Translations under genes and position numbers: made by a program | Shown: positions 1-64,000 of the stretch, piece by piece | How positions within the stretch are numbered: position 1 is the first letter of the stretch | Layout of the letters: every line of letters begins with the position of its first letter | Notes under the pieces: generated by a model | What the model saw: the letters and a program-made list of their open reading frames with translations, nothing else | Database searches by the model: none | Told to the model about the DNA's origin: nothing | Assembly (NCBI GenBank): GCA_022820625.1 | Contig: JAJEFE010000095.1 | Location: forward strand, 1-64,000 | Direction: 5' to 3' | Length of the DNA stretch: 64,000 bases | Origin: Gammaproteobacteria bacterium | GTDB taxonomy: Bacteria > Pseudomonadota > Gammaproteobacteria > Steroidobacterales > Rariloculaceae

Positions 1-348
1 CGTTCCCATTTGAGCGGAACCCAGGGGCCTTTTCAACCGAACGAGCCGACTTGGCGCCTCATCATGCCCTCGAAGAACGAATCGCGGCTCCATCCAAGAC
101 ATCGGCGGCGGCCAAAAAACGCCACAACGCAAGTGCCTCCAGATTAACTTTTGTAGCAACAATCGGCGCTTTTACGCTATCCTTCGGCACCGGGCACGCG
201 ACCGGAAGGTGATGTATTGGTACTCGAAAGCCACCCGGTTGGCATTTCGACAGTAAAAGTACCCGAAATACCGGGTCTGCGGCACAATATAAAGTTCACT
301 AAAGCGAATTAAGATCATTTAGGAATCCCAGGGATTTGAGGAGTGGGC
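1..348. other. Non-coding leader upstream of the TonB operon
   Basis: No gene is convincing here on either strand. The last 110 bases are more AT-rich than the surroundings and must hold the promoter of the following operon, but I see no clean -35/-10 pair. A short inverted repeat (ACCCG/CGGGT, about 260-276) is present and could be chance. I see no Fur-like box, although TonB systems are often iron-regulated. Confidence 0.5.
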
Positions 349-1119
349 ATGAGAGCGAAACGTAGCGCGGCGCTGCTGTTCGGCACGCTTGGCGTGTTTC
401 TCGCGGCGAATATGGCCGCGGGTCAGGGAGTGGATCGGCTTATCGAGGCCGAAGGGCTCCGGATTCAGCAGGCGCAGGCCTCGCAGGACGAGATCGATGG
501 CATCGTCTCCGAAACCCGGGCGCTGGCCGAGGAATATCGGGCGGTGCTGAAGGAAGTGGAGGGCCTCGAGGTCTACAACACCCTGCTGGACCGGCAGATC
601 GAGGACCAGGAGACCGAGCTTTCCAACCTCAGGACGTCCATTGACGAAGTGCAGGTGATCGAACGGCAGATATTGCCCCTGTTGACGCGGATGGTTGACG
701 GGCTGGAGCAATTCGTCGCGCTGGATGTTCCGTTCCTGCTTGAGGAGCGCATGGGACGCGTGGCACGAAACAGGGAACTTCTGGAACAGGCCAACGTGAC
801 CGCCGCGGAGAAATTCCGTGTGGTCATGGAAGCCTGGCAGATCGAGAACGACTACGCGCGGACGATCTCCACCTACACGGATGAAGTGAATATCGACGGC
901 GTCGCCAGGGAAGTCGACGTGTTGCAGATCGGTCGGATCGCGCTGCTGTACCAGACGCCGGATGGCGCCCTGTCCGGCGCGTGGGACCAACGAGTGCGCC
1001 AGTGGGTCCCGGTTGGCAATGAGTACCGCAACTCGATACGCCAGGGAATCAGCCTGGCGCTGAACCAGTTGGCGCCGACATTGCTGCTCCTGCCAATGAC
1101 CCCGCCGGAGGAAGGCTGA
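349..1119 (+). CDS. DUF3450 family periplasmic protein of a TonB2-type operon
   Basis: 256-residue protein with an N-terminal signal peptide (RSAALLFGTLGVFLAANMAAG) followed by an almost wholly helical, Glu/Gln-rich coiled-coil region (about 30-115). DUF3450 proteins are regularly the first gene of TonB2/TtpC clusters and are thought to sit in the periplasm. The ATG at 349 is preferred because GAGGAG lies at 338-343; an in-frame GTG at 343 overlaps that site. The stop overlaps the next start by one base (TGATG), indicating translational coupling to the TtpC-like gene. The molecular role of the family is not established. Confidence 0.85.
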   Translation: MRAKRSAALLFGTLGVFLAANMAAGQGVDRLIEAEGLRIQQAQASQDEIDGIVSETRALAEEYRAVLKEVEGLEVYNTLLDRQIEDQETELSNLRTSIDEVQVIERQILPLLTRMVDGLEQFVALDVPFLLEERMGRVARNRELLEQANVTAAEKFRVVMEAWQIENDYARTISTYTDEVNIDGVAREVDVLQIGRIALLYQTPDGALSGAWDQRVRQWVPVGNEYRNSIRQGISLALNQLAPTLLLLPMTPPEEG

Positions 1120-2501
1120 TGAATATCCAGAGACTATTGATTCCGGCGGCCGTGCTTGCAGTCGTGTGCACCGCCCCCCCCGTCAAGGCGCAGGACGACG
1201 AGGTCCGCAGTCTTGACGAACTCCTCGAGCTTGTTGAGATCGCCGGAGGCCGGGACGCGGCAGCGGAGGCGGCGAGGATTGCGGAATTCGAGCAGAGCCA
1301 GGCGAACCAGCAGCAGCTTCTGAACGATGCGAATGCCCGTAGAGCCGCCGAGGAAGCCCGTAGCGCGCAGCTGGAGACGACATTCGAGGAGAACGAGCTG
1401 CTGATCGTGGACGTAACCGAACAGCTCAACGCGCGCCTGGGTTCGCTGCGCGAGTTGTTCGGCGTGCTCCAGCAGGTGGCCGGGGATGCCCGGGGGCTGT
1501 TCGAGGCGTCCCTGACCAACATCGAATACCCGGAGCGTTCACAGTTTCTGACCGACCTGGCGGCGAAGATGGGTTCCGGCAGCCAACTGGCGTCCATCGA
1601 GGAAATCGAACGGCTGTGGTTCGAACTGCAGCGCGAAGCGACGGAACTGGGCAAAGTCAAGCGCCTCCCGGAATTCCAGGTGATCGCCGCCAACGGCGAT
1701 ATCCTCAACGAGGACATCGTGCGCGTCGGCCCATTCAACATATTGGCCGACGGCCGTTACCTGGAACGCGACCCGGAGACCAATTCGGTGAGCGAGCTCC
1801 AGCGCCAACCCGAGCAGGGGCGGTTCACGGGCAGCACGTCGGCAATGCTTGGCGCCGGGCCCGGTGACGATTTCGTGAGGTTTGGCCTCGACCCGACGTC
1901 GGGACAGATTCTCGGGCTGCTGGTGAGGGAGCCAAGTTTTCAGGAACGGCTTCAGCAGGGCGGTATCGTGGGTTACATCATCATCACCCTCGGCATATTC
2001 GGCGTGTTGCTGTCCATCGAGCGCATCATCAGCCTGGGTATCGCGGGCAGAAAGGTGAAGGCTCAGCTCAAGAGCGAGACGGCGAGCGACAAGAATGCGC
2101 TTGGACGCGTTCTGCAGGCCTACGAGAGCAACAGGGAAGTGGATACGGAAACGCTGGAACTGAAGCTCGGCGAAGCGATTCTCAAGGAAGTTCCCCCCTT
2201 GCAGCGGGGAATTCTCATCATCAAGGTGATTTCGGTCGTTGCGCCGCTGTTGGGTCTGCTGGGAACCGTTACCGGAATGATCAATACGTTCCAGGCGATT
2301 ACCCTGTTCGGCACCGGCGATCCGACGAGAATGGCCGGTGGTATTTCCCAGGCGCTCGTCACGACGCAACTGGGGCTCTACGTAGCCGTCCCGACCGTGC
2401 TGTTGCATACGGTCGTCAGCGGCCGCAGCCGCGGGATCATCCAGGTCCTGCAGGAACAGGCCGCCGGGATCGTCGCGGAGCAGTCCGAAAGAGCGCACTG
2501 A
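1119..2501 (+). CDS. ttpC: TtpC-like MotA/TolQ/ExbB proton-channel family protein (long form)
   Basis: 460 residues, more than twice the length of ordinary ExbB. A signal peptide is followed by a long periplasmic coiled coil (about 30-120) and a periplasmic domain. The C-terminal 170 residues form an ExbB/TolQ domain with three membrane segments, including GIVGYIIITLGIFGVLLSIE and the conserved LLGLLGTVTGMI motif. This architecture matches TtpC, the extra inner-membrane component of the Vibrio TonB2 system, which is required for energy transfer to outer-membrane receptors. It lies between the DUF3450 gene and exbB, as in Vibrio. The function is assigned by family and gene order. Confidence 0.87.
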   Translation: MNIQRLLIPAAVLAVVCTAPPVKAQDDEVRSLDELLELVEIAGGRDAAAEAARIAEFEQSQANQQQLLNDANARRAAEEARSAQLETTFEENELLIVDVTEQLNARLGSLRELFGVLQQVAGDARGLFEASLTNIEYPERSQFLTDLAAKMGSGSQLASIEEIERLWFELQREATELGKVKRLPEFQVIAANGDILNEDIVRVGPFNILADGRYLERDPETNSVSELQRQPEQGRFTGSTSAMLGAGPGDDFVRFGLDPTSGQILGLLVREPSFQERLQQGGIVGYIIITLGIFGVLLSIERIISLGIAGRKVKAQLKSETASDKNALGRVLQAYESNREVDTETLELKLGEAILKEVPPLQRGILIIKVISVVAPLLGLLGTVTGMINTFQAITLFGTGDPTRMAGGISQALVTTQLGLYVAVPTVLLHTVVSGRSRGIIQVLQEQAAGIVAEQSERAH

Positions 2502-2502
2502 G

Positions 2503-3030
2503 ATGCAAGCGCTGGTTGACGCCTACATTGCCATCCGGGACTTTCTTGAACTGGGAGGACCGGTTCTGCGGATGATAGGCGTGGTGATCCTGGTCATGTG
2601 GATTCTCATTCTCGAGCGGCTCATTTTCTTCCGGACCGGCCTCAGAACCCTTCGCAAGGAGGCGTTCGACGCCTGGGAGAGCCGCAGCGAGCGAAGATCC
2701 TGGCATGCGCACCAGATCAGGACAGCGATGATTTCCAAGGTGTCCGAAGCCGCCAATGCCGGCCTGCCCATGATCCAGACTCTCGTCGCGCTGTGCCCGC
2801 TCATGGGCCTGTTGGGTACCGTGACCGGAATGATCGCCGTGTTCGAAGTCATGGCGGTTTCCGGTACCGGTAACCCGCGTTCCATGGCTTCCGGCGTCTC
2901 CATGGCGACCATTCCCACAATGGCCGGGATGGTGGGCGCGCTTTCCGGGGTGTTTCTGGTCACCGTTCTCTCGCGTACCGCCAAACGCAGCGTCCAGAAA
3001 CTCGAAGACGGGATGACGATGGATCATTAG
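2503..3030 (+). CDS. exbB: Biopolymer transport protein ExbB
   Basis: 175-residue inner-membrane protein of the MotA/TolQ/ExbB family. It has three predicted membrane segments (about 18-38, 85-110, 130-152) and the family signature LMGLLGTVTGMIAVFEVM in the second. With ExbD it forms the proton-driven stator that energises TonB. Its C-terminal motif GLLGTVTGMI is nearly the same as that of the TtpC-like gene just upstream, as expected for paralogous channel subunits. The start lies 1 base after the upstream stop; a 69-base gap then separates it from the exbD genes. Confidence 0.9.
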   Translation: MQALVDAYIAIRDFLELGGPVLRMIGVVILVMWILILERLIFFRTGLRTLRKEAFDAWESRSERRSWHAHQIRTAMISKVSEAANAGLPMIQTLVALCPLMGLLGTVTGMIAVFEVMAVSGTGNPRSMASGVSMATIPTMAGMVGALSGVFLVTVLSRTAKRSVQKLEDGMTMDH

Positions 3031-3040
3031 CAGGGCGGGG

Positions 3041-3070
3041 TTGCATATACCTAGAAACGTGAGGTATAGT
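3041..3070 (+). promoter_or_regulatory. Candidate internal promoter with overlapping inverted repeat
   Basis: In the exbB-exbD gap there is TTGCAT (3041-3046), an 18-base spacer and TATAGT (3065-3070), a plausible sigma-70 promoter. A perfect 7-bp inverted repeat, TATACCT (3046-3052) and AGGTATA (3062-3068), covers the spacer and -10 box. It could be an operator or an mRNA hairpin. If active, exbD-exbD-tonB-TPR could be expressed apart from the first three genes. Confidence 0.5.
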
Positions 3071-3099
3071 CACGGGCATGCGCAAGTGAGTGAGGAAAA

Positions 3100-3513
3100 G
3101 TGAAAAAACACATTACGAACATCAGGGTCGAGAACGAAGAAAATGAAATCAATCTCACGCCCATGCTGGACGTTGTGTTCATCATGCTGATCTTCTTCAT
3201 CGTCACCGCGAGCTTCCTGCGGGAGGCCGGCCTGGACACGAACCGGCCGGACCAGGATCAGCCCGTTACAACCCAGAACGAGGAAGGGGCGATTCTGGTC
3301 ATCATCGACGATACCGACGACATCTGGATCGATAACCGGATCATCGATCCCAGGGCGGTTCGCCCCAACATCCAGCGGCTCCACGCCGAGAACCCCGAAA
3401 GGCCCGTCGTCGTGCAGGTCGCCAGTTCATCCCGCGCCGAGACGCTCGTTACAGTGATGGACGCATCCCGGCAGGCGGATGTGTACGACATTTCCATTGC
3501 CGAGGCGCCGTGA
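3100..3513 (+). CDS. exbD: Biopolymer transport protein ExbD (first copy)
   Basis: 137 residues: a short cytoplasmic tail, one membrane segment (about 22-42) and a periplasmic domain. The segment begins EINLTPMLDVV; its Asp is the proton-carrying residue of ExbD/TolR proteins. The start is GTG at 3100, preceded by GAGGAAAA. It partners ExbB and TonB. A second exbD follows at once; the membrane segments of the two copies are identical while their periplasmic halves differ strongly. Confidence 0.9.
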   Translation: MKKHITNIRVENEENEINLTPMLDVVFIMLIFFIVTASFLREAGLDTNRPDQDQPVTTQNEEGAILVIIDDTDDIWIDNRIIDPRAVRPNIQRLHAENPERPVVVQVASSSRAETLVTVMDASRQADVYDISIAEAP

Positions 3514-3554
3514 GCACCGGATTGAATCGACCGTTTTTGAAGGAGCAGTAAGCC

Positions 3555-3962
3555 ATGCGCGATTCCGTTTCCGAGTCAATGGCCGAAGAAGAAGCCGAAA
3601 TCAATCTCACGCCCATGCTGGATGTGGTTTTCATCATGCTGATCTTCTTCATCGTCACCGCCGTTTTCGTGAAGGAACCGGGAATTCTGGTGGAACGGCC
3701 CGAGGCCGTTACCGCCGAGATTCCCGACGGTGGCTCGATCTTTATCGCGGTCAGCGGAAGCAACGAATATTGGATCGACCAACGCAACGTCGACCTGGCG
3801 GGATTGAAGCCGATCGTCGAACGCATGCACAGGGAGACTCCGGAAGGGGGCGTGGTTATCCAGGCGGATAACGAGGCTCAGAATGAATACGTCATCGCAG
3901 CGATGGATCTCGCCAAGGAAGTTGGCATTGACGAGGTGACCCTGGCGGCGGTGGTACCATAG
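3555..3962 (+). CDS. exbD: Biopolymer transport protein ExbD (second, tandem copy)
   Basis: 135-residue ExbD paralog with the same EINLTPMLDVV proton-site motif at about residue 16 and a periplasmic domain ending in a beta-strand-rich region. An AAGGAGCAG ribosome site lies before the ATG. A 65-base stretch (3597-3661) matches 3145-3209 in the first copy with only three, all silent, differences, whereas the remainder is diverged. Two ExbD proteins suggest a heteromeric stator or alternative partners. The annotation is firm; the reason for the duplication is unknown. Confidence 0.9.
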   Translation: MRDSVSESMAEEEAEINLTPMLDVVFIMLIFFIVTAVFVKEPGILVERPEAVTAEIPDGGSIFIAVSGSNEYWIDQRNVDLAGLKPIVERMHRETPEGGVVIQADNEAQNEYVIAAMDLAKEVGIDEVTLAAVVP

Positions 3963-4056
3963 TGGATTGTAGAGAAACTACCGGTGATGCGGATGTCGTT
4001 GCGCCGGTGAGCTCCGAGGAGCGTCTGAACCAGGATTGTACAGTGGAGGAGATGTC

Positions 4057-4656
4057 ATGATCGCCCGATATTTAACCGCCGTGGCCGTCGGTGGCGGCGT
4101 CACGTTCGGCCTGTTGTTCATCATGCAATTGCTGATTGCGACCGGCGAGGAAGCAGTCACCGATGCCGAGCGCTTCAGAATGGATGAATTCGTACGAGTG
4201 GAACGCAACGAAATCATCGAGACCAAGAAGCAGAAGCCCGAGAAGCCGCCCGAGCCGGAAATTCCGCCGGACATGCCCGAGCCGCAGAACCAGAACCAGT
4301 TCGACAACTCGATGGCTGTCTCCGTGACCGCCCCGAGCACCCAGGTTAATCTCAATGTATCAGGGGTCGGTTTCGGGGTCAGCGATGGCGAATACCTGCC
4401 CATCGTCAAGGTCGCGCCGGTGTATCCCTCGAGGGCGCTTTCCCGGGGGCTCGAAGGTTATGTGATCGTGGAGTTCACGGTCACCCAGACCGGAGCCACA
4501 AAGGACGTGGTTGTCGTGGAGTCCACCAGCAGCCTGTTTGAACGCGCGGCAGTGGACGCCGCCTACAAGTTCAAGTACAAGCCCCGCGTCATCGACGGGG
4601 TTGCTGTAGAAGTGCCCGGAGTCCGAAACAAGATCACCTTCGAGATCACCCAGTAG
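4057..4656 (+). CDS. tonB: TonB family energy-transducing protein
   Basis: 199 residues. An N-terminal membrane anchor (about 3-27) is followed by a short Pro/Glu/Lys-rich periplasmic spacer (KQKPEKPPEPEIPPDMPEPQ) and a C-terminal TonB domain containing YPSRALSRGLEGYVIVEFTV. The small size and short spacer are typical of TonB2-type proteins rather than classic TonB1. GGAGGAG at 4045-4051 fixes the ATG at 4057; an in-frame TTG at 4036 has no ribosome site. It would carry energy from ExbB/ExbD/TtpC to outer-membrane receptors such as the one encoded at 49335-51989. Confidence 0.9.
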   Translation: MIARYLTAVAVGGGVTFGLLFIMQLLIATGEEAVTDAERFRMDEFVRVERNEIIETKKQKPEKPPEPEIPPDMPEPQNQNQFDNSMAVSVTAPSTQVNLNVSGVGFGVSDGEYLPIVKVAPVYPSRALSRGLEGYVIVEFTVTQTGATKDVVVVESTSSLFERAAVDAAYKFKYKPRVIDGVAVEVPGVRNKITFEITQ

Positions 4657-4671
4657 AGGAGGGTCCCTTTC

Positions 4672-5985
4672 ATGCGTGGCACTCAAGTTCTACTGCCCCT
4701 GGCGGCGGCCGCATTCGCAGCGGTGCTGGCGGCTCCCGCGGCCTTTTCCCAGGGAATGGGCGGCATGCAAGGCGGGGAGGAAAGCTCCGCTGCGAACGCC
4801 CAGACCCGCCGCACACCGGCAATGAGGGAAAGGGTCTACACGCGGCTTGCGGAAGCGCAGGAATGCGCCGAGATGGACGACATCGAGTGCGCCCAGCAAC
4901 GACTGGCCCAGGTGCGCGAGATGGATGACCTGAACAGTTATGAAACGGCGCAGATGTGGAATTTCTACGCGTTCATCTACTTTGGCCAGGACAACTATCG
5001 GGAAGCCATCCGCGCCTATGAAATGGTGCTGCAGCAGCCCGAACTGCCGTTGGGCATGGAAACCACCACCATGTACACGCTGTGCCAGCTCTACTTCCAG
5101 CAGGAGCGTTACGAAGATTCGCTGGCGATGCTGGACCGCTGGTTTGCCGTCTCGGAGGATCCTGGAGCCGAACCGTACGTTCTGAGAGCCCAGATCTTCT
5201 ATTCCCTGCAGCGGTACCGGGAGGGTATCGAACCGGTCCGCACAGCCATTCAGATCAATCAGGAGCTGGGGCGAGAACCGCAGGAAAACTGGTATCGGTT
5301 GCTGAACGTCTTCTATTACGAGTTGGAGGACTACCTGAACGTCATCGACGTGCTCCGGACCATGATCGAGATATGGCCCAAGCAGGAATATTTCGTTCAG
5401 CTTTCGGCCATGTATGGACAGGAAGGCGACGACAACGCCCAACTGGCTCTCTATCAGGTGGCCCACGAAGCCGGATGGCTGACCCGAAGCAACGAGCTTG
5501 TCCAGATGGCGCAGCTGCTTCTGCAGGCGGATGTTCCCGTCCAGGCCGCGAAGATCATCCAGGCAGGGTTGGAGGATGGCACGATCGAATCCAACGAGCG
5601 CAACTGGCGATTGCTGGCCCAGTCGTGGCAGCTCGCCCAGGACGACCCGCAAGCCGTGCCGGCGCTGACGCGGGCCGCCGGCCTGGCCGAGGACGGTACC
5701 CTTGACGTCAGCCTGGCGCAGTCCTACCAGAATCTCTACGAATGGGAGTCCTGCGTGGACGCGGCCCGTGAAGGCATCAGAAAGGGCGACCTGCGCCGCG
5801 AGGACCAAGCCTACATGATACTTGGCGCCTGCCTGTTCGAGCAGAAGGAATACACTGCGGCTCGCAATGCGTTCGAAGAAGCTGCCGAAGACGAACGCAG
5901 CCGTGGCAATGCCCGGAGCTGGATCCAGTACGTCAATTCCGAGCAGTCCAGAGACGAAGAACTGGCGGCCGCGCTGGCACGTTAG
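4672..5985 (+). CDS. TPR repeat protein of the TonB2 operon
   Basis: 437 residues with a signal peptide (cleavage near AAFSQG), then a Gly/Met-rich linker and repeated tetratricopeptide helices from about residue 40 to the end (for example around LAEAQECAEMDD, YFGQDNYREAIRAYEMVL, LCQLYFQQERYEDSLAMLDR). A periplasmic TPR protein closes TonB2/TtpC operons in Vibrio and relatives, where it probably scaffolds the complex. GAGGAGGG lies just before the ATG. It is the last gene before a strong terminator. Confidence 0.85.
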   Translation: MRGTQVLLPLAAAAFAAVLAAPAAFSQGMGGMQGGEESSAANAQTRRTPAMRERVYTRLAEAQECAEMDDIECAQQRLAQVREMDDLNSYETAQMWNFYAFIYFGQDNYREAIRAYEMVLQQPELPLGMETTTMYTLCQLYFQQERYEDSLAMLDRWFAVSEDPGAEPYVLRAQIFYSLQRYREGIEPVRTAIQINQELGREPQENWYRLLNVFYYELEDYLNVIDVLRTMIEIWPKQEYFVQLSAMYGQEGDDNAQLALYQVAHEAGWLTRSNELVQMAQLLLQADVPVQAAKIIQAGLEDGTIESNERNWRLLAQSWQLAQDDPQAVPALTRAAGLAEDGTLDVSLAQSYQNLYEWESCVDAAREGIRKGDLRREDQAYMILGACLFEQKEYTAARNAFEEAAEDERSRGNARSWIQYVNSEQSRDEELAAALAR

Positions 5986-6011
5986 ACTGAACTGCGGCAA
6001 ATCCACGAATG

Positions 6012-6036
6012 ACCGCCCGCGACTTCCGCGGGCGGT
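6012..6036 (+). terminator. Rho-independent terminator of the TonB operon
   Basis: A perfect 10-bp stem, ACCGCCCGCG (6012-6021) and CGCGGGCGGT (6027-6036), encloses the 5-base loop ACTTC and is followed by TTAACATT. It starts 26 bases after the TPR gene stop. The T-tract is short, so termination may be partial. Confidence 0.75.
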
Positions 6037-6063
6037 TTAACATTGAACAGGAGTTCCCTGACC

Positions 6064-6549
6064 ATGGCTATCAGCGTAGGCGACCCGGTACCCGAGGGCA
6101 CACTCACCAAAATGAGCGAAGGGGGACCCGAGCCTGTCTCTACGGATGCTCTCTTCAAGGGCAGGAAAGTGGTGTTTTTTGCTGTCCCGGGCGCCTTCAC
6201 GCCCACCTGTGCGATCAAGCACCTGCCTGGCTTTCAGCGCGACGCGGACGCCATCAGGAACAGCGGCGTGGATACGATTGCCTGCATGGCGGTCAATGAC
6301 GTGTTCGTCATGGACGCATGGGCGCAATCGGCCGGCACGGGAGATGACGTACTCATGCTTGCCGATGGCAATGGTGACTATGCGGCCGCACTGGGCCTGT
6401 CCTGGGATCTTTCGGGGCTTGGGCTCGGTACGCGTAGTCAGCGATTTTCCATGATTGTGGACGATGGCGTCGTCACCCACCTGAACGTGGAAGTGCCGGG
6501 AGAATTCAGTATCAGCGCCTCGAACACGATTCTCGATCAACTGGGCTGA
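6064..6549 (+). CDS. Peroxiredoxin, Prx5-type
   Basis: 161 residues covering a whole Prx5/redoxin fold. The peroxidatic cysteine is in PGAFTPTC (about residue 48), the hallmark of this class. These are cytoplasmic thiol peroxidases that reduce H2O2 and alkyl hydroperoxides using glutathione or thioredoxin. The ATG at 6064 has CAGGAG at 6049-6054. It lies just after the TonB-operon terminator and before the sulfurtransferase gene, so the pair may form a thiol-related unit. Confidence 0.9.
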   Translation: MAISVGDPVPEGTLTKMSEGGPEPVSTDALFKGRKVVFFAVPGAFTPTCAIKHLPGFQRDADAIRNSGVDTIACMAVNDVFVMDAWAQSAGTGDDVLMLADGNGDYAAALGLSWDLSGLGLGTRSQRFSMIVDDGVVTHLNVEVPGEFSISASNTILDQLG

Positions 6550-6583
6550 ACCCGGATCACCGGCCGCCAGGGAAGGCGCGTCC

Positions 6584-7429
6584 ATGGCGTCGCCGCTGAT
6601 CTCTTCGACCGCGCTGTCGAAACGGCTGGGTGATTCAGCCTGGATTGTCGTCGACTGCCGATTCGAACTGACCGACCCCGACGCAGGTCGTGCCGCGTAT
6701 CGGCGCGGCCACATCCCGGGCGCCCGTTACGCGCACCTGGACAACGATCTCGCCAGCGTTCCCGGCCCGGCCGATGGCCGCCATCCATTGCCCCGGGTAG
6801 AGGACTTTACGGCCGCGCTCGGCGCGTGGGGGATTTCCGATGCCAGCCATGTCGTCGTTTATGACGACATGTCGGGAGCCATTGCGGCGCGGCTGTGGTG
6901 GATGTTGCGTTGGATAGGGCACCGTACCGTGTATGTCCTCGATGGTGGCCTGAAGGCGTGGGAGGCCGCCGGGTTACCATTGGATCAGGAACTTCCCGCT
7001 GTACGCGCCGTGGAGTACGTCGCACGCGACGTGCGCCGTGACTGGGTTGTCTCAACCGATCAGGTTCAGTTGGAACTGGCTAATGGCGCAAGACTCGTGG
7101 ACGCGCGCGCGCCGGAGCGCTTTCAGGGTCTCAGCGAACCGATAGACGCCGTCGCCGGCCACATCTTGGGCGCCATCAACTGGCCGTTTTCCGAGACGCT
7201 GCGGCCCGATGGAAGAATGCGCCCCGCCGACGAACTCCACGCGCGCCTCAAGCACGTCGCGGATCAACCCGGAAGATTCATCGCCATGTGCGGGTCCGGG
7301 GTGACCGCATGTCATCTGCTCCTTGCCGTTAACGCGGCCGGTCTGGGAGACGGCCGCGTCTACATCGGTTCCTGGAGCGAGTGGATACGCGATCCCGAGC
7401 GGCCGATCGCCACCGGAACGGCGTCCTGA
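6584..7429 (+). CDS. sseA: Sulfurtransferase (thiosulfate / 3-mercaptopyruvate type)
   Basis: 281 residues with two rhodanese domains (about 8-125 and 155-275), the usual length. The catalytic loop CGSGVTACH (Cys near residue 230) and the C-terminal motif YIGSWSEW are characteristic of the SseA/TST family, which moves sulfane sulfur from thiosulfate or 3-mercaptopyruvate to cyanide or thiols. CGSGVTA fits mercaptopyruvate sulfurtransferase somewhat better than thiosulfate sulfurtransferase; the substrate is not settled. Confidence 0.88.
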   Translation: MASPLISSTALSKRLGDSAWIVVDCRFELTDPDAGRAAYRRGHIPGARYAHLDNDLASVPGPADGRHPLPRVEDFTAALGAWGISDASHVVVYDDMSGAIAARLWWMLRWIGHRTVYVLDGGLKAWEAAGLPLDQELPAVRAVEYVARDVRRDWVVSTDQVQLELANGARLVDARAPERFQGLSEPIDAVAGHILGAINWPFSETLRPDGRMRPADELHARLKHVADQPGRFIAMCGSGVTACHLLLAVNAAGLGDGRVYIGSWSEWIRDPERPIATGTAS

Positions 7430-7546
7430 CGCGGCAGTCGGGGGCCAAACCGTCAGGATTTTTGCAGAAATTCAGACACGTTTCAGTTGGCGTTTCGCGC
7501 TCGATGTGTTAAAGCACTACTCGTCAGTCACCGACGGGGTCATGTT

Positions 7547-8797
7547 GTGCCGCATTCCTCCAGAATATCGCCCAGCCGAGCGCTCAGGTCCGTACGTTAT
7601 GAAATCCGCGGCCGCCTGGCGCGGCGAGCGCTGGAACTGGAGCGGCAGGGCTACGAAATCCTGTCGCTGAATATCGGCAATCCCGGCATGTTCGGCTTCC
7701 GGACCCCGGAGACCATGCGCCTTGCGATGATCGAGAACCTGGGTTCCAGCGAGGCGTACTGCGGGCAGAAGGGTATCTTTCCGGCTCGCGAAGCTGTGGT
7801 CATGCGTCAGCAAAGCCGCGGCGTCATGGACACGACCGCCGAGGAGGTGTTCATCGGCAACGGCGTCAGCGAACTCATCGATCTGACGCTCCGGGCATTG
7901 CTCAACCCCGGCGACGAGGTACTGATTCCCAGCCCGGACTATCCGCTGTGGACCGCCGCAACCGTACTCAACGGCGGAAAAGCAATCTATTACCCCTGCC
8001 GGGAACAAAACGGCTATGCGCCAGACCCCGACGAAGTGGAAAAGCTGGTCACTGCCAGAACCCGGGCTGTCGTCATCATCAATCCCAACAATCCAACCGG
8101 GGCTGTATACAGCAGGGAATGTCTGACCCGCCTGGCCGGGATCGCGAAGAAAAACGACCTGTTGATACTCGCCGACGAGATCTACGACCAGATGATCTAC
8201 GGCGATGCGGAGTTCGTGCCCATGGCGACACTGTGCCCGGAGTCGCTCTGTGCGACGTTCAGTGGACTTTCCAAGGTGTACAGGGCATGCGGATACCGGG
8301 TGGGGTGGGTGGCCTTCAGCGGCGCCCTGGACCGATCCAGCGAATTGCTCGAGGCGATGGACCTGTTGGCCGCACTGCGCCTGTGCAGCAACGTACCGGG
8401 CCAATGGGCCGTGCAAACCGCCCTGGGCGGCTATCAGAGCATTCGCAAGCTGTGCTCCGGGGACGGACGGCTTTACCAGTCTCGCCAGGCCGTGATCTCG
8501 GCTGTAGACGAAAGCAAGTATCTCACCCTGGCTCCCCCGGACGGCGCCATGTATGCATTCATCGGCGTCGACACCCGCCAATTCCCGGGCTTCGATGACG
8601 AATCGTTCTGCATGGAATTGCTGGAGCAGCAACACGTGCTGGTCGCGCCCGGCTCAAGTTTCAATACGGGCTACCGGGATCACTTCAGAATCACCACACT
8701 CGCGGATGAAGATACGATCGAGGAGGTGTTCTGGCGCATCGACAATGTCCTGCAGCAGATGGCCAACCGTCCACCGATGCTGGAGTCCGCCAGATAA
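7547..8797 (+). CDS. alaA: Alanine-type PLP-dependent aminotransferase (AlaA-like)
   Basis: 416 residues of a fold-type I class I/II aminotransferase. It has LNIGNPGMFGF near the N terminus, IGNGVSELIDL, IINPNNPTGAVY, LADEIYD, and the PLP-lysine motif SGLSKVYRACGYRVGW. These segments closely match E. coli AlaA, which transfers amino groups from glutamate to pyruvate. The reading frame is open upstream to 7487, but a GTG at 7547 gives an N terminus that aligns with AlaA (ending in VRYEIRG), so I prefer it. The gene stands between sseA and the nuclease pair with no obvious link. Confidence 0.85.
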   Translation: MPHSSRISPSRALRSVRYEIRGRLARRALELERQGYEILSLNIGNPGMFGFRTPETMRLAMIENLGSSEAYCGQKGIFPAREAVVMRQQSRGVMDTTAEEVFIGNGVSELIDLTLRALLNPGDEVLIPSPDYPLWTAATVLNGGKAIYYPCREQNGYAPDPDEVEKLVTARTRAVVIINPNNPTGAVYSRECLTRLAGIAKKNDLLILADEIYDQMIYGDAEFVPMATLCPESLCATFSGLSKVYRACGYRVGWVAFSGALDRSSELLEAMDLLAALRLCSNVPGQWAVQTALGGYQSIRKLCSGDGRLYQSRQAVISAVDESKYLTLAPPDGAMYAFIGVDTRQFPGFDDESFCMELLEQQHVLVAPGSSFNTGYRDHFRITTLADEDTIEEVFWRIDNVLQQMANRPPMLESAR

Positions 8798-8809
8798 TCG
8801 ACTGATCGC

Positions 8810-11467
8810 ATGCCTCCCTCCCTGACAGACCTCGCGGTCAAAGGGACTACCGTAGTGACCGCCGGCGGAATCGCGGCGCGGCAGATCCAGAGCTACCTGG
8901 CTCGACAACACCTGGAGGCAGGCCGATCGGCGTGGTTGACTCCCGCCGTTCTGACTTTCCGGGACTGGGCGGCCGCCTTGTGGCACAAGCACCTGGATAA
9001 CGGCAGCCTTCAACTTCTCACTCCCGGGCAGGCCGATGCGCTGTGGCGCCGGGTCATCGACGAATCCGGCGACGGCTTGCAGGGGCTGCCGGGATACCGC
9101 CACCTATCCGCGTGGGCACGGGAAGCGTCGCAGCGGCGACGCGACTGGAATGTCAATTTCGACGACTTGTACGCCTTTCGTGACGATCCGGATTGCCGGG
9201 CATTTCTCCGTTGGGAACGGGCCTATCGGGAGGTATTGGACGACGCCGGTTGGATGGACCCTGGCGATGCGGTGGACGCGCTGGCTGCCGGGGCAACTTC
9301 ACTGGCCGGAAACGGGGCCGCGTCCGTCGTCTGGGCCGACCTCACGCTGACCCCAGTTCAGTCACAGCTCGCAGAAAGACTTCGGACAGCGGGTTTCAGG
9401 AGTTCGGACTGGGTCCCGCCGACCTGCAATGAGCGAAGCCGCCGGATACAACTTGCCGATGCGTCGGAAGAGATCAGGATAGCGGCTGCCTGGGCGGCCG
9501 CACGGCTTGCGCGCCAACCCCGGCAGCGCCTGGCGATCGTCGTGCCCGGGTTGGAGGCTCGACGGGACGAGGTTGTCGGCGCTCTTGAAGAAGCGCTGTA
9601 TCCCGACTGTTTGCTATTGGGCGCCCGGACCGGACACCGGAAAATCGTATGCCTGCAAGGCCAATCCACCGCAATGGACAATCCGATGATTGGCGCTGCG
9701 ATGAACGCGCTGGAATTGTTCAGCGGCACGGGAGGCTTCCCTGTTCTGAGTCGTTGGCTGCGCAGTCCATTTTTTGGTACGGCAGACGATGCCGACGGGC
9801 GCTGCATGCTGGAGGCGCAGCTTCGCTCGCACATTTCGTCGCAGATGACCTTTCTTGACGCCTTCCGCTCGGGCGGCCTGGCGGCACAAATTCGGGCAGC
9901 GCTACCGGCACTCGCCGACGAACTCGAGGCAACCGCGTCACTGGTAGGCGCTCATCCCAGCCGCGCGACGCTCACGACCTGGGTAACCGTCTGGCGAAGG
10001 GTGTTGGGCGAGCTTGACTGGGGCGGCCAGGACTCGACCATACCGGATGACTGGGAGTCCGCGCTGAATGATCTCGTGCTCCTGACACCGATCCTGGGCA
10101 GGCTCGACCTGAGCGACGCACTGGCGGAACTGGAGAGAATCCTGGGACGACCGCAGCGGCTCGGTGCGGCGCCGCTGCACGGAATCTTCCTGCTGGCCAA
10201 CCTGGAGGATGTGGGGCCCGGATACGATGCGGTCTGGGTCAGCGGGCTCACCGACACTCAGTGGCCGCAGGCATCGCAACCCATTCCTCTGCTGCCGTTG
10301 ACGCTGCAGCGCAAGCACGGGATGCCATGGGCGACCCCGGCTGCGGCGCTCGAGCACTCCCGAGTCACCATCCAACGGCTTGTTGATCGAGTGCCCGATG
10401 TGATTCTCAGTTCGCCCGAGAGCGTCCACGAGCACCCGGTTCAACCAAGTCCGCTGATTCTTTCCTGGCCGCCGGCTACGGAAGCGGACTTGCTGGGCTC
10501 CCGTGCGCGCCGCTCTCAACAGGTCGTGCTCGACGAAAGGCGTTTGGAAACGCGTGCAGATCCGGTTCCACCGGTCGAAGCACGGAAACTCCGGGGCGGT
10601 ATCGGCACGCTGGCGATGCAATCGATCTGCCCGCTGCGTGCGTTTATCGAAAGCCGCCTGATAGCAAAGCCCCTGGAAACCGTCCGACCGGGATTCGGCG
10701 CGCGCCAACGGGGCATTGCGGCGCATGCGGCAGTCCGGCGCCTGTTCGGCGATTTGCCCGACCAACTGGACCTTTTGTCCTGGAGCCCGGAGGACAGGAC
10801 GCGCCGCATCGAGCGAAGCTGCCAATTGTCGCTGCGCGGCCTGTTCGGCGTGGCCGAAAACCGATTGGGAGCGCTCTTCGAACTGGAACTGGCCCGACTG
10901 CGATCATTGCTTGTCCGGCTCCTGGAATTGGAATCGACCAGATCGCCTTTTCGAGTCGCCGGGGTGGAGCAGACCATCAAGGTCGATGTGGGAGGCCTCG
11001 AGATCAGGGGTAGGCTCGACCGCATCGACGAACTGGAGCCCGATGGGTCACTGGCTGTCATCGACTACAAGACGGGGAGAAGAAACAATCCGAGCGACTG
11101 GCTGAAGGAACGGCCACGGGACTTGCAGTTGCCTTTCTATGCGGCATTCCTTGAAGCTGGGGTAGCAGCTGTGGTGATCGCGGCGCTGAACCCCGTAAGC
11201 CCGGAGTACAAGGGCCTCTGGCTGGCCGACGGACGATTTCCAGGACGAACGGCGAGACTGCCTGCTGAATTTACCTGGCCAATGCAGCGAGATCGCTGGC
11301 GAACGCAGGTCGAAACTCTGGCGCGGGAATATGCGGGCGGGGACGGCCGGATTTTCCAGAAAGAAATCAGGCAGGCCGAGGGTGAGATCGCGCCCCTTAC
11401 CCGGGTTCATGAATGGACTGCACTGGCGCGCAAAGCGGAACCGCGAGCGTCGCGCAACGAGCCATGA
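8810..11467 (+). CDS. AddB-like PD-(D/E)XK nuclease / DNA repair protein
   Basis: 885 residues resembling the proteobacterial AddB-type 'probable DNA repair protein' family. The N-terminal two thirds is a degenerate helicase-like region. The C-terminal nuclease domain contains GRLDRIDELEPDGSLAVIDY followed by KTG, a RecB-type motif with catalytic Asp and Lys. It should pair with the helicase-nuclease encoded immediately downstream to resect double-strand breaks. It starts 12 bases after the aminotransferase stop. I do not see a clear Walker A motif at the N terminus. Confidence 0.8.
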   Translation: MPPSLTDLAVKGTTVVTAGGIAARQIQSYLARQHLEAGRSAWLTPAVLTFRDWAAALWHKHLDNGSLQLLTPGQADALWRRVIDESGDGLQGLPGYRHLSAWAREASQRRRDWNVNFDDLYAFRDDPDCRAFLRWERAYREVLDDAGWMDPGDAVDALAAGATSLAGNGAASVVWADLTLTPVQSQLAERLRTAGFRSSDWVPPTCNERSRRIQLADASEEIRIAAAWAAARLARQPRQRLAIVVPGLEARRDEVVGALEEALYPDCLLLGARTGHRKIVCLQGQSTAMDNPMIGAAMNALELFSGTGGFPVLSRWLRSPFFGTADDADGRCMLEAQLRSHISSQMTFLDAFRSGGLAAQIRAALPALADELEATASLVGAHPSRATLTTWVTVWRRVLGELDWGGQDSTIPDDWESALNDLVLLTPILGRLDLSDALAELERILGRPQRLGAAPLHGIFLLANLEDVGPGYDAVWVSGLTDTQWPQASQPIPLLPLTLQRKHGMPWATPAAALEHSRVTIQRLVDRVPDVILSSPESVHEHPVQPSPLILSWPPATEADLLGSRARRSQQVVLDERRLETRADPVPPVEARKLRGGIGTLAMQSICPLRAFIESRLIAKPLETVRPGFGARQRGIAAHAAVRRLFGDLPDQLDLLSWSPEDRTRRIERSCQLSLRGLFGVAENRLGALFELELARLRSLLVRLLELESTRSPFRVAGVEQTIKVDVGGLEIRGRLDRIDELEPDGSLAVIDYKTGRRNNPSDWLKERPRDLQLPFYAAFLEAGVAAVVIAALNPVSPEYKGLWLADGRFPGRTARLPAEFTWPMQRDRWRTQVETLAREYAGGDGRIFQKEIRQAEGEIAPLTRVHEWTALARKAEPRASRNEP

Positions 11468-11468
11468 A

Positions 11469-14400
11469 ATGAGCGACTCCGCACAGCGCCGGCTCGCCCT
11501 GCAGACAGACCGATCCTTTATCGTTCAGGCGCCTGCGGGATCGGGCAAGACAGAATTGCTCATCCAGCGCTTTCTGGCATTGCTGGCGACCGTTGAGTTG
11601 CCCGAACAGGTCATCGCGATCACATTTACCCGCAAGGCGGCAGCGCAGATGCGCGACCGCGTGCTGGCGGCGCTGTCCTCCGCAGCCCGGGAAGAACGGC
11701 CAGGGCAGCCGCACCGGCTCCGGACCTACGAGTTGGCCCGGCAAGCGTTGGCCCGGGACCGGTATCTGGGCTGGTCTCTGGTCGAACAACCAGCCCGGCT
11801 CAAGATCGATACGCTGGACGCGCTCAATGTCTGGCTCGCACAGCGCTTGCCGATCGCGTCCGGCGGGATCGGAGCGGCACGCATCGTCGAAGATGCCTCC
11901 GAACACTATCTGACTGCCGGAAGGCGAATGATGCAGCAGCTGGGAGACGCTTCGCCGGGGGTCCGCGCATTGCGGTTCCTGCTCGAGGCGTCCGACATCA
12001 GCGCCGAGCGCATGGTAACGCTGATGGCGCAGATGCTCGCTACTCGCGACCAGTGGCTGCCCCATGTCTTCGCTGCGGGCGAATCGGACTTGCGCATTAT
12101 TGTCGAACGAGCCTTGCGCCGTTCGATCGAGGAGGATCTGGTCACCCTGTCGCAATTGATTCCCGAGGCGGCCGGCCAGCAACTGGTACCGCTGATGAAT
12201 CACGTGGCCAGGCACGCGCCCCGATACGCCCCTCAGTTCGAGCCGTGGCTGCGTCTGGAAGCATTACCGCCCCCTTCGGTAGACCATCTCAAGGCCTGGA
12301 AGGCACTGCCGGAACTGCTGCTGACAGGGCAGGGGGCATGGCGCAGGCAGCCGGGCGCCATCGGGTTTTCAGGTCGGTTCGCCACCCTTGGCGGCGATCT
12401 GAAGGAACTGATCTCATCGCTTGCAGAATCGGAGGAACTTCGCGTTGCGCTCGTCGAGTTGAAGCGCCTACCCGCCTCGCTCCCGGGACCGGCATGGTGG
12501 GACGCCATGTCGGCGCTTCGAAGTTCGCTGCAACACCTCGTGGCCGAATTGCGGGTCCTGTTCGCGGAACGCAATACCGCTGATTTCATTGAACTGGCTC
12601 TGGCCGCCCAGCGCGCCCTTGGAAACTCGGCGCGACCCTCGGACCTGCTGCTTGCTCTCGATCGACGCATCCAGCACATCCTCGTGGACGAGTTCCAGGA
12701 TACGTCGCGTTCGCAGATAAGACTCCTGGAACTGCTCACGTCCGGTTGGGAGCCCGGCGACGGCCGTTCGCTCTTTCTGGTCGGCGACCCCATGCAATCC
12801 ATCTACCGGTTCCGGAATGCCGACATGTCGCTGTTCCTCCGGGTCAAGCATGAGGGCATCGGGGATATTCGTTGCGAATCGCTGGAGCTGACCCGGAATT
12901 TCCGTAGCGCTCCGGTGGTGATCGATTGGGTGAATGAAACGTTCACGAGAATCTTTCCGGCTGAGGATGACCTCCGGGCCGGTGCCGCCCGGTTCAGTCC
13001 CTGTGAAGCGGTCAGGGCGTCCTCTAGCCAGCAGACTGTGCAGGTGCACGGGCTTCGGGGGTCGGACCCGGACGCGGAGACTCGACGCGCAGCGGAGATC
13101 GCCGCCGCCGAAAGGGCCCGGTCCGAGTCCGGTTCGGTGGCGATCCTGGTGCGGAGCCGCAGTCACCTCGCGGGCCTGCAAAGCCACCTTCGCGCCCTGG
13201 GCCTGCACGCACACGCCGTTCAACTCGAAGCGCCCAACCAGCATCAGGTCACCCAGGATCTCATCGGACTGACCCGGGCATTGACTCATCGCGGCGATCG
13301 TGTCGCCTGGCTGGGGGTGTTGCGGGCTCCGTGGTGCGGCCTGAACTGGAGGGATCTTCACGGCCTGTGCCGAGGCGATTCGGACAGCGCGGTATGGACG
13401 TTGATGCACAATGCCGGACGCGTCGCCAGGCTGACCGAGGGCGGCCAGGCACGATTGAAGCGCCTGTGCGCAATCCTGCAAATGGCTTTCCATGAACGAG
13501 CCGCCCAGCCCCTGGCCCGCTGGGTGCAGCGGACATGGCTGACTCTGGATGGACCCGCCTGTCTTCTGGAGTCCCGGGACATGGATCGCGCAATGCATTT
13601 TTTTGCGGTCCTGAGAGAGGCCACCGTCAGGGGCGATCTGGACGATCCGAGCACTCTGGACAGCCTGTTCGACGATCCCGCCGCGATCATGGACCGTCCC
13701 CGGGAGAGCGGTATAGAGATCATGACCATTCACAAGGCCAAGGGGCTTGAGTTCGACACGGTCGTGCTGCCGGGGTTGGGACGCGAAGCCCGATCGGACA
13801 AGGGCAAGGCGTTGTATTGGCATGAACGGGTGCACGCGGACGGCGAGGAATCGGTCTTGCTGGCACCGTTCTCCGCGGGTTCGGATGAACGGGACGCGCA
13901 CACCCGATGGCTCAGGGGTATCGAACAGCGCAAGGAGTTCTCCGAGCGCGCGCGTCTGCTCTACGTGGCGACAACCCGCGCCAGGGAACGCCTGCACCTG
14001 ATCGGTCAACTTCCGGTCGGGCAAACCAGACCGCGTGCGAGAAGTTTGTTCGCCTTCCTCTGGCCGCAAGAATCTTCTGCCTTCGAATCGGCCGGCACGC
14101 CGGACGATACCGGCCAACAGGAAGAGGGCGCGTTCGAGCCCCAGCTCAGACGACTGATCGATACGGCGCGGCGACCGGAGGGCGCAATGCCCCCCGGTGA
14201 GGTTGAGCGACGTCCCCATTTCCAATGGGCGGGACAAGCCGCGCTACAGGTCGGCATAGTAGTTCACCAGTGGTTGCACACCATCGCAAGGGATGGGATC
14301 GAGCGTTGGGATGCCGGACGCGTCCGGGCCGGCATTGACCGCTACCGGGCGGAATTGCAATTGCTCGGGGTCGATGAGGATGAACTCCGGGAAGCGTCAT

Positions 14401-14825
14401 ACCGAGTGATGCAGGCGCTCGAGGCCGTCCTGGACGATGCGACCGGGCAGTGGATTCTGACCGCTCGGCGAGAGGCCGACTCGGAATTGCCGATCTCCCG
14501 GAATGCTGATGGAATGATCGAAAACCTGCGTCTGGACCGGACATTCGTCGACGAATCCGGGACGCGATGGATTATCGACTACAAGACGAGCGCCCACGAA
14601 GGCGGCGCCATCGATGCATTCCTGGACTCGGAAGTGCAACGATACAGGGCGCAATTGGAACGATACGCCCGAGCCATGTCCAGCGTCGACAGGCGGCCGA
14701 TCAGGGTCGGGCTGTATTTCCCCCTTCTGCGCGCTTTCCGGGAGTGGCAGCCGCAGGTCTCCGATCAGGCTGATGGCGCTGTGGCTCGGCAGCAGGGACG
14801 CGCCGCCGCAAACCTGTCCGACTGA
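11469..14825 (+). CDS. addA: AddA-like UvrD/RecB-family helicase-nuclease
   Basis: 1118 residues. Superfamily 1 helicase motifs are plain: APAGSGKTE (Walker A, about residue 19), ITFTRKAAAQM, VDEFQDTS (Walker B), VGDPMQSIYRFRNAD, and MTIHKAKGLEFDTVVLPG late in the protein. A C-terminal nuclease motif (WIIDYKTS) follows. Together with the preceding AddB-like protein it forms an AddAB-type end-resection enzyme, functionally equivalent to RecBCD. The frame is open further upstream inside the previous gene, but the ATG at 11469, next to that gene's stop, puts Walker A at the expected distance. Confidence 0.88.
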   Translation: MSDSAQRRLALQTDRSFIVQAPAGSGKTELLIQRFLALLATVELPEQVIAITFTRKAAAQMRDRVLAALSSAAREERPGQPHRLRTYELARQALARDRYLGWSLVEQPARLKIDTLDALNVWLAQRLPIASGGIGAARIVEDASEHYLTAGRRMMQQLGDASPGVRALRFLLEASDISAERMVTLMAQMLATRDQWLPHVFAAGESDLRIIVERALRRSIEEDLVTLSQLIPEAAGQQLVPLMNHVARHAPRYAPQFEPWLRLEALPPPSVDHLKAWKALPELLLTGQGAWRRQPGAIGFSGRFATLGGDLKELISSLAESEELRVALVELKRLPASLPGPAWWDAMSALRSSLQHLVAELRVLFAERNTADFIELALAAQRALGNSARPSDLLLALDRRIQHILVDEFQDTSRSQIRLLELLTSGWEPGDGRSLFLVGDPMQSIYRFRNADMSLFLRVKHEGIGDIRCESLELTRNFRSAPVVIDWVNETFTRIFPAEDDLRAGAARFSPCEAVRASSSQQTVQVHGLRGSDPDAETRRAAEIAAAERARSESGSVAILVRSRSHLAGLQSHLRALGLHAHAVQLEAPNQHQVTQDLIGLTRALTHRGDRVAWLGVLRAPWCGLNWRDLHGLCRGDSDSAVWTLMHNAGRVARLTEGGQARLKRLCAILQMAFHERAAQPLARWVQRTWLTLDGPACLLESRDMDRAMHFFAVLREATVRGDLDDPSTLDSLFDDPAAIMDRPRESGIEIMTIHKAKGLEFDTVVLPGLGREARSDKGKALYWHERVHADGEESVLLAPFSAGSDERDAHTRWLRGIEQRKEFSERARLLYVATTRARERLHLIGQLPVGQTRPRARSLFAFLWPQESSAFESAGTPDDTGQQEEGAFEPQLRRLIDTARRPEGAMPPGEVERRPHFQWAGQAALQVGIVVHQWLHTIARDGIERWDAGRVRAGIDRYRAELQLLGVDEDELREASYRVMQALEAVLDDATGQWILTARREADSELPISRNADGMIENLRLDRTFVDESGTRWIIDYKTSAHEGGAIDAFLDSEVQRYRAQLERYARAMSSVDRRPIRVGLYFPLLRAFREWQPQVSDQADGAVARQQGRAAANLSD

Positions 14826-14866
14826 TATGATCGCCAAACGGCGATAGGAGCTGGAGACCCTGAAGC

Positions 14867-15283
14867 ATGGCACTGCGCACCCTGGACCACTGTTCCATCC
14901 GAACGCTTGATCTGGAAGCTAGCCGGGCATTCTATGTCGATGTGCTCGGGATGAAGGAAGGGGAGCGACCGGACTTTCAGTTTCCGGGAGCCTGGCTGTA
15001 TCTGGAGGATCGGACGGTGATCCATCTGATCGGCGTCGATCCCGACGATAACCGCGGATTGGTGGAGTATCTGGGTGGCGACATCGACCCCGACACCCTG
15101 TTCGACGGCGGCTCCCTGGATCACATTGCCTTCTGTGCGACGGATGCACCCGACATGATCCAACGCCTGAAGAGAAACAACGTGCCCTTTCGCGAGCGTC
15201 AGGTACCGAACATGGACCTCAGCCAGATATTTGTGGAGGACCCGAACGGGATCACCATCGAGCTCAACTATTTCGGTTCATAA
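14867..15283 (+). CDS. VOC (glyoxalase/dioxygenase) superfamily protein
   Basis: 138 residues with two beta-alpha-beta-beta-beta modules typical of the vicinal oxygen chelate fold. Metal-ligand-like residues are visible in LDHCSIRT (His near the N terminus), VIHLIGVD, LDHIAFCA, and the closing FVEDPNGITIELNY. Family members are metal-dependent glyoxalases, isomerases, dioxygenases or resistance proteins; the substrate cannot be told. Its last 6 bases overlap the end of gspN on the other strand. Confidence 0.82.
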   Translation: MALRTLDHCSIRTLDLEASRAFYVDVLGMKEGERPDFQFPGAWLYLEDRTVIHLIGVDPDDNRGLVEYLGGDIDPDTLFDGGSLDHIAFCATDAPDMIQRLKRNNVPFRERQVPNMDLSQIFVEDPNGITIELNYFGS

Positions 15284-16009
15284 CGTACCGGTAAGGCTGA
15301 ACGCGCGCATGCCGTCGGCGTCGGGAGCGCCTGTCAGCAATTCAATACCGCGCCTGAGCGCGGCGTCCGCCTCGGGACGGGCCCGAACAAGGCCGCTGAT
15401 ATCGTATTCGCCCGCCGCGGTGAGACCCGCGGAGCCGCGTACCTCCATTGGGCCGCCCTGATCCTGGAAGGCACCCTGCAGTCCGTCTGTCCCGGACAGG
15501 GTGACGTTGAAATTACCGAGAGCGATCGGATCGCCCCCAACCAGGGAAGGAACCGCGAGTTGGTTCAGGCGCAGTTGCCCACGCGCCGAGGCGGGCCAGC
15601 CGTCCCGAAGAACCAGCTCCGCGAGCTGGAGGCTCACCTGACCTCGGATTCCCGCGATCGGAAGCGCCGAGGCGAGGACCGAAAGGCTGCAGGTCGCCGT
15701 CAATCCGGACAAGACGATGTCACTCCCGCCGATGCGAACTTCCGTTTGAAGAAACCCGTCGCCGAGTCCGGTTTCGAGGAGCCCCTGCGGCCGTGCGAGC
15801 AGGAGCGACCAGGGCCGCACCTGCCAACGGACATCGCGGAATCCCACGGGACCTGCCGATGCAAGCGCGGCGCGGCCGGACCAGACCGTACCCTGAACCC
15901 CGGCAAGACGAAGGTCATCGGCCGCCAGCCAGCGCCAGGCTACATCGGCAGGGAGGAGGGCTGTGACGAATGCGAGGTAGGCGCCCGCACTGAGGGCGAT
16001 CCAACGCAA
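15278..16009 (-). CDS. gspN: Type II secretion system protein N
   Basis: 243-residue inner-membrane protein with one N-terminal membrane segment and a periplasmic beta-rich domain carrying the family's VQGTVWSGRA motif at about residue 38. GspN is an accessory part of the secretion machine. The start codon is TTG at 16009, right after the gspM stop (TGAGTTG). It is the last gene of the gsp operon and converges on the VOC gene with a 6-base overlap, leaving no room for a separate terminator. Confidence 0.82.
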   Translation of the reverse strand: MRWIALSAGAYLAFVTALLPADVAWRWLAADDLRLAGVQGTVWSGRAALASAGPVGFRDVRWQVRPWSLLLARPQGLLETGLGDGFLQTEVRIGGSDIVLSGLTATCSLSVLASALPIAGIRGQVSLQLAELVLRDGWPASARGQLRLNQLAVPSLVGGDPIALGNFNVTLSGTDGLQGAFQDQGGPMEVRGSAGLTAAGEYDISGLVRARPEADAALRRGIELLTGAPDADGMRAFSLTGTL

Positions 16010-16010
16010 C

Positions 16011-16478
16011 TCACGATCTCCGCAATACCAGAGTGGCGTTCACGAGCCCGGGCTGTTGCGCGCCGTCCAGGTTTGCGGTGACCACGACGATGCCGTGGCC
16101 CTGCCGCAATGCCCCCAGCCAGCTGACCAGTTGGGCAAAGGGTACTCGTTGAAAAGCGACGCGAATTCCGTTCTCGCCATCGGGTTGATTGCGTGACAGG
16201 GTGCCTCCCAACCCATGGGCGCGATGGGTCTGGTCCACGATCAGCACCAGCGATTCCGCGGACGTCGCCGCAGGGTTGGGCGGGGCGCCGGATGGTTGCA
16301 GGCGGCTCACATCCGCCAGCAGGCTGTACTTCTCCGCCAGACTCGCATCGAGGTTCAGGCTTGCGCTGCGCAAAGGCATCCAGGCGAAGCTCCAGACCAG
16401 GATCAGCACGATGATCGCGCCGCCCAGGGCAATCGCGATGCGCTCGCGCGGCTGCAACATTTCGAACCAGTCCTTCAT
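16011..16478 (-). CDS. gspM: Type II secretion system protein M
   Basis: 155 residues. A short cytoplasmic tail (MKDWFEMLQPRERIAIALGG), one membrane segment (about 17-35) and a periplasmic ferredoxin-like domain follow the GspM pattern. It pairs with GspL in the inner-membrane platform. The start overlaps the gspL stop by four bases (ATGA), indicating coupled translation. Confidence 0.85.
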   Translation of the reverse strand: MKDWFEMLQPRERIAIALGGAIIVLILVWSFAWMPLRSASLNLDASLAEKYSLLADVSRLQPSGAPPNPAATSAESLVLIVDQTHRAHGLGGTLSRNQPDGENGIRVAFQRVPFAQLVSWLGALRQGHGIVVVTANLDGAQQPGLVNATLVLRRS

Positions 16479-17701
16479 TGCGGATTCGCAGTGACCTGAA
16501 GTCGCCCGAGGATGCCATCCTGTGTCGGGTTGGCGGACTGAATCGACGCCTGGAACGACGCGCTGCTGCTGATTTCACGGGTAAACTCGTCCAGCGTGGA
16601 AACGCTTCCGGCCAGAACCCGGAGGTCCATGACCCCGGTTCGGTAACTCAGGGCTTCCAGCCGAGTATCTTCGTTCCATGCCCGGGTCACCCGGTCGAGT
16701 GCGGCCAGGAAGCCTGCTTCGGATCCATTCACCGTGGTGACCAGGCGCCTCAGAACCTCCGCTTCACAAGATGCGAGATCGCCCGATCCCGCATTGACCC
16801 GGCAGGCCGTTTCAAGCATTGCGGTTACGTTACGGTCGTCCCTGCCAAGGGCCAGGTAACGGGCGCCCTCTCCGCCGATCGCCAGCACCAGTAATCCGAG
16901 CAGCAGCGCCGCAGCGAACCGCCAGGGACGGAGCCAGGACTGCCAATCCGTCTTGTGTCCATAGGGGCCCTGAAGCAGATTGCACCCGGGCAGGTCGATC
17001 AGCGTCGCGCCCAGTCGGGGCAGGACCCCCTCGCGCAAAAGTTGCGCGTCGATACCGATTCCCCGTTCGCGCAACCGGCCGACTTCGTTCTCGCATCGCG
17101 CGTAACCTTCGGTATCGGCAAACAGCATCACGTGGGGCGGATCGGAAGCCTCCTCTTCGCCGCTGTGCGCCACCTGCAGGGTTTCTTCCAGAGACACTCC
17201 CTGCAGCGCGAAGGGCGGCTGACCGGGGGCGCGGCCGTAGGTGCAGTCGGTTTCGGCGACCACCGCGATGCACCCCGGTACGGGGGGCACTCCGTCCGAC
17301 TCGCAATAGATCCGCTCCGGATTCAGCCCCACCCGATCACAGTCCGCCAGCCAGTCTTCCATACGCCCGCCGGTCACCACGGTGACGGGGACCCCTCCGG
17401 AAGCGTCTCTCTCCCCGGCCGCAAAATGCAGGCGTTCCACGTCCTCGGCGACCGTATCCTCCAACGAGTACGGCAGCATCTGCCGCAGCCGCGCCGCGCT
17501 CCTCACAGGCACCGACGCCCGGCTGCAGACCGCATCCAGTCCCGATACCAGTAACAGCACACGACGGTTCGCCGCTTCCCCGGCGGCTTCCTCCAGTGAC
17601 CCGTGCACGACGGGCGCCAGTCGCTGGCCGGCGGAATCCAGCACGACCCAGGAGGCCTTTCCCGGGGTTGTCGACAACCGGACTACCAGGTGCTCGAGCA
17701 C
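16475..17701 (-). CDS. gspL: Type II secretion system protein L
   Basis: 408 residues: a large cytoplasmic actin-like domain (about 1-235), a membrane segment near WRFAAALLLGLLVLAIGGEG, and a periplasmic ferredoxin-like domain. GspL anchors the secretion ATPase GspE to the membrane and binds GspM. The start codon is GTG at 17701. The gene for its partner GspE is not in this window. Confidence 0.87.
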   Translation of the reverse strand: MLEHLVVRLSTTPGKASWVVLDSAGQRLAPVVHGSLEEAAGEAANRRVLLLVSGLDAVCSRASVPVRSAARLRQMLPYSLEDTVAEDVERLHFAAGERDASGGVPVTVVTGGRMEDWLADCDRVGLNPERIYCESDGVPPVPGCIAVVAETDCTYGRAPGQPPFALQGVSLEETLQVAHSGEEEASDPPHVMLFADTEGYARCENEVGRLRERGIGIDAQLLREGVLPRLGATLIDLPGCNLLQGPYGHKTDWQSWLRPWRFAAALLLGLLVLAIGGEGARYLALGRDDRNVTAMLETACRVNAGSGDLASCEAEVLRRLVTTVNGSEAGFLAALDRVTRAWNEDTRLEALSYRTGVMDLRVLAGSVSTLDEFTREISSSASFQASIQSANPTQDGILGRLQVTANPQ

Positions 17702-17703
17702 GG

Positions 17704-18633
17704 CTATTGAACTCCAAGACTGCGAAAGACGGCGCCCGCAAGTCCGCTCTGGTGCCGCTGAAGGACAGAGTATAGGGTGAACTGGTGGGTGCCAAGTGCC
17801 ACGGTGGCGGTCAGCAGGAAGTAGTCGCTTGTGCCATCGATACGTCCGCGGGCGTCGGAATCGAGCAGATCTCCAAACGTTGCCTCGATATCGACGAATT
17901 CGGCGCTGCCCCGCTGCTCCACCAGCGAGGCTGCCTGGGCCAGATCGATGTTGTCGGACAGCGACGCCAGTACCGGCGCGGACGCCGTGTTGACGTTCAG
18001 CGGCGTACCTGAAGGCAATGCGGTGACATAGGGCAGCAACGTTCGATACCCTTCGGCTTCGATTCCGGTTATTGCGTTCAGTTCGCTGGTGCTCGTGATC
18101 GGCCAGTTCGGGGTACGGTAGGGCGGGTTGGCGCCTGCGTACGTGCCGTCTTCGGCGCCGTTCGGGAAGTGGGTTTCGACATCGGCGTCGAGCCAGTCGA
18201 CAACGGCGCCGGCCGCGGCCGGATCCAGCCCGAGCGTTGCCAGCAGACGCTCGAATTGCGCCAGGGAAACGGGGTCCACGTCGCCCTGGGGCGTCACCAG
18301 GTTGTTGAGATTGAAACGGCCCTGGAGATCTTCGAGCCGGCCGCTGATGGCGCCGCCGTCCACGGGCAGGGGGGGCAGTTCCATCGCCCAGATCTCGCCG
18401 AGATGATCGCTTTGCGGAAATTCAACCTTGTCCTGCCTGAGAATATCCCCGGCCCAGGCCTCGGCGCCCTGCAGGTACGCAAGGCCCTGGTCCGCCGCCA
18501 GTCCCGCTTCCGCTCGCCGTTGCGCAAGGCTCGCGTTCCACATCATGTTGACAGCGATCATCGTGCCCAATGTCACGACCAGCATCGCCGTAAGGACCGC
18601 GACGCCGCGTTGCCGCTCCGGAAAGTGCCTCAT
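17704..18633 (-). CDS. gspK: Type II secretion minor pseudopilin GspK
   Basis: 309 residues, the usual size of this largest pseudopilin. The prepilin site is near residue 10 (RQRG then VAVLTAMLVV); as in other GspK proteins the Glu found at position +5 of ordinary pseudopilins is absent. A large insertion domain with calcium-site-type Asp residues follows. GspK caps the pseudopilus tip with GspI and GspJ. It overlaps gspJ by four bases. Confidence 0.9.
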   Translation of the reverse strand: MRHFPERQRGVAVLTAMLVVTLGTMIAVNMMWNASLAQRRAEAGLAADQGLAYLQGAEAWAGDILRQDKVEFPQSDHLGEIWAMELPPLPVDGGAISGRLEDLQGRFNLNNLVTPQGDVDPVSLAQFERLLATLGLDPAAAGAVVDWLDADVETHFPNGAEDGTYAGANPPYRTPNWPITSTSELNAITGIEAEGYRTLLPYVTALPSGTPLNVNTASAPVLASLSDNIDLAQAASLVEQRGSAEFVDIEATFGDLLDSDARGRIDGTSDYFLLTATVALGTHQFTLYSVLQRHQSGLAGAVFRSLGVQ

Positions 18634-19286
18634 CCGCCAACCTCCACGGTTCGCCAGATGTGGCCGATGTCTTCCAGGTAGACGTTGAACTCAACCAGCC
18701 TGGGCGAGGTTACCAGGGAATCCGGGGAAGACAGATCAAGCGGCGGCCATTCCCGATGCCATTGGCCGTTTCGATCGAGCAATCGAATCTGTATGTCATC
18801 TACGCCCGTCAGCAATTCCGTGCGTGCCGGGGGTGTCGTCAGAGTGCGATCGATTGACGGCCAATGGAAACGAACCAGCGTGCTGCCGTCTGGTTCCCAG
18901 TCGTAGGCCACCCTGAGGACGTGGCCGCGCGGCAGGCCGGCGGGATTGGTCCAGCCGCCGCGGCTGAGTTCGACCGCAAACTGCTCGTTGGGCCCAACCA
19001 GAAAACTGGCTTCCCACGCCTCTCCCGACTCGTCCCGCGCAGCCCTCGGGTGCACCTGCGCCAGGTCCTGGGCGATGACGTGCATGGCGAACTGAATGTC
19101 GCGCCACCTCTGAGCGCGCTCCTCCGCAATGGCCTGCTGCTGCATCACCGTTGACAGCCCGGTCAGCGCGATGACTCCGATCACCGCGACGATGGCCATG
19201 GCGATCAATAGTTCCACCAGCGTGAATCCGCGCTCGGATGACCTGTTCGGACCGGCTGCCGGGGAGCCGTTCACGGGAGATTTCAC
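18630..19286 (-). CDS. gspJ: Type II secretion minor pseudopilin GspJ
   Basis: 218 residues with a prepilin peptidase site after Gly20: RG then FTLVELLIAMAIVAVIGV, including the conserved Glu5. A beta-rich globular domain follows, with WEPDGSTLVRFHW and a pattern typical of GspJ. The start is a GTG overlapping the gspI stop. It joins GspI and GspK at the pseudopilus tip. Confidence 0.9.
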   Translation of the reverse strand: MKSPVNGSPAAGPNRSSERGFTLVELLIAMAIVAVIGVIALTGLSTVMQQQAIAEERAQRWRDIQFAMHVIAQDLAQVHPRAARDESGEAWEASFLVGPNEQFAVELSRGGWTNPAGLPRGHVLRVAYDWEPDGSTLVRFHWPSIDRTLTTPPARTELLTGVDDIQIRLLDRNGQWHREWPPLDLSSPDSLVTSPRLVEFNVYLEDIGHIWRTVEVGG

Positions 19287-19714
19287 AGACCCGGTCCAGT
19301 CGCGCCGGGCAGCCAGTTGAACGGAGGAATGCCCGGCGGAGCAGGGGGCTCCAGCAGCCCCGAAACAGTGTGGAGCGCCTGCTCGGGTTGATCCGCGAGC
19401 GCCACGGACACGTCCACGCGGCGCAGGTTTTCCACGGGCGTCTCCGAAATCCTCGCACGCCAGATCCAGACCCGCCGGGCGTAGTCCACCTCATCGCTGG
19501 TTTCTCCGAGCGGCGGCCACTGCGGCGCAACGCTGAGTTCCGCGATGCGGTTGGACGCGATCCAGCTTGCAAGCACCTTGTTCTCGATGATCGCGGCGCC
19601 GACAGCGTACCGGTTGAGTTGTGCATGCACCGCCGTCATGCCGAGCGCGACGATGGCCAGCGCCACCATCACCTCCAGCAGGGTAAAGCCCTGCGCCTGG
19701 CTGCTACGGCCCAT
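19283..19714 (-). CDS. gspI: Type II secretion minor pseudopilin GspI
   Basis: 143 residues with a short leader (MGRSSQAQG) and the prepilin motif FTLLEVMVALAIVALGM. The globular part contains ENKVLASWIASNRIAEL, typical of GspI, which seeds the tip complex with GspJ and GspK. An in-frame GTG three codons upstream is an alternative start, but the ATG gives the usual leader length. The gene overlaps gspH by 11 bases. Confidence 0.9.
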   Translation of the reverse strand: MGRSSQAQGFTLLEVMVALAIVALGMTAVHAQLNRYAVGAAIIENKVLASWIASNRIAELSVAPQWPPLGETSDEVDYARRVWIWRARISETPVENLRRVDVSVALADQPEQALHTVSGLLEPPAPPGIPPFNWLPGATGPGL

Positions 19715-20324
19715 CGAAACCACTTCGGGTGACTTGAAGCGAGCCGTCGAGGGCGCCCTCGATCAGGTATCGGCCGCCGCCGGCGTCCCTGAATAAGTGC
19801 GCTTCGAACGGTGTGATTTCTCCGCTCGCCAGCAGCACGACCTGCGGTTGCGGCTGTTCCCCGGGTTCGGGTTCCTGTTCCGGTTCGAGCGAAACCTCCC
19901 GATCATCCAGGAACAGCGCCAGCTCAATCGGTTCCGCGAGACGACGCTCCCTCAGAAACTCGTCCCCCTCCGGATCGAGCCAGGTAAGCGTCCGGTAGTC
20001 GTAGACGAAGAACCGGTAGCCGTGGCGGGTGAATTGAACGCCGTAGTCCCGGGTTTCGAGCACCGCTTCGTCCATCAACGTATCCAGCAGGCTCCTCAGC
20101 CGTAACGCTTCGCGCTCAAGCTCCCGGTCGGGGCCGACCACGTTCAACGACAGGACCGCAGTCGCTGCGAACAACCCGATAATGACCATCACCACCAGGA
20201 GCTCGATCAGGGAGAACCCGTCGGCACCGGCTTCGCGTACGTTACCGATGTGGATTCCTCTCCGTCCCTGCTGCGGCAGGGGACTGTTGCCAAGGGGCGC
20301 CGGGGCAGATGCGGTTGTGTTCAC
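19704..20324 (-). CDS. gspH: Type II secretion minor pseudopilin GspH
   Basis: 206 residues. The prepilin site GFSLIELLVVMVIIGLFAA lies at about 36, giving an unusually long leader of 36 residues from a GTG start; no better start is visible. The C-terminal domain resembles the GspH fold, with an extra acidic Pro/Glu-rich loop (PEQEPEPGEQPQPQ) about two thirds through. GspH links the tip complex to the GspG shaft. Confidence 0.85.
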   Translation of the reverse strand: MNTTASAPAPLGNSPLPQQGRRGIHIGNVREAGADGFSLIELLVVMVIIGLFAATAVLSLNVVGPDRELEREALRLRSLLDTLMDEAVLETRDYGVQFTRHGYRFFVYDYRTLTWLDPEGDEFLRERRLAEPIELALFLDDREVSLEPEQEPEPGEQPQPQVVLLASGEITPFEAHLFRDAGGGRYLIEGALDGSLQVTRSGFDGP

Positions 20325-20376
20325 GCCTGTGCTCTCGGGTCGGTCCGCCGGGAGCGGTCAGCACAACGGCGGCGCT

Positions 20377-20877
20377 TCAGTTAAGTTCCCAGTTGCCGAT
20401 ATCCGCATTGATATCTTCACCTCCCTGCACGCCGTCGGCGCCGTACGTGAACAGGTCGAACTCGCCTCGCTGGCCGGGATAGGCGTACTGATAGGGTTGG
20501 TTCCAGGGGTCCGAAGGAAGGCTGCGAAGGTACGCCTTCCAGTTGGGAGCGGCCGCTTCGCCGGGATTGGAGACCAGGGCGTCCAGGCCCTGATCTGTGC
20601 TCGGGTACCGGAAGTTGTCGAGCCGGTAGAGGTTCAGCGCGGTCTCGATACTTCGGATATCCGCCATTGCGCGATTCACCTGGGCCCGGTCGATGTTACC
20701 GATCAGGGCAGGGGCCACCAGCGCCGCCAGCAGCCCGATGATCACCACGACCACCATGATCTCGATGAGCGTGAAGCCGTGTTGACGGCCGGCAGCCGCA
20801 GCCGCGTCCGGCGCGCGTTCATGGCGTTCGGCCGAACCATGGCAGCAACCTGACGGGTTGTTGGACAGGCGATGCAT
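20377..20877 (-). CDS. gspG: Type II secretion major pseudopilin GspG
   Basis: 166 residues. After a 34-residue leader comes GFTLIEIMVVVVIIGLLAAL, the prepilin cleavage and membrane segment, then IGNIDRAQVNRAMADIRSIE and the C-terminal calcium-site region (DPWNQPYQYAYPGQRGEFD), which are GspG signatures. GspG is the main pseudopilus subunit. The ATG at 20877 with GAGAG upstream is preferred; the frame is open to 21030. It is the first gene of gspGHIJKLMN and is divergent from fabG. Confidence 0.92.
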   Translation of the reverse strand: MHRLSNNPSGCCHGSAERHERAPDAAAAAGRQHGFTLIEIMVVVVIIGLLAALVAPALIGNIDRAQVNRAMADIRSIETALNLYRLDNFRYPSTDQGLDALVSNPGEAAAPNWKAYLRSLPSDPWNQPYQYAYPGQRGEFDLFTYGADGVQGGEDINADIGNWELN

Positions 20878-21006
20878 GCCGGTCTCTCGCTGTGCATTTC
20901 CAATGCGGCCACGATAACACAATACCTGCCTGCATCGACGCCGCGCGCGACAGCTATAGCCGGGCTGCCAGGTTCGCAAGTGGGCGGTCGGGCGGGGTAC
21001 CCGGCG

Positions 21007-21012
21007 TATAAT
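21007..21012 (+). promoter_or_regulatory. Candidate -10 box of the fabG promoter
   Basis: A perfect TATAAT sits 33 bases before the fabG ATG. No good -35 is seen at 16-18 bases (GCGGTC at 20984-20989), so the promoter may be weak or activator-dependent. The 167-base gap is shared with the divergent gspG gene. Confidence 0.45.
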
Positions 21013-21044
21013 CGCGCCGGAACCAACCACGGGACACCGGATAC

Positions 21045-21815
21045 ATGGAAATTGAACAACTCGGGCACTGGCCCGGTATTGAGGGCCGCGTCGCCCTGGT
21101 CACCGGCGCGTCACGCGGAATAGGGCGCGCCACGGCGCAGGCATTGGCGTTGCAGGGCGCCGAGGTCGTGGGAACGGCGACCACGGAGGCGGGCGCTGCG
21201 GAGATTTCGGAAAGGTTGCGGGCGATCTCGCCCGAGGCGCAGGGACTGATGCTGAACGTGGCCGATCCCTCGTCGGTCAAGACGCTCTTCGGGGCGCTCT
21301 CCGGATCGCAATCGGTACCGACGATCCTGGTGAACAACTCCGGCATCGCCAGCGACAACCTGTTCGCCCGCATGAAGCAGGACGAGTGGGACCGGGTATT
21401 GGCGACCAACCTCTCTTCCCTCTATTGGGTGTGCAAGGCGGCCATTCGCGGCATGATGAGGGCCCGCTGGGGGCGCATCGTCAACATTGCTTCGGTGGTC
21501 GGGCAGATCGGCAATCCCGGGCAGGTGAACTATGCCGCGTCCAAGGCCGGGATGATCGGTTTCAGCAAGTCCCTGGCCCGGGAAGTCGGCTCGCGGAATA
21601 TCACGGTGAATACGATAGCTCCGGGATTTATCGAGACCGACATGACCCGGGAAATGAGCGAATCCCAGCAGCAAGCGCTCAGGGGCCAGATCCCGTCAGG
21701 CCGCCTGGGAGCTCCCGAGGATGTTGCCGCAGCAGTGGTTTACCTTGCGTCCGAAGCGGCCCGATATGTCACCGGCGAGACCCTGAACGTCAATGGCGGG
21801 CTCTTCATGAGTTGA
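21045..21815 (+). CDS. fabG: 3-oxoacyl-ACP reductase (SDR family)
   Basis: 256 residues of a classical short-chain dehydrogenase. It has NADP-binding TGASRGIGRAT (about residue 20), NNSGIASDN, the Ser-Tyr-Lys catalytic set in NIASVVG and YAASKAG, and the ending YVTGETLNVNGGLFM characteristic of FabG. It reduces beta-ketoacyl-ACP in fatty-acid elongation. The acpP and fabF genes follow in the usual order, but fabD and fabH are not upstream; the gsp operon lies there instead. Confidence 0.92.
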   Translation: MEIEQLGHWPGIEGRVALVTGASRGIGRATAQALALQGAEVVGTATTEAGAAEISERLRAISPEAQGLMLNVADPSSVKTLFGALSGSQSVPTILVNNSGIASDNLFARMKQDEWDRVLATNLSSLYWVCKAAIRGMMRARWGRIVNIASVVGQIGNPGQVNYAASKAGMIGFSKSLAREVGSRNITVNTIAPGFIETDMTREMSESQQQALRGQIPSGRLGAPEDVAAAVVYLASEAARYVTGETLNVNGGLFMS

Positions 21816-21895
21816 TCCGGACGGGACTGTTTTACAGGTGCTGGGCGGGAATGCGATTTTGCCGCGACATTGTGGATTGCCCCCGTTGTTCTCAG

Positions 21896-21901
21896 TACAA
21901 T
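21896..21901 (+). promoter_or_regulatory. Candidate -10 box upstream of acpP
   Basis: TACAAT lies 67 bases before the acpP ATG in a 153-base gap after fabG. A -35 is unclear (TGGATT at 21873-21878 with a 17-base spacer). A separate promoter for acpP is common because ACP is needed in large amounts. Confidence 0.4.
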
Positions 21902-21968
21902 ACGCGCCACGCAAGCGCGGCCATGGGCCTGATGGCTGGCGGTCATTCAGTTAAGGGGTACCTCACGC

Positions 21969-22211
21969 ATGAGTAGTGTCGAAGACCAAGTCAGAGCGAT
22001 CATCGCTGAACAGCTAGGTGTCAAGGCGGACGAAATCAACAACGATGCCTCGTTTGTCGACGACCTGGGAGCCGACTCCCTGGATACCGTCGAGCTGGTC
22101 ATGGCCCTGGAGGAGGAATTCGAAACCGAGATTCCCGATGAAGAGGCCGAGAAGATCACCACGGTCCAGCATGCCATCGACTACGTCAACGCGCACAAGG
22201 GCGATTCCTAG
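21969..22211 (+). CDS. acpP: Acyl carrier protein
   Basis: 80-residue acidic helical protein. The phosphopantetheine attachment site is [20 protein letters not shown], with the modified Ser near residue 38, and the sequence closely matches E. coli AcpP throughout. It carries acyl chains to FabG and FabF encoded on either side. Confidence 0.97.
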
Positions 22212-22285
22212 GGGCAGGCCCCGGATAGCCCGCACGTCTTGCGCATCGTTAATTTTCCCTTTCTGGTCCTGCCGGGGTCACCCTG

Positions 22286-23527
22286 ATGACCAGGCGACGA
22301 GTCGTCGTTACCGGCCTTGGGCTGATCTCTCCCACCGGGAACAACGTCGCTCAGGGCTGGGCGAACGTCCGTGACGGCATCAGCGGCATCGGTCCGGTGG
22401 ACTCGTTCGATACGACGGGTTTCAGCACCACCTTCGCCGGCGTCATAAGGGACTTCGATGTGACCGACTACATGTCGGTCAAGGACAGCCGCAAGGCGGA
22501 CCGGTTCATGCACTATGGCATTGCCGCCTGCACGGAAGCCTTCGAGGATGCGGGGCTGGAAGTCCCCGAATCGGAGGCTCATCGATTCGGCGTGATCATG
22601 GGATCGGGCATCGGCGGCATCGATACCATCGAAACCAACTACGAGAAATACAAGAAGGCAGGGGCCCGGAGAATCTCGCCGTTTTTCGTTCCCGGAAGTA
22701 TTGTCAACATGATCTCCGGGCATGTCTCCATCAAGTACGGGCTCACGGGCCTGAACCTGGCCCTGGTGACAGCTTGCGCCACGTCCGCACACTGCATCGG
22801 ACTGGCCGGGCGGTTGATCAGCATCGGCGAGGCGGATGTCATTCTGGCGGGCGGCGCGGAGTATGCCACCACTCCGTTGGGAATCGGCGGATTTGCCTCG
22901 GCGCGGGCGCTTTCCACGCGCAATGACGACCCGGCCGGCGCCAGCCGGCCCTGGGACAGGGAGAGGGACGGGTTTGTCCTCAGCGACGGCGCGGGCTGCC
23001 TGGTGCTGGAGGACTACGAGCGCGCCCGACGGCGCGGCGCGAATATCTACGCCGAACTGATCGGCTCGGCCATGAACGGCGACGCGTACCATATCACTGC
23101 GCCCACCGAAGACGGCTCCGGTGCGGATCACTGCATGCGCCTGGCTCTCGAGGATGCGGGAGTGAATGCCGAAGACGTCGACTACGTCAATGCCCACGGT
23201 ACGTCGACGCCCCTGGGCGACATAGCTGAAACGCTGGCGGTAAAGAGGACGTTCGGCGAGCACGCAAAGTCACTGGTCATCAGTTCGACGAAGTCCACGA
23301 CAGGCCATACGCTGGGAGCCGCAGGCGCGATAGAGGCGCTGTTTACGGTGATGGCGATCAGGGAGGGGGTCGTGCCGCCGACCATCAACCTCGAGAACCA
23401 GGACCCCGAATGCGATCTCTACTACACGCCGAATGTAGCCCTGGAACGTGATGTAAGGATTGCGTTGTCCAATTCCTTCGGTTTCGGCGGAACAAACGGC
23501 ACGCTGGTCTTCAGGCAGTTCGACTGA
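22286..23527 (+). CDS. fabF: Beta-ketoacyl-ACP synthase II
   Basis: 413 residues, the standard length. The catalytic Cys is in TACATSAHCIGLAG (about 166), with the two His in NAHGTSTPLGD and STTGHTLGAAG, and the closing SNSFGFGGTNGTLVF motif. It condenses malonyl-ACP with acyl-ACP in fatty-acid elongation. It follows acpP by 74 bases. The pabC gene often found after fabF is missing; mltG follows directly. Confidence 0.96.
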   Translation: MTRRRVVVTGLGLISPTGNNVAQGWANVRDGISGIGPVDSFDTTGFSTTFAGVIRDFDVTDYMSVKDSRKADRFMHYGIAACTEAFEDAGLEVPESEAHRFGVIMGSGIGGIDTIETNYEKYKKAGARRISPFFVPGSIVNMISGHVSIKYGLTGLNLALVTACATSAHCIGLAGRLISIGEADVILAGGAEYATTPLGIGGFASARALSTRNDDPAGASRPWDRERDGFVLSDGAGCLVLEDYERARRRGANIYAELIGSAMNGDAYHITAPTEDGSGADHCMRLALEDAGVNAEDVDYVNAHGTSTPLGDIAETLAVKRTFGEHAKSLVISSTKSTTGHTLGAAGAIEALFTVMAIREGVVPPTINLENQDPECDLYYTPNVALERDVRIALSNSFGFGGTNGTLVFRQFD

Positions 23528-23656
23528 TCCGCCGATCATTCTTGTCGGCCTGCCGGTGAGCTGCGGATCGTTGGCAACTCCCACCGATATTCCATCCTCG
23601 TCCTGTTACCATGGGCAATCTGGATCATCACGCCCACGGCAGCAAGACAGTACGAA

Positions 23657-24694
23657 ATGCAGGCCAGGACTCTGCGCTGGATCATGTTCACGGCGCTGTG
23701 CGCCAGCATCGCTGTCGCCGTATGCGCGGCCTTGCTGTTTGCCTGGCGGTCACTGGATGCGCCCATGAATGTTGCTGCGGGCGGAGACAGACTCAATGTG
23801 GCGTCGGGTACCTCATTGACGGGAATAACCGATGAACTGTCCCGGCGTGGCGTCCTGGAGACGACCTGGGCTCTTAACGCGTACGCGCGCTTTACAGGCG
23901 ACGCGAAACGGATCCAGGCCGGAGAATACCTGATTGGCAGCGGAACCAGCCCCAGAGGGCTGCTGGATCAATTGGTGCGCGGCCGTGTGTATCTGTACGA
24001 CCTGACCATTATCGAGGGTTGGACGTTCGCCGATGTGGTCACGACGTTGAGGAACCATGAAGCGGTGGATACCCACGGTTTCGACCCGGCATCGGTGATG
24101 GCCGAACTGGGCGATCCGGAGCTCCATCCTGAAGGCCAGTTCTATCCGGATACGTACCGGTTTCCAAGAAGCACGCCGGCCGTGGTTATTCTCCGTCGGG
24201 CCCACGAGGCGATGCAGGACCTGCTGGAAGAGGCGTGGGGACAGTACCGGGCCACTACGGTGCTTGAGACGCCTTACGAAGCGTTGACACTGGCCTCGAT
24301 CATCGAAAAGGAAACGGCGCTGAGCGAGGAACGCCCGCGCATCTCGGGAGTTTTCCACCGGCGATTGGAGCGCGGCATGCGCCTGCAGGCCGATCCTACG
24401 ATCATTTACGGGCTTGGCGACGACTTTGACGGCGATCTGCGCCGCGCGGATCTTTCCCGCGATACCCCCTACAATACGTATACGCGATCCGGACTGCCGC
24501 CGACACCCATCGCGCTACCCAGCCAGCAGTCACTGTCAGCCGCCGTAAATCCGGCGCCCGGTTCGGAGTTGTACTTCGTCGCTACCGGCCTGAGTGACGG
24601 GAGCCACTACTTCTCCACGACATTGGACGAGCACAGGGAAGCGGTCGCCCGATACCTGTCCGGCACTCCGTTGGCGGAGACCGCGGAACAGTGA
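23657..24694 (+). CDS. mltG: Endolytic peptidoglycan transglycosylase MltG
   Basis: 345 residues with an N-terminal membrane anchor (about 6-28), a LysM-like subdomain and the YceG catalytic domain. The catalytic Glu lies in LASIIEKETAL, followed by the signature RLERGMRLQADPTIIYGL and SGLPPTPIALPS. MltG cuts nascent glycan strands at the inner membrane and may set chain length. Its stop overlaps the GTG start of tmk. Confidence 0.93.
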   Translation: MQARTLRWIMFTALCASIAVAVCAALLFAWRSLDAPMNVAAGGDRLNVASGTSLTGITDELSRRGVLETTWALNAYARFTGDAKRIQAGEYLIGSGTSPRGLLDQLVRGRVYLYDLTIIEGWTFADVVTTLRNHEAVDTHGFDPASVMAELGDPELHPEGQFYPDTYRFPRSTPAVVILRRAHEAMQDLLEEAWGQYRATTVLETPYEALTLASIIEKETALSEERPRISGVFHRRLERGMRLQADPTIIYGLGDDFDGDLRRADLSRDTPYNTYTRSGLPPTPIALPSQQSLSAAVNPAPGSELYFVATGLSDGSHYFSTTLDEHREAVARYLSGTPLAETAEQ

Positions 24695-25320
24695 GAGGAG
24701 CGTTCATTACCCTTGAGGGAACCGAAGGTGTCGGCAAGACAACTTGCCTCGACTTCGTTCGGGAATCTCTTTCTGCGGCGGATATACCCACGGTGGTCAC
24801 AAGGGAGCCCGGCGGAACAGAGCTGGGGGAGAAAATCAGGAATTGGATCCTGGAGGGCAACCATGGCGAGCTTTCGGCGGAAACCGAGACCCTACTGATG
24901 TTTGCCGCCAGGGCTTTTCACCTGGATGAGGTCATCCGGCCGGCGCTCGCGGCCGGACGATGGGTGATCTGCGATCGCTTCAGCGATGCAACGGTGGCCT
25001 ACCAGGGCGGTGGAAGGCGTGCCGACAAGGGCTGGATAAAATCCCTGCGTGCCGCCGTTCACGCGGGCCTGGAGCCGGACCTGACGTTGCTGCTGGACGC
25101 TCCGGTTGAGGTCGGCCTGCACAGAATCCGGGCCCGCGCGCCCGATCATTTCGAGCGGGAGAATCGGGATTTTTTCGCCCGCGTTCGCGCGGCCTACCTG
25201 GAACTGGCGCGGGACGAACCGCATCGGATCAAGGTGATTGACGCGGCGCCTTCGCTGACGGAAGTCAACTCACGGGTCTCCGCGCACGTGACAGCGTTTC
25301 TCGGCAGGTTTTGCCCCTAG
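24691..25320 (+). CDS. tmk: Thymidylate kinase
   Basis: 209 residues. Walker A is LEGTEGVGKTT near the N terminus; TREPGGTELGEKIR and DRFSDATVAYQGGGR are the dTMP-binding and DR motifs. It phosphorylates dTMP to dTDP. The start is GTG at 24691, four bases inside the mltG end. The mltG-tmk-holB-pilZ order is conserved in gammaproteobacteria. Confidence 0.95.
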   Translation: MRGAFITLEGTEGVGKTTCLDFVRESLSAADIPTVVTREPGGTELGEKIRNWILEGNHGELSAETETLLMFAARAFHLDEVIRPALAAGRWVICDRFSDATVAYQGGGRRADKGWIKSLRAAVHAGLEPDLTLLLDAPVEVGLHRIRARAPDHFERENRDFFARVRAAYLELARDEPHRIKVIDAAPSLTEVNSRVSAHVTAFLGRFCP

Positions 25321-25338
25321 CCGCCTCTGGCCCGACCG

Positions 25339-26364
25339 ATGTCCGATTCCGCCTACGAGACCCTCAGCAGCGGCATCTGCCCGTGGCTGCAGGCGCCCCT
25401 GCTGCAATTCGAGGCCGCTCACGGAGCAGGCCGCCTGGGACATGGCTGGCTGCTGGCGGGACCACGGGGCGTCGGCAAGATCAACCTGGCACTGCTCGCG
25501 GCGCGCCGGTTACTGGAGGACGCCGATGGCGACGTACGGTTTCTGGAAGCGGACGAGGCCGCCGTCGCCATGGCAGGGCGTCACGAGCCCGCGGACCGCC
25601 ATCCCGACCTCCACTGGGTATTCCCCGAACCGAAGCGAAACACACTGACCGTCGAGCAAATCCGTGAAGCCGCACAATCCCTGTCGCTGACCAGCCTGAC
25701 GAGCCAGGCCAGGGTACTGGTACTGGAGCCGGCCGACGCGATGACCACGGCGGCTGCCAATGCGTTGCTCAAGACCCTGGAGGAACCCGGCGCCGATACG
25801 TATCTGCTGCTGATATCGCACCAGCCCGGAAGACTTCCGGCAACGATCCGCAGCCGTTGCCAATCGCTTTCGGTACGCTGTCCGCCCGCTGCCGAAACGC
25901 TCGCGTGGCTGAATGGCGCCGGTAAGCATCCGGAAGCGGTGGACTGGATTCCCCTGTGGGAGGCCGCCCGCGGAGTGCCGTTTCGCGCAATCGACTATTA
26001 CAGAAGTGATTTTTCCAGTTTTTATAAGGAGTTAGAAACCGCATTTTGTGAAATCTCGACCAATCGGACCGATCCTCAGGCGGTCGCGGACACGTGGTTG
26101 GCGGGCGATATCGAAGCCGTCTTGAGTTGGCTCTCGACTCGATTGCAATCGATCATTCGAGCACGGCTGGCGCCCGGCAGTGCAGAGGGCAGGGATATTA
26201 CTTCCAGCGTCCTGTGGAATGCCTGGAAGCCGCTTTCGACTCGATTTCTGTTCGAACAGCAGAAAAATGTGGAATTGCTGTTGGGACAACTAGGTGGTGG
26301 AATCAACGTGGAACTGGCCGTGAGAGCGATATTGCCGGGTTTCCGGCCGAAGGAAGGATCTTGA
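25339..26364 (+). CDS. holB: DNA polymerase III delta' subunit
   Basis: 341-residue AAA+ clamp-loader subunit. It has GPRGVGKINLALLAARRLL at the P-loop position (about 35-53), THE-type region HWVFPEPKRNTLTVEQIREA, and ADAMTTAAANALLKTLEEPG, the family's sensor region. Two oddities stand out: the P-loop Thr/Ser is Ile, and the four-Cys zinc module usual after the P-loop in delta' is absent, with no Cys in that stretch. Delta' does not hydrolyse ATP, so the first change can be tolerated. The assignment rests on fold motifs and gene order. Confidence 0.87.
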   Translation: MSDSAYETLSSGICPWLQAPLLQFEAAHGAGRLGHGWLLAGPRGVGKINLALLAARRLLEDADGDVRFLEADEAAVAMAGRHEPADRHPDLHWVFPEPKRNTLTVEQIREAAQSLSLTSLTSQARVLVLEPADAMTTAAANALLKTLEEPGADTYLLLISHQPGRLPATIRSRCQSLSVRCPPAAETLAWLNGAGKHPEAVDWIPLWEAARGVPFRAIDYYRSDFSSFYKELETAFCEISTNRTDPQAVADTWLAGDIEAVLSWLSTRLQSIIRARLAPGSAEGRDITSSVLWNAWKPLSTRFLFEQQKNVELLLGQLGGGINVELAVRAILPGFRPKEGS

Positions 26365-26696
26365 TGAGTTTACCGGGCGCGTTGGAGCTGACGCTTGAGG
26401 ACAAGAGCGCACTACGCCGGGCATACATGCCATTCATCCGTAATGGCGGGGTATTCGTTCGCACCGACCGCCCCTACGAACTGGGTGACAACGTCACGGT
26501 AACGATCAGGTTGTTCGATACGAGCGGGCCGGTTGGGGTCGAGGGCAAGGTCGTCTGGATAACGCCGATCCGCGCACAGGGGAAGCGGGTAGCGGGGGTG
26601 GGAGTGCAGTTCGGCGCTGATGAATCGCTTTGGGCACGTATCGAGGGATTACTCGGCGGGATTTCAGGCGGGGACGAGCCGACTTACACACTCTGA
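26364..26696 (+). CDS. pilZ: PilZ domain protein, type IV pilus PilZ type
   Basis: 110 residues forming one PilZ domain: YMPFIRNGGVFVRT, ELGDNVTVTIRL and VEGKVVWITP followed by GVGVQF. As in true PilZ proteins, the c-di-GMP motifs RxxxR and D/NxSxxG are absent, so it probably acts through protein contacts in pilus assembly. Its ATG overlaps the holB stop by one base, and the holB-pilZ linkage is conserved. No other type IV pilus genes lie in the window. Confidence 0.88.
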   Translation: MSLPGALELTLEDKSALRRAYMPFIRNGGVFVRTDRPYELGDNVTVTIRLFDTSGPVGVEGKVVWITPIRAQGKRVAGVGVQFGADESLWARIEGLLGGISGGDEPTYTL

Positions 26697-26731
26697 GCGA
26701 CACAGGGAGCCGGGTCATGTCCACGCTTGCA

Positions 26732-26747
26732 GGGACAGTGTTGTCCC
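26732..26747. terminator. Weak hairpin between convergent pilZ and the beta-oxidation gene
   Basis: GGGACA (26732-26737) and TGTCCC (26742-26747) form a perfect 6-bp stem with a GTGT loop in the 65-base convergent gap. There is no T-tract on either side, so termination is uncertain. Confidence 0.3.
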
Positions 26748-26761
26748 GGTTATCGAACAGG

Positions 26762-28762
26762 CTATAGCTTCTCCCAGCCGGCGTGGGGAGCGAATCGGGA
26801 ACCGAGGGATTCGGCAAACGATTCCATTCGCCGCACGACCGCTTCGATGCCCCGCAGGCGCGCGTACTGAATCGGCCCACCCCTGAAGGGCGCAAATCCC
26901 GTGCCGAATATGACGCCGGCATCCACCAGGTCCGGATCTTCCACGATCCCTTCCGCGCGACACGCCACCGCCGCGTTGAGCAGCGGCAGGATCAGCCGGT
27001 CCTGGAGGTCCCTGTCAGGCAGCGCGGCGTGTCTTGACTTGACCGGCCGGTTGTCGCGGAAGCGGTAGAAACCGGCCCCGCTCTTGGCCCCCAATTCGCC
27101 CGCCTGAACCTTGGCTTGAAGCAGCGATCCCGCTCCCTCCGAGGTGACGCCCATACTTTCGGCCGCATGCAGGACGACATCCAGCCCCACGCGGTCGGCG
27201 AGTTCAACGGGACCCATGGGCATGCCGAAGTCTTCGGCGGCCCGGTCGATGGTCTCCGGTGCATACCCGTCATGGTGTGCGTACAGGGCCTCGGAGAAGT
27301 AGGGCGCCAATATACGATTGACGAGAAAACCCGGCGAATTGCGGCAGGGCAGGGGCAGCTTCCCGATTTCATTGACGAAAGCCATGGCCCGCGTCATATG
27401 CACTTCATCCGTGGAATCGCTGCGTACGACTTCCACAAGAGGAAGTTTGGCAACCGGATTGAAGAAATGCAGTCCCAGAAAACGGCCACGGTGCCCAATC
27501 GCACCGGAAAGGCGTTCCAGGTCTATACTCGATGTATTCGTGGCCAGCACGGCGTCTGCACGCATCCGGCCTTCCAGTTCCCGGAACAGGTCCTGTTTTG
27601 CGTTCAGACGCTCGACGATAGCTTCGATGACCAGGTCGGCTTCCGCCATGCCGTCAGCTTCGGCGACGAGCCGTTGACGCGCTTTTTCAACCGCCCCGGT
27701 TGCCCCGAGCCGCCGCCGGAACAGCTTGTGCGCCCGCTCCAGCGCCGGTTCCACCAGCGCTGCGGACCGGTCGTGGATCGTCACCGTGAATCCCCTGAGC
27801 GCGCACCAGGCGGCGATGTCGCCACCCATGACGCCGGCCCCCGCCACGTGCACGTGCCTTATCCCGGACGTCTTCGGCGCCTGGCCCCGCAGGCGTTCAC
27901 GAAGGAAAAATACCCGCACCAGGTTTCGCGATGTCGGTGTCCGCAACAGTCGGGCGATGGATCGCGCCTCGGCCTCAAAGGCTGATTCGCTCCCGGCGCC
28001 GTGACGCACCCACAGATCCACGATCGCAAATGGCGCCGGGTAGTGCTCGGGCCGCGCGCGCCGCCTGACCTGTGCGCGCAGACGCCTGCCCAGCAACGAT
28101 CTCACGAACGGCAAACCGAGCATTCGCAGATGCATCGGCGGGCGCTGTTTCATTGGCAGCGTCGCTACCAGTTCCCTGGCGGTCCGATCCAATTGCCCGC
28201 CGGGTACGATGCGGTCCAGCAATCCCATGCGCCGAGCTTGCACTGCGGATACGGACTTGCCGGTGAGCATGAGGTTCAGCGCCGCCGGAGCGCCCAGCAG
28301 ACGCACGCTGCGAACCGTTCCACCCAATCCGGGGTGAATGCCCAGCCGCACTTCGGGAAGGCCCAGATTGCGCTCGTGGCTCTCTATGGCGATCCGGTAG
28401 TCGCAGGCCAGCGCGAGTTCCATGCCGCCGCCCAGCGCAAAACCGTGGATGGCCGCAACGGTGGGACAGGGCAGTTCCTCCAATCGGTTCAGAAGCGCTT
28501 GTCCGCGGTTTACCAACTCTTCGGCCTGACCCGAATCCGCGAGGGCGCGAAACTCCGAAATGTCGGCGCCGGCGATGAATCCGGAATCCTTGGCCGACTT
28601 GAACACCACGCCCGCCGGCGGGTTAGCGGCAGCCTCATCGACAAGGTCGGCCAGTTCCCACAGGACGGCCTGGGAGAGTACGTTGGTATCGCTGTCGGCC
28701 TTGTCGAGAATCAGCCAGCGAATGCCGTCGGCATCGTCCCTGGTTCGCCAGTGTCGGGTCAT
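26762..28762 (-). CDS. Fatty-acid oxidation multifunctional enzyme (enoyl-CoA hydratase / 3-hydroxyacyl-CoA dehydrogenase), FadJ/FadB type
   Basis: 666 residues. The N-terminal crotonase domain has FIAGADISEF, HGFALGGGMELALACDYRI and LGIHPGLGGTVRSVRLLGAP, including both catalytic Glu. The C-terminal dehydrogenase starts at about 300 with HVAGAGVMGGDIAAWCALRG (NAD site), then LGLHFFNPV and FGMPMGPVELADRVGLDV. It hydrates enoyl-CoA and oxidises the hydroxyacyl-CoA. It is shorter than FadB or FadJ (about 715-730), and no thiolase gene is adjacent. The AraC gene lies 32 bases upstream on the same strand. Confidence 0.9.
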   Translation of the reverse strand: MTRHWRTRDDADGIRWLILDKADSDTNVLSQAVLWELADLVDEAAANPPAGVVFKSAKDSGFIAGADISEFRALADSGQAEELVNRGQALLNRLEELPCPTVAAIHGFALGGGMELALACDYRIAIESHERNLGLPEVRLGIHPGLGGTVRSVRLLGAPAALNLMLTGKSVSAVQARRMGLLDRIVPGGQLDRTARELVATLPMKQRPPMHLRMLGLPFVRSLLGRRLRAQVRRRARPEHYPAPFAIVDLWVRHGAGSESAFEAEARSIARLLRTPTSRNLVRVFFLRERLRGQAPKTSGIRHVHVAGAGVMGGDIAAWCALRGFTVTIHDRSAALVEPALERAHKLFRRRLGATGAVEKARQRLVAEADGMAEADLVIEAIVERLNAKQDLFRELEGRMRADAVLATNTSSIDLERLSGAIGHRGRFLGLHFFNPVAKLPLVEVVRSDSTDEVHMTRAMAFVNEIGKLPLPCRNSPGFLVNRILAPYFSEALYAHHDGYAPETIDRAAEDFGMPMGPVELADRVGLDVVLHAAESMGVTSEGAGSLLQAKVQAGELGAKSGAGFYRFRDNRPVKSRHAALPDRDLQDRLILPLLNAAVACRAEGIVEDPDLVDAGVIFGTGFAPFRGGPIQYARLRGIEAVVRRMESFAESLGSRFAPHAGWEKL

Positions 28763-28794
28763 GGGTCAGCAACGCGGGTTACGAATGAAGGCGA

Positions 28795-29619
28795 TCATCG
28801 CAACGTACTGGGCGCACGGCCGAACACGCGTCGAAACGCGCGTCCGAAACCGGCGGCGGATTGGTATCCGGCACGTACCGCCACGGCCTTTATCGGCGCC
28901 GTTGTTCCGCGTAGTTCGCGGCGGGCCTTTAGCATTCGCCAGTACCGGATGTAGCGAAGGGGCGGTTCGCCGACCCGGTGGTGAAAACGTTCCGCGAACG
29001 CCGCCCTCGACAGGCCCACCGAATTTGCCAAATCCGGGACGTGCCAGGGGCGGTCGGGTCGAGCGTGGATTTGCTCAAGCGCATCGTGAATGACAGGATC
29101 GGAAAGCGCCGCCAGAAATACTGGCCCCGGTCCCTCCAGTTGACAGCGCCGCAACATCTCCACAAGCATGATGTCCGCAAGGCGCTGAGCGATAAAATCA
29201 AACCCGAGCCGGGCATTGATCAACTCACCCTCCAACAGCCACGCCGCCCGGCCGAGTTCGCTTTCGTCGGTGAGATCCCGGGAACGCAGCAGCAGCCGCG
29301 CGGGCAGATAGCGCGCCAGCGGATGGGGCAGGGCCCGGTCCAGCGCATATACGCAACGCAGCAGGCGGGTGGGGGAGGACGTTCTGCCGGTACGGGGCCG
29401 CAACTCGTGTCGGCCTCCGTCGGCGAGAAGTACGCAATCCAGTGAGCCAAGCTTGTACTCGGTATTGTCGTCCATGCACTTCAGTGTGCATCCGCCCGAG
29501 ACGACGAACCAGGCCTGCAGGCTTTCGTCGCGACCCGTGTGGATATCCCTCAGCCTGATCGGGTCGACGGAGGTACACTTCAGATTGAGTACTTCCAATA
29601 CTTCGCTCAGAATATCCAT
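28795..29619 (-). CDS. AraC-family transcriptional regulator with N-terminal cupin domain
   Basis: 274 residues. The N-terminal half (MDILSEVLEVL onward) fits the cupin sensor domain of AraC regulators (Cupin_6-like). The C-terminal 95 residues hold two helix-turn-helix motifs: LANSVGLSRAAFAERFHHRV and IKAVAVRAGYQSAAGFGRAF. ATG at 29619 is chosen over one seven codons upstream because the domain begins there. Same-strand closeness to the beta-oxidation gene suggests it may regulate it; the ligand is unknown. Confidence 0.85.
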   Translation of the reverse strand: MDILSEVLEVLNLKCTSVDPIRLRDIHTGRDESLQAWFVVSGGCTLKCMDDNTEYKLGSLDCVLLADGGRHELRPRTGRTSSPTRLLRCVYALDRALPHPLARYLPARLLLRSRDLTDESELGRAAWLLEGELINARLGFDFIAQRLADIMLVEMLRRCQLEGPGPVFLAALSDPVIHDALEQIHARPDRPWHVPDLANSVGLSRAAFAERFHHRVGEPPLRYIRYWRMLKARRELRGTTAPIKAVAVRAGYQSAAGFGRAFRRVFGRAPSTLR

Positions 29620-29738
29620 ACCCGTCCACGGTATACCCAAACCCGGGAAATTTCATCAGGATCTGAACCGGTGCAGGAACCAACAGATGGACTGCATGGC
29701 CTAACCTGCATAGACTGAACGCCAGGGGATAGAGTGCC

Positions 29739-30269
29739 ATGTTCCGCAATTTACATGCCGCCGCACTTGCGTTGATCGCCGGCTGCGCGACGAATCCGAA
29801 TCAGGTCGTATCGCCCCGCTGCGACCTGTTCGATGACTGTTTCGAACGCGATCGGGTGCGGGCTTTCCAAATTCTGGATCACGACACCATCATCGTGGAG
29901 GTCGGCCCCTACCGCTGCCCGTTTCTGGTGGAAGTCGATGGAATCGATTGCCAACTCGCATTTGCGGCGCGCCCGGCATTCTACGACAGCGATCGGCGCA
30001 TCTGCCCCCTGGACAGGGCTGTCCTGGTCACGGATGTTTTCGCGGGCGGCTTTCCGGGTGATGTCTGCCGGGTTCGGGATGTACGGGCCATCTCCGAGGA
30101 CGAACTCCTGGAACGGTACGCCACAGCGGGCAGAATTCCACCGCCGCCGCCGACGGGAACTGGGGAATTGCAGGTCGAAGAAGGTTCGGAGGCTGCAGCT
30201 CCCGCAGTCGAACCGGTTGACGATTCGTCCGTAGCAGAATCAGCGGTAGAGACCGAAGAGTCCTCTTAG
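29739..30269 (+). CDS. DUF6491-like putative lipoprotein
   Basis: 176 residues. An N-terminal signal with lipobox LIAGC (Cys near residue 16) predicts a lipoprotein. The middle (about 30-130) carries QILDHDTIIVEVGPYRCPFL, then paired Cys residues (IDCQL, RICPLD, DVCRV) in the pattern I associate with DUF6491 proteins of gammaproteobacteria. The tail is Pro-rich then very acidic (Glu/Ser/Ala). Function unknown. It is divergent from the AraC gene and convergent with the M48 protease gene. Confidence 0.65.
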   Translation: MFRNLHAAALALIAGCATNPNQVVSPRCDLFDDCFERDRVRAFQILDHDTIIVEVGPYRCPFLVEVDGIDCQLAFAARPAFYDSDRRICPLDRAVLVTDVFAGGFPGDVCRVRDVRAISEDELLERYATAGRIPPPPPTGTGELQVEEGSEAAAPAVEPVDDSSVAESAVETEESS

Positions 30270-30271
30270 CG

Positions 30272-30322
30272 GCGCCACCGGGTCAGGCGCCCCGATCAAC
30301 CTTGACCGGTTGCCGCGACCGG
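30272..30322. terminator. Two GC hairpins between convergent genes
   Basis: GGCGCC (30272-30277 and 30287-30292) with a 9-base loop, and CCGGT/ACCGG (30306-30310, 30318-30322) with a 7-base loop, fill the gap between the lipoprotein gene and the M48 protease gene. Neither has a T-tract, so they are weak candidates only. Confidence 0.28.
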
Positions 30323-30324
30323 CC

Positions 30325-31164
30325 CTACGGCGTACAGATCGCGCGGCCGCGCTCTTCCAGGCTTTCGTTGTAGAGGACCAGCGCCGGGGCCATGGAGGAA
30401 ACGAGATCGTAGATGCGCCGGTCATCGGACGGGTGAGTGGACGCAAATTCAGCCGGCTCGTCGCCCTCGCGGCTTTCGGCCATGTTCTTCCAAAGCTCTA
30501 TGCTGGCCCGGGGATCGTATCCGGCCCTGGCCATGTATTCCATGCCCTTCATATCCGCGTCGGACTCCTGGCCGCGGCTGAAAGGAAACAGGAGCCCGAA
30601 TTGCGCCAACGTGCGCCCGGCTTCACGCCCGACACTGCTGCCGTAGCCCCCGTAATTTCCATAATAGGGGTCATAAATTCCACGGCCGATCTGTTCGCCG
30701 ACCGCTCCGGCGAGAATTTCCAGGAAATCACCGCCCATCTGCCGCCTCGCCCGCGCCATCACGTGATTCTCGGTCACATGAGCGATTTCATGGCCGATGA
30801 CGGCCGCGAGGGAATCCACGGTATCGGCCACCGTAAAGATGCCCGTAAAAACTCCGATCTGTCCGCCGACCATGGCGAATGCGTTGATGGCTTCGTCGTC
30901 GAAAACCACCACTTCCCAGTTCATCTCGGAATAGGGCTCTTCCAGAACTTCGATAATGCTCCAGGCGACGCATTCGACGAACGGCTGAATCCGCGGATCG
31001 GCCGGCTTGGGGAGGTCCCGCTTCATGGTGAGCCATTGAACCCGGGTCTCGCGCTCGATTTCCTTTGCGTTGGCGAACTGCGCCTGGGCCGTGCCTGCGG
31101 CCATCGTGCACAGCCCGGCGGCCGCGGTGGTCAACAGAAGCTTACGGGATAACGATTGGTGCAT
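30325..31164 (-). CDS. Secreted M48-family zinc metalloprotease
   Basis: 279 residues with a signal peptide ending near GTAQAQ. The zinc motif HEIAH is in VIGHEIAHVTENHVMARARR (about 130-150); the third ligand is in ESDADMKGMEYM, and the family ending STHPSDDRRI is present. This is the BepA/YfgC/Oma1-like group of periplasmic proteases, several of which act in outer-membrane quality control. A Gly/Tyr-rich insertion (DPYYGNYGGYGSSVG) sits between the two motifs. GGACAGG before ATG 31164 supports this start over one nine codons upstream. Confidence 0.9.
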   Translation of the reverse strand: MHQSLSRKLLLTTAAAGLCTMAAGTAQAQFANAKEIERETRVQWLTMKRDLPKPADPRIQPFVECVAWSIIEVLEEPYSEMNWEVVVFDDEAINAFAMVGGQIGVFTGIFTVADTVDSLAAVIGHEIAHVTENHVMARARRQMGGDFLEILAGAVGEQIGRGIYDPYYGNYGGYGSSVGREAGRTLAQFGLLFPFSRGQESDADMKGMEYMARAGYDPRASIELWKNMAESREGDEPAEFASTHPSDDRRIYDLVSSMAPALVLYNESLEERGRAICTP

Positions 31165-31393
31165 GGCCTGTCCCCAAAGTCCAACAATCATGGATCGTTA
31201 GATGTCTGAAGAACCCGGAGGTTCATATGACGCTGCCAAGATAGCATATTCCGTCATGGAGGGGAGAATGCTCCTTGCCTTTGGAATGGATGCCATTTGT
31301 AACGCATAATGCATATTATGTTAAATAGCGTGCAACAGTGTAATCCGGCTTTACCCGGCTCAAGTCGAGGGAATCAGGCTTTTCGCCTGAATT

Positions 31394-31425
31394 GAAAACT
31401 GCGGACCCCTGACAGGGCCCGCAGT
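31394..31425 (-). terminator. Rho-independent terminator after the small membrane protein gene
   Basis: Read on the minus strand: ACTGCGG then CCGCAGT form a 7-bp stem (plus-strand 31398-31404 and 31419-31425) around a GC-rich loop that can extend the pairing, followed by TTTTC (31394-31398). It lies about 20 bases downstream of the 31447-31764 gene. Confidence 0.7.
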
Positions 31426-31446
31426 CTTTCCAATCGCGATTACCGC

Positions 31447-31764
31447 TCAGTCTTCGGTCAGTCTCTCGTAGGTCACGAGGGCGAAGATGGTCACGGCTCC
31501 CGCAGCCAATGCGGCTCCGGCACTGCTCAGAATGCTCGTAAGATAGCCACCGATTGCAGGAATCGAATCCAGTGCGCCATCGCCTCCGGCACCCAGGAAC
31601 ACGGCAAGCAAAACGAAGGCAACCCGATTATCGCTTGCCACGTAATATCCAAGTACAAGTCCGGCGATCGCCAGAATGAGTCCGCCCATCGGAATACCCG
31701 GGATCAGGGCGACCGCAAGTACGGCGACAACATTGACGATTCGAACGATTTTGGCTGGGCTCAT
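31447..31764 (-). CDS. Small hydrophobic membrane protein of unknown function
   Basis: 105 residues with three likely membrane segments (about 9-28, 28-55 and 78-98), a Gly/Ala/Val-rich composition and a short charged tail (TYERLTED). A strong GGAGGAG ribosome site precedes the ATG and a good terminator follows, so it appears to be a single-gene unit. I do not recognise the family. It is divergent from uup across 141 bases. Confidence 0.6.
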   Translation of the reverse strand: MSPAKIVRIVNVVAVLAVALIPGIPMGGLILAIAGLVLGYYVASDNRVAFVLLAVFLGAGGDGALDSIPAIGGYLTSILSSAGAALAAGAVTIFALVTYERLTED

Positions 31765-31905
31765 GTTGCTCCTCCCACTGTTGTTTTATACGTTCCGGGA
31801 TCCAGGTACCGTTCTTGTTTGGTATTTGGCACCTGTATCACCTAATGCCTATCCTACCACGATTGAGAGACCAGACAGAATTTTCCTTTCGCGAAACCGC
31901 TTACC

Positions 31906-33810
31906 ATGATTTTCGATGTGCGATTTGACGATGTTTCGCTGGCTTTCGGCGATCAGGTCATCCTCCGGGCGGCGAACCTGCGCCTCGACCCGGGCGAGCG
32001 CGTATGTCTGATAGGCCGCAACGGTTCGGGCAAGTCGTCCACCCTCAAACTCCTGACCGGGGACATCGAGCCGGACGAAGGCAGGGTCGAACTCCCCGCG
32101 GAAATGCGGCTGGCAATGCTGGACCAGGCACTGGACGAGCCCACCGAACGGCTCGTCCGCGACGTCGTTACCGATGGAATGCACGCCCAGCGTTCCCGAA
32201 TCGAAGCTTTTCGCGCCCTTTCCGGCGAACCATCGCCCGGGAAGGCCCATCTGCGTGAACTTGAGGCGCTGCAGGCGGCCATAGACGCCGGTGGTGGCTG
32301 GTCGATAGATGTCCATGTGGATGCCATCATCTCCCAGCTCGAACTGCCCGCCAGCGAGCGCATGAGCGAACTGTCAGGCGGCTGGAGGCGCCGGGTAGCG
32401 CTGGCTCAAGCCCTGGTCGGCAAGCCGGAGTTGCTGCTTCTGGACGAACCGACCAACCACCTCGACATCAGTACCATCGAGTGGCTTGAAGGGGAAGTTC
32501 GCCGGTATGACGGCACGGTGCTGTTCGTATCCCACGATCGGGGATTCGTGGAGCGTCTGGCGACCCGCGTCATCTCCATCGATCGCGGTACCCTGAGATC
32601 CTGGCCCGGCGGTTACCGGGCGTACCTGCGCCAGAAGCGCAAGGCCGACACCGAAGAGGATCGCGCCAACGCCCTTTTCGACAAGTTGCTCGCTGAGGAA
32701 GAGGCCTGGATACGCCGGGGCATCAAGGCGCGGGAAAGCCGCAACGAGGGGCGTGTGCGCGCGCTCGAGGCCATGCGTGAGCAACGCGCCCAGCGCATCA
32801 AGCGCCCGGCGCAGGCGCGCATTCACATCAACGAATCCGAACAGCTGTCTGGCAAGAAGGTTTTTGAGGTCAGGAACGTAACCCACGGTTATAGCGGAAT
32901 AACCTTGTTGCGAAATTTCTCGCTGCGCATCATGCGCGGGGACCGGATCGGTATTATCGGCAACAATGGCGTCGGCAAGAGCACGCTGTTGCGAATCCTT
33001 CTCGGCGAAGTGAAACCCGACACGGGGTCCGTCAAGCGCGGCACGCACCTGCAGGTGGCCTATTTCGACCAGCTTCGGCGCGAACTCGATACCTCGAAGA
33101 CGGTCGCCGAAATCGTCGGCGAAGGCCGCGACTACATCGACATCCAGGGCCGCAAGAAGCACGTCGTAGGCTATCTGACCGACTTCCTGTTCTCGGCGAA
33201 ACGCGCCATGACCAGGGTTTCGGCGCTGTCCGGAGGCGAGCGCAACCGGGTCATTCTTGCAAAACTCCTGATCCAGCCGGCGAACCTGCTGATCTTCGAT
33301 GAACCCACCAACGACCTGGACGTAGAAACCCTGGAGGCGTTGGAGGCGCGATTGCTCGCTTACTCCGCAACGCTGATCGTCGTCAGCCATGATCGCTATT
33401 TTCTTGACCAGGTGGTCACGAGCACTCTGGTTTTCGAAGGCGATGGCGTCGTCCATCGATACTCCGGCGGCTATAGCGACTGGGAACGGCTGCGGCGGCA
33501 CCTGGCGGTGGGGGATTCGCCCGCGCCCGTGGCAAGAACAGCCAGACGATCGTCGGGGCGAGCCCCCTCCCCCGCCAAAAAGCTCACCTACAAGCTGCAA
33601 CGCGAGCTGGATGGGCTTCCTCAGCAGATTCAGGCGCTGGAACAGCGTGTCCAGGCGATGGAACAGGAGGTCAACACGGCAGAGTTCTATCGTCAGCCCC
33701 ACGAAAATGTCCAGGCGGCGCTCCAGGAACTGGATCAACTACGTTCACGCCTCGAGGCGGCGGTGGACCGCTGGGGCGAACTGGAAACGCAGTCCCAGAA
33801 GTTCCGTTAA
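31906..33810 (+). CDS. uup: ABC-F ATPase Uup
   Basis: 634 residues, the length of E. coli Uup. Two ATP-binding domains: GRNGSGKSSTLKLL with LSGGWRRRVALAQAL and LLLDEPTNHLD in the first; GNNGVGKSTLLRIL with LSGGERNRVILAKLL and LIFDEPTNDLD in the second. A linker of charged helices lies between them, and a C-terminal coiled coil (about 560-630) is the Uup hallmark. It has no membrane part; Uup binds DNA and ribosomes and affects transposon excision and translation. Confidence 0.93.
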   Translation: MIFDVRFDDVSLAFGDQVILRAANLRLDPGERVCLIGRNGSGKSSTLKLLTGDIEPDEGRVELPAEMRLAMLDQALDEPTERLVRDVVTDGMHAQRSRIEAFRALSGEPSPGKAHLRELEALQAAIDAGGGWSIDVHVDAIISQLELPASERMSELSGGWRRRVALAQALVGKPELLLLDEPTNHLDISTIEWLEGEVRRYDGTVLFVSHDRGFVERLATRVISIDRGTLRSWPGGYRAYLRQKRKADTEEDRANALFDKLLAEEEAWIRRGIKARESRNEGRVRALEAMREQRAQRIKRPAQARIHINESEQLSGKKVFEVRNVTHGYSGITLLRNFSLRIMRGDRIGIIGNNGVGKSTLLRILLGEVKPDTGSVKRGTHLQVAYFDQLRRELDTSKTVAEIVGEGRDYIDIQGRKKHVVGYLTDFLFSAKRAMTRVSALSGGERNRVILAKLLIQPANLLIFDEPTNDLDVETLEALEARLLAYSATLIVVSHDRYFLDQVVTSTLVFEGDGVVHRYSGGYSDWERLRRHLAVGDSPAPVARTARRSSGRAPSPAKKLTYKLQRELDGLPQQIQALEQRVQAMEQEVNTAEFYRQPHENVQAALQELDQLRSRLEAAVDRWGELETQSQKFR

Positions 33811-34002
33811 TCCACTTCCTGCGCCAGCCTGTAACCGCGCACTCGGGCCACTGGACCGAGCGCGCGTGCGAGTTTCCCCCGGTGGACTTGGGGCTGCCGA
33901 TACAGCAGAATGCCTGCGGTCTGCCGGCTGCCGTGACAGTGTTTCGGAGATGCCATCAGGCAGATTCAGGGTGTCGTTCCTGCTACAGCACGGGGAAGAA
34001 AA

Positions 34003-34251
34003 ATGGCCGAACCCGCAAGACAAAACCACCTGGTACCCCAGACTACCTGGCAAAAGGTCTACCTGGGGTGGTTCCTGTTCTGTTTCCTTATGGTTTGGGT
34101 CGGCACCTGGGCCGTGAATGAGCCCGTGGCCGTTCTGGGGATGCCCATGGTGTACGTGTGGTGCAGCGGGTGGGGCCTTGCTTGGCTCTTCGGCTGCCTG
34201 TACTGCGGCCTCAGGATTGAGGCCGAACGCGAAGCGTCCCGGGGAGAGTAA
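34003..34251 (+). CDS. Small two-helix membrane protein, likely symporter partner subunit
   Basis: 82 residues with two membrane segments (about 20-40 and 45-68) in a Trp-rich context (YLGWFLFCFLMVWVGTWAV). Small proteins of this kind often precede sodium:solute symporter genes, as YhdT precedes PanF. It ends 3 bases before the symporter ATG, so the two are surely co-translated. The role is inferred from size and position. Confidence 0.7.
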   Translation: MAEPARQNHLVPQTTWQKVYLGWFLFCFLMVWVGTWAVNEPVAVLGMPMVYVWCSGWGLAWLFGCLYCGLRIEAEREASRGE

Positions 34252-34254
34252 CGC

Positions 34255-35766
34255 ATGGAATCCTGGCACTACACAGTCATCATCGTCATTCTCTACGCGC
34301 TGCTCATTCTCTGGGTGGGCACCGGCCGCTGGACCAAGGTCGGCCGGGTGGCCATGGACGACTATTTCAAGGTGGCGCCCGGATTCGGGTTCATCGTGCT
34401 CTACCTCGGAATTGCCGGCGGATTTCACACGGCCTTCGCGATCCCCGGTTCCATGGGGTTCTACCACGCGCACGGCGTCGCCTTCGCGGCGAATGTCCTG
34501 TGGACGGTATTCACGCCCCTGGGGGTGATCTACTTCATCGGCTCGCGCATTACCTGCCTGGGCCGGAAATTCAACTACATTACGCCCGCAGACCTGCTGG
34601 TGGATTACTTCGGCGACGGCAAGTTCCGCGCGTTCATCGCAATCTACATTCTGTCCTGCTGCATACCGTTGATGACGGCCAACGTCACGGGACCCGCCGT
34701 ACTGCTCTCGGAAGGCACCCAGGGGAACATTCCCTATGTCGGCGCGCTGCTGATCATGGGCGTCATGGTGATGATCTACGTCACCTCGAGCGGTATTCGG
34801 GGCGTGACCTGGACCACGGTGGCCCAGGCGGTGTGGATGTTCGTGGCGGTGTGGGCGGCAGCCATCTGGTGCCTGAACCTCATCGACGGCAACCTCATGA
34901 CGCTGTTCAACCGGATCCTTGAAACAGAGCCATCGATGCTGACCCTGCCGGGCCCCAACGGCCTGGCGACGCCGGAGTGGTGGGTCACCTTCCCTGTCTT
35001 CGGGCTTGCGTTGTACTGGGCGATTCTGCCCCGCGGTTTCATGTTCTTCTACTCCGCCAGGGACGTTCAGACGACCCGGCGCATCGGGTTGACGGTGGGC
35101 TTTTACCTGATGACCCTGTACCTGCCTGCCATGGTGATCGGTTTCACCGCCTTTTATTTCCTCCCCGAAGTGGATTCGGACGGTTCCTTCCCACTGATGC
35201 TGGCGACCTATGCGCCGGCCTGGTTCGCCGGGCTGATCGTGGCGGGTGGGCTGGCGGCGGGCATGTCGTCGCTTGACGCCGACACGAATGCCAATTCCGC
35301 GATGTTGACCAAGGATGTCTATGCGACTTTCGTGAGGAAGAACGCGCCGGACCGCCACTACATCACCATCGGGCGCTTGATCGTCGTGGGCCTGGTGGCG
35401 ATCACGGTGGCTGCTGCGGCGTATCGCTGGGGCCTCGTCGTTCTCATGATCGGCGTGACGGCGTCGATGATTACCCAACTCCTGCCGGCGGTTCTGGCGG
35501 TCACCGTACCGATGGGCATTCGGTTCACCAAGGCCGGTGTCACTGCCGGTATCCTCGCTGGCCTTGCGGTTTCGTTGCTGTCGCGGTTCTTTGCCGCGGA
35601 CCTGCTGCCCGACGGATGGCGGTTCGATCCGTCCTTCTGGGGCCTGGTCGTCAACATTCCCGTGACCCTGATCGTGAGCCAATTCACGACGCCGCCGGAT
35701 CCCGAGAGGGTGGCCCGAATCCGTGCCGCCCTGGATGAGGAATTTCGTCGAAAGCCCGCGACCTGA
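34255..35766 (+). CDS. Sodium:solute symporter family transporter
   Basis: 503 residues with about 13 membrane segments. SSS-family marks include GIAGGFHTAFAIPGSMGFYH, VTSSGIRGVTWTTVAQAVWM and LAAGMSSLDADTNANSAMLT. It should import a solute with Na+. It is followed by a synthase-like enzyme and molybdenum hydroxylase genes, so the solute may be the substrate of that cluster. The specific solute cannot be read from the sequence. Confidence 0.87.
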   Translation: MESWHYTVIIVILYALLILWVGTGRWTKVGRVAMDDYFKVAPGFGFIVLYLGIAGGFHTAFAIPGSMGFYHAHGVAFAANVLWTVFTPLGVIYFIGSRITCLGRKFNYITPADLLVDYFGDGKFRAFIAIYILSCCIPLMTANVTGPAVLLSEGTQGNIPYVGALLIMGVMVMIYVTSSGIRGVTWTTVAQAVWMFVAVWAAAIWCLNLIDGNLMTLFNRILETEPSMLTLPGPNGLATPEWWVTFPVFGLALYWAILPRGFMFFYSARDVQTTRRIGLTVGFYLMTLYLPAMVIGFTAFYFLPEVDSDGSFPLMLATYAPAWFAGLIVAGGLAAGMSSLDADTNANSAMLTKDVYATFVRKNAPDRHYITIGRLIVVGLVAITVAAAAYRWGLVVLMIGVTASMITQLLPAVLAVTVPMGIRFTKAGVTAGILAGLAVSLLSRFFAADLLPDGWRFDPSFWGLVVNIPVTLIVSQFTTPPDPERVARIRAALDEEFRRKPAT

Positions 35767-35810
35767 GCATTGGTTCAAGCAGCCTGAAACTTTGTTTAAT
35801 CGCGGGTTCG

Positions 35811-35842
35811 CTCGCGCGAGTGGAGAATCGAAGCGGTATAAT
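35811..35842 (+). promoter_or_regulatory. Candidate promoter with palindrome at the -35 position
   Basis: A perfect TATAAT (35837-35842) lies 37 bases before the ATG at 35879. The -35 position (about 35814-35819) has no consensus and instead falls inside the perfect 10-bp palindrome CTCGCGCGAG (35811-35820). This layout fits a regulated promoter for the catabolic genes. The palindrome is also typical of GC-rich chance sequence. Confidence 0.45.
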
Positions 35843-35878
35843 TCCCGTTTGTGCAGGCCATACTCGAGGGCAATCGAA

Positions 35879-37111
35879 ATGAGCGAACAACCGTGGAAGA
35901 CCGATGACTGGTTCAGCAGCGCCTGGAACTACAACGACCAGGTGACCAGGGATCTCAACTTCCCCGCTTCCATCAAGATCCACGACGTTTCGCTGCGTGA
36001 CGGCGAGCAGCAGACCGCCATCGCCTACACCTACGACGACAAGATCCGCATCGCGGAGGCCCTGGCCGAAGCCGGTATCCACCGCATCGAGGCGGGTCTT
36101 CCGGCCGTCTCCAAGGACGATTTCCGCGCCATCGAGGCCATCGTCAAGCGCAATCTGGGCCCGGACATCTATTCCTTCTGCCGCTGCATGAAGGCCGACA
36201 TCGACGCCTCCGTGGACTGTGGCGTCAAGGGCCTGATCATGGAAGTCCCGGCCAGCCCGCATCTGATCGAATACGGCTACAAGTGGCCACTTCAGAAAGC
36301 CATTGATCTGTCCGTCGAAGCCACGGCCTACGCCCATGAGCGGGGCCTGGAGGTGGTCTTTTTCCCGATCGATTTCTCCCGCTCGGAAATCGACTGGGTG
36401 CTCGATCTCATCAACACGGTGGCCACCGAAGGGCACATGGATGCATTGGTCCTGGTGGACACTTTCGGCGTGGTATCGCCCCACGCGATGAAATTCTTCG
36501 TCCGCGCCGTCCGTAACCGTTTCCCCGATACGCGCCTTGAAACGCACTTCCACCAGGATTTCAGCCTCGGCGTGGCCAATACGCTGCTGGCGCTGGCGGA
36601 AGGCGCCGAGGTGGTGCATTCCACCGTGCTGGGAATTGGCGAACGCGCCGGCAATGCGCCGACCGAGGACATTGTCATGGCCCTGCTGACCATGTACGGC
36701 ATCGACGTCGGCATCCGCACGGAGAAATTCTACTCCCTGGCCAAGCTGGTCCAGGATCTCTCCAACGTGGATGTCCCCAGCAACCGATCCATCGTCGGCG
36801 ACCGCCTCTTCCAGGTGGAGTCCGGCATCATCGCCAACTGGTTCTACAACTGCGGCCTGGAACACCAGACGGAACTGTTCCCCTTCCGGCCCGAGGTTGT
36901 CGGCCAGCCCGAAGCCGAAGTCGTTCTCGGCAAGGGCAGCGGCATCGATTCGGTGAACATCTGGTTGAGCCGCATCGGCGCCCAGGCGACCGACGAGGAG
37001 GTCGCAGAGATTCTCATGCAGGTCAAGGCGTTGGGGTTGCAGACGAAAAAGCTGCTCACCGAGGAGCAGTTTCGGGAGATCGTTGCACGAACCGTGTCCA
37101 GGGCTGCCTAG
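35879..37111 (+). CDS. Isopropylmalate/homocitrate synthase-like protein (HMGL-like aldolase family)
   Basis: 410 residues forming a TIM barrel of the DRE-TIM metallolyase type. The family motif appears as SLRDGEQQTAIAY (about residue 38), with metal ligands in THFHQDFSLGVAN (HxH) and the ERAGNAP motif. It aligns with 2-isopropylmalate, homocitrate and citramalate synthases but has a short C-terminal region, without the long leucine-sensing regulatory domain. A role in a degradation pathway is likely from its neighbours. GAGGG at 35866-35870 supports ATG 35879. The acyl-CoA partner is unknown. Confidence 0.8.
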   Translation: MSEQPWKTDDWFSSAWNYNDQVTRDLNFPASIKIHDVSLRDGEQQTAIAYTYDDKIRIAEALAEAGIHRIEAGLPAVSKDDFRAIEAIVKRNLGPDIYSFCRCMKADIDASVDCGVKGLIMEVPASPHLIEYGYKWPLQKAIDLSVEATAYAHERGLEVVFFPIDFSRSEIDWVLDLINTVATEGHMDALVLVDTFGVVSPHAMKFFVRAVRNRFPDTRLETHFHQDFSLGVANTLLALAEGAEVVHSTVLGIGERAGNAPTEDIVMALLTMYGIDVGIRTEKFYSLAKLVQDLSNVDVPSNRSIVGDRLFQVESGIIANWFYNCGLEHQTELFPFRPEVVGQPEAEVVLGKGSGIDSVNIWLSRIGAQATDEEVAEILMQVKALGLQTKKLLTEEQFREIVARTVSRAA

Positions 37112-37136
37112 GTCCAGGGCTGCCCAGAGTTTCGCC

Positions 37137-38024
37137 ATGCGCCCGATGGACTACATCGTTCCCGAATCCGCCGAGGCGGCCGTCGCCATCCTGGCGGAAC
37201 GGGGCGAAAACGCCTGCCCTCTTGCAGGCGGTACGGACCTTGTAGTCGATCTGAAACATGCACCCGGCAATATCAACGCCCTGGTTGACGTATCGGGCCT
37301 TGCGGAATTCCGCGGCATCGACGTAACCGACGAAGGGCTGCGCATCGGCAGCATGGTGACCTACGGTGAGATCATGGAACACCCGGTATGCCTTGACAAA
37401 ACGCCGGAAGTGGTGGCGGCATCACACACGGTGGGTGCGGTCCAGACCCGCAATCTGGGCACCATCGGCGGCAATCTGGTGACTTGCGTGCCTTCGGCGG
37501 ACAGCGCCCCGGCACTGATGGTGCTGGATGCGGAGGTCACATTGATCGGTCCCAACGGCTGGCGGCGGATGCCCATCGAAGACTTCTTCGTCGGGCCGCG
37601 CAAGACGATTCTGGAACCGTACGAACTGCTTGCCGAAATCTGGATTCCGAAGCACACGCTCGGCAAGCCCTCCAGCTTCTACAAGTTCGGGCTGCGCAAG
37701 GGCCAGGCCCTGGCACTGGTGAACGCGGCCGCCGCGCTCGAACTGGATGGCAGCCGTATCGTTGAGCCGCGAATCGCCCTTGGCGCCGTCGCGCCGACGC
37801 CGATTCGTGCGGTCAAGGCAGAAGCCCTCCTGGATGGCCAGGATGTGGACGCGGAACTGCTGGACGAAGCGGCGAAGATCGCGGTCACGGAATCCAAGCC
37901 CATTGACGATTTTCGCGCTTCCAGGAATTATCGGCGGCAGTTGATTCGAACCCTGACGCGAAGGGTCCTGGAGCGATCCGTCGAAATCGCCCGGGAGCGC
38001 CAGGAACAAGGCGAGCTACATTAG
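37137..38024 (+). CDS. Molybdenum hydroxylase FAD-binding (medium) subunit
   Basis: 295 residues of the CoxM/XdhB/NdhF family. FAD-binding motifs are PLAGGTDLVVDLKH (about residue 30) and GTIGGNLVTCVPSAD (about 105). The C-terminal CO-dehydrogenase flavoprotein domain covers about 180-285. It passes electrons from the iron-sulfur subunit to an acceptor. It precedes the 2Fe-2S gene by 15 bases. The start is either ATG 37137 or 37146. Confidence 0.9.
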   Translation: MRPMDYIVPESAEAAVAILAERGENACPLAGGTDLVVDLKHAPGNINALVDVSGLAEFRGIDVTDEGLRIGSMVTYGEIMEHPVCLDKTPEVVAASHTVGAVQTRNLGTIGGNLVTCVPSADSAPALMVLDAEVTLIGPNGWRRMPIEDFFVGPRKTILEPYELLAEIWIPKHTLGKPSSFYKFGLRKGQALALVNAAAALELDGSRIVEPRIALGAVAPTPIRAVKAEALLDGQDVDAELLDEAAKIAVTESKPIDDFRASRNYRRQLIRTLTRRVLERSVEIARERQEQGELH

Positions 38025-38039
38025 CGGAGAACCGAACTC

Positions 38040-38519
38040 ATGTTGGTGGAACTTACAGTCAACGGAGAATCCAGGTCGGCCAATGTGCCGCCGGAAACCA
38101 CGCTGCTGAAAATGCTGCGCGAGCACCTCGATCTGACCGGGGCGAAACTGGGCTGCGATGTCGGCGACTGCGGCACCTGCACGGTCATCGTCGACGGCGT
38201 ATCCGTCAATTCCTGCCTGATGCTGGCCGGGCGCGCCGATGGGTGCGACGTCACCACCATCGAGGGGCTGGCAACCGCCGATGAACTGCACCCCCTGCAG
38301 CAGAAGTTCGAGGAACACGGCGCCCTGCAGTGCGGCTTCTGCGGGCCGGGGATGCTGATCTCGGCCAAGAACCTGCTGGACAATAACCCGGACCCCTCGG
38401 TATTCGAGGTCCGGGATGCCCTGGCGGGCAACCTGTGCCGTTGTACCGGCTACACCAAGATCATCGAAGCGGTCATCGAAGCCGGCGAGATGATGGGTCA
38501 GGAGCAAGCCAACGTCTGA
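38040..38519 (+). CDS. Molybdenum hydroxylase 2Fe-2S (small) subunit
   Basis: 159 residues. The plant-type cluster motif is GCDVGDCGTCTVIVDGVSVN with a fourth Cys just after; the second cluster uses CGFCGPGM and NLCRCTGYTKI. This two-cluster layout is diagnostic of the xanthine dehydrogenase family small subunit, which relays electrons from molybdopterin to FAD. GGAG lies shortly before the ATG. Confidence 0.93.
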   Translation: MLVELTVNGESRSANVPPETTLLKMLREHLDLTGAKLGCDVGDCGTCTVIVDGVSVNSCLMLAGRADGCDVTTIEGLATADELHPLQQKFEEHGALQCGFCGPGMLISAKNLLDNNPDPSVFEVRDALAGNLCRCTGYTKIIEAVIEAGEMMGQEQANV

Positions 38520-38546
38520 CCGTCGCTCACTACCAGGAGACTACCC

Positions 38547-39950
38547 ATGGCGACTCGAGTTAAGGATGTACAGACCAATGTTGAGGATCTGGTCACGGCG
38601 CGTGAGACCAGAGCGCCTTCGAGGCAGCCTCTCGCGGTACCCATCGACCAACCCGTCACCTTTCCGCTGGAACTCCCGGAAAGCGAAGCCCGTCTCAGAA
38701 CTCCTGCCGTAGGTCAGAGGGCCACGCGCCCCGACGGACGCCTGCACGGACTGGGCCAGACCCAGTACATCGACGACATCACCTTCCCGCACATGCTGCA
38801 CGCAAAGATCCTGCGCAGCGAGTATGCCCATGCGCGGATCGTGAGCATCGACACCAGCGAAGCGGAGAAAATGCCCGGCGTCATCGCGACGCTGACCGGT
38901 GCGGAAGTGCCGGAGAATTCATTCGGCCCCACCTACCAGGATCAGCCGATCCTCGCCTACCCCATCGCGCGGCACCGTGGCGACGGCGTGGCGGCCGTTG
39001 CGGCGACGACGGAACAGTTCGCCCTGGATGCGCTGGAGAAGATCAAGGTGGAGTACGAGCCGCTGCCGGCGGTCTACGACCCTCTGGAGGCGCTGGAGGA
39101 GGATTCGCCCAAAGTCCACGGCGATACCAACATCTACACCAGCAAGGTCATCAAGAAAGGCGATGTAGAAGCCGGTTTGGCGGCATCCGAGCATGTATTC
39201 GAGCGTCGCTTCAGTACCCAGATGGTGGAGCACGTACCCCTGGAACCCCACGCGACCATCGCGTCCTGGGACGGCAACGGCCGTGTCTCCATCTGGTCCA
39301 GCCTCGGGCGGATCACGCTGGGGCGCGAAGACCTGGCGCGCACGCTGCAAATGCCCCAGAGCCGGATCCGGCTCATCGGCACCGTGGTCGGCGGCAATTT
39401 CGGCGGCAAGAACGAGATCACCAACGAGCCCATCGTGGCGCTGCTGTCCAAGAAGTCCCGCCGGCCCGTCAAGGCCATCTACAGCCGCGGCGACGAGTTT
39501 GTCTCCTCCACCATCCGGCACCCGTTCATCATGGACTACACCACCGGCGTCGACAGCGAAGGCCGGATTCTGGCGCGCAAGATTCGCCTCGTGCTAGATG
39601 GCGGCGCCTATTGTTCCTGGACCGGCACCACCATCGGCAAGGGTTCCATCCTGGCGCCGGGGCCGTACAACATCGACAACGTGCTGGTGGAGGCGTACGC
39701 GGTCTACACCAACAAGACCACCACCGGCGCCATGCGGGGCTTCGGCGCGCCCCAGGTCTGCTTTGCCTACGAGTCGCAGATGGACGACATCGCCGACGCC
39801 CTGGGCATCGATCCCCTTGAGATTCGCTTGCGCAACGGCTTTTCGGAAAACTCCCTGAGCCCCACCGGCCAGAGCCTGCAAAGCGTGGCGCTGAAGGAGT
39901 CCCTTACCCAGGCGGCGGATCGCTTCCGCTGGAAGGAGTGGCAAGCATGA
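38547..39950 (+). CDS. Molybdenum hydroxylase molybdopterin subunit, N-terminal half (NdhL-like)
   Basis: 467 residues. It contains the aldehyde-oxidase a/b hammerhead domain (about 65-175) and the first molybdopterin-binding domain, with VGGNFGGKNE and AMRGFGAPQV, both family signatures. Ordinary large subunits are about 770-800 residues in one chain; this one stops in the linker between the two molybdopterin domains. The stop overlaps the next start in ATGA. The same division occurs in the nicotinate dehydrogenase of Eubacterium barkeri (NdhL and NdhM). Both halves must assemble for activity. Confidence 0.88.
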   Translation: MATRVKDVQTNVEDLVTARETRAPSRQPLAVPIDQPVTFPLELPESEARLRTPAVGQRATRPDGRLHGLGQTQYIDDITFPHMLHAKILRSEYAHARIVSIDTSEAEKMPGVIATLTGAEVPENSFGPTYQDQPILAYPIARHRGDGVAAVAATTEQFALDALEKIKVEYEPLPAVYDPLEALEEDSPKVHGDTNIYTSKVIKKGDVEAGLAASEHVFERRFSTQMVEHVPLEPHATIASWDGNGRVSIWSSLGRITLGREDLARTLQMPQSRIRLIGTVVGGNFGGKNEITNEPIVALLSKKSRRPVKAIYSRGDEFVSSTIRHPFIMDYTTGVDSEGRILARKIRLVLDGGAYCSWTGTTIGKGSILAPGPYNIDNVLVEAYAVYTNKTTTGAMRGFGAPQVCFAYESQMDDIADALGIDPLEIRLRNGFSENSLSPTGQSLQSVALKESLTQAADRFRWKEWQA

Positions 39951-40957
39951 AGAAGCGCGGACGCGGCATGGCCTGCATGTGGTATCCCATCGGCTTTACG
40001 GTGGCTGCCAACCCCAGTGCGGCAACGGTGAAGGTAAACACCGACGGTACGGCGACCCTCCTCACCGGGACAGTGGAAACCGGTCAGGGCGCCCTGACGG
40101 TGCTCGCCCAGATCGCCGCGGAAACGCTGGGCCTTGCCACCGACGACGTTCACGTAGTCTCCGGCGACACCGACGTCACGCCCATGGACACCGGAGCCAT
40201 CGCCAGCCGCACCACCTACGTTACGGGTAACGCCATCGTGCGCGCTGCCGAGAAGGCGCGCGACATTCTGTTCGAGGCGGCCGCCCCGCTGCTCAACGTC
40301 AAGCCGGAGCAGCTCGAAGTCAGGGACCGCCGCATCCAGGTGCTGGGATTTCCTGCAAGGTCCATCGCCATCGACAAGGTGGTCCATCACAGCGAAACCG
40401 TACTGGGCAATCCGGCCATCGGCAGTGCTTCGTACAACCCGCCCACCGTGGATATGGATCCGGAGACGGGCCAGGGCAAGCCCTTCAATACCTACGTATA
40501 TGCGACCCAGATTGCCGATGTGGAAGTCGACGACGAAACGGGCGAAGTGGAGATCCTGAAAATCGTCGCGGTCCACGATTGCGGGACGCCCATCAACCCC
40601 ATGCTTGTGGAAGGCCAGATCCAGGGCGGGATTTCAATGGGCGTGGGATTCGCCCTCCAGGAGGAAATCCTGTTCGAGGAAGGCCGGCAGATCAATCCGA
40701 ACCTGACCAACTACATCATGCCCACCAGCCTGGATATGCCGGAAATCGAGGTCGGACTGGTCGACAACTACGATCCCACCGGTCCTTTCGGCGCCAAGGG
40801 CGCCGGCGAGCCCACGGCGGTACCCACTGCGGCCTGCATCATGAACGCCATCTACGACGCGGTCGGGGTCAGGATCACCGCCCTGCCCGCAACGGCGGAA
40901 CGGGTTCTCGCGGCCATCAACGAAAAACGGGCGGAAGATCAGGCGGTCGCAGCGTAG
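39947..40957 (+). CDS. Molybdenum hydroxylase molybdopterin subunit, C-terminal half (NdhM-like)
   Basis: 336 residues holding the second molybdopterin-binding domain. VETGQGALTVLAQIAAETLG binds the cofactor dithiolene region, and GPFGAKGAGEPTAVPTAA near residue 275 carries the catalytic Glu of the family. It begins KKRGRGMACMWYPIG, where intact enzymes continue from the linker. ATG 39947 forms a 4-base overlap with the previous stop; a GTG nine bases upstream is possible. A frameshift of a once-single gene is an alternative, but both halves look fully conserved. Confidence 0.88.
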   Translation: MKKRGRGMACMWYPIGFTVAANPSAATVKVNTDGTATLLTGTVETGQGALTVLAQIAAETLGLATDDVHVVSGDTDVTPMDTGAIASRTTYVTGNAIVRAAEKARDILFEAAAPLLNVKPEQLEVRDRRIQVLGFPARSIAIDKVVHHSETVLGNPAIGSASYNPPTVDMDPETGQGKPFNTYVYATQIADVEVDDETGEVEILKIVAVHDCGTPINPMLVEGQIQGGISMGVGFALQEEILFEEGRQINPNLTNYIMPTSLDMPEIEVGLVDNYDPTGPFGAKGAGEPTAVPTAACIMNAIYDAVGVRITALPATAERVLAAINEKRAEDQAVAA

Positions 40958-40967
40958 GAGGCCAAGC

Positions 40968-41013
40968 GATAAATATCTATTTATCAGGTTGTTACAAGAA
41001 ATAAAGAACCTGA
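40968..41013. promoter_or_regulatory. Inverted repeats between hydroxylase and dehydrogenase genes
   Basis: GATAAATA-TC-TATTTATC (40968-40985) is a perfect 8-bp inverted repeat with a 2-base centre. It is followed by CAGGTT ... AACCTG, a second 6-bp repeat with a 17-base loop. Both are AT-rich in a GC-rich setting, in the 66-base gap before the dehydrogenase gene. They could be a repressor operator or an mRNA processing or stabilising structure. Confidence 0.45.
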
Positions 41014-41023
41014 CTTCCAGGTG

Positions 41024-42145
41024 ATGGCGCGGGTCTTGGAAATGGACATTCCGGAAACCATGAAGGCTTGGGTCCTGGGGGATCCGGACCAACTCAGACC
41101 GGTCGAAAAACACGTACCGCATCCGGGCGTGGCCGAGGTCCTGGTCCGCATTGACGCTGTGGCGATCTGCGCAACGGACCTGGAGATCATCAGTCACGGC
41201 TCCCCTGCCCTGATTGACGGCGAACTCCCCTTCAACAAGAATTTCACTCCGGGCCACGAGTACATGGGTACCATTGTGGCGCTCGGGCCAACAGTGGACG
41301 AGTACGCTGTCGGCGACCGGATTGCCGTGGAAATTCATGCCGGCTGCGGCCGTTGCCCTCGGTGCCGCATGGGCATGTACACATCATGTCTGAACTACGG
41401 CGCCAATTTCGGCGCCTTTCCCAAGGGTCATCGCGCCAACGGTTACACCACTGACGGCGCCTTTACCCAGTACGCCGTCAATCATGTCAACACCCTGGTG
41501 CGTGTACCGGACAACATGAGTGACGAGGTGGCGACATTGATCGTCACGGCGGGCACGGCCACTTACGGGCTCGACGTGCTTGGAGGCCTGGTCGCGGGCA
41601 ACAGCCTGGCCGTCACCGGTGCGGGGCCGATCGGCCTGCTGGGCGTTGCGGTCGGAAAGGCGCTCGGAGCCGGCCCCGTGATCCTCACGGACATTGTCGG
41701 CGAACGGCTGAAAATCGGTACCCGCCTGGGTGCAGACCATGTGATCAACGCTGCGCGAGAATCGGCAGTAGAGGCGGTACAGCGCGCCAACGGCGGCAGC
41801 GGCGTGGACTTTGTCCTGGAGTGTTCCGGAGCGCCCAGAGCGGTGGATGAGGCCATTGCCATGGTCAATCGCGGGGGACGCGTTTGCTTGGCCGCATTCT
41901 CCCACCGCCCCGTGTCGGTGGACATCAGCCAGATCGTCATGAACAACATCTACCTGTTCGGAATCAGGGGCGAAGGACAAAGCGCCGTACGGCGCGCTGC
42001 TGCGCTCATGGCGCAGCAAAAGTTCGACGCCTCGCCCGTGCACACTCACACCTTCCCATTGAGCGAGTTGCCGGAAGCTCTCCGGCACGCCCGGGAAAAA
42101 CTCAACGGCGCCATCAAGGTGGTGATCAGAAACCAGGAGTGGTGA
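41024..42145 (+). CDS. Zinc-dependent medium-chain alcohol dehydrogenase family protein
   Basis: 373 residues. The catalytic zinc site shows Cys in AICATDLEI, GHEYMGTIVALG and the structural-zinc loop CGRCPRCRMGMYTSC. The NAD(P)-binding region is VTGAGPIGLLGVAVGKALGA. It resembles threonine, sorbitol and related polyol dehydrogenases. The start is unsure: GTG 41021, ATG 41024 and ATG 41042 are all in frame. It probably oxidises an intermediate of the pathway served by the molybdenum hydroxylase. Confidence 0.87.
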   Translation: MARVLEMDIPETMKAWVLGDPDQLRPVEKHVPHPGVAEVLVRIDAVAICATDLEIISHGSPALIDGELPFNKNFTPGHEYMGTIVALGPTVDEYAVGDRIAVEIHAGCGRCPRCRMGMYTSCLNYGANFGAFPKGHRANGYTTDGAFTQYAVNHVNTLVRVPDNMSDEVATLIVTAGTATYGLDVLGGLVAGNSLAVTGAGPIGLLGVAVGKALGAGPVILTDIVGERLKIGTRLGADHVINAARESAVEAVQRANGGSGVDFVLECSGAPRAVDEAIAMVNRGGRVCLAAFSHRPVSVDISQIVMNNIYLFGIRGEGQSAVRRAAALMAQQKFDASPVHTHTFPLSELPEALRHAREKLNGAIKVVIRNQEW

Positions 42146-42189
42146 AGGACAAGGTCTTCGCCACCCAAAACTCCAGGAGGACGGAACAG

Positions 42190-42495
42190 ATGCCCGCATA
42201 CTGGCTCGCACGAGCAAAAGTCAATGATCCGGTTGAATACAAGCGCTATACGGATCTCGTCCCTGACATTCTCGACAGGTTCGGCGGGAAGGTTCTGGCC
42301 CGCGGCGGCCATCATGAGCACCTGGATGGCGGCGGGTTCTACCATCGGCACATCGTGGTCGAATTTTCGACGTTCGACGATGCCGTGGCCTGTTACCGGT
42401 CGCAGGCGTATCAGGATGCCCGCAAGTTCCGTCTGAACGGCGTCGGCAACAACGAGTTGGTGATCGTCGAGGGCGGCGACGCTACACCCCGGTAG
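42190..42495 (+). CDS. DUF1330 family protein
   Basis: 101 residues of the dimeric alpha/beta-barrel DUF1330 family: PAYWLARAKVNDPVEYKRYT at the start, a central FGGKVLARGG and FSTFDDAVACYRSQAYQDAR. Such small proteins commonly accompany catabolic genes but their chemistry is not defined. CCAGGAGGAC precedes the ATG. It follows the dehydrogenase by 44 bases and ends the plus-strand cluster, converging on ccmI with 6 bases between. Confidence 0.85.
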   Translation: MPAYWLARAKVNDPVEYKRYTDLVPDILDRFGGKVLARGGHHEHLDGGGFYHRHIVVEFSTFDDAVACYRSQAYQDARKFRLNGVGNNELVIVEGGDATPR

Positions 42496-42501
42496 ATATC
42501 G

Positions 42502-43548
42502 TTACCGAGCGATCCGGTCGATCACCAGTTCAACGATTTCACCGCCGTCTTCCGGCGTGAAGAGAATTTCTCCGTAAACGTCGCCGGGTTGTTCGGTGGG
42601 CTCCCCGGAAGCCGATACGCGGGCGACGATGGTCAACGCCTCGAAATCGGCCAGCGAACGCCCCGGCAGCATGTTGTTGGCATCACTCAGCGAGAATTCC
42701 CCCGGTATGGAGGACGCCGCTTCGCGAATGACGGCAACCGGCGGGCCGCCTTCGGGCGCCCGCGCGAAAATGAACAGCGCCGCGCCTGAACCGGTGGCTG
42801 CCCCGGCCGCTTCGAGCCCTTCCCCCAGCGTAATGCGGAGCCCGATCTCCAACCCCGCCGGCGGCTCCGTCTGGGCAAGCTGCAACGGGGGTTCCCGAAC
42901 GGGCTCCGCGATGCCGCCCAGGGCATTCAGATGCTGCTCGAGCACGTCGCGCATCGCCTGCGGCGGGTCGAGCTGCAGCAGGCGGCTCCATCGCTGCCGC
43001 GCCACCCCCGGACGCTCCGTCGCGGCTGCGGACAAACCTCCATACCAAAGCGCCGTCGGGTTGTCGGGCTGGACGACCAGGGCCTCTTCAAAGATCTCAC
43101 CGGCTTCACCCAGCAGTGCCTGCGGATCGGTCAGGGTCTCCGCTTCGGCGAACGCCAGCTTCATGTCGATCCCGGGCGCCGGGTCGCGCGCCATGCCCTC
43201 CCGAAACGCCCGCCGCGCGTCGGCATAGCGGGTCAATGTCATGTAGCTCTGGCCCAGCAGGTACCAGCCGGCGGGATCGTCGGGCTGTTCCTGCAACCGG
43301 GCGTCCAGGCTTTCCACCAGTTCCGTCATGGGCGGCAGCGCGGTATTCGCGGTACCCGGGACCGATTGGCCGTTCCACGTGCCGATGCCGAGGTAGAGGC
43401 CCACCGCCGCAGGCACGAGCAACGCCGCGGCCACGGAGCCCAGCGGCGACCATTCGCCGGTCGCCTGCCTCTGCCGCCAGAGCGGCACCAACACGAACGC
43501 CAGGGCCGCAACGGACAACAGGGCTGCGCCGCTCCAGAACTGGGCCAT
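42502..43548 (-). CDS. ccmI: Cytochrome c maturation protein CcmI
   Basis: 348 residues. Two N-terminal membrane segments (about 4-22 and 38-56) are followed by a TPR domain (about 70-215; LDARLQEQPDDPAGWYLLGQ) and a C-terminal periplasmic domain rich in beta strands. CcmI holds apocytochrome c for haem ligation with CcmF and CcmH. Its start overlaps the ccmH stop in ATGA. It is the last gene of the operon. Confidence 0.88.
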   Translation of the reverse strand: MAQFWSGAALLSVAALAFVLVPLWRQRQATGEWSPLGSVAAALLVPAAVGLYLGIGTWNGQSVPGTANTALPPMTELVESLDARLQEQPDDPAGWYLLGQSYMTLTRYADARRAFREGMARDPAPGIDMKLAFAEAETLTDPQALLGEAGEIFEEALVVQPDNPTALWYGGLSAAATERPGVARQRWSRLLQLDPPQAMRDVLEQHLNALGGIAEPVREPPLQLAQTEPPAGLEIGLRITLGEGLEAAGAATGSGAALFIFARAPEGGPPVAVIREAASSIPGEFSLSDANNMLPGRSLADFEALTIVARVSASGEPTEQPGDVYGEILFTPEDGGEIVELVIDRIAR

Positions 43549-43991
43549 CAGGGCGACTCCTCCCCCTCGAGCGGTTGCGCCATTCGCGCACGCAGGATAC
43601 GGGCAAAGACCACCATTCCAAGGATCACGAAAAACGCCGGGCCGCCCCACAACGCCCAGGTCGACGGCTGGAAGCGAGGCCGGTAGAGCACGAATTCGCC
43701 GTAGCGGGCGACGAGAAAGTCCACCACTTCGCCCCTGCCGGCGCCCTCCCCCATCATCTCGCGGATTTCCCGGCGCAGGTCCGCGGCCAGCGGCGCATTG
43801 GAATCCGCGATGGTCTGATTCTGGCACACCAGGCAGCGGACCTCGTTGATCAACGCCTGGTATTGCGCCTCCAGTTGCGGATCCTCGAACGGGGGTTCGG
43901 GATCGATCGCCCACGCCGTGGCGGGCAACAGCGCCCACGCCGTGACCAGCATCAGCATCCGGACCGGCGCAGGCGTCACTGCGCGGATCAT
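43548..43991 (-). CDS. ccmH: Cytochrome c maturation protein CcmH
   Basis: 147 residues with a signal peptide, the redox motif RCLVCQNQTIADSNAPLA (Cys-x-x-Cys near residue 53) and a C-terminal membrane anchor (about 108-128). It keeps apocytochrome cysteines reduced. ATG 43991 overlaps the ccmG stop in ATGA; the frame is open twelve codons further but with no better start. This is the short CcmH (CycL-type), with CcmI a separate protein. Confidence 0.9.
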   Translation of the reverse strand: MIRAVTPAPVRMLMLVTAWALLPATAWAIDPEPPFEDPQLEAQYQALINEVRCLVCQNQTIADSNAPLAADLRREIREMMGEGAGRGEVVDFLVARYGEFVLYRPRFQPSTWALWGGPAFFVILGMVVFARILRARMAQPLEGEESP

Positions 43992-44545
43992 TCCCCTGTC
44001 TCCAGCGGGCATGGCAGGCTGCCGCACTGCTCGGCAATCCTCGGCAGGAAATCCCGAGCCCAGATTTCCTCGTCCAGGGGCGCGATGTGCTTGTGCAGCA
44101 CGGTACCGTCGCGGGCCAGCAGGAACGTCTCAGGGGCGCCGTACACACCCCAGTCGATGGCCACCTCGCCCAGTTCGTCGAACGCCGAAGCAACATAGGG
44201 ATCGCCCAGGTCGGTGAGCCAGTTCAGCGCCGTTTGCCGGTCATCCTTCCAGTTCAACCCGTAGATCGGAATGCCCCCGGATTCCGCCAGGTCCACGAGG
44301 AAGCCATGCTCCTGCCGGCAACCGACGCACCAGGTGGCCCAGACGTTCAACAACGCCACCTGGCCGTCCAGGTCCCGGCTACCCATCGTCGCGGCCGGAT
44401 CCTTCAGCCGTGGCAGTTCGAATTCCGGCGCAGGTTTGCCCAGCAACGGTGACGGTACGTAGCCCGGATTCAGGCTGAGCCCGCGATAGAAGAAAGCCGC
44501 CAGCACCGCGAAGATCGACACGGGAACAAGGTATCGCCACATCAT
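43988..44545 (-). CDS. dsbE: Thiol:disulfide interchange protein CcmG/DsbE
   Basis: 185 residues: one membrane anchor (about 5-22) and a thioredoxin domain with the active site WATWCVGCRQEH (about 69-80) and the cis-Pro loop VYGAPETFLL. It reduces apocytochrome c in the periplasm. Start ATG 44545 overlaps the ccmF stop (ATGA); a second ATG follows immediately. Confidence 0.93.
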   Translation of the reverse strand: MMWRYLVPVSIFAVLAAFFYRGLSLNPGYVPSPLLGKPAPEFELPRLKDPAATMGSRDLDGQVALLNVWATWCVGCRQEHGFLVDLAESGGIPIYGLNWKDDRQTALNWLTDLGDPYVASAFDELGEVAIDWGVYGAPETFLLARDGTVLHKHIAPLDEEIWARDFLPRIAEQCGSLPCPLETGE

Positions 44546-46512
44546 CCCACCTCCGCCGTCCGGGGTGTCTTGCCGGGCACTGTCCGGCGCACGCGCTCCT
44601 GACGATAGCGCGGATCCGACAGGGCCACCAGGCCACCCACGGCCATGATCAGGGCGCCCAGCCAGATGAATCGTATCAGGGGCCTGTACTGCACCCGCAG
44701 ACTCCACGCGCCGTCCCCCAGCGGATCCCCCAGCGCAACCAGCAGATCGCGGCGCCAGCCGGCGTCGATCGCGGTCTCCGTCATCGGGCTTTGCTGAACC
44801 CGGTAGATACGCTTCTGGGGCGCAAGTACCGTGACCAGCCGCCCGTCCCGGCGCACCTCGAATTCGCCTTCCACCGCCTGGTAGTTGGGTCCCTGCACGT
44901 CGCGGGTACCGCGGAAGATGAACTCGTAACCGCCGACTTCGCGCCGGTCTCCGGGGACAGCAGCGGCATCGGTTTCGATGCTGTAACTGGACACCACGGT
45001 CACGCCCAGAATGAATACGCCAACGCCCAGGTGCGCGAGGATCATGCCCCACTGCGCCCGGGGCAAAGGCCGGGGCGCCGACCGGTTGCGCACGGCGCGG
45101 ACGATCGGATCCAGCAGCGAGGACAGCACCAGCCAGCAGCCGGCGATCACTCCGACCGTGGTCATCAGCCCTGCCCCGCCGAACAGCAGCCAGGGAAGCG
45201 CAACGCCGAGTACCAGGGCGGCGCCGGCGGGCACCCTCAGGCGCCGCAGCAGCACGGATGCCGACATCTTCTGCCAGTACGCATGCATGCCCATGCCGAC
45301 GAGCGCAGCCAGCGGAAGCATCGGTATCAGAAAGGCGATATTGAAGTACGGAGGACCGACCGAGGGCTTGCCGAACCCCAGCGCATCCGAGAACAACGGG
45401 TAAAGCGTACCGAGCAGTACCACCGCCGTAGCCGCAATCAGCAGCACGTTGTTGATGAGCAGAAACGACTCGCGGGAAATGGGCCGGAAACCGCCCTCGT
45501 CCCGGAAGCGCCGCGCGCGGACCGCGTACAGGAGCAGCGCACCGCCGCTGATGGCGCTCAGCAGCAGCAGGATGAACAGGCCGCGCGCCGGGTCCGATGC
45601 GAACGCGTGCACCGAAACCAGGATCCCCGAGCGAACCAGAAACGTGCCGAGAAGGCTGAGCGTGAACGCCGCGATGGCCAGCAGCAGCGTCCAGCTCTTG
45701 AAGATGCCGCGCCGCTCGGTGACCGCGAGGGAGTGAATCAGCGCCGTGGCCGCCAGCCAGGGCATGAACGAGGCGTTTTCCACCGGATCCCAGAACCACC
45801 AGCCGCCCCAACCGAGCTCGTAGTAGGCCCACCAGCTACCCAGCGCGATGCCGACGGTCAGAAACACCCATGCGCCCACGGTCCAGGGCCGCGTCCACCG
45901 AGCCCACGCCGAACTGAGCCTGCCCGTCATCAGGGCGGCCACGGAGAACGCAAAGGGCACCGAGAGCCCAACGTAGCCCATGTAGAGCATCGGCGGGTGT
46001 ATTACCAGGCCCGGATCCTGGAGCAGCGGATTGAGGTCATTGCCGTCCACCGGCGGTGGGAAGACCCGGTCGAAGGGATTGGAGGTCAACAGGGTAAACA
46101 GCAGCATGCCCACGCTGACCAGGCCGAGTATGCCAAGCACACGGGCGGCAAAGGTCTCGGGCAACCCCCGGCTGGCGGAAGCGACCCCCAACGTCCAGCC
46201 GGCCAGGATCAGAATCCAGAGCAACAGCGATCCCTCGTGGGAACCCCAGACTGCGGCGATCTTGTAGGGCGTGGGCAGCGCGGTATTGGAATTGAGCGCG
46301 ACGTAGCGCACGCTGAAGTCATCGACGTAAAAGGCGTGGGCGAGAACCACGAAAGCCGCGGCCACGAAAACGAACTGGCCCACTGCCATGGGCCGAGCCA
46401 GGGCCATCAGGTCGGCCCGCTGCCCGGCCGCGCCCAGCAGGGGCACGGATGCCTGAATCAGCGCCAGACCCAACGCGAGGATCAGCGCGAAGTGGCCGAA
46501 TTCCGGGATCAC
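44542..46512 (-). CDS. ccmF: Cytochrome c haem lyase subunit CcmF
   Basis: 656-residue membrane protein with about 14 segments. The haem-handling WWD motif is GWGGWWFWDPVENASFMPWL (about 235-255), with conserved His residues in PPMLYMGYVG context and elsewhere. CcmF, with CcmH and CcmI, attaches haem from CcmE to apocytochrome c. Four-base overlaps exist with ccmE before and dsbE after. Confidence 0.94.
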   Translation of the reverse strand: MIPEFGHFALILALGLALIQASVPLLGAAGQRADLMALARPMAVGQFVFVAAAFVVLAHAFYVDDFSVRYVALNSNTALPTPYKIAAVWGSHEGSLLLWILILAGWTLGVASASRGLPETFAARVLGILGLVSVGMLLFTLLTSNPFDRVFPPPVDGNDLNPLLQDPGLVIHPPMLYMGYVGLSVPFAFSVAALMTGRLSSAWARWTRPWTVGAWVFLTVGIALGSWWAYYELGWGGWWFWDPVENASFMPWLAATALIHSLAVTERRGIFKSWTLLLAIAAFTLSLLGTFLVRSGILVSVHAFASDPARGLFILLLLSAISGGALLLYAVRARRFRDEGGFRPISRESFLLINNVLLIAATAVVLLGTLYPLFSDALGFGKPSVGPPYFNIAFLIPMLPLAALVGMGMHAYWQKMSASVLLRRLRVPAGAALVLGVALPWLLFGGAGLMTTVGVIAGCWLVLSSLLDPIVRAVRNRSAPRPLPRAQWGMILAHLGVGVFILGVTVVSSYSIETDAAAVPGDRREVGGYEFIFRGTRDVQGPNYQAVEGEFEVRRDGRLVTVLAPQKRIYRVQQSPMTETAIDAGWRRDLLVALGDPLGDGAWSLRVQYRPLIRFIWLGALIMAVGGLVALSDPRYRQERVRRTVPGKTPRTAEVG

Positions 46513-46946
46513 GGGGCCTCGCCCTGCTCTGCCTGGGCCAGCGCCTCGGCAATTTCAGGCGGCATGTAGTTCTCGTCGTGCTTGGCCAGGATTTCGTCGG
46601 CGACGAACAGCCCGTTCGCGTCGGGCCGGCCCCGGGCCACGACGCCCTGGTCTTCGGCGAAGAGATCCGGCAGCACGCCAGAGTAGGTCACGGGCATGGT
46701 GTGGACATAGTCCGTGACGATGAAGTTCACCGTCAGGCTGCCCGGATCGCGCTGGATGCTCTCCGGCAGCACCATGCCGCCGAGGTGATAGGCACGACCG
46801 TCCGGAGCCTCGCCCGCAGCCACCTGGGTGGGGGTGAAGAAGTACAGGAGGTTTTCCTGGAACGCCCGCAGCGCCAGCCCCGCCGACAGGATCACCCCTG
46901 CGGCGACCAGCGCGACGAGGACCATTCTCTGGCGGCGTGGAGTCAT
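46509..46946 (-). CDS. ccmE: Haem chaperone CcmE
   Basis: 145 residues: an N-terminal membrane anchor (about 8-28) and an OB-fold periplasmic domain. The covalent haem-binding His is in ILAKHDENYMPPEI (about 123-136). It accepts haem from the CcmABCD complex and hands it to CcmF. It overlaps ccmD and ccmF by four bases each. Confidence 0.94.
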   Translation of the reverse strand: MTPRRQRMVLVALVAAGVILSAGLALRAFQENLLYFFTPTQVAAGEAPDGRAYHLGGMVLPESIQRDPGSLTVNFIVTDYVHTMPVTYSGVLPDLFAEDQGVVARGRPDANGLFVADEILAKHDENYMPPEIAEALAQAEQGEAP

Positions 46947-47131
46947 CCGATCTGCCTCACCGTGGGTTTCGCACGGGTCTCCTGTTCTGCCCCGGCCTGC
47001 TGCAGCCGGGCCAACGCGTTGGCCTGGTGCCGATAGGCCGCCCAGGCGTTGTATACCATGACGACAAGTGTAACGCCGTAAGCGGACCAGACATAGGGTC
47101 CGTGGCCGCCCATGGCCAGAAACTCGCTCAT
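46943..47131 (-). CDS. ccmD: Haem exporter protein CcmD
   Basis: 62 residues with one membrane segment (about 12-32; YVWSAYGVTLVVMVYNAWAA) and a charged cytoplasmic tail. Size, topology and position between ccmC and ccmE identify CcmD, which helps release haem-loaded CcmE. ATG 47131 overlaps the ccmC stop in ATGA. Confidence 0.88.
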   Translation of the reverse strand: MSEFLAMGGHGPYVWSAYGVTLVVMVYNAWAAYRHQANALARLQQAGAEQETRAKPTVRQIG

Positions 47132-47901
47132 GCGGCCGCCTCCGCGGCGAGATTCCTCACCCAGCGGGTCCGGCTTTCCCGGCGCAGGATTTCCCCCTGG
47201 AGCCGCTTGCAGAGCAACCAGCCGAAGAACAGGGAGAATCCGGCGAGCATGATCAGGAGCGGGATCAGCATGTCCATGGTGATGGACGGCCCACCCTCGC
47301 GAATCAGTGTCGGACCCTGGTGCAGCGTCGTCCACCATTCCACCGAGTAGTGGATGATCGGCACGTTCACCACACCCACCACCGCGAGCAGCGCGCTGAC
47401 CCGATCCGCCTTGTCGCGCTCATCGAAGGACATCCGCAGAACCATGTAACCGATGAACAGGAACAGCAGAAGCAACTCGAACATCAACCGTGCATCGCCC
47501 CATTCCCAATAGGTGCCCCACGTGGGCTTTCCCCAGATGCCGCCGGTAATCAGTGCCAGGGCGGTAAACCAGGCACCCAGCGGGGCCACGCAAACGGCCA
47601 CCCCGTGCGCCAGCTTCATGCGCCAGATGTAGCCGATCGCTGCGGCGACAGCCATGAGGACGTACCCCCCCATACTCAGGTATGCACTCGGTACATGGAT
47701 GTAGATGATCCTGAAGCTGTCGCCCTGCAGATAGTCCGGCGGCGCCAGGACCAGGCCCCAGAAGGCACCCACTGCCAGTAGCACGCACGACATCGTCCCA
47801 AGCCAGGGGGCGAGTCGCCCCGCGAGCCGGTAGACATAGGGCGGCGATCCGAGCTGGTGGAAAGCCCGCCAGAGCCGGCTGCGTATGGGCACTGCGCTCA
47901 T
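47128..47901 (-). CDS. ccmC: Haem-handling membrane protein CcmC
   Basis: 257 residues with six membrane segments. The Trp-rich motif is WGKPTWGTYWEWGDARL (about 123-139), flanked by conserved His residues in IIYIHVPSAYLSM and IIHYSVEWW. CcmC loads haem onto CcmE. ATG 47901 overlaps the ccmB stop in ATGA. Confidence 0.94.
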   Translation of the reverse strand: MSAVPIRSRLWRAFHQLGSPPYVYRLAGRLAPWLGTMSCVLLAVGAFWGLVLAPPDYLQGDSFRIIYIHVPSAYLSMGGYVLMAVAAAIGYIWRMKLAHGVAVCVAPLGAWFTALALITGGIWGKPTWGTYWEWGDARLMFELLLLFLFIGYMVLRMSFDERDKADRVSALLAVVGVVNVPIIHYSVEWWTTLHQGPTLIREGGPSITMDMLIPLLIMLAGFSLFFGWLLCKRLQGEILRRESRTRWVRNLAAEAAA

Positions 47902-48566
47902 TCCAGTGCCGTCCTTACGGCCGCTGCCGTGATCACGGGCCCCAGCGAGACGGAAAGCACGGCCAGAGCCGCGAGCAGGTAAAGGGGTCCGGCCAGGGGC
48001 TCTCCCAGGGCAGCAAGCTCCGTGGCCCGTGTTCCGAAGATCAACACCGGGCCCGTCAACGGCAGAATCAGCAGGCCAATGATCGTGCCGCCCGCCCGCA
48101 ACGAGACAGTCAGGGCCGCGCCGATGGCAGCGAGCACGCTGAGCGTCGGCGTAGCCAGCGCCAGCGCGGCGACCAGACCGGGCAATGCCGTAAGGGGCAG
48201 GTAGAACGAAAGCGCCAGAACCGGCGCCAATACCAGCAACGGTACGCCGCTCACGGACCAATGAGCGACAATTTTTGCGAGCACGACGAGCCCCAGCGGT
48301 GCCGGCCCCAGAATCAATTGCTCCATACTGCCGTCCTCCGCGTCGGCGCGGAACAGGCCGTCGAGGGCCAGGAGCGAGGACAACAGGGCCGACATCCACA
48401 GTACCGCCGCCCCTGTACTCCTGAGCTGGGCCTCGTCCGGAGACGCCGCCAGGGGAAACAAGGACGCGATGATAACGAAGAAAATCAGCGGCGTCGCCAA
48501 TTCGCTCCAGCGGCGAAACGCCAGGCGCAGGTCGCGCTTGAGGATGCAGATGAAGATGTCAGCCAT
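47898..48566 (-). CDS. ccmB: Haem exporter ABC membrane subunit CcmB
   Basis: 222 residues with about six membrane segments. It starts IFICILKRDLRLAFRRWSEL and contains LLALDGLFRADAEDGSMEQL, both well-conserved in CcmB. It pairs with the ATPase CcmA to power CcmE release. The start lies 38 bases after the ccmA stop, the only sizeable gap inside the operon. Confidence 0.92.
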   Translation of the reverse strand: MADIFICILKRDLRLAFRRWSELATPLIFFVIIASLFPLAASPDEAQLRSTGAAVLWMSALLSSLLALDGLFRADAEDGSMEQLILGPAPLGLVVLAKIVAHWSVSGVPLLVLAPVLALSFYLPLTALPGLVAALALATPTLSVLAAIGAALTVSLRAGGTIIGLLILPLTGPVLIFGTRATELAALGEPLAGPLYLLAALAVLSVSLGPVITAAAVRTALE

Positions 48567-48604
48567 CAAACGAAGCCCTTGTTCCTGCCCACCGTTACCG
48601 CCCG

Positions 48605-49201
48605 TCACAGTTCGATCGCCAGGGATCCGGTGAGCCGTCCAGGCTGATGTGTGCTGACAGCGGCGAGTCCTCCGGCGCCGGTATGATGCTGGAGCCATGT
48701 CTGCATGACCCCGACCCCCTTGTCGTCGAGATTCGTCAGCGGCTCGTCCAGCAGCCACAAACGGGCCGGTTTCAGCCGCAGGCAACCCAACGCAAGCCGA
48801 CGACGCTGCCCCGCGGATAGCCGTCGCACTTCGCGCCGACGGAAGGGCTTCAGCCGCAGTTCGTCCAGAATCCGGTCGATTTCATCGCGCCCATTCCAGA
48901 AATCCCGGGTGAATTGGAGGTTCCCCTCCGCCGTGAGTTCGTTCTTCAGTCCGTCCCGATGACCAAGATAAGCGATTTCCGAACGTGTCTCCGGTGCCAA
49001 CCGGTGTACCTTGGTGCCGCACCACTGCGTTCTGCCGGCAAAGGGGAGCGCGAGCCCTGCCAGCACGCGCAACAGGCTCGTCTTGCCGGAACCGTTGGGC
49101 CCGGTAATCAGGGCCGTCTGGCCCGGCAGGAGTTCGAAACTCAGATCGCGGAGCAGGCAGGATTCGCCCCGCCAGACCTCCAGGGACGTTACCGTGAGCA
49201 C
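48605..49201 (-). CDS. ccmA: Haem exporter ABC ATPase CcmA
   Basis: 198 residues of a single ABC ATPase: Walker A GPNGSGKTSLLR (about 35), signature LSAGQRRRLALGCLRL, Walker B LWLLDEPLTNLD. The short length and position before ccmB identify CcmA. The start is GTG at 49201. First gene of ccmABCDEFGHI. Its promoter should lie in the 49202-49276 gap after the receptor operon terminator, where I see no clear boxes. Confidence 0.93.
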   Translation of the reverse strand: MLTVTSLEVWRGESCLLRDLSFELLPGQTALITGPNGSGKTSLLRVLAGLALPFAGRTQWCGTKVHRLAPETRSEIAYLGHRDGLKNELTAEGNLQFTRDFWNGRDEIDRILDELRLKPFRRREVRRLSAGQRRRLALGCLRLKPARLWLLDEPLTNLDDKGVGVMQTWLQHHTGAGGLAAVSTHQPGRLTGSLAIEL

Positions 49202-49270
49202 GGATTACGGCCTCCATGGGTAGCAGAGGCCATTTTCGCCCGTGAACGCGCGATTGCAAGTCGTATGGGG

Positions 49271-49307
49271 AAAACAGGCGTCGGGCGCGGTGTTGCGCCT
49301 CGACGCC
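49271..49307 (-). terminator. Rho-independent terminator of the TonB-receptor operon
   Basis: A compound stem reads GGCGTCG/CGACGCC (7 bp, plus-strand 49277-49283 and 49301-49307) with inner GCGC/GCGC pairing and a small loop. On the minus strand it is followed by TGTTTT (49276-49271). It sits 28 bases after the receptor gene stop and insulates the ccm operon. Confidence 0.75.
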
Positions 49308-49334
49308 CTGTCGGGTAATTCCCGGGCCGTCAGG

Positions 49335-51989
49335 TCAGAAGAACCATTTGCCGCTGAGGCTGAGGCTGGTGCCTACCCGCTGATTGATGATTCGGGCCAG
49401 TTCGCCCTGGCTGTTGATCTGCCTGAATTCCCGGTCTTCGTCCAGAATGTTGTCAAGCTTTGCCTGCAACTCGATCCGGTCGGTGGGAAAGTACTTGTAA
49501 ACGATTCCAAGCGATTGAAACGGCTCCTCGTAGGCGTCCTCGTTTCGGCCCGTGCCGGCAAAGTAGATGCGCTCGCCGAAGGCGTTGTAGTTCAGGTAGG
49601 CGCTGTGCATGCCGTTGCCGGAGTCGTAACCCAGCGTCGCGTTGAACACCCACTCGGAATGTCCCGTCATTCGGCGTGTGAGATTGGTCAATACGGTGGA
49701 GAGATTGGGATCGAGCCTGATCTCCGAATCGCTGAGGGTCATGTTGCCGGTGAGGAACAATCCGGCCGGCAATTCCTTCAGTCCCTCCAGTTCGATTCCG
49801 GAAATCTCGCCGGATTCGGCATTGGCAAAACTCAGGACCACGTCGTCGTCCGACCCGGCTGACCGGATCTGCTCGATGGGTGACTGGATCTCCTTGTAGA
49901 ACAGCGACACCGTCATGTTGTCGCCGCTACCCCAGAAGAACTCGGAACGGATCTCGAAGTTCGAAATCGGCGAGGAAACCAGTGACGGATTGCCCCTGAC
50001 GCGCACATTCAGCTCCGGATCGATATAGACGACGTCCGCGACCTCCCGCAAGTCGGGCCGAACCACCGTCTCACCGAAGCTGAGCCGGACCTGGTACTGG
50101 TCGGTGCCGAAAAGCCCGGCACCGTCGTAGGTCAGTGCCGCCGAACCGAAGATATCGTCTTCCTTGATGGCCAGCCTTTGGTCCGGCTCGTTCAACTGGT
50201 TCTGCAACCTGACGATCGACTGGCCGGTGTAGTCGAGCAGATCGATGGGTAATACCGCCTGCTGATAAGCTTCGTAGCGTCCGCCCACCGTCACGCGCCA
50301 ATTGTCGGTGAACTGTGCATCGACCATGCCGTAACCCGCATCGACCTTCTGTGCGCCGATGTAACTCTCGGTGCCGAACTGGGTGCCCAGCGAGAGATCG
50401 AAACCGTTTTCGGTTGTAAGTCTTCCCGGTACAAGGACATCGCCGGGCGTTCCGGAGAGCACATTGGACAACACCCCCACGGAATTCAGGTTGATGTTGT
50501 ACCCGCGATAGTCGCGATCCTTCTTCAGACCCCACCAGCCACCGGAAACAGAGACGAAAAGTCGGTCTGTTTCTATCGGCAACACCAGGTTTCCACCCCA
50601 GCTCGACTGATTGTCGTCGAGATCGAGAAACGAAAACTTTCCGCTGGACGTGGTTGCCAGTATCTGCGTGCTCAGTTGTTGGCCCGTCGTCGCGTCAAGC
50701 AGCGCGCCGGCCTGGAAATCCGACTCGTTGGGAATGTCCGTGGTGGCCTGACTCTCCGAGAAAAACCAGTCGAACGCCAGGTTCTGAAGTCTCAGCGTTT
50801 CCATGAACCCGGAAAGCAACGGCGTTTCCGCAAACGCATGTTCACCCGATACCTGGGTGAGTTGCAGCTCACGTTGTTCCAGCCGTGTGGAATAGTTCAG
50901 CTTCTGATCCGGAAACTCGTTGTTCTGGTCGAAGCCCCGCGCGATGCTGGCCCGGGCCTCGTCATCCGTCAGCGTGTAAGCCGCCAGCTCGATGGAGTGA
51001 TCGGCGGTATATTCCACGCCCAGGTTCAGGGAAGCGACCGTGCGTTCTTCCCTGACCGTCTGGTCGATGTCGACAAAATTGACCTCCGGGTTTCCGATGC
51101 CTTCGCGGCGTTGGTTCTGATTGCGAAACTTTTCGCCGTAGGTAGCGTTGACGAGCGCACCGAACTGCCAGTTGGCGCCGATATCCCAGACGTTGCCCAG
51201 CGCAATCTTGCCGTCCACATCGGGGTCCAGCGATTCGATACGGGTACCGATGTTGGTATCCAGGCTGTCGATGAGGTCCTGATGAATGGCCATGGCATCG
51301 GAAACGGTAGCCGACGCGTCATTGCCACGCAGCGAGCCGAAAATACTCGCAACACTGATATCCCCGAGGTAGCTGTCGATGGCGTTCCTGATCGTGCCCG
51401 GCAGGGGCGTTGCCCCGCCCGCAAACGTGAGTCCGTCGCCGGAGCTCTCGTTGTTGGATCCCAGGCCAATGGACGCTTCAAGCACAGCGTCACTGGGAAC
51501 GCTGGTGGTGCGGATATCGATGGCACCCCCGCCGAAGCTCGCAGGCTGATCGGGTGAGGGGGACTTCTGTATCTTGATGGACTCGACGATGGACGTGGGA
51601 AACAGATCCAGCGGAATGACGCTGCGTGTCAGTTCCGGGGAAGGCACAGCCGCCCTGTTTACCGTGACGCTGGAGTACCGTTCGCCAAGGCCACGCACAT
51701 AGACGAACTTTCCGTCTACCACCGTCAGTCCAGGTACCCGGCGCAGGGCCGCCGCAATGTCGGAATCACCAGCGCGGGCAATGACTTCGGCACCAAGGAA
51801 GTCCGCCGAAAACGGCACGGTGATGCGCTCCAAAACCAGCGATTCCGCGGCGCTGAGGAAGCGGCCGACAACGACCACTTCCTCGATCTCGGCTTGGGCG
51901 TCGCCCTCAGGTTCGGCGGTTTCGTCCTGCGCCCAGCCCGCCAGCGGGAAGGCGGATAGCAGCAGCGCAATCAGTAGGGATTTCTTCAT
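49335..51989 (-). CDS. TonB-dependent outer-membrane receptor
   Basis: 884 residues: a signal peptide ending near AGWAQ, a TonB box-like EEVVVVG, a plug domain (about 50-170) with ALRRVPGLTVVDGKFVYVRG and IKIQKSPSPDQPASFGGGAI, and a 22-strand barrel ending in Phe (SLSGKWFF). It would import a scarce ligand using TonB energy. The beta-helix lipoprotein gene precedes it by 5 bases in the same operon, suggesting a surface ligand-capture partner. The ligand is unknown. Confidence 0.92.
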   Translation of the reverse strand: MKKSLLIALLLSAFPLAGWAQDETAEPEGDAQAEIEEVVVVGRFLSAAESLVLERITVPFSADFLGAEVIARAGDSDIAAALRRVPGLTVVDGKFVYVRGLGERYSSVTVNRAAVPSPELTRSVIPLDLFPTSIVESIKIQKSPSPDQPASFGGGAIDIRTTSVPSDAVLEASIGLGSNNESSGDGLTFAGGATPLPGTIRNAIDSYLGDISVASIFGSLRGNDASATVSDAMAIHQDLIDSLDTNIGTRIESLDPDVDGKIALGNVWDIGANWQFGALVNATYGEKFRNQNQRREGIGNPEVNFVDIDQTVREERTVASLNLGVEYTADHSIELAAYTLTDDEARASIARGFDQNNEFPDQKLNYSTRLEQRELQLTQVSGEHAFAETPLLSGFMETLRLQNLAFDWFFSESQATTDIPNESDFQAGALLDATTGQQLSTQILATTSSGKFSFLDLDDNQSSWGGNLVLPIETDRLFVSVSGGWWGLKKDRDYRGYNINLNSVGVLSNVLSGTPGDVLVPGRLTTENGFDLSLGTQFGTESYIGAQKVDAGYGMVDAQFTDNWRVTVGGRYEAYQQAVLPIDLLDYTGQSIVRLQNQLNEPDQRLAIKEDDIFGSAALTYDGAGLFGTDQYQVRLSFGETVVRPDLREVADVVYIDPELNVRVRGNPSLVSSPISNFEIRSEFFWGSGDNMTVSLFYKEIQSPIEQIRSAGSDDDVVLSFANAESGEISGIELEGLKELPAGLFLTGNMTLSDSEIRLDPNLSTVLTNLTRRMTGHSEWVFNATLGYDSGNGMHSAYLNYNAFGERIYFAGTGRNEDAYEEPFQSLGIVYKYFPTDRIELQAKLDNILDEDREFRQINSQGELARIINQRVGTSLSLSGKWFF

Positions 51990-51994
51990 GTTGC

Positions 51995-53662
51995 TCACGG
52001 TACCAATTGCGCATTCAGACCGACGGCCCATCCAGCCAGCCAGTCGTCCCCGCTGTTTGCGCCGCCGAGGTAGGTCGGCGTCCTGAAGATGCCGCCGAGG
52101 CTCGACGCGTCAAAAAGGGTCACGGTGACCGCAGCGCCCGTTGAGTCCTGAATGCTTCCCAGCGTCCTGTAGGCACGGGTACCCACGCCGCCGTCGAGCA
52201 GCATGGCCATGGGCAGGTTGTCGATGACATGGTTGTTGGCATTCCGGTTGTCGGTACCCACCGAGCCGGCCAGCCAGTCGTGCACATTGAAGTTGTCCCG
52301 ATTTGTCTTGACCGGTTCGGTGCAGGCGATCAGGTTGCTGCTTGCCCGGCTGGTTCCGTCGAGCGCCGCGTCGCCGGTTTGCGGGCCTTCCGTGTCGTGC
52401 AACTCCAGGCACTCATTACTGGCCATGCCGTCGGCATTGGAGGTGATGATCGAGTTGTACATCTCGAAGAACGTGCCTTCACGGTAGAGCGGCCCTTCCG
52501 AGTCACCCTTGGAACTGGGATTGGTGCCGGCTCCCTCGTCGATGTTCGACGTGACGCAGGTCAGATTCGAAATGCGCAACTTGGTGGTGGGCGTGAAACC
52601 GTCGTCGCGATTCCCGCCGGTATTGTCGCCTTCGATGCAGCGGTTGCCGCCGGAGGTGTGGACGACGACCGCGTACTGGATGTCGCCGTTGTAGCCCTCT
52701 GAGTAGTCGATGGAATCGTCGCCGACGTTCACGGCCACGATGTGATCCATGTTCACCGCGCCGCCGAACATCTCGAAACCGTCGTCCTGGGATGTGTACG
52801 TCTGCACGTGACTGATGGTGGTGCCGCTGCCGACCGCATTCAGCGTCAGCGCGTTGAGCTCGTCGCCGTCGACGACCTCGTAGCCCGCGTGCTTGACGAC
52901 CACGTAGCGCAGCACACCCGAGTCTTCGGCATTGTTGTTCCCGCCATAGGTCGCCGGGCGTCCTTCAGCGGTGACGTGACAGTTGTGGACGTTGTTGGAC
53001 GTTCCGTCAAAGTCGCTGGCGCCGGAGCCGGATCCCGTCGATGTGCCGTCGTGGCACTTGTTGGTTCGGCCATTGCCGTTGATCTGCAGTCCGCCCCACT
53101 GGCCGCGGTCGCTCTCGGTGGCCGTGTCCAGGATCGCGTCCTCGTCAGACGTAAACGTAATCGGATTACCCGCCGTGCCCTCCGCGAAAATCTGCGAACC
53201 TCGCGCGATCCGCACGTAGCTGTCCTGGGCCTCGAAAACCATGGTGTTGCCCGCAGCGATCGTCAGGCGCGTCCCCTCGCCCTCCTGGGGGATTCGCTTG
53301 CCGGTGGCGGCGGCGTTTACGTCGACGTCCTCGCCGATGTACAGGCTGTCTACGAAAATGTGCATGCCGCCGTTATCCAGCGCGGAAAAGGTGATGGCGC
53401 TGACGGTGATCGGACGCGTATCGCTCACGAACAGCGAGTCGTAAACGCAATTGCCGCCGGTGTGTTCGCCCTGAAATGTCTGGCCGGCTTCCGTATAGCT
53501 GGCGCAGGGGTTCTCGACCTCCACGGCGCCCGTCGTCGTCGACGAATTGTCCGTGGACGTGGAATTGTCGACTGTGGTAGGACTCAGAACAATGTCGCCG
53601 CTGTCGCACGCTGCGAGCCCGGCGGCCAATGCAATCAGAGTCAGGACGTGCCTGTATTCCAT
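51995..53662 (-). CDS. Beta-helix lipoprotein paired with a TonB receptor
   Basis: 555 residues. The signal peptide ends in lipobox GLAAC (Cys near 19), followed by a Ser/Thr/Asp-rich linker. The body has many short Gly/Asn/Asp-rich repeats such as GNPITFTSDEDA, DRGQWGGLQINGNG, GVLRYVVVKHAGYE and DDGFEMFGGAVNMDH, typical of a right-handed parallel beta-helix. Scattered Cys pairs are present. It is probably an outer-membrane surface lipoprotein working with the receptor. AGGAG before ATG 53662 supports this start; the frame is open 100 codons upstream. No enzymatic motif was recognised. Confidence 0.8.
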   Translation of the reverse strand: MEYRHVLTLIALAAGLAACDSGDIVLSPTTVDNSTSTDNSSTTTGAVEVENPCASYTEAGQTFQGEHTGGNCVYDSLFVSDTRPITVSAITFSALDNGGMHIFVDSLYIGEDVDVNAAATGKRIPQEGEGTRLTIAAGNTMVFEAQDSYVRIARGSQIFAEGTAGNPITFTSDEDAILDTATESDRGQWGGLQINGNGRTNKCHDGTSTGSGSGASDFDGTSNNVHNCHVTAEGRPATYGGNNNAEDSGVLRYVVVKHAGYEVVDGDELNALTLNAVGSGTTISHVQTYTSQDDGFEMFGGAVNMDHIVAVNVGDDSIDYSEGYNGDIQYAVVVHTSGGNRCIEGDNTGGNRDDGFTPTTKLRISNLTCVTSNIDEGAGTNPSSKGDSEGPLYREGTFFEMYNSIITSNADGMASNECLELHDTEGPQTGDAALDGTSRASSNLIACTEPVKTNRDNFNVHDWLAGSVGTDNRNANNHVIDNLPMAMLLDGGVGTRAYRTLGSIQDSTGAAVTVTLFDASSLGGIFRTPTYLGGANSGDDWLAGWAVGLNAQLVP

Positions 53663-53798
53663 GGATTCAATCTCCTGTTGGACGGTAAAATTTCGTACCT
53701 GATAGAACTTGAAATTCAGGGGCTGGCCCTCATCGGAATCACCAAAAGAGCGGCAATTGAAGGCCGAAAACCCATGGGTGCACAGTAGAATCCTCAGG

Positions 53799-53849
53799 TT
53801 GAGGAAAGTTGACGGATAGATTGAGAGTTCTTGAGGGATTAATTGAGGA
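53799..53849 (+). repeat. Five phased TTGAGGA-like direct repeats
   Basis: TTGAGGA (53799), TTGACGG (53809), TTGAGAG (53821), TTGAGGG (53831) and TTGAGGA (53843) are spaced 10, 12, 10 and 12 bases, close to one helical turn. They lie 137-187 bases upstream of the lipoprotein-receptor operon and just before dgkA. TCCTCA at 53791-53796 also makes an inverted repeat with the first unit. The pattern resembles a binding array for an OmpR/PhoB-type regulator. Confidence 0.55.
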
Positions 53850-53863
53850 TTCGTGACCGACTC

Positions 53864-54250
53864 ATGACGGAAATGTTGCAAACGGAACCCCCAAGGCGGG
53901 GAATACGGCGTTGGCCCAGGGCCTTCAGCTACTCGGTGGCCGGGCTGAGGGCTTGCTGGCACAAGGAGGCGGCCTTCCGCCAGGAGGCCGTATTCGCCGT
54001 GTTCATGATTCCCGGATCGTTCTGGCTGGGGACGACTGCCGTGGAGCGAATTCTGCTGGTCGGCTCAGTGCTGCTGGTTCTGATCGTCGAACTGGTCAAC
54101 AGCGCTATCGAAGCGGTCGTGGATCGGGTGAGTACGGACCCTCACAGCCTGTCGGGTTTTGCCAAGGACCTCGGGTCCGCGGCCGTGCTGTTGAGCCTGG
54201 TGACGGTATGGCTCACCTGGGGCCTGATCGCCTGGGAGCGATTTACCTAG
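53864..54250 (+). CDS. dgkA: Diacylglycerol kinase DgkA
   Basis: 128-residue membrane protein with three membrane segments. The signature VELVNSAIEAVVDRV followed by HSLSGFAKDLGSAAVLLSLV matches E. coli DgkA, including the catalytic Glu and Asn. It phosphorylates diacylglycerol from membrane turnover to phosphatidate. ATG 53864 is preferred to a TTG at 53843 that falls within the repeat array. Convergent with the PAP2 gene. Confidence 0.93.
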   Translation: MTEMLQTEPPRRGIRRWPRAFSYSVAGLRACWHKEAAFRQEAVFAVFMIPGSFWLGTTAVERILLVGSVLLVLIVELVNSAIEAVVDRVSTDPHSLSGFAKDLGSAAVLLSLVTVWLTWGLIAWERFT

Positions 54251-54280
54251 TCACGAATTCTCGTCCTACGGCGCAGGCTC

Positions 54281-54853
54281 CTAAGGCAGCACGGGAAACA
54301 GCACGCGATCCACGAGGACCATCACTCCCAGGCTTGCGGTCGCCAGGACGCCGCCGACCACGCCCCCGGCGATGACGTCCGTGGGATAGTGCAGACCGAG
54401 CACGACACGCGAGAGAGCCACCAGGATTCCGAACGCGGCCAGCGGCAACAGCCATCCGGGGAAATGGTAGGCCAGCAGAATCGTGAACGACACCGCGTGC
54501 ATCGTATGGCCGGAAGGAAAGCTGTATCGATCCAGCGGCGCGCCTGCCAGGTCGATGGAATCGTGGGTGATGTAGGGCCGCTCACGGGTTGCCAGATGCT
54601 TCAACATCTTGTACACGGCGACTCCGACCAGGGCCATGATCCCGGTGTGCACGGTGGCCCAGACGCCAGCCCAACCGTAGAGAATTGGAAACAGCGCCAG
54701 CAAACCGTACCAGAACATGCCGTCGCTGATGCGGCTGACGAAGCGGAACAGATCGCCCAGCAGAGGCCTCCGCCGGATCCTGTTCAGCGCCTGGCAGAGC
54801 TTGACTTCCGCCTGATCGAACCACGCCAGGGCGGGCCGTATGCGCTCTACCAT
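54281..54853 (-). CDS. PAP2-superfamily membrane phosphatase
   Basis: 190 residues with five or six membrane segments. The three phosphatase motifs are present: KMLKHLATRERPY, PSGHTMHA and SRVVLGLHYPTDV, with both catalytic His. Family members remove phosphate from phosphatidate, phosphatidylglycerol phosphate or undecaprenyl pyrophosphate. It lies next to dgkA in a convergent pair, suggesting lipid recycling. Its promoter would lie in 54854-55015, where nothing else is seen. Confidence 0.88.
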   Translation of the reverse strand: MVERIRPALAWFDQAEVKLCQALNRIRRRPLLGDLFRFVSRISDGMFWYGLLALFPILYGWAGVWATVHTGIMALVGVAVYKMLKHLATRERPYITHDSIDLAGAPLDRYSFPSGHTMHAVSFTILLAYHFPGWLLPLAAFGILVALSRVVLGLHYPTDVIAGGVVGGVLATASLGVMVLVDRVLFPVLP

Positions 54854-55019
54854 CGAGGTGCCTTCGGTGCAGTGCGTGCCACGCGTACTTCTCCCTCCGC
54901 CATGGTGCGCTCAACCTAGTTTCAGGGCAGGCTTGCTGCGCCGCGCCCATGGCCCTCTAGTCTCGCTCCGGGTGCAATCGCATGTCAAACGCCAAAACCG
55001 GCGCCTGACTGCAATTACT

Positions 55020-55047
55020 TTGTGCGCGTTTCCTTTCGCTATACAAT
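55020..55047 (+). promoter_or_regulatory. Promoter of the tRNA-Leu gene
   Basis: TTGTGC (55020-55025), a 16-base spacer and TACAAT (55042-55047), followed after 13 bases by the tRNA start at 55061. The same promoter, with small changes, occurs again at 56823-56850. Confidence 0.7.
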
Positions 55048-55060
55048 GTCGTCGCGAAGC

Positions 55061-55385
55061 GCCCGGGTGGCGGAATTGGTAGACGCAAGGGACTTGGCGA
55101 ATTGAGCACTCAGGCCGGAAACGCCTGTTTGAATGGAGTCAAATTCGGGGAAACCTCAGCGCATCGAGGCGGTGGCAATCCCGAGCTAAGCCCCGTTCCG
55201 CAACCGGATCGGGGAAAGTGTAGAGACTTGACGGCTCCTGCCTAACCCGTCCACGCGACGGTACGGCAAAGAGAAAGTCCAGACCACAAATGCGCCGTTC
55301 GCCGGCGCAGCAGCGAAAGCTGTAGCGGGTAAGAAAATCCCTCGGAGGCAACTCCATGCCGGTTCGAGTCCGGCCCCGGGCACCA
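55061..55385 (+). tRNA. tRNA-Leu(UAA) interrupted by a group I intron
   Basis: Exon 1 is 55061-55095 and exon 2 is 55334-55385. The spliced tRNA folds fully. Acceptor is GCCCGGG (55061-55067) with CCCGGGC (55375-55381), then discriminator A and encoded CCA. Anticodon stem is AGGGA (55088-55092) with TCCCT (55338-55342), with loop C-U-U-A-A-A-A, so the anticodon is UAA split after U34. The long class II variable arm is GGAG/CTCC with a GCAA loop. The T arm is GCCGG-TTCGAGT-CCGGC. A 22-base hairpin (55395-55416) follows but overlaps the next gene's end and lacks a T-run. Confidence 0.95.
55096..55333 (+). ncRNA. Group I intron (IC3-like) in tRNA-Leu(UAA)
   Basis: 238 nt, inserted after U34 and ending in the required G. 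P1 pairs exon CUU with GAG (55104-55106), giving the U-G splice pair. Helices read by eye: P2 CAGGC/GCCTG (55111-55115, 55123-55127), P4 TTCGGG/CCCGAG (55144-55149, 55180-55185), P5 CCTC/GAGG, P6 CCCCG/CGGGG (55191-55195, 55210-55214), P7 GACTT/AAGTC (55225-55229, 55275-55279), P8 CCGTC/GACGG (55247-55251, 55257-55261), P9 TGCGCCG/CGGCGCA (55291-55309) and a CAGC-GAAA-GCTG hairpin. P, Q, R and S core elements match those of cyanobacterial tRNA-Leu introns as I recall them. There is no open reading frame inside, so no homing endonuclease. Confidence 0.93.
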
Positions 55386-55397
55386 GACCATCCGCCG

Positions 55398-56741
55398 TTA
55401 CTCCTGCCAGTGACGGGCGATCAGGCGGCCGGTTCGGCGCCCGATCGCGCACGAGCAACCGGTTCCGGCGCCGCTCAGGTAATCTCCAACGTAGTAGATG
55501 TTCTTTGGCCCGGCCTCCTGGGTTGCGAGAAACTCGCGCACCTTGCGGATCTGTCCGGTCGGAAATTCCGGGGTGATGTAACCGTTGTACTGAACGACCG
55601 TCTCGCGAATCTGCTTGCCGATTTCCGGGTATAGCTCGCGGATACAGTCGGTTGCAAAAGCCTCCAGATTCTCGCCGTTGTCCGCGATGTAGTGCTGCAG
55701 TCGTTCCGCCTTGATGCTGACCCACAGACGCGGCGGCTTGCCGTCCTTGTCCGGATCGCCCGGATAGAACTTGTAGAAGTTCAACGGTGTTTGGGTATCC
55801 CGCGTGAAATACAGCCCGTGGACCTTGTCGACTTCATGGTTCAGTACGTATGTGACCATGCCGAATTGGCAGTACGGCACGCCGGCTTCGAAAAACCGCT
55901 GTTCCCATCGGGCCTTGTCCGCAACGATCTGCAAAACGCGGTTGCCGGGCGTGGCCATGATCACGATATCCACCTCGATCGATTCCCGGCCATCCGGCGT
56001 GTCGTAATGGATTCGCCTGCCCCGGCCGTTGTCCGACCGGACGATACGGGTGACGCGGGAATTCAGTCGAACGTCTAGCATGTTCGCGAGCGCACGTGTC
56101 AGAAAGCCGATGCCGTCCTTGAAACAGTAGCCGTCTCGTTCCTTGATGTAGGCCACCCGCGCGAGAAACACGGCCTTCGAAAGCTGCTCCATGTTGTACG
56201 CGAGGGCTACGTTGAACAGAGGAGAAACCACGTATTCGAGAAAATCCTTGCCGACCTTGCGCGTCAGGTATTCCGACAGGCTCTCGTCGTCGAAATCGGC
56301 GGCCGTGTGTATCAGGCACGGATCGACCCGGCGCCGGGCCCGTCCGATATCGGGAAGGAGGGACGCCAGCCGCAACTTCGATCTCAGGCTCAGTACCGGC
56401 GACGTGAGCAACTCGTACCGGGTGGGGGCGTTGCTCATCGGGTACTGAACCTTGCCGTCCGTCGCGGTGCCGGTGCCGAAGCTGGAAAGCTTTTCCAGGC
56501 AATCGCCGTGCCCGAGTTCATCGCACAGGTCGAACATCTCGTGATACCAGGCATTCAGGCCACTGGCGCCGGTGATGTTCATGAACGACCCGACCTTTTC
56601 CTCAGCCATACGGCCGCCGGGCAAGTGCTTTTCTTCGAGCACCGTTACCGTAAACCCTGCCTTCTGGAGTTCGTACGCGGTCGACAGTCCGGCGATACCG
56701 GAGCCCACGACAACCGCATTTCTGGAAGACTTCCGGATCAA
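55398..56741 (-). CDS. FAD-dependent amine-oxidase/phytoene-desaturase-like oxidoreductase
   Basis: 447 residues. The N-terminal dinucleotide-binding motif is VVVGSGIAGLSTAYELQKAG then VLEEKHLPGGRM; the C-terminal FAD motif is NIYYVGDYLSGAGTGCSCAI. Overall it resembles the protoporphyrinogen oxidase/carotenoid desaturase/amine oxidase group; the substrate is unclear. The start is TTG at 56741 with GGAGA just upstream. It is flanked on both sides by copies of the tRNA-Leu promoter and 5' end, so it may have arrived or been bracketed by a recombination event. Confidence 0.82.
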   Translation of the reverse strand: MIRKSSRNAVVVGSGIAGLSTAYELQKAGFTVTVLEEKHLPGGRMAEEKVGSFMNITGASGLNAWYHEMFDLCDELGHGDCLEKLSSFGTGTATDGKVQYPMSNAPTRYELLTSPVLSLRSKLRLASLLPDIGRARRRVDPCLIHTAADFDDESLSEYLTRKVGKDFLEYVVSPLFNVALAYNMEQLSKAVFLARVAYIKERDGYCFKDGIGFLTRALANMLDVRLNSRVTRIVRSDNGRGRRIHYDTPDGRESIEVDIVIMATPGNRVLQIVADKARWEQRFFEAGVPYCQFGMVTYVLNHEVDKVHGLYFTRDTQTPLNFYKFYPGDPDKDGKPPRLWVSIKAERLQHYIADNGENLEAFATDCIRELYPEIGKQIRETVVQYNGYITPEFPTGQIRKVREFLATQEAGPKNIYYVGDYLSGAGTGCSCAIGRRTGRLIARHWQE

Positions 56742-56822
56742 GGGATTCTCCGATTCAGCCGCCGCTCGACGTCGACATTCGACTCGGCTTCGACCGTTCC
56801 TACTCGTGCCACTGGCCGTATT

Positions 56823-56850
56823 TTGTGCGCGTTTTCTTCCACTTTACAAT
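56823..56850 (+). promoter_or_regulatory. Second copy of the tRNA-Leu promoter, now upstream of an amidohydrolase gene
   Basis: TTGTGC (56823-56828), 16 bases and TACAAT (56845-56850) repeat the tRNA-Leu promoter almost exactly, including the shared stretch TTTGTGCGCGTTT. No intact tRNA follows. The next gene starts at 56914, so the promoter probably drives it. Confidence 0.6.
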
Positions 56851-56865
56851 GGGGCATCGCCCGGC

Positions 56866-56895
56866 ACCGCGGTGGCGGAATCGGGGCGCAACGCA
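56866..56895 (+). pseudogene. Degenerate 5' fragment of tRNA-Leu
   Basis: The stretch containing GGTGGCGGAATC (56871-56882) then GGGGCGCAACGCA matches the tRNA-Leu 5' exon (GGTGGCGGAATT then GGTAGACGCA at 55066-55087) with changes. It sits at nearly the same distance from its -10 box (21 versus 19 bases). The acceptor, anticodon and 3' parts cannot be recognised. It looks like a decayed partial duplicate. Confidence 0.5.
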
Positions 56896-56913
56896 GGCTG
56901 AGAGCGGGGAACG

Positions 56914-58422
56914 ATGATGAAAACACTCACAGGAATCCATCGCCACCAAGGAACATTCTGCCTGGCCCTCGCGCTTCTGTGGGTCGAAACTCTTGGCTTG
57001 AGCGGCTGCACCGAGACACCAGCCCCGGAGTTCGATCTGGTCATTCTGGGTGGTCGTGTCATGGACCCCGAGACCGGGCTTGATGCCGTACGCAACGTGG
57101 GGATCGACGACGGCCGGATCGCCATGATCAGCGAGCAAAGTCTGGTGGGCCGGGACACGATAGAGGCTACGGGTCTGGTGGTAGCTCCCGGGTTTATCGA
57201 TCTGCATGCGCATGGCCAGGATCCCGTCAGTAACCGGCTCCAGGCACAGGATGGGGTGACGACGGCTCTGGAGATGGAAGTCGGGGTCTACCCGGTAGGT
57301 GCATGGCTGGCCTCCCGGGAAGGAACAGCGCTCATTCACTACGGCGCCACGGTTGGCCACTGGCCGGCTCGCGTCAAACTGGTGGATGGCCTGGACGTCG
57401 GGCACTGGCCGACAGTTTCGGCCGAGGAGGCCAGCCGGATGGACGCAGGGAACTATGCCTACGAGCCTCTCTCCGAAGATCGGATCGACGAGCTTGGCCA
57501 GCTGATGGAGACCGGATTGCAGGAGGGCGCTCTGGGTCTGGGTTTCGGGATCACCTACACGCCCGGAGCCTCCAGGCTCGAGATCATGAGGCTGTTCCAG
57601 CTGGCCGAGCGGCAGGGCGTAGCCGCATACGTCCACCTTCGCGCAGAAGACTCCGGCGGCATCCTGGGAGGTTTTCAGGAAGTCATCGCCCTGGCCGCCA
57701 GCACGGGAGCCTCCGTCCACATCGTGCACTTGAACAGCAGCGCCGACGAGGAAGCCCGGGTAGCAATGGAAATGATACGCGGTGCAGTGAGCCGTGGCCT
57801 GGACATCACCACCGAGTCCTACCCTTACACAGCGGGTTCGACCGCGATCGAGTCGGCCTATTTTGATTCCTGGGAGGGGCTGTCCGACGACGAGTACGGA
57901 CGCCTCCAATGGGCTGCCACCGGAGAACGATTGACTGCCGAATCCTTCACCAGGTACCGGGAAGAAGGCGGCTGGGTGATCATCCACGGCCGCCAGGAAG
58001 ACACCAACGAGTGGATCGTGGCCCAACCCGACGTCATCGTGGCCAGCGATGGCATCCCGTTTCTCTTTGGGCCCGCACATCCTCGCGGGGCCGGCACTTA
58101 CGCCCGGGTGCTGGGGCATTACAGCAGGGACCGCCAGGCGCTCACGCTGATGGACGCCCTGAGCAAGATGACCATCCAGCCGGCACGACGGCTGGAAGCC
58201 GTGGCGCCGGTGATGCAAGGGAAAGGAAGAGTGCAGGAAGGCGCCGATGCCGATCTGACACTCTTCGATCCTGCCCGTATTCTGGACCGCTCAACCTACA
58301 CTCGGGGCGACATCCCATCCGAGGGAATCCAGCACGTGCTGGTGGGCGGAACACCCGTGGTCCGTGACGGTCAGTTGGTGGAGGGGGTCTTCCCCGGCCG
58401 GGCAATAACGGGCGCACCGTGA
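56914..58422 (+). CDS. Amidohydrolase lipoprotein, D-aminoacylase-like
   Basis: 502 residues. A signal peptide with lipobox GLSGC (Cys near 32) predicts a lipoprotein. The amidohydrolase domain has the metal motif PGFIDLHAHGQD (about 92-103), conserved His in YVHLRAED and IVHLNSSA, and the Asp in IVASDGIPFLFGP. This layout suits N-acyl-D-amino-acid deacylases and relatives. GGGGAA precedes tandem ATGs at 56914 and 56917. The apparent promoter derives from the duplicated tRNA-Leu region. Its end borders a truncated Rieske oxygenase on the other strand. Confidence 0.82.
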   Translation: MMKTLTGIHRHQGTFCLALALLWVETLGLSGCTETPAPEFDLVILGGRVMDPETGLDAVRNVGIDDGRIAMISEQSLVGRDTIEATGLVVAPGFIDLHAHGQDPVSNRLQAQDGVTTALEMEVGVYPVGAWLASREGTALIHYGATVGHWPARVKLVDGLDVGHWPTVSAEEASRMDAGNYAYEPLSEDRIDELGQLMETGLQEGALGLGFGITYTPGASRLEIMRLFQLAERQGVAAYVHLRAEDSGGILGGFQEVIALAASTGASVHIVHLNSSADEEARVAMEMIRGAVSRGLDITTESYPYTAGSTAIESAYFDSWEGLSDDEYGRLQWAATGERLTAESFTRYREEGGWVIIHGRQEDTNEWIVAQPDVIVASDGIPFLFGPAHPRGAGTYARVLGHYSRDRQALTLMDALSKMTIQPARRLEAVAPVMQGKGRVQEGADADLTLFDPARILDRSTYTRGDIPSEGIQHVLVGGTPVVRDGQLVEGVFPGRAITGAP

Positions 58423-58429
58423 TCCTGAA

Positions 58430-58576
58430 GTTCGGAGACGATGTATTGTTCTCGTCGGTCGGCGTCAATTGCCTGCCGATTTCTCTCGACAAGGCCGCGA
58501 CGTACCAGGCGTTGCGCAAGTAGGTTGTGGAATGCGAGCCGACGTCCCGGTCAGTCGTAATAGCCAATTTCGTCAC
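58430..58576 (-). pseudogene. Truncated N terminus of a Rieske-type oxygenase
   Basis: Read on the minus strand, 58525-58465 encodes TYLRNAWYVAALSREIGRQL, the conserved opening of vanillate O-demethylase-type Rieske oxygenases. A GTG at 58576, overlapping the end of the CMD gene, is a possible original start. Homology fades by about 58455; the Rieske Cys-His motifs and everything further are missing, replaced by the end of the amidohydrolase gene. It would have been the next gene of the minus-strand operon. Confidence 0.5.
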
Positions 58577-59123
58577 CGTCCGTCGTCACGCCCAGACCGT
58601 TCAGGAGGCGATTCGAGTAATTGAAGTATGCCACGACCTGGTTGACCTCGAGAATCTCTCCATCGCTGCAACCGGAGTCGCGCAAGCGCTCGACATCGCG
58701 ACGTGCCATCTGCCCTACCCTGGTCGTCAGCTTCTCCGCATAACGCAGGAGTTCCAGTTCCCGGCCGCTGAAGACACGCTCCGGCCTTCCGGCCTGAAGC
58801 GCCTCGAGGATGGCATCGGCCCGATCCTGGTCGCCGAGCAATCGCCGGGCATTGGCAAAATGATGCGTGAGGCTGTATGCGCAGTCGTTCCTGATGCTGG
58901 TATAGGACGCAACGACTTCAAGGAACCAGCCCGGAAGCGTGTTGTCGGGGTGATGCAGGACGCTTTTATACAGTTCGATGTGGCCATGCATCGTATGCGG
59001 CCGCAATGAGTGCGCCTTCATGACGTTGTCGACCGTGCCGTGAGGCGTTTTCGCCCGTTCGTACATCTCCCCGAGCGCACCCGTGGCGTCGCGAATTTCA
59101 ATGGTCTTTATCCAGGCAGTCAT
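58551..59123 (-). CDS. Carboxymuconolactone decarboxylase / AhpD-like family protein
   Basis: 190 residues, mostly helical, with the AhpD-like core at about 65-105. The usual redox motif C-x-x-C-x-x-x-H reads CAYSLTHHF, so the second Cys is Ser; classic AhpD peroxidase chemistry is therefore doubtful. Uncharacterised 'peroxidase-related' members show similar changes. GGAG precedes ATG 59123, five bases after the upstream stop, which supports this start over an earlier in-frame codon. Last intact gene of the secreted-protein operon. Confidence 0.8.
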   Translation of the reverse strand: MTAWIKTIEIRDATGALGEMYERAKTPHGTVDNVMKAHSLRPHTMHGHIELYKSVLHHPDNTLPGWFLEVVASYTSIRNDCAYSLTHHFANARRLLGDQDRADAILEALQAGRPERVFSGRELELLRYAEKLTTRVGQMARRDVERLRDSGCSDGEILEVNQVVAYFNYSNRLLNGLGVTTDGDEIGYYD

Positions 59124-59128
59124 GGCAT

Positions 59129-59869
59129 TTACTCCGCGTCCCTGGCCTCTTCGATGTACGCGCCGCACTCATACTCGAGAATCTGGATATTGCTTTCCTG
59201 GCGGCGGTAAAGGGGCATGCTCATGGTCCAGGGCCTTGAGAACACCTTCGGATCCTCGATCGTCGCCTCGTACCGCATGTGATCGGGCCCCGTAAGCGTG
59301 TAACGCTCCACCACGTGCAAGTCCTCGCTGTGGAAGTTGCCCGACCGGTCGAACCACGTCCGATCCGTGAAATGAACGACATCCACAACCAGCGTGTCAC
59401 CCTCCCAATGGGCGCGTGAGTCTCCCATCCACCACTGGATGGGCCCTGGCGGATGTTCGCTGTCGATGTAGATGTTGCGGAACACGTGGGAATACTCGTA
59501 GAGCATCGTGACCTGATTCGCCGTTTGAACGATCTGAAACGGGTATGGCAGGTATGTGATTCGCGGAACGCCGACCATGAAGCATTTCGCCTCCGGATCT
59601 TCCGCAAGACGGTTCTCGTAGTTCTCCCAACGCTGAGCCAGGGCCTCCGGGAGGTACGGAAGCTCGTTGCCCTCCACAACCCCCTGCCCCGCCGGCACAC
59701 CGAGTTCGGCGCCATGATCCTGGATATCCCGGTTGGCCGTGTTGAGCGCCTGCCAGACGCCTCTGAGATCCGGTCGGCCGTCGGCCATGCGGGGGATGTC
59801 CTGAGCCGAGACGTTCGAAGCGCAAAGCGGGATTGCGATCGCCAGGGCAACCGAGGCGACGCGGCACAT
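59129..59869 (-). CDS. Secreted protein of unknown function (paralog of 60338-61252)
   Basis: 246 residues with a signal peptide ending near SNVSAQ. It opens IPRMADGRPDLRGVWQALNT and contains HWEGDTLVVDVVHFTDRTWF and VVERYTLTGPDHMRYEATI. The same order of motifs is found in the protein at 60338-61252, so the two are paralogs. The beta-rich pattern with GRPDLRG/F-SG-W-type start is common among secreted proteins linked to DUF6152, but I know no function. Its start overlaps the DUF6152 stop in ATGA. Confidence 0.75.
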   Translation of the reverse strand: MCRVASVALAIAIPLCASNVSAQDIPRMADGRPDLRGVWQALNTANRDIQDHGAELGVPAGQGVVEGNELPYLPEALAQRWENYENRLAEDPEAKCFMVGVPRITYLPYPFQIVQTANQVTMLYEYSHVFRNIYIDSEHPPGPIQWWMGDSRAHWEGDTLVVDVVHFTDRTWFDRSGNFHSEDLHVVERYTLTGPDHMRYEATIEDPKVFSRPWTMSMPLYRRQESNIQILEYECGAYIEEARDAE

Positions 59870-60270
59870 CAGCGCTCACCCGGCGCGTTGCCGCCGAAGA
59901 GGATCGTGCCGTCGGCGAGCCTGGTTTCTCCCGCGTAGAGTTCGTTGGAACCGTCGCGCGCCGGGAAGCCGCTCACCGTGATCGTCGCCCCGACCGGCAG
60001 GTGCGTACTCCGCCAACCCCTGCGAAAGAGATTGTTCGCGCTGGTGAAGGAAATGATCCACGTCTGCGTGTCGCCGTTCTCACCCTCCACCTCAAAGAAC
60101 ATGCGCGCGTGGGGATTGATCCATTCCATATCCACTATATTGCCGGTGACGGTGACTCGCCGTTCCATGTCGAAACCGACCGCGACGGAATGGTGCGCGT
60201 GACTGCCTGTTGCATACAGGATGGAACCTGCGGCGGCCATCGCCGCCATCATGTGCTTACCCGCCATCAT
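59869..60270 (-). CDS. DUF6152 family periplasmic protein
   Basis: 133 residues with a signal peptide (MMAAMAAAGSILYATGSHA) followed by HHSVAVGFDMERRVTVTGNI and MEWINPHARMFFEV. The HHS start and WINPHA motif are the marks of DUF6152. The mature part is a single small beta-rich domain; the function is unknown. GGGAG precedes ATG 60270. It lies between two paralogous secreted proteins in one operon. Confidence 0.8.
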   Translation of the reverse strand: MMAGKHMMAAMAAAGSILYATGSHAHHSVAVGFDMERRVTVTGNIVDMEWINPHARMFFEVEGENGDTQTWIISFTSANNLFRRGWRSTHLPVGATITVSGFPARDGSNELYAGETRLADGTILFGGNAPGER

Positions 60271-60337
60271 CAAGATGCTCCCACAACCATCATCGTACCG
60301 CTTCCCATGATCGGCACCATGCCACTTGCCATGACCC

Positions 60338-61252
60338 TCACTGTGCCGCCTCCCATGCAGCTTTCATTTCTCTCGCCTGCTCGCCGGTGATGCCGGGATA
60401 GACCCGGTATCCGTTGGCCCGGTACAGCCGCATCGGATCCGCGTTCGTCTCGAAACAGGCCTCCTCCCAGATCTCCGGTACGTTTCGCCTGAACGCGAAC
60501 GCGATGGTGAAGGGTCTGGTGTAGACGTTCGGATCGTCGAACGTCGCCTGATAGTGAATCGTGTCGTCTTCGATCAGGGTGAAACGCTCGACGATGCGGG
60601 CTTCATCGGTGATGAACCGACCCCGCTGGTCGAGCATGTACTTCGCGTTCTGGTTACGGGTTTCGACAACCAGCGTGTCGCCCTCCCAGCGACCCCTGGG
60701 ATCGCCGTTCCACATGGGGATATCGCCGATGTGCGGCCGCCCGTCCAGGGGAATGATCCGATACGGGTGAGTCGTGAGCTGTTCCCCGACCATGACGAGA
60801 TGGGTCGCGTCCTGGATGAACTGGAAGCGGCTGGTCATGTACATGGTCCCGGCAGGGCCCGCCAGGATGCAGGCCGCGTTGTGGTGCAGGTACTGCTCGG
60901 CGTTGATTCTGCTCTGTTCCACGGCCCAGTCCTGCATGGGAACGAGCCCGTCGACCGGGTCGACGACCGCGCTGGGCCCACCGAAGTCGTCCGGTGTCAC
61001 CGGGTGGGCCTCCAGGCTCTCGAAGGCCCAGGCGCGGCGCAGCCAGTAGCCGCTGAAATCGGGACGCCCTTCGGGTGTACTTGGCGGTGTCGCGGTCCTG
61101 GCCGCTTCCAGGGCGCAGGCGTGGAAGATGGCATGGGAATTGTCGGGGCATACCGATCCCTCCACCATGCCCAGGCTGCTGCCGGACTGACCGGATGCCG
61201 GCAGAGCGAACGCCGATACCGAGAGCACAGCCAATGCCGCAATTGCTCTCAT
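60338..61252 (-). CDS. Secreted protein of unknown function (paralog of 59129-59869)
   Basis: 304 residues with a signal peptide ending near PASGQ. EGRPDFSGYWLRRAW opens the mature domain, with GRWEGDTLVVETRNQNAKYM, IVERFTLIEDDTIHYQATFD and VYTRPFTIAF later. These match its smaller paralog in the operon. An extra N-terminal Cys-containing segment and an Ala-rich C-terminal helix distinguish it. The start overlaps the amidase stop in ATGA, so it is translated together with the amidase. Confidence 0.75.
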   Translation of the reverse strand: MRAIAALAVLSVSAFALPASGQSGSSLGMVEGSVCPDNSHAIFHACALEAARTATPPSTPEGRPDFSGYWLRRAWAFESLEAHPVTPDDFGGPSAVVDPVDGLVPMQDWAVEQSRINAEQYLHHNAACILAGPAGTMYMTSRFQFIQDATHLVMVGEQLTTHPYRIIPLDGRPHIGDIPMWNGDPRGRWEGDTLVVETRNQNAKYMLDQRGRFITDEARIVERFTLIEDDTIHYQATFDDPNVYTRPFTIAFAFRRNVPEIWEEACFETNADPMRLYRANGYRVYPGITGEQAREMKAAWEAAQ

Positions 61253-62979
61253 GGTGCGCTCGGCGGCGGAACACGCCGCATTGTCGCCTGCTCGAATGCG
61301 TAGGCCAACCCGATTAACCGGGGCTCGCTGCAGGCGAGACCGGCGAAAGACACCCCAAACGGCGCGGGTTGCGGTGAGTAGTGTTCAGGAAACGGCGGTT
61401 CGGCTTCATATGGAACCAGACCCAGGGGGACAATGACGGTAGGATAGCCCGGCCGCGCGGAAACGTTTGCGCCCCGGTTCATCGGAAACAGAAGCGCATC
61501 CAGGTCATGCTCGGCGATTGCGGCGTCGATGCCGTGCGCCGCCGTCAACTCGATATCCTTCACGCGATCCGCCTCGTAGCGCGCGCGGTCCCGGTCCAGA
61601 TCGATCTCGTCGGAAATATCCAGCAGCGACTGCTCGTACTTGACCGTCCCCAGAAGCGCGTGTTCACGGTTCCACTCTCGTAACTCCGTCAGCGAGCGCA
61701 AGGGCGCACTGTCACCGAGAGATGCAAGCCACGCATTGAAGTCCCGCTTCATTCCGTACTTGAAGACAATGGAGCAGTGTCCGTCGTTTCCTCCCGTCGC
61801 ACTCTCCGAGGCGCAGATGCCCCAGTTAAAGAGATTTCGATCCGGATCGGGATCGATAACGGTCGGCAAGTCGGCCGGATCGACCACAATCGCCCCTTGA
61901 GCCTCCACGACCGCGAGGGCATCTTCAAACAACTCGGCCTGCGCCTGGGTCAACCCGCCTCTTGGGTTGCCCTGCCCCGGCACCGCAACGGGCTCGACGA
62001 ATCCGGCACGCGGCACACCGATCCGTGCACCCTGCAAGCTGCCCGCATCCAGGAATGCCGTGTAGTCTCCATTGAGCGGTGCTTCGCAACGGCCGGTCGC
62101 AGGGTCGTTCGGATCGGGGTCCCGACTTTCGATCACGCCGAGCAGAATGGCGGCATCCGTAATGGTACGTGCCATTGGCCCCGCAGTGTCCTGGTCGGCC
62201 GTGATGGGAATGATGCCGTGGCGGCTGACGCGGCCCAGGGTAGGCTTGATCCCGGCCAGCATGTTCTGATTCGACGGCCACAGAATCGAGCCGGACGTCT
62301 CCGTACCCACATTGGCTGCCCAAAGGTTCGCACTGGTGCCGATTCCGGAGCTTGATCCTCCGGGCGACAGCACCGGCATGCCGTCGCCGATTCCGGGTCG
62401 AGGGTCGCGACGAGGGTCGTATGGATTGAAAGAGTACCCCCCGAGCGAGCTGTAGTTGTCGGGCATGTCGTAAGGCGCGCCGGCCACCCAGTTCGCAAGT
62501 TCGGTCATCACGGTCTTGGCGATGATGACGGCGCCCGCGTCGCGCAATTGCTCCGTCAGGGTTGCGTCGTAGGGCGGGATGAGTCCCTCGAAAGCCAGTG
62601 CGCCGCCCGTCGTGGGCATGTCCGTGGTGTGGATGTTGTCCTTCAGCGCGATGGGGATTCCGTGCAGCGGCCCCCGAGCCCCCGACTCCGCGCGCTCCCG
62701 ATCAAGGCGTTCGGCTTCCGCCAGCGCATTCGGGTTCACGGAAATCGTTGCGTTCAGGAGGTTTTCGTACAGGGCGATCCTTGTCAGGTACTGCTGTACA
62801 AGGTCGCGAGCCGTCAGGCGCCCTTCGCTCATCGCGGCCTGCATCTCGGGAATCGTCGCTTCCACGACATCGTAGGGCTCCGCAACAGTCCCCGTATCCC
62901 GCTCGATCTCGATCTCACAACCGGCCACAGTGGCCAGGACGGACAGGACCGTGCAGCAGATGGACGTCTTGGAGGTCAT
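61249..62979 (-). CDS. Amidase-signature family lipoprotein
   Basis: 576 residues. A signal peptide with lipobox VAGC (Cys near 21) is followed by a complete amidase domain. The catalytic Lys lies in PIALKDNIHT, the cis-Ser in SPGGSSSGIGTSA, and the nucleophile Ser in GTETSGSILWPS, so the Ser-cisSer-Lys triad is intact. It hydrolyses an amide outside the cytoplasm; the substrate is unknown. ATG 62979 is chosen because it gives a proper lipoprotein signal; the frame is open 39 codons further. Confidence 0.87.
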   Translation of the reverse strand: MTSKTSICCTVLSVLATVAGCEIEIERDTGTVAEPYDVVEATIPEMQAAMSEGRLTARDLVQQYLTRIALYENLLNATISVNPNALAEAERLDRERAESGARGPLHGIPIALKDNIHTTDMPTTGGALAFEGLIPPYDATLTEQLRDAGAVIIAKTVMTELANWVAGAPYDMPDNYSSLGGYSFNPYDPRRDPRPGIGDGMPVLSPGGSSSGIGTSANLWAANVGTETSGSILWPSNQNMLAGIKPTLGRVSRHGIIPITADQDTAGPMARTITDAAILLGVIESRDPDPNDPATGRCEAPLNGDYTAFLDAGSLQGARIGVPRAGFVEPVAVPGQGNPRGGLTQAQAELFEDALAVVEAQGAIVVDPADLPTVIDPDPDRNLFNWGICASESATGGNDGHCSIVFKYGMKRDFNAWLASLGDSAPLRSLTELREWNREHALLGTVKYEQSLLDISDEIDLDRDRARYEADRVKDIELTAAHGIDAAIAEHDLDALLFPMNRGANVSARPGYPTVIVPLGLVPYEAEPPFPEHYSPQPAPFGVSFAGLACSEPRLIGLAYAFEQATMRRVPPPSAP

Positions 62980-63088
62980 CGGTACGCGCTTATGACATTC
63001 GAGCGCTCGTGGTTCTTGCGGCCGGGCCACTATTCGTTGGACTATATGAAGCTCGTCCTCAAGAATAACAAGAGTCGGGGAGAAATGT

Positions 63089-63967
63089 ATGCGCACAAGT
63101 GCCGTCGTGGCCGGGGTGGCTTGTGGAGTGCTCGTGCCATCTCAATTGGTTCTCGCGCAGGGAACAGAGGTGGAAACCATCCTGTACAAGGCAGCGGACA
63201 CACTCGGGATGCTTCGCACGCCGAGCGAAGTGGACAGATTGGTAACGATGACCTATTCGGGCACGGGCACGGGCACGACGATACTGGGTGGCCAGCCCTG
63301 CACCATGGAGAGCTACAGGGCAAGTGTGCGCTATCCCATCCCGAACGCGTACCACACGTTTCCCGTTCCCGCCATGCGCGTCGATTTCACCTGCTCGGGA
63401 AACAACGGCGGGCCGGAGCGGCATATTCAGGTGGTGGCGGGCGAACTCGCCTGGAACGAGACCGAGCCGGGAATGGGCGCAGCGCCCGCGGCCGAAACCG
63501 TGCGCGAGCGCCTGTTGCAAGTGTGGCTCCTGCCGCACGGCCTGATCAAGGCGGCCGTGGCAGCGGGTCCCGCGACCCTGGCGTCGACCGAAGGAGGAAA
63601 CCCCGTGCTGACGTTTCCCCTCCCCGCTCCCCTGGACGACACGACCGTCAAAATAGACCTGGATCCCAATGTATTTCTCCATCACACCATGCCGAACGGC
63701 ACTCGGCGAGAGTTCAGCCACCGGATCACGCGGGTCGAAACAGAGTTCGATGGCGCTTTCGTTGAGGTCACCTACGCGAACTACATGGATTGGAACGAAG
63801 ATGATTACCGGGCCGACGTGCTGCTGCCGGGCAGAATCGTGCAGTCTCGGGACGGCACGACGACCTTCGACTTCACCTTGAACTGGAGCAACACATACAA
63901 CCCCTATGTCGTCATGCCGGTTCCGGATGGTATCCCGTGGGAAGGCGCCGGTGGCGCCCGTTTGTGA
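63089..63967 (+). CDS. Secreted protein of unknown function
   Basis: 292 residues with a signal peptide ending near QLVLAQG. The mature part is beta-rich with no motif I recognise; it includes LVTMTYSGTGTGT, a long stretch around MRVDFTCSGNNGGPERHIQV and a final NTYNPYVVMPVP. GGGGAGAAATGT precedes ATG 63089. It is divergent from the amidase operon and may belong to the same secreted-protein locus. No function is assigned. Confidence 0.7.
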   Translation: MRTSAVVAGVACGVLVPSQLVLAQGTEVETILYKAADTLGMLRTPSEVDRLVTMTYSGTGTGTTILGGQPCTMESYRASVRYPIPNAYHTFPVPAMRVDFTCSGNNGGPERHIQVVAGELAWNETEPGMGAAPAAETVRERLLQVWLLPHGLIKAAVAAGPATLASTEGGNPVLTFPLPAPLDDTTVKIDLDPNVFLHHTMPNGTRREFSHRITRVETEFDGAFVEVTYANYMDWNEDDYRADVLLPGRIVQSRDGTTTFDFTLNWSNTYNPYVVMPVPDGIPWEGAGGARL

Positions 63968-64000
63968 ATGAAGGCGCATGCTATGATTTTTCGATCTCGT

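Follow-up and report, generated by a model that had tools for sequence, protein, structure and literature searches.

A partial copy of the tRNA-Leu(UAA) promoter and 5' end in front of an amidohydrolase gene in a Rariloculaceae genome

The rnk promoter of E. coli was reportedly placed before citT, in an evolution experiment, by a kilobase-scale tandem duplication that joined whole genes. Papers on this rnk-citT case include PMC5918244 and PMC4718724. Partial tRNA copies are known from a different setting, in which tRNA gene fragments are left as products of mobile element integration (PMC9897764; Islander, PMC4383910). We found no paper on the capture of a tRNA promoter in a literature search limited to the terms tried.

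In this work, we describe a locus that has something in common with both systems. As in the rnk-citT capture, a copy of an existing promoter stands directly upstream of a different gene: it is homologous to a promoter of the same genome, and it lies immediately before an intact gene and points into it. The two cases differ in that the E. coli event was a tandem duplication of kilobase scale, whereas here about 73 nt were copied, part of a tRNA gene included, and the copied promoter is putatively in use. The likeness to integration-derived fragments is that a partial tRNA copy lies near the intact tRNA gene, beside acquired DNA.

The window analysed is a stretch of 64,000 nucleotides of contig JAJEFE010000095.1 (assembly GCA_022820625.1). 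Within it, the promoter, the 5' strand of the acceptor and the D-arm of tRNA-Leu(UAA) (55016-55088) recur in the same orientation at 56819-56891 (table 1). An earlier note on this DNA had claimed a direct repeat of the tRNA-Leu promoter and 5' end about 1.8 kb apart, and both the repeat and its coordinates proved correct. Two blocks align without gaps, 55016-55048 with 56819-56851 (28/33 identical, offset 1803) and 55052-55079 with 56857-56884 (21 of 28 positions, offset 1805). Aligned over the full stretches with two gaps (an insertion and a deletion, each of 2 nt), the copies score 53; in 2,000 dinucleotide shuffles of the intergenic sequence that holds the downstream copy, the mean score was 18.5 (sd 2.3) and the highest 31. 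With its last 12 nt removed, the promoter piece scores 30, which was reached in 0/3,000 shuffles; the tRNA piece by itself scores 26, reached in one of 3,000. Since each half is significant alone, the similarity extends beyond the -10 box.

Table 1. Features around the tRNA-Leu(UAA) repeat, in window coordinates
Feature	Position	Strand	Basis or detail
Original promoter of tRNA-Leu(UAA)	55016..55048	+	-35-like TTGTGC 55020-55025, -10 TACAAT 55042-55047, 16-nt spacer
tRNA-Leu(UAA) gene	55061..55385	+	exons 55061-55095 and 55334-55385; ARAGORN, introns allowed: (taa)i(36,238)
Group I intron, 238 nt, after first anticodon base	55096..55333	+	ARAGORN; Rfam RF00028 (Intron_gpI)
FAD-dependent amine-oxidase-family oxidoreductase, 447 aa	55398..56741	-	Pfam PF01593, E 7e-32
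Second copy: promoter, tRNA-Leu acceptor 5' strand and D-arm	56819..56891	+	-35-like 56823-56828, -10 56845-56850
Amidohydrolase, 502 aa, PRK09061 subfamily, lipoprotein-like N-terminus	56914..58422	+	NCBIfam NF006560, 507.7 bits (cut-off 340)
5' remnant of VanA/Rieske oxygenase gene, about 30 codons, frame broken	58423..58520	-	tblastn to oxygenases after CMD in G014 and G004
Carboxymuconolactone-decarboxylase-like (CMD) gene, right flank	58551..59168	-	Pfam PF02627, TIGR01926

A genome-wide BLAST search with the second copy gave this tRNA gene as its only significant match (E 3.9e-5 and 1.8e-5). The four other tRNA-Leu genes of the genome (GAG, CAA, UAG, CAG) gave no BLAST match, and on that ground another tRNA-Leu was rejected as the source. 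A 19-bp exact match on contig C109 sits in apparently unrelated coding sequence and was also set aside. When the relatives were searched for the second copy together with its surroundings, only weak matches at chance level appeared apart from the tRNA itself.

Promoters have motifs in common, and an independent promoter could come to look like that of the tRNA by chance or convergence. The alignment score, however, falls far outside the shuffle range, and the tRNA-specific head GGTGGCGGAAT stands at the right distance from the -10 box and nowhere else: TACAAT-N(12-28)-GGTGGCGGAAT occurs in 22 related genomes only at the tRNA-Leu(UAA) genes of the present genome (G000), G001 and G005 and at the second copy. 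Likewise, TTTGTGC-N16-TACAAT is limited to two places in the genome, the original promoter and the second copy. Chance or convergence is already refuted as the source of the repeat, and we give an independent look-alike promoter almost no credence.

The earlier note took the first copy for a functional tRNA-Leu and the second for a decayed one, and this distinction holds. ARAGORN reads an intact tRNA-Leu(UAA) at the first copy, and the -10 box of its promoter and the spacing are conserved in the G005 and G001 orthologues. An ordinary scan of the window with introns disallowed found no tRNA, because the intron interrupts this gene. The other leucine isoacceptors of the genome (GAG, CAA, UAG, CAG) were found once each, and the gene is therefore the only tRNA-Leu(UAA) seen in the genome. 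Its intron matches Rfam RF00028 at E 1.2e-8, although the 41.4 bits fall short of the gathering score of 50; judged by its sequence, it is a group I intron of known kind.

Several observations concern this intron in its own right. Within one order, the tRNA-Leu(UAA) orthologues (L007-L024) carry an intron in some genomes and are uninterrupted in others, and they thus offer material for following how the intron was gained and lost. The tRNA-Arg(UCU) gene of the same genome (L002, 1304-1606 on contig C136), within a tRNA cluster of Pro, Arg, His and Lys, has a 226-nt intron; in its 3' part, about 64 nt resemble the tRNA-Leu intron with 75% similarity. Group I introns in tRNA-Leu(TAA) and tRNA-Arg(TCT) are known from Beggiatoaceae (PMC4853749), and in the present genome, too, it is these two isoacceptors that have introns; Beggiatoaceae are, however, another gammaproteobacterial lineage, and the parallel touches the intact original gene and not its partial copy. 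Window positions 55239-55342, comprising the 3' part of the intron and the start of exon 2, give a weak full-length match to the Rfam LOOT RNA (26.4 bits, E 0.02, below threshold), a family possibly akin to group I introns of the tRNA-Leu(UAA) kind.

The second copy was found in this arrangement in one genome only. It is separated from the flank of the oxidoreductase by a stretch at about 56770-56818. The anticodon arm, the intron and the 3' half are missing from it, and what it has of the acceptor and the D-arm is broken; it is therefore no working tRNA gene. The TTGTGC and TACAAT hexamers, on the other hand, are identical in both copies, with 0 changes in 12 positions and the 16-nt spacing kept, and all five changes in the promoter part fall outside them. 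Over its whole length the promoter part has diverged at 5/33 positions, which is not clearly below the 7/28 plus indels of the tRNA part. A simple sigma-70 consensus scan called no site at either copy; we attribute this silence to the strictness of the scan, because the tRNA-Leu of the first copy must be transcribed. The amidohydrolase ATG follows directly downstream of the second copy on the same strand.

Comparison with relatives changes the picture of what is bracketed. As the earlier note had it, a reverse-oriented FAD oxidoreductase gene lies between the repeats, but the relatives give no support to the idea that it is the inserted or duplicated piece: it adjoins the tRNA in G001 and G005 too, and no second copy stands there in G005. 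In G005, which belongs to the same genus, the oxidoreductase orthologue is 89% identical and comes after the same tRNA-Leu(UAA). There, contigs C46 and C5 share an end sequence that joins the tRNA, the oxidoreductase and then directly the CMD gene, without a second copy; some 50 nt there correspond to about 1.8 kb in the window. The tRNA and the oxidoreductase also adjoin in G001, the contig of which stops inside the oxidoreductase. The pairing of tRNA and oxidoreductase is therefore old, and what varies is the segment made up of the second copy and the amidohydrolase. The earlier note had proposed looking in close relatives for the presence or absence of the 1.8-kb segment. Some 1.75 kb are indeed absent from G005, but the missing piece is not the oxidoreductase; it consists of the second copy, the amidohydrolase and the 5' remnant of the Rieske oxygenase.

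Two further differences were seen nearby. On the left, about 4.5 kb (49264-53744, with a TonB-dependent receptor and a 655-aa protein) are absent in G001, where 49263 is joined to 53745, and present in G005. Past the CMD gene, about 2.1 kb (59125-61250, a DUF6152 protein and neighbours) are absent in G005, and the region to the right of the oxidoreductase therefore turns over quickly.

A partial tRNA copy could also be a displaced fragment left behind when a mobile element integrated site-specifically into the 5' part of the tRNA, as tRNA genes are common integration sites and their fragments frequent by-products (PMC9897764). The geometry at this locus is nevertheless different. After entry at the 5' end, the promoter fragment so displaced would be expected upstream of the intact gene, whereas the fragment lies downstream of it, and thus not at the far end of an element in an arrangement that regenerates the tRNA. 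The acquired gene is found beyond the fragment rather than between the copies, and G005 has the oxidoreductase beside the tRNA without a second copy. No integrase was found among the Pfam-scanned proteins around the locus, where small or unmatched open reading frames remain. Site-specific integration into tRNA-Leu is already largely refuted, and we regard it as very improbable; the remark in the earlier note that a duplicated 5' end is unlike the 3'-end type made by integrases is borne out by this decayed promoter and 5' end downstream of an intact gene.

On the far side of the amidohydrolase, directly after its stop codon, lies the remnant of the oxygenase gene on the minus strand, its family assigned by the Pfam VanA_C and Rieske domains of the G014 gene. 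A full-length oxygenase follows the CMD gene in G014 and G004, and an intact relative is found at a separate location in G000, G005 and G001. As a remnant lies beside CMD here and the full gene occupies that place in G014 and G004, it seems that most of an oxygenase gene gave way to the amidohydrolase. The replacement recombination suggested in the earlier note fits this truncated oxygenase. A short plus-strand open reading frame after the amidohydrolase was considered as a gene remnant and discarded; it has no relatives, and the minus-strand reading is the oxygenase remnant.

The amidohydrolase itself is patchily distributed and probably a horizontally moving gene. It is present in three of the 22 genomes of the family, with relatives 84% and 81% identical in G014 and G017, and relatives outside the family are 72-63% identical (an Acidobacteria MAG, 72%; Gemmatimonadetes/Longimicrobiales MAGs, up to 69%). 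Upstream of the relatives in G014 and G017 there is no tRNA sequence. The leader becomes homologous to that of the G014 gene again from about GGAACGATG, immediately beyond the second copy, which places the join of the tRNA-derived piece within about 10-15 nt of the ribosome-binding region of the amidohydrolase.

This abrupt switch also bears on the other route proposed in the earlier note, a tandem duplication of the tRNA-oxidoreductase unit, the second unit of which would later have been deleted and overwritten by the amidohydrolase. The direct orientation would be expected, and the 1.8-kb spacing equals one such unit. Yet the copy stops in the D-arm, and after 56891 there is no trace of the intron, the 3' half of the tRNA or a second oxidoreductase, the sequence turning into the amidohydrolase leader; the sole other remnant is that of the Rieske oxygenase, in its expected place beside CMD. 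These findings speak against a larger tandem duplication, which we consider improbable.

Fourfold-site divergence between G000 and G005 is 0.33-0.39 pairwise, and the second copy differs from the original by 15-25%, which dates the duplication near the split of the two genomes. This date fits a gain in G000 and a loss in G005 alike, and the segment may once have been present in G005. The segment has a short direct repeat, CGACGTC, at either end (near 56770 and 58520), which is compatible with its deletion in G005 or with an end-joining junction. Bases that the second copy shares with G001 and G006, against G000 and G005, were tried as a root and rejected, being too few and all readable as C-to-T or G-to-A decay.

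The same divergence is what neutral debris would show. If the partial duplicate were a leftover of rearrangement with no role, and the amidohydrolase were transcribed from elsewhere or silent, then changes of 15-25% would be about those of one lineage at fourfold sites since the split, and both the broken arms and the occurrence in a single genome would come as no surprise. Against this stand the 12 unchanged hexamer positions with their exact spacing, the end of the copy right at the leader of the gene into which it points, and the intact 502-codon frame of that gene, and we hold such debris to be rather unlikely.

We lean instead towards a reading in which the 73-nt tRNA-Leu copy is the left junction of the replacement of the oxygenase by the amidohydrolase, and probably now the sigma-70-type promoter of the latter. 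A 73-nt stretch of tRNA-Leu(UAA), with promoter, acceptor 5' strand and D-arm, would have been copied 1.8 kb downstream in direct orientation; the acquired amidohydrolase would have replaced most of the Rieske oxygenase gene between the oxidoreductase and CMD; and the copied sequence would have filled the left junction, for example by template switching during repair. Thereafter, the second copy would serve as the putative promoter of the amidohydrolase, the tRNA piece being a non-functional 5' leader. The homology and its extent, the absence of the segment from G005, the oxygenase remnant and the abrupt switch from tRNA-derived sequence to amidohydrolase leader were observed directly. From these we infer that the copying took place in the same event as the gene replacement, and the conserved hexamers and their position suggest that the amidohydrolase is probably transcribed from the copied promoter.

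The partial tRNA-Leu copy before the amidohydrolase is a neat but ordinary local genome rearrangement, a real and small duplication of a promoter and part of a tRNA, and probably a natural promoter capture. With more reserve, one may suppose that a short tRNA tract, copied from 1.8 kb away during repair, gave a newly arrived foreign gene a ready promoter in one step, and that horizontally acquired genes can be switched on by promoters donated locally by tRNA genes; we put this forward tentatively, as a possibility that we ourselves rather doubt. If the copied promoter is unused, the locus reflects routine local gene turnover. The locus also shows that a tRNA fragment is not necessarily the mark of an integrated element. 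Should the copied promoter be in use, the locus would be a natural and roughly datable case of a foreign gene gaining expression, in that a very short tract with a housekeeping promoter was duplicated from a template at the insertion junction.

Follow-up and report, generated by a model that had tools for sequence, protein, structure and literature searches.

A tRNA gene cut in two inside its anticodon raises two questions: can it still supply a tRNA, and where did the interruption come from? We addressed both for a tRNA-Leu(UAA) gene found in 64,000 nucleotides of bacterial DNA (hereafter the window, meaning this whole stretch), which belong to a contig of 107,922 bases (C64) in an assembly of 4.56 Mb, 169 contigs and 95% completeness. 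The preliminary description took the host for a gammaproteobacterium, which the assignment of congeneric and related metagenome-assembled genomes (MAGs) to Gammaproteobacteria/Proteobacteria supports.

The trnL(UAA) intron of cyanobacteria and plastids, a textbook ancient intron common to both, is a group IC3 intron located at the U34/A35 site. The window intron shares with it the tRNA, the site, the helices and the core motifs, but lies in another host phylum; it is 74.8% identical to the intron of Anabaena, the one cyanobacterial sequence compared. The proteobacterial introns of tRNA-Ile(CAU) (Azoarcus type) and tRNA-Arg(CCU) (Agrobacterium type) are also group I introns in anticodon loops, but they interrupt other tRNAs at other insertion points. 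According to a review (PMC4033280), tRNA introns of bacteria are on record from cyanobacteria and from alpha- and betaproteobacteria, and the tRNAscan-SE 2.0 paper names Ile2 introns in Acidovorax and Burkholderia, which the program was not designed to detect (PMC8450103).

The preliminary description named tRNA-Arg(CCU) and tRNA-Ile(CAU) as the proteobacterial tRNAs known to carry group I introns. Both tRNA-Leu(UAA) and tRNA-Arg(UCU) introns had, however, been described for Beggiatoa (BOGUAY) and Thiomargarita in PMC4853749, which cites MacGregor 2013a for the Beggiatoa Leu(UAA) intron. As described there, Candidatus Maribeggiatoa (BOGUAY) and Thiomargarita nelsonii Bud S10 resemble our case in having a gammaproteobacterial host, the same tRNA and an interrupted copy that is the only one found; the hosts are of a different family, and the paper gives neither secondary structure nor subtype for their introns. 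Split genes of this kind are therefore known; the present analysis extends them to dozens of proteobacterial species, to resistance plasmids and to phages. We found no earlier report of this breadth in the literature searched, most subscription journals lying outside the search.

The split gene and its place in the genome

ARAGORN in intron mode found a complete tRNA-Leu(UAA) at window positions 55061-55385 of the plus strand, 87 bases long when spliced and interrupted between its positions 35 and 36 (gactt-intron-aaaat, that is, U34/A35) by an intron of 238 nt, in agreement with the coordinates, intron length and insertion after U34 of the preliminary description (Table 1). Without intron mode the program reported zero tRNAs in the window, so ordinary annotation would miss this gene. 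The Rfam model RF00028 (Intron_gpI) matched positions 55086-55294 over its full length (1-253 of 253) with an E-value of 3.5e-9. The Rfam check that had been proposed thus gave a significant match, although its score of 41.4 bits falls under the gathering score of 50; many confirmed relatives score 30-57. The minimum free energy of the whole gene was only moderately unusual (z -2.4), so the case for the intron rests on comparison. The longest stop-free stretch of the intron in any frame is 64 codons, and no homing endonuclease gene is present within the 238 nt, which leave no room for one. No simple sigma-70 consensus was found upstream of the gene. A LOOT RNA (RF03000) candidate at positions 55239-55342, the P8-P9b part of the intron, reached 26.4 bits against a cut-off of 46.4, and matches in the window and three relatives (26-32 bits) all stayed under that cut-off. 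We treat it as a chance likeness of two hairpins; the sole weak class-wide match (L355) has no tRNA call or evident intron.

The genome yielded 63 tRNA matches, and we inspected every one longer than 80 nt. The intact tRNA-Leu genes carry the anticodons CAA, UAG, CAG and GAG; an intact tRNA-Leu(UAA) was not seen among the 63 matches of the 169-contig, 95% complete assembly, which bears out the view of the split gene as the sole copy; an unassembled intact gene elsewhere in the genome is possible. A strict sequence pattern detected an intact tRNA-Leu(UAA) in 71 of 196 genomes of the same order, but in none of the 23 that carry a sequence-verified split gene (versus 71 of the other 173). It had been proposed that both UUA and UUG decoding would depend on splicing. 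This holds for UUA, which accounts for 5 of 6075 codons in ten window open reading frames (ORFs), but the intact tRNA-Leu(CAA) offers a second way to read UUG, so that only UUA decoding strictly depends on splicing.

A 26-tRNA array lies on a 100-kb contig (C166) of the window's own assembly (L062:6680-9790) and may represent a phage, another mobile element or contamination. tRNA-Leu(UAA) is absent from it.

Intron structure and predicted splicing

We aligned 47 homologous split genes and evaluated on them the structure drawn from the window sequence, pseudoknot included. The proportion of paired cells was 91.2%, versus 75.8±0.5% in shuffled alignments and at most 48.5% when the partner strand was slid. 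Cells changed on both sides of a pair numbered 557, versus 178±14 in shuffles, and the covariation score was 0.392 versus 0.132, with none of 500 shuffles as high. P3, which is GGAG/CUCC in the window, is CUGC/GCAG in other lineages, and P7, GACU/AGUC elsewhere, is changed on both strands in Lysobacter defluvii (GAGC/GCUC), a double compensatory change. The pairing of P5 as drawn did not hold across sequences (20.7% paired), and we make no claim for it. The intron has the P3/P7 pseudoknot around P4-P6 with P8, the U.G wobble in P1 and the final G that characterize group I. Together with the ARAGORN call and the RF00028 match (E 3.5e-9), the covariation upholds the earlier identification of a group I intron in tRNA-Leu(UAA); its overall resemblance to tRNA introns suggests an IC3-like type.

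Table 1. Features of the split tRNA-Leu(UAA) gene, in window coordinates, with their support.
Feature	Position	Strand	Support
5' exon: acceptor 5' strand, D arm, anticodon stem 5' strand, loop to U34	55061-55095	+	ARAGORN intron mode; 47 homologues
P1 5' strand, exon CUU	55093-55095	+	splice-site U34.G pair in 47/47
Group I intron, 238 nt, IC3-like, without open frame of useful size	55096-55333	+	ARAGORN, RF00028, covariation
P1 3' strand, internal guide sequence GAG	55104-55106	+	P1 100% paired
P2 hairpin, GAAA loop	55111-55127	+	~77-92% paired, variable
P3 5' strand GGAG (partner CUCC, 55235-55238)	55135-55138	+	100% paired; both-side changes in 4/4 pairs
P4 (UUCGGG/CCCGAG), enclosing P5	55144-55185	+	P4 97.9% paired
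P6 hairpin	55191-55214	+	both-side changes in 7/7 proximal pairs; 83.7% paired
P7 5' strand GACU, G-binding helix (partner AGUC, 55276-55279)	55225-55228	+	paired in 47/47
P3 3' strand CUCC	55235-55238	+	47-sequence covariation
P8 and extension	55239-55268	+	94.7% and 81.1% paired, compensatory changes
P7 3' strand AGUC	55276-55279	+	47-sequence alignment
P9 hairpin	55291-55309	+	both-side changes in 7/7 pairs
P9b hairpin (CAGC GAAA GCUG)	55311-55322	+	99.5% paired
Terminal intron guanosine (omega-G), 3' splice site	55333	+	invariant in 47 sequences
3' exon: A35 A36, remaining anticodon arm, long variable arm, T arm, acceptor 3' strand, encoded CCA	55334-55385	+	ARAGORN; stems in 47 homologues

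The acceptor, D and anticodon stems are 100% paired in the 47 homologues, and the tRNA stems formed from the joined exons are 98-100% paired yet variable in sequence; selection therefore acts on the spliced product as a tRNA. Judged from these sequences, the intron is very probably functional, in a tRNA that looks essential.

Splicing has been studied experimentally for the cyanobacterial and Azoarcus introns, and it is from homology to these that we infer splicing of the window intron and its chemistry. In the pre-tRNA, P1 would form between the exon sequence CUU and the guide GAG, placing the U34.G pair at the splice site. Bound in P7, an exogenous guanosine would attack after U34, and the freed 3'-OH of U34 would then attack after the terminal G of the intron, so that U34 and A35 become joined and the UAA loop is normal. 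Processing by RNase P and the other usual maturation steps would complete tRNA-Leu(UAA).

Relatives in proteobacteria, plasmids and phages

A group I intron match was found in 78 of 196 genomes of the same order. Reading of the sequences placed tRNA-Leu(UAA) introns in four of its families (f1, f10, f12 and f15) and verified them in 23 genomes; tRNA-Ile(CAU) introns are widespread in the order, which also has tRNA-Lys(CUU), tRNA-Arg(UCU) and probable 23S introns. Among the group I introns in further proteobacterial tRNAs, those of tRNA-Lys(CUU) (L008, L009, L113) appear in family f16 of the order; those in tRNA-Arg(UCU) lie at L096 and L353, and L333, called His, is likely a tRNA-Arg(CCU). Relatives that ARAGORN labelled Gln(ctg), Arg(ccg) and Phe(gaa) were read as Ile(CAU) and Leu(UAA) genes whose boundaries the program had misplaced.

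We scanned named genomes with a 21-base pattern spanning the end of the intron and exon 2. It occurred at 78 places, 76 of which are tRNA-Leu(UAA) intron-exon junctions, nearly all proteobacterial (in about nine of these junctions the DNA record stops before exon 1). Gammaproteobacterial MAGs (Steroidobacteraceae, Chromatiales, Acidiferrobacterales and others) make up most of the hosts, joined by Lysobacter defluvii, several Bradyrhizobium, Tepidamorphus and one Nitrospinota MAG. With the core pattern GGAARGTGYAGAGACTNRACGG, matches were obtained in 13 genomes among 369 from the class and in 22 among 398 from the phylum, the latter including at least 12 alphaproteobacterial tRNA-Leu(UAA) introns as well as Agrobacterium-type tRNA-Arg(CCU) introns. 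With 23 genomes of the order, 76 named-genome matches and at least 12 alphaproteobacterial genomes, the intron is not the proteobacterial oddity it had seemed; of the two origins first proposed, transfer from cyanobacteria and a wider ancient distribution, the second is the better one.

Split tRNA-Leu(UAA) genes also occur on plasmids. A BLAST plasmid match led to a complete one with a 215-nt intron, adjoining a tmrB-like ATPase gene, aac(3)-IId and IS26 (L192:2386-2686; NZ_CP139688.1, ~13523-13823). Megablast found near-identical DNA in 1,317 plasmid records, in 1,246 of which cover was 80% or more. Of 5,426 complete E. coli genomes, 645 have it as well; almost all of the matches listed have no annotated feature underneath. 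Two further split genes lie on a conjugative Bradyrhizobium plasmid (L193:2995-3284) and on the megaplasmid of Mycetohabitans rhizoxinica (L194, ~2000-2350).

Among phages, split tRNA-Leu(UAA) genes are carried by the cultured Agrobacterium phage Atu_ph07 (NC_042013.1, L396:1195-1556; 278-nt intron) and by a 735-kb uncultured phage (LR756501.1, L397:995-1285), and a group I intron splits tRNA-Lys(UUU) in Gordonia phage Daredevil (NC_048021.1, L196:1422-1733). The same intron core was seen in at least 120 viral contigs (L197-L276), many times in tRNA genes (Leu-UAA, Arg-UCU, Lys and others) and in some contigs apparently within protein genes. No viral contig matched a cyanobacterial-type core pattern. 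The word 'intron' is missing from the Atu_ph07 paper, which counts 33 tRNAs, and a 2014 review knew phage introns in protein genes only (PMC3984707).

Origin of the window intron

In an intron tree of 118 rows and 217 columns, the window's genus and its sister genus form a group (support 100/97) inside a 48-row gammaproteobacterial clade (98/91). A second intron type unites alphaproteobacterial introns, a few gammaproteobacterial ones, the Nitrospinota intron and one from a plasmid; a third group holds most phage introns, and the tRNA-Ile(CAU) introns form a separate clade (97/98). With the long rows dropped, the whole gamma-type set was supported at 48/96. Within the genus, 6 of 7 sampled genomes have the intron, and the seventh, 86% complete, yielded no exon 1. 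We are highly confident of an explanation in which a resident group I intron of IC3-like type, lacking an endonuclease, interrupts the sole tRNA-Leu(UAA) gene after U34; the intron would belong to a large gammaproteobacterial tRNA-Leu(UAA) lineage, have been inherited within the genus and be an old proteobacterial inhabitant, not a recent cyanobacterial arrival.

Given the split genes of conjugative plasmids and phages, the whole gene might move between proteobacteria on such elements and the window copy be an import, which we think unlikely. Gamma-type introns were found in exons with an [AG]GGGA anticodon stem in 22 of 22 cases, versus 12 of 39 intact genes of the order (Fisher p 5e-8), and the alpha-type introns of the order sit in foreign-looking GCGGACG exons. 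The restriction to [AG]GGGA exons is consistent with a split gene passed on whole, by descent or by transfer, but vertical descent of one split gene also predicts the exon-intron link. Moreover, no integrase, phage or plasmid gene was found near the window copy among the proteins tested, and the flanks on both sides are collinear with those of two independently assembled congeners (L180/L077 and L168/L075; 78-90% identity). More distant congeners keep the split gene, though not its neighbours.

A recent lateral transfer of the trnL gene or its intron from a cyanobacterium into the window's lineage, in line with one of the two preliminary suggestions, appears distinctly improbable. The insertion site and core motifs do match those of the cyanobacterial and plastid intron, and MacGregor et al. 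2013, judging by its title as PMC4853749 gives it, makes a case for exchange between Beggiatoa and cyanobacteria. However, the nearest relatives of the window intron are all gammaproteobacterial, with 87-100% identity within the genus and up to 89.5% in other gammaproteobacteria, compared with 74.8% for the Anabaena intron. Its nesting in the gammaproteobacterial clade leaves recent cyanobacterial transfer unsupported, and its exons are of the gammaproteobacterial GCCCGGG type. In an approximately unbiased (AU) test with the Anabaena intron, a single short cyanobacterial sequence, a join was not rejected (p-AU about 0.2).

It is very improbable that the resident intron is a decayed, non-splicing remnant, with UUA read by another tRNA. 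The RF00028 score below the cut-off and the rarity of UUA would suit such decay, but the core helices, the splice-site U.G and the omega-G are intact under covarying constraint, all tRNA stems pair and the assembly holds no other tRNA-Leu(UAA). A chimera with cyanobacterial DNA, raised at the outset as a possible refutation, has nothing in its favour and is ruled out for practical purposes by the collinear flanks in two independent assemblies and by the presence of the intron across the genus.

The window gene may be one resident member of something larger. We regard the chances as evenly balanced that tRNA-Leu(UAA) introns, rather than being a cyanobacterial trait with rare exceptions, make up a large family in alpha-, beta- and gammaproteobacteria, for the most part unannotated, which comprises two or more intron lineages and moves in the form of entire split genes on conjugative plasmids and phages. 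The window intron is less exceptional than first thought, and the broad pattern deserves a survey. Split genes explain missing tRNA-Leu(UAA) calls in genome annotation. With the same site filled in many proteobacterial families, usually in the sole copy, the sampling behind the history of the trnL intron changes, and common origin and repeated insertion become testable against each other. Split genes on resistance plasmids and phages offer a concrete vehicle for spread; if the larger family is real, transfer of whole split tRNA genes by such elements would be a route by which the trnL intron site came to be shared among phyla.
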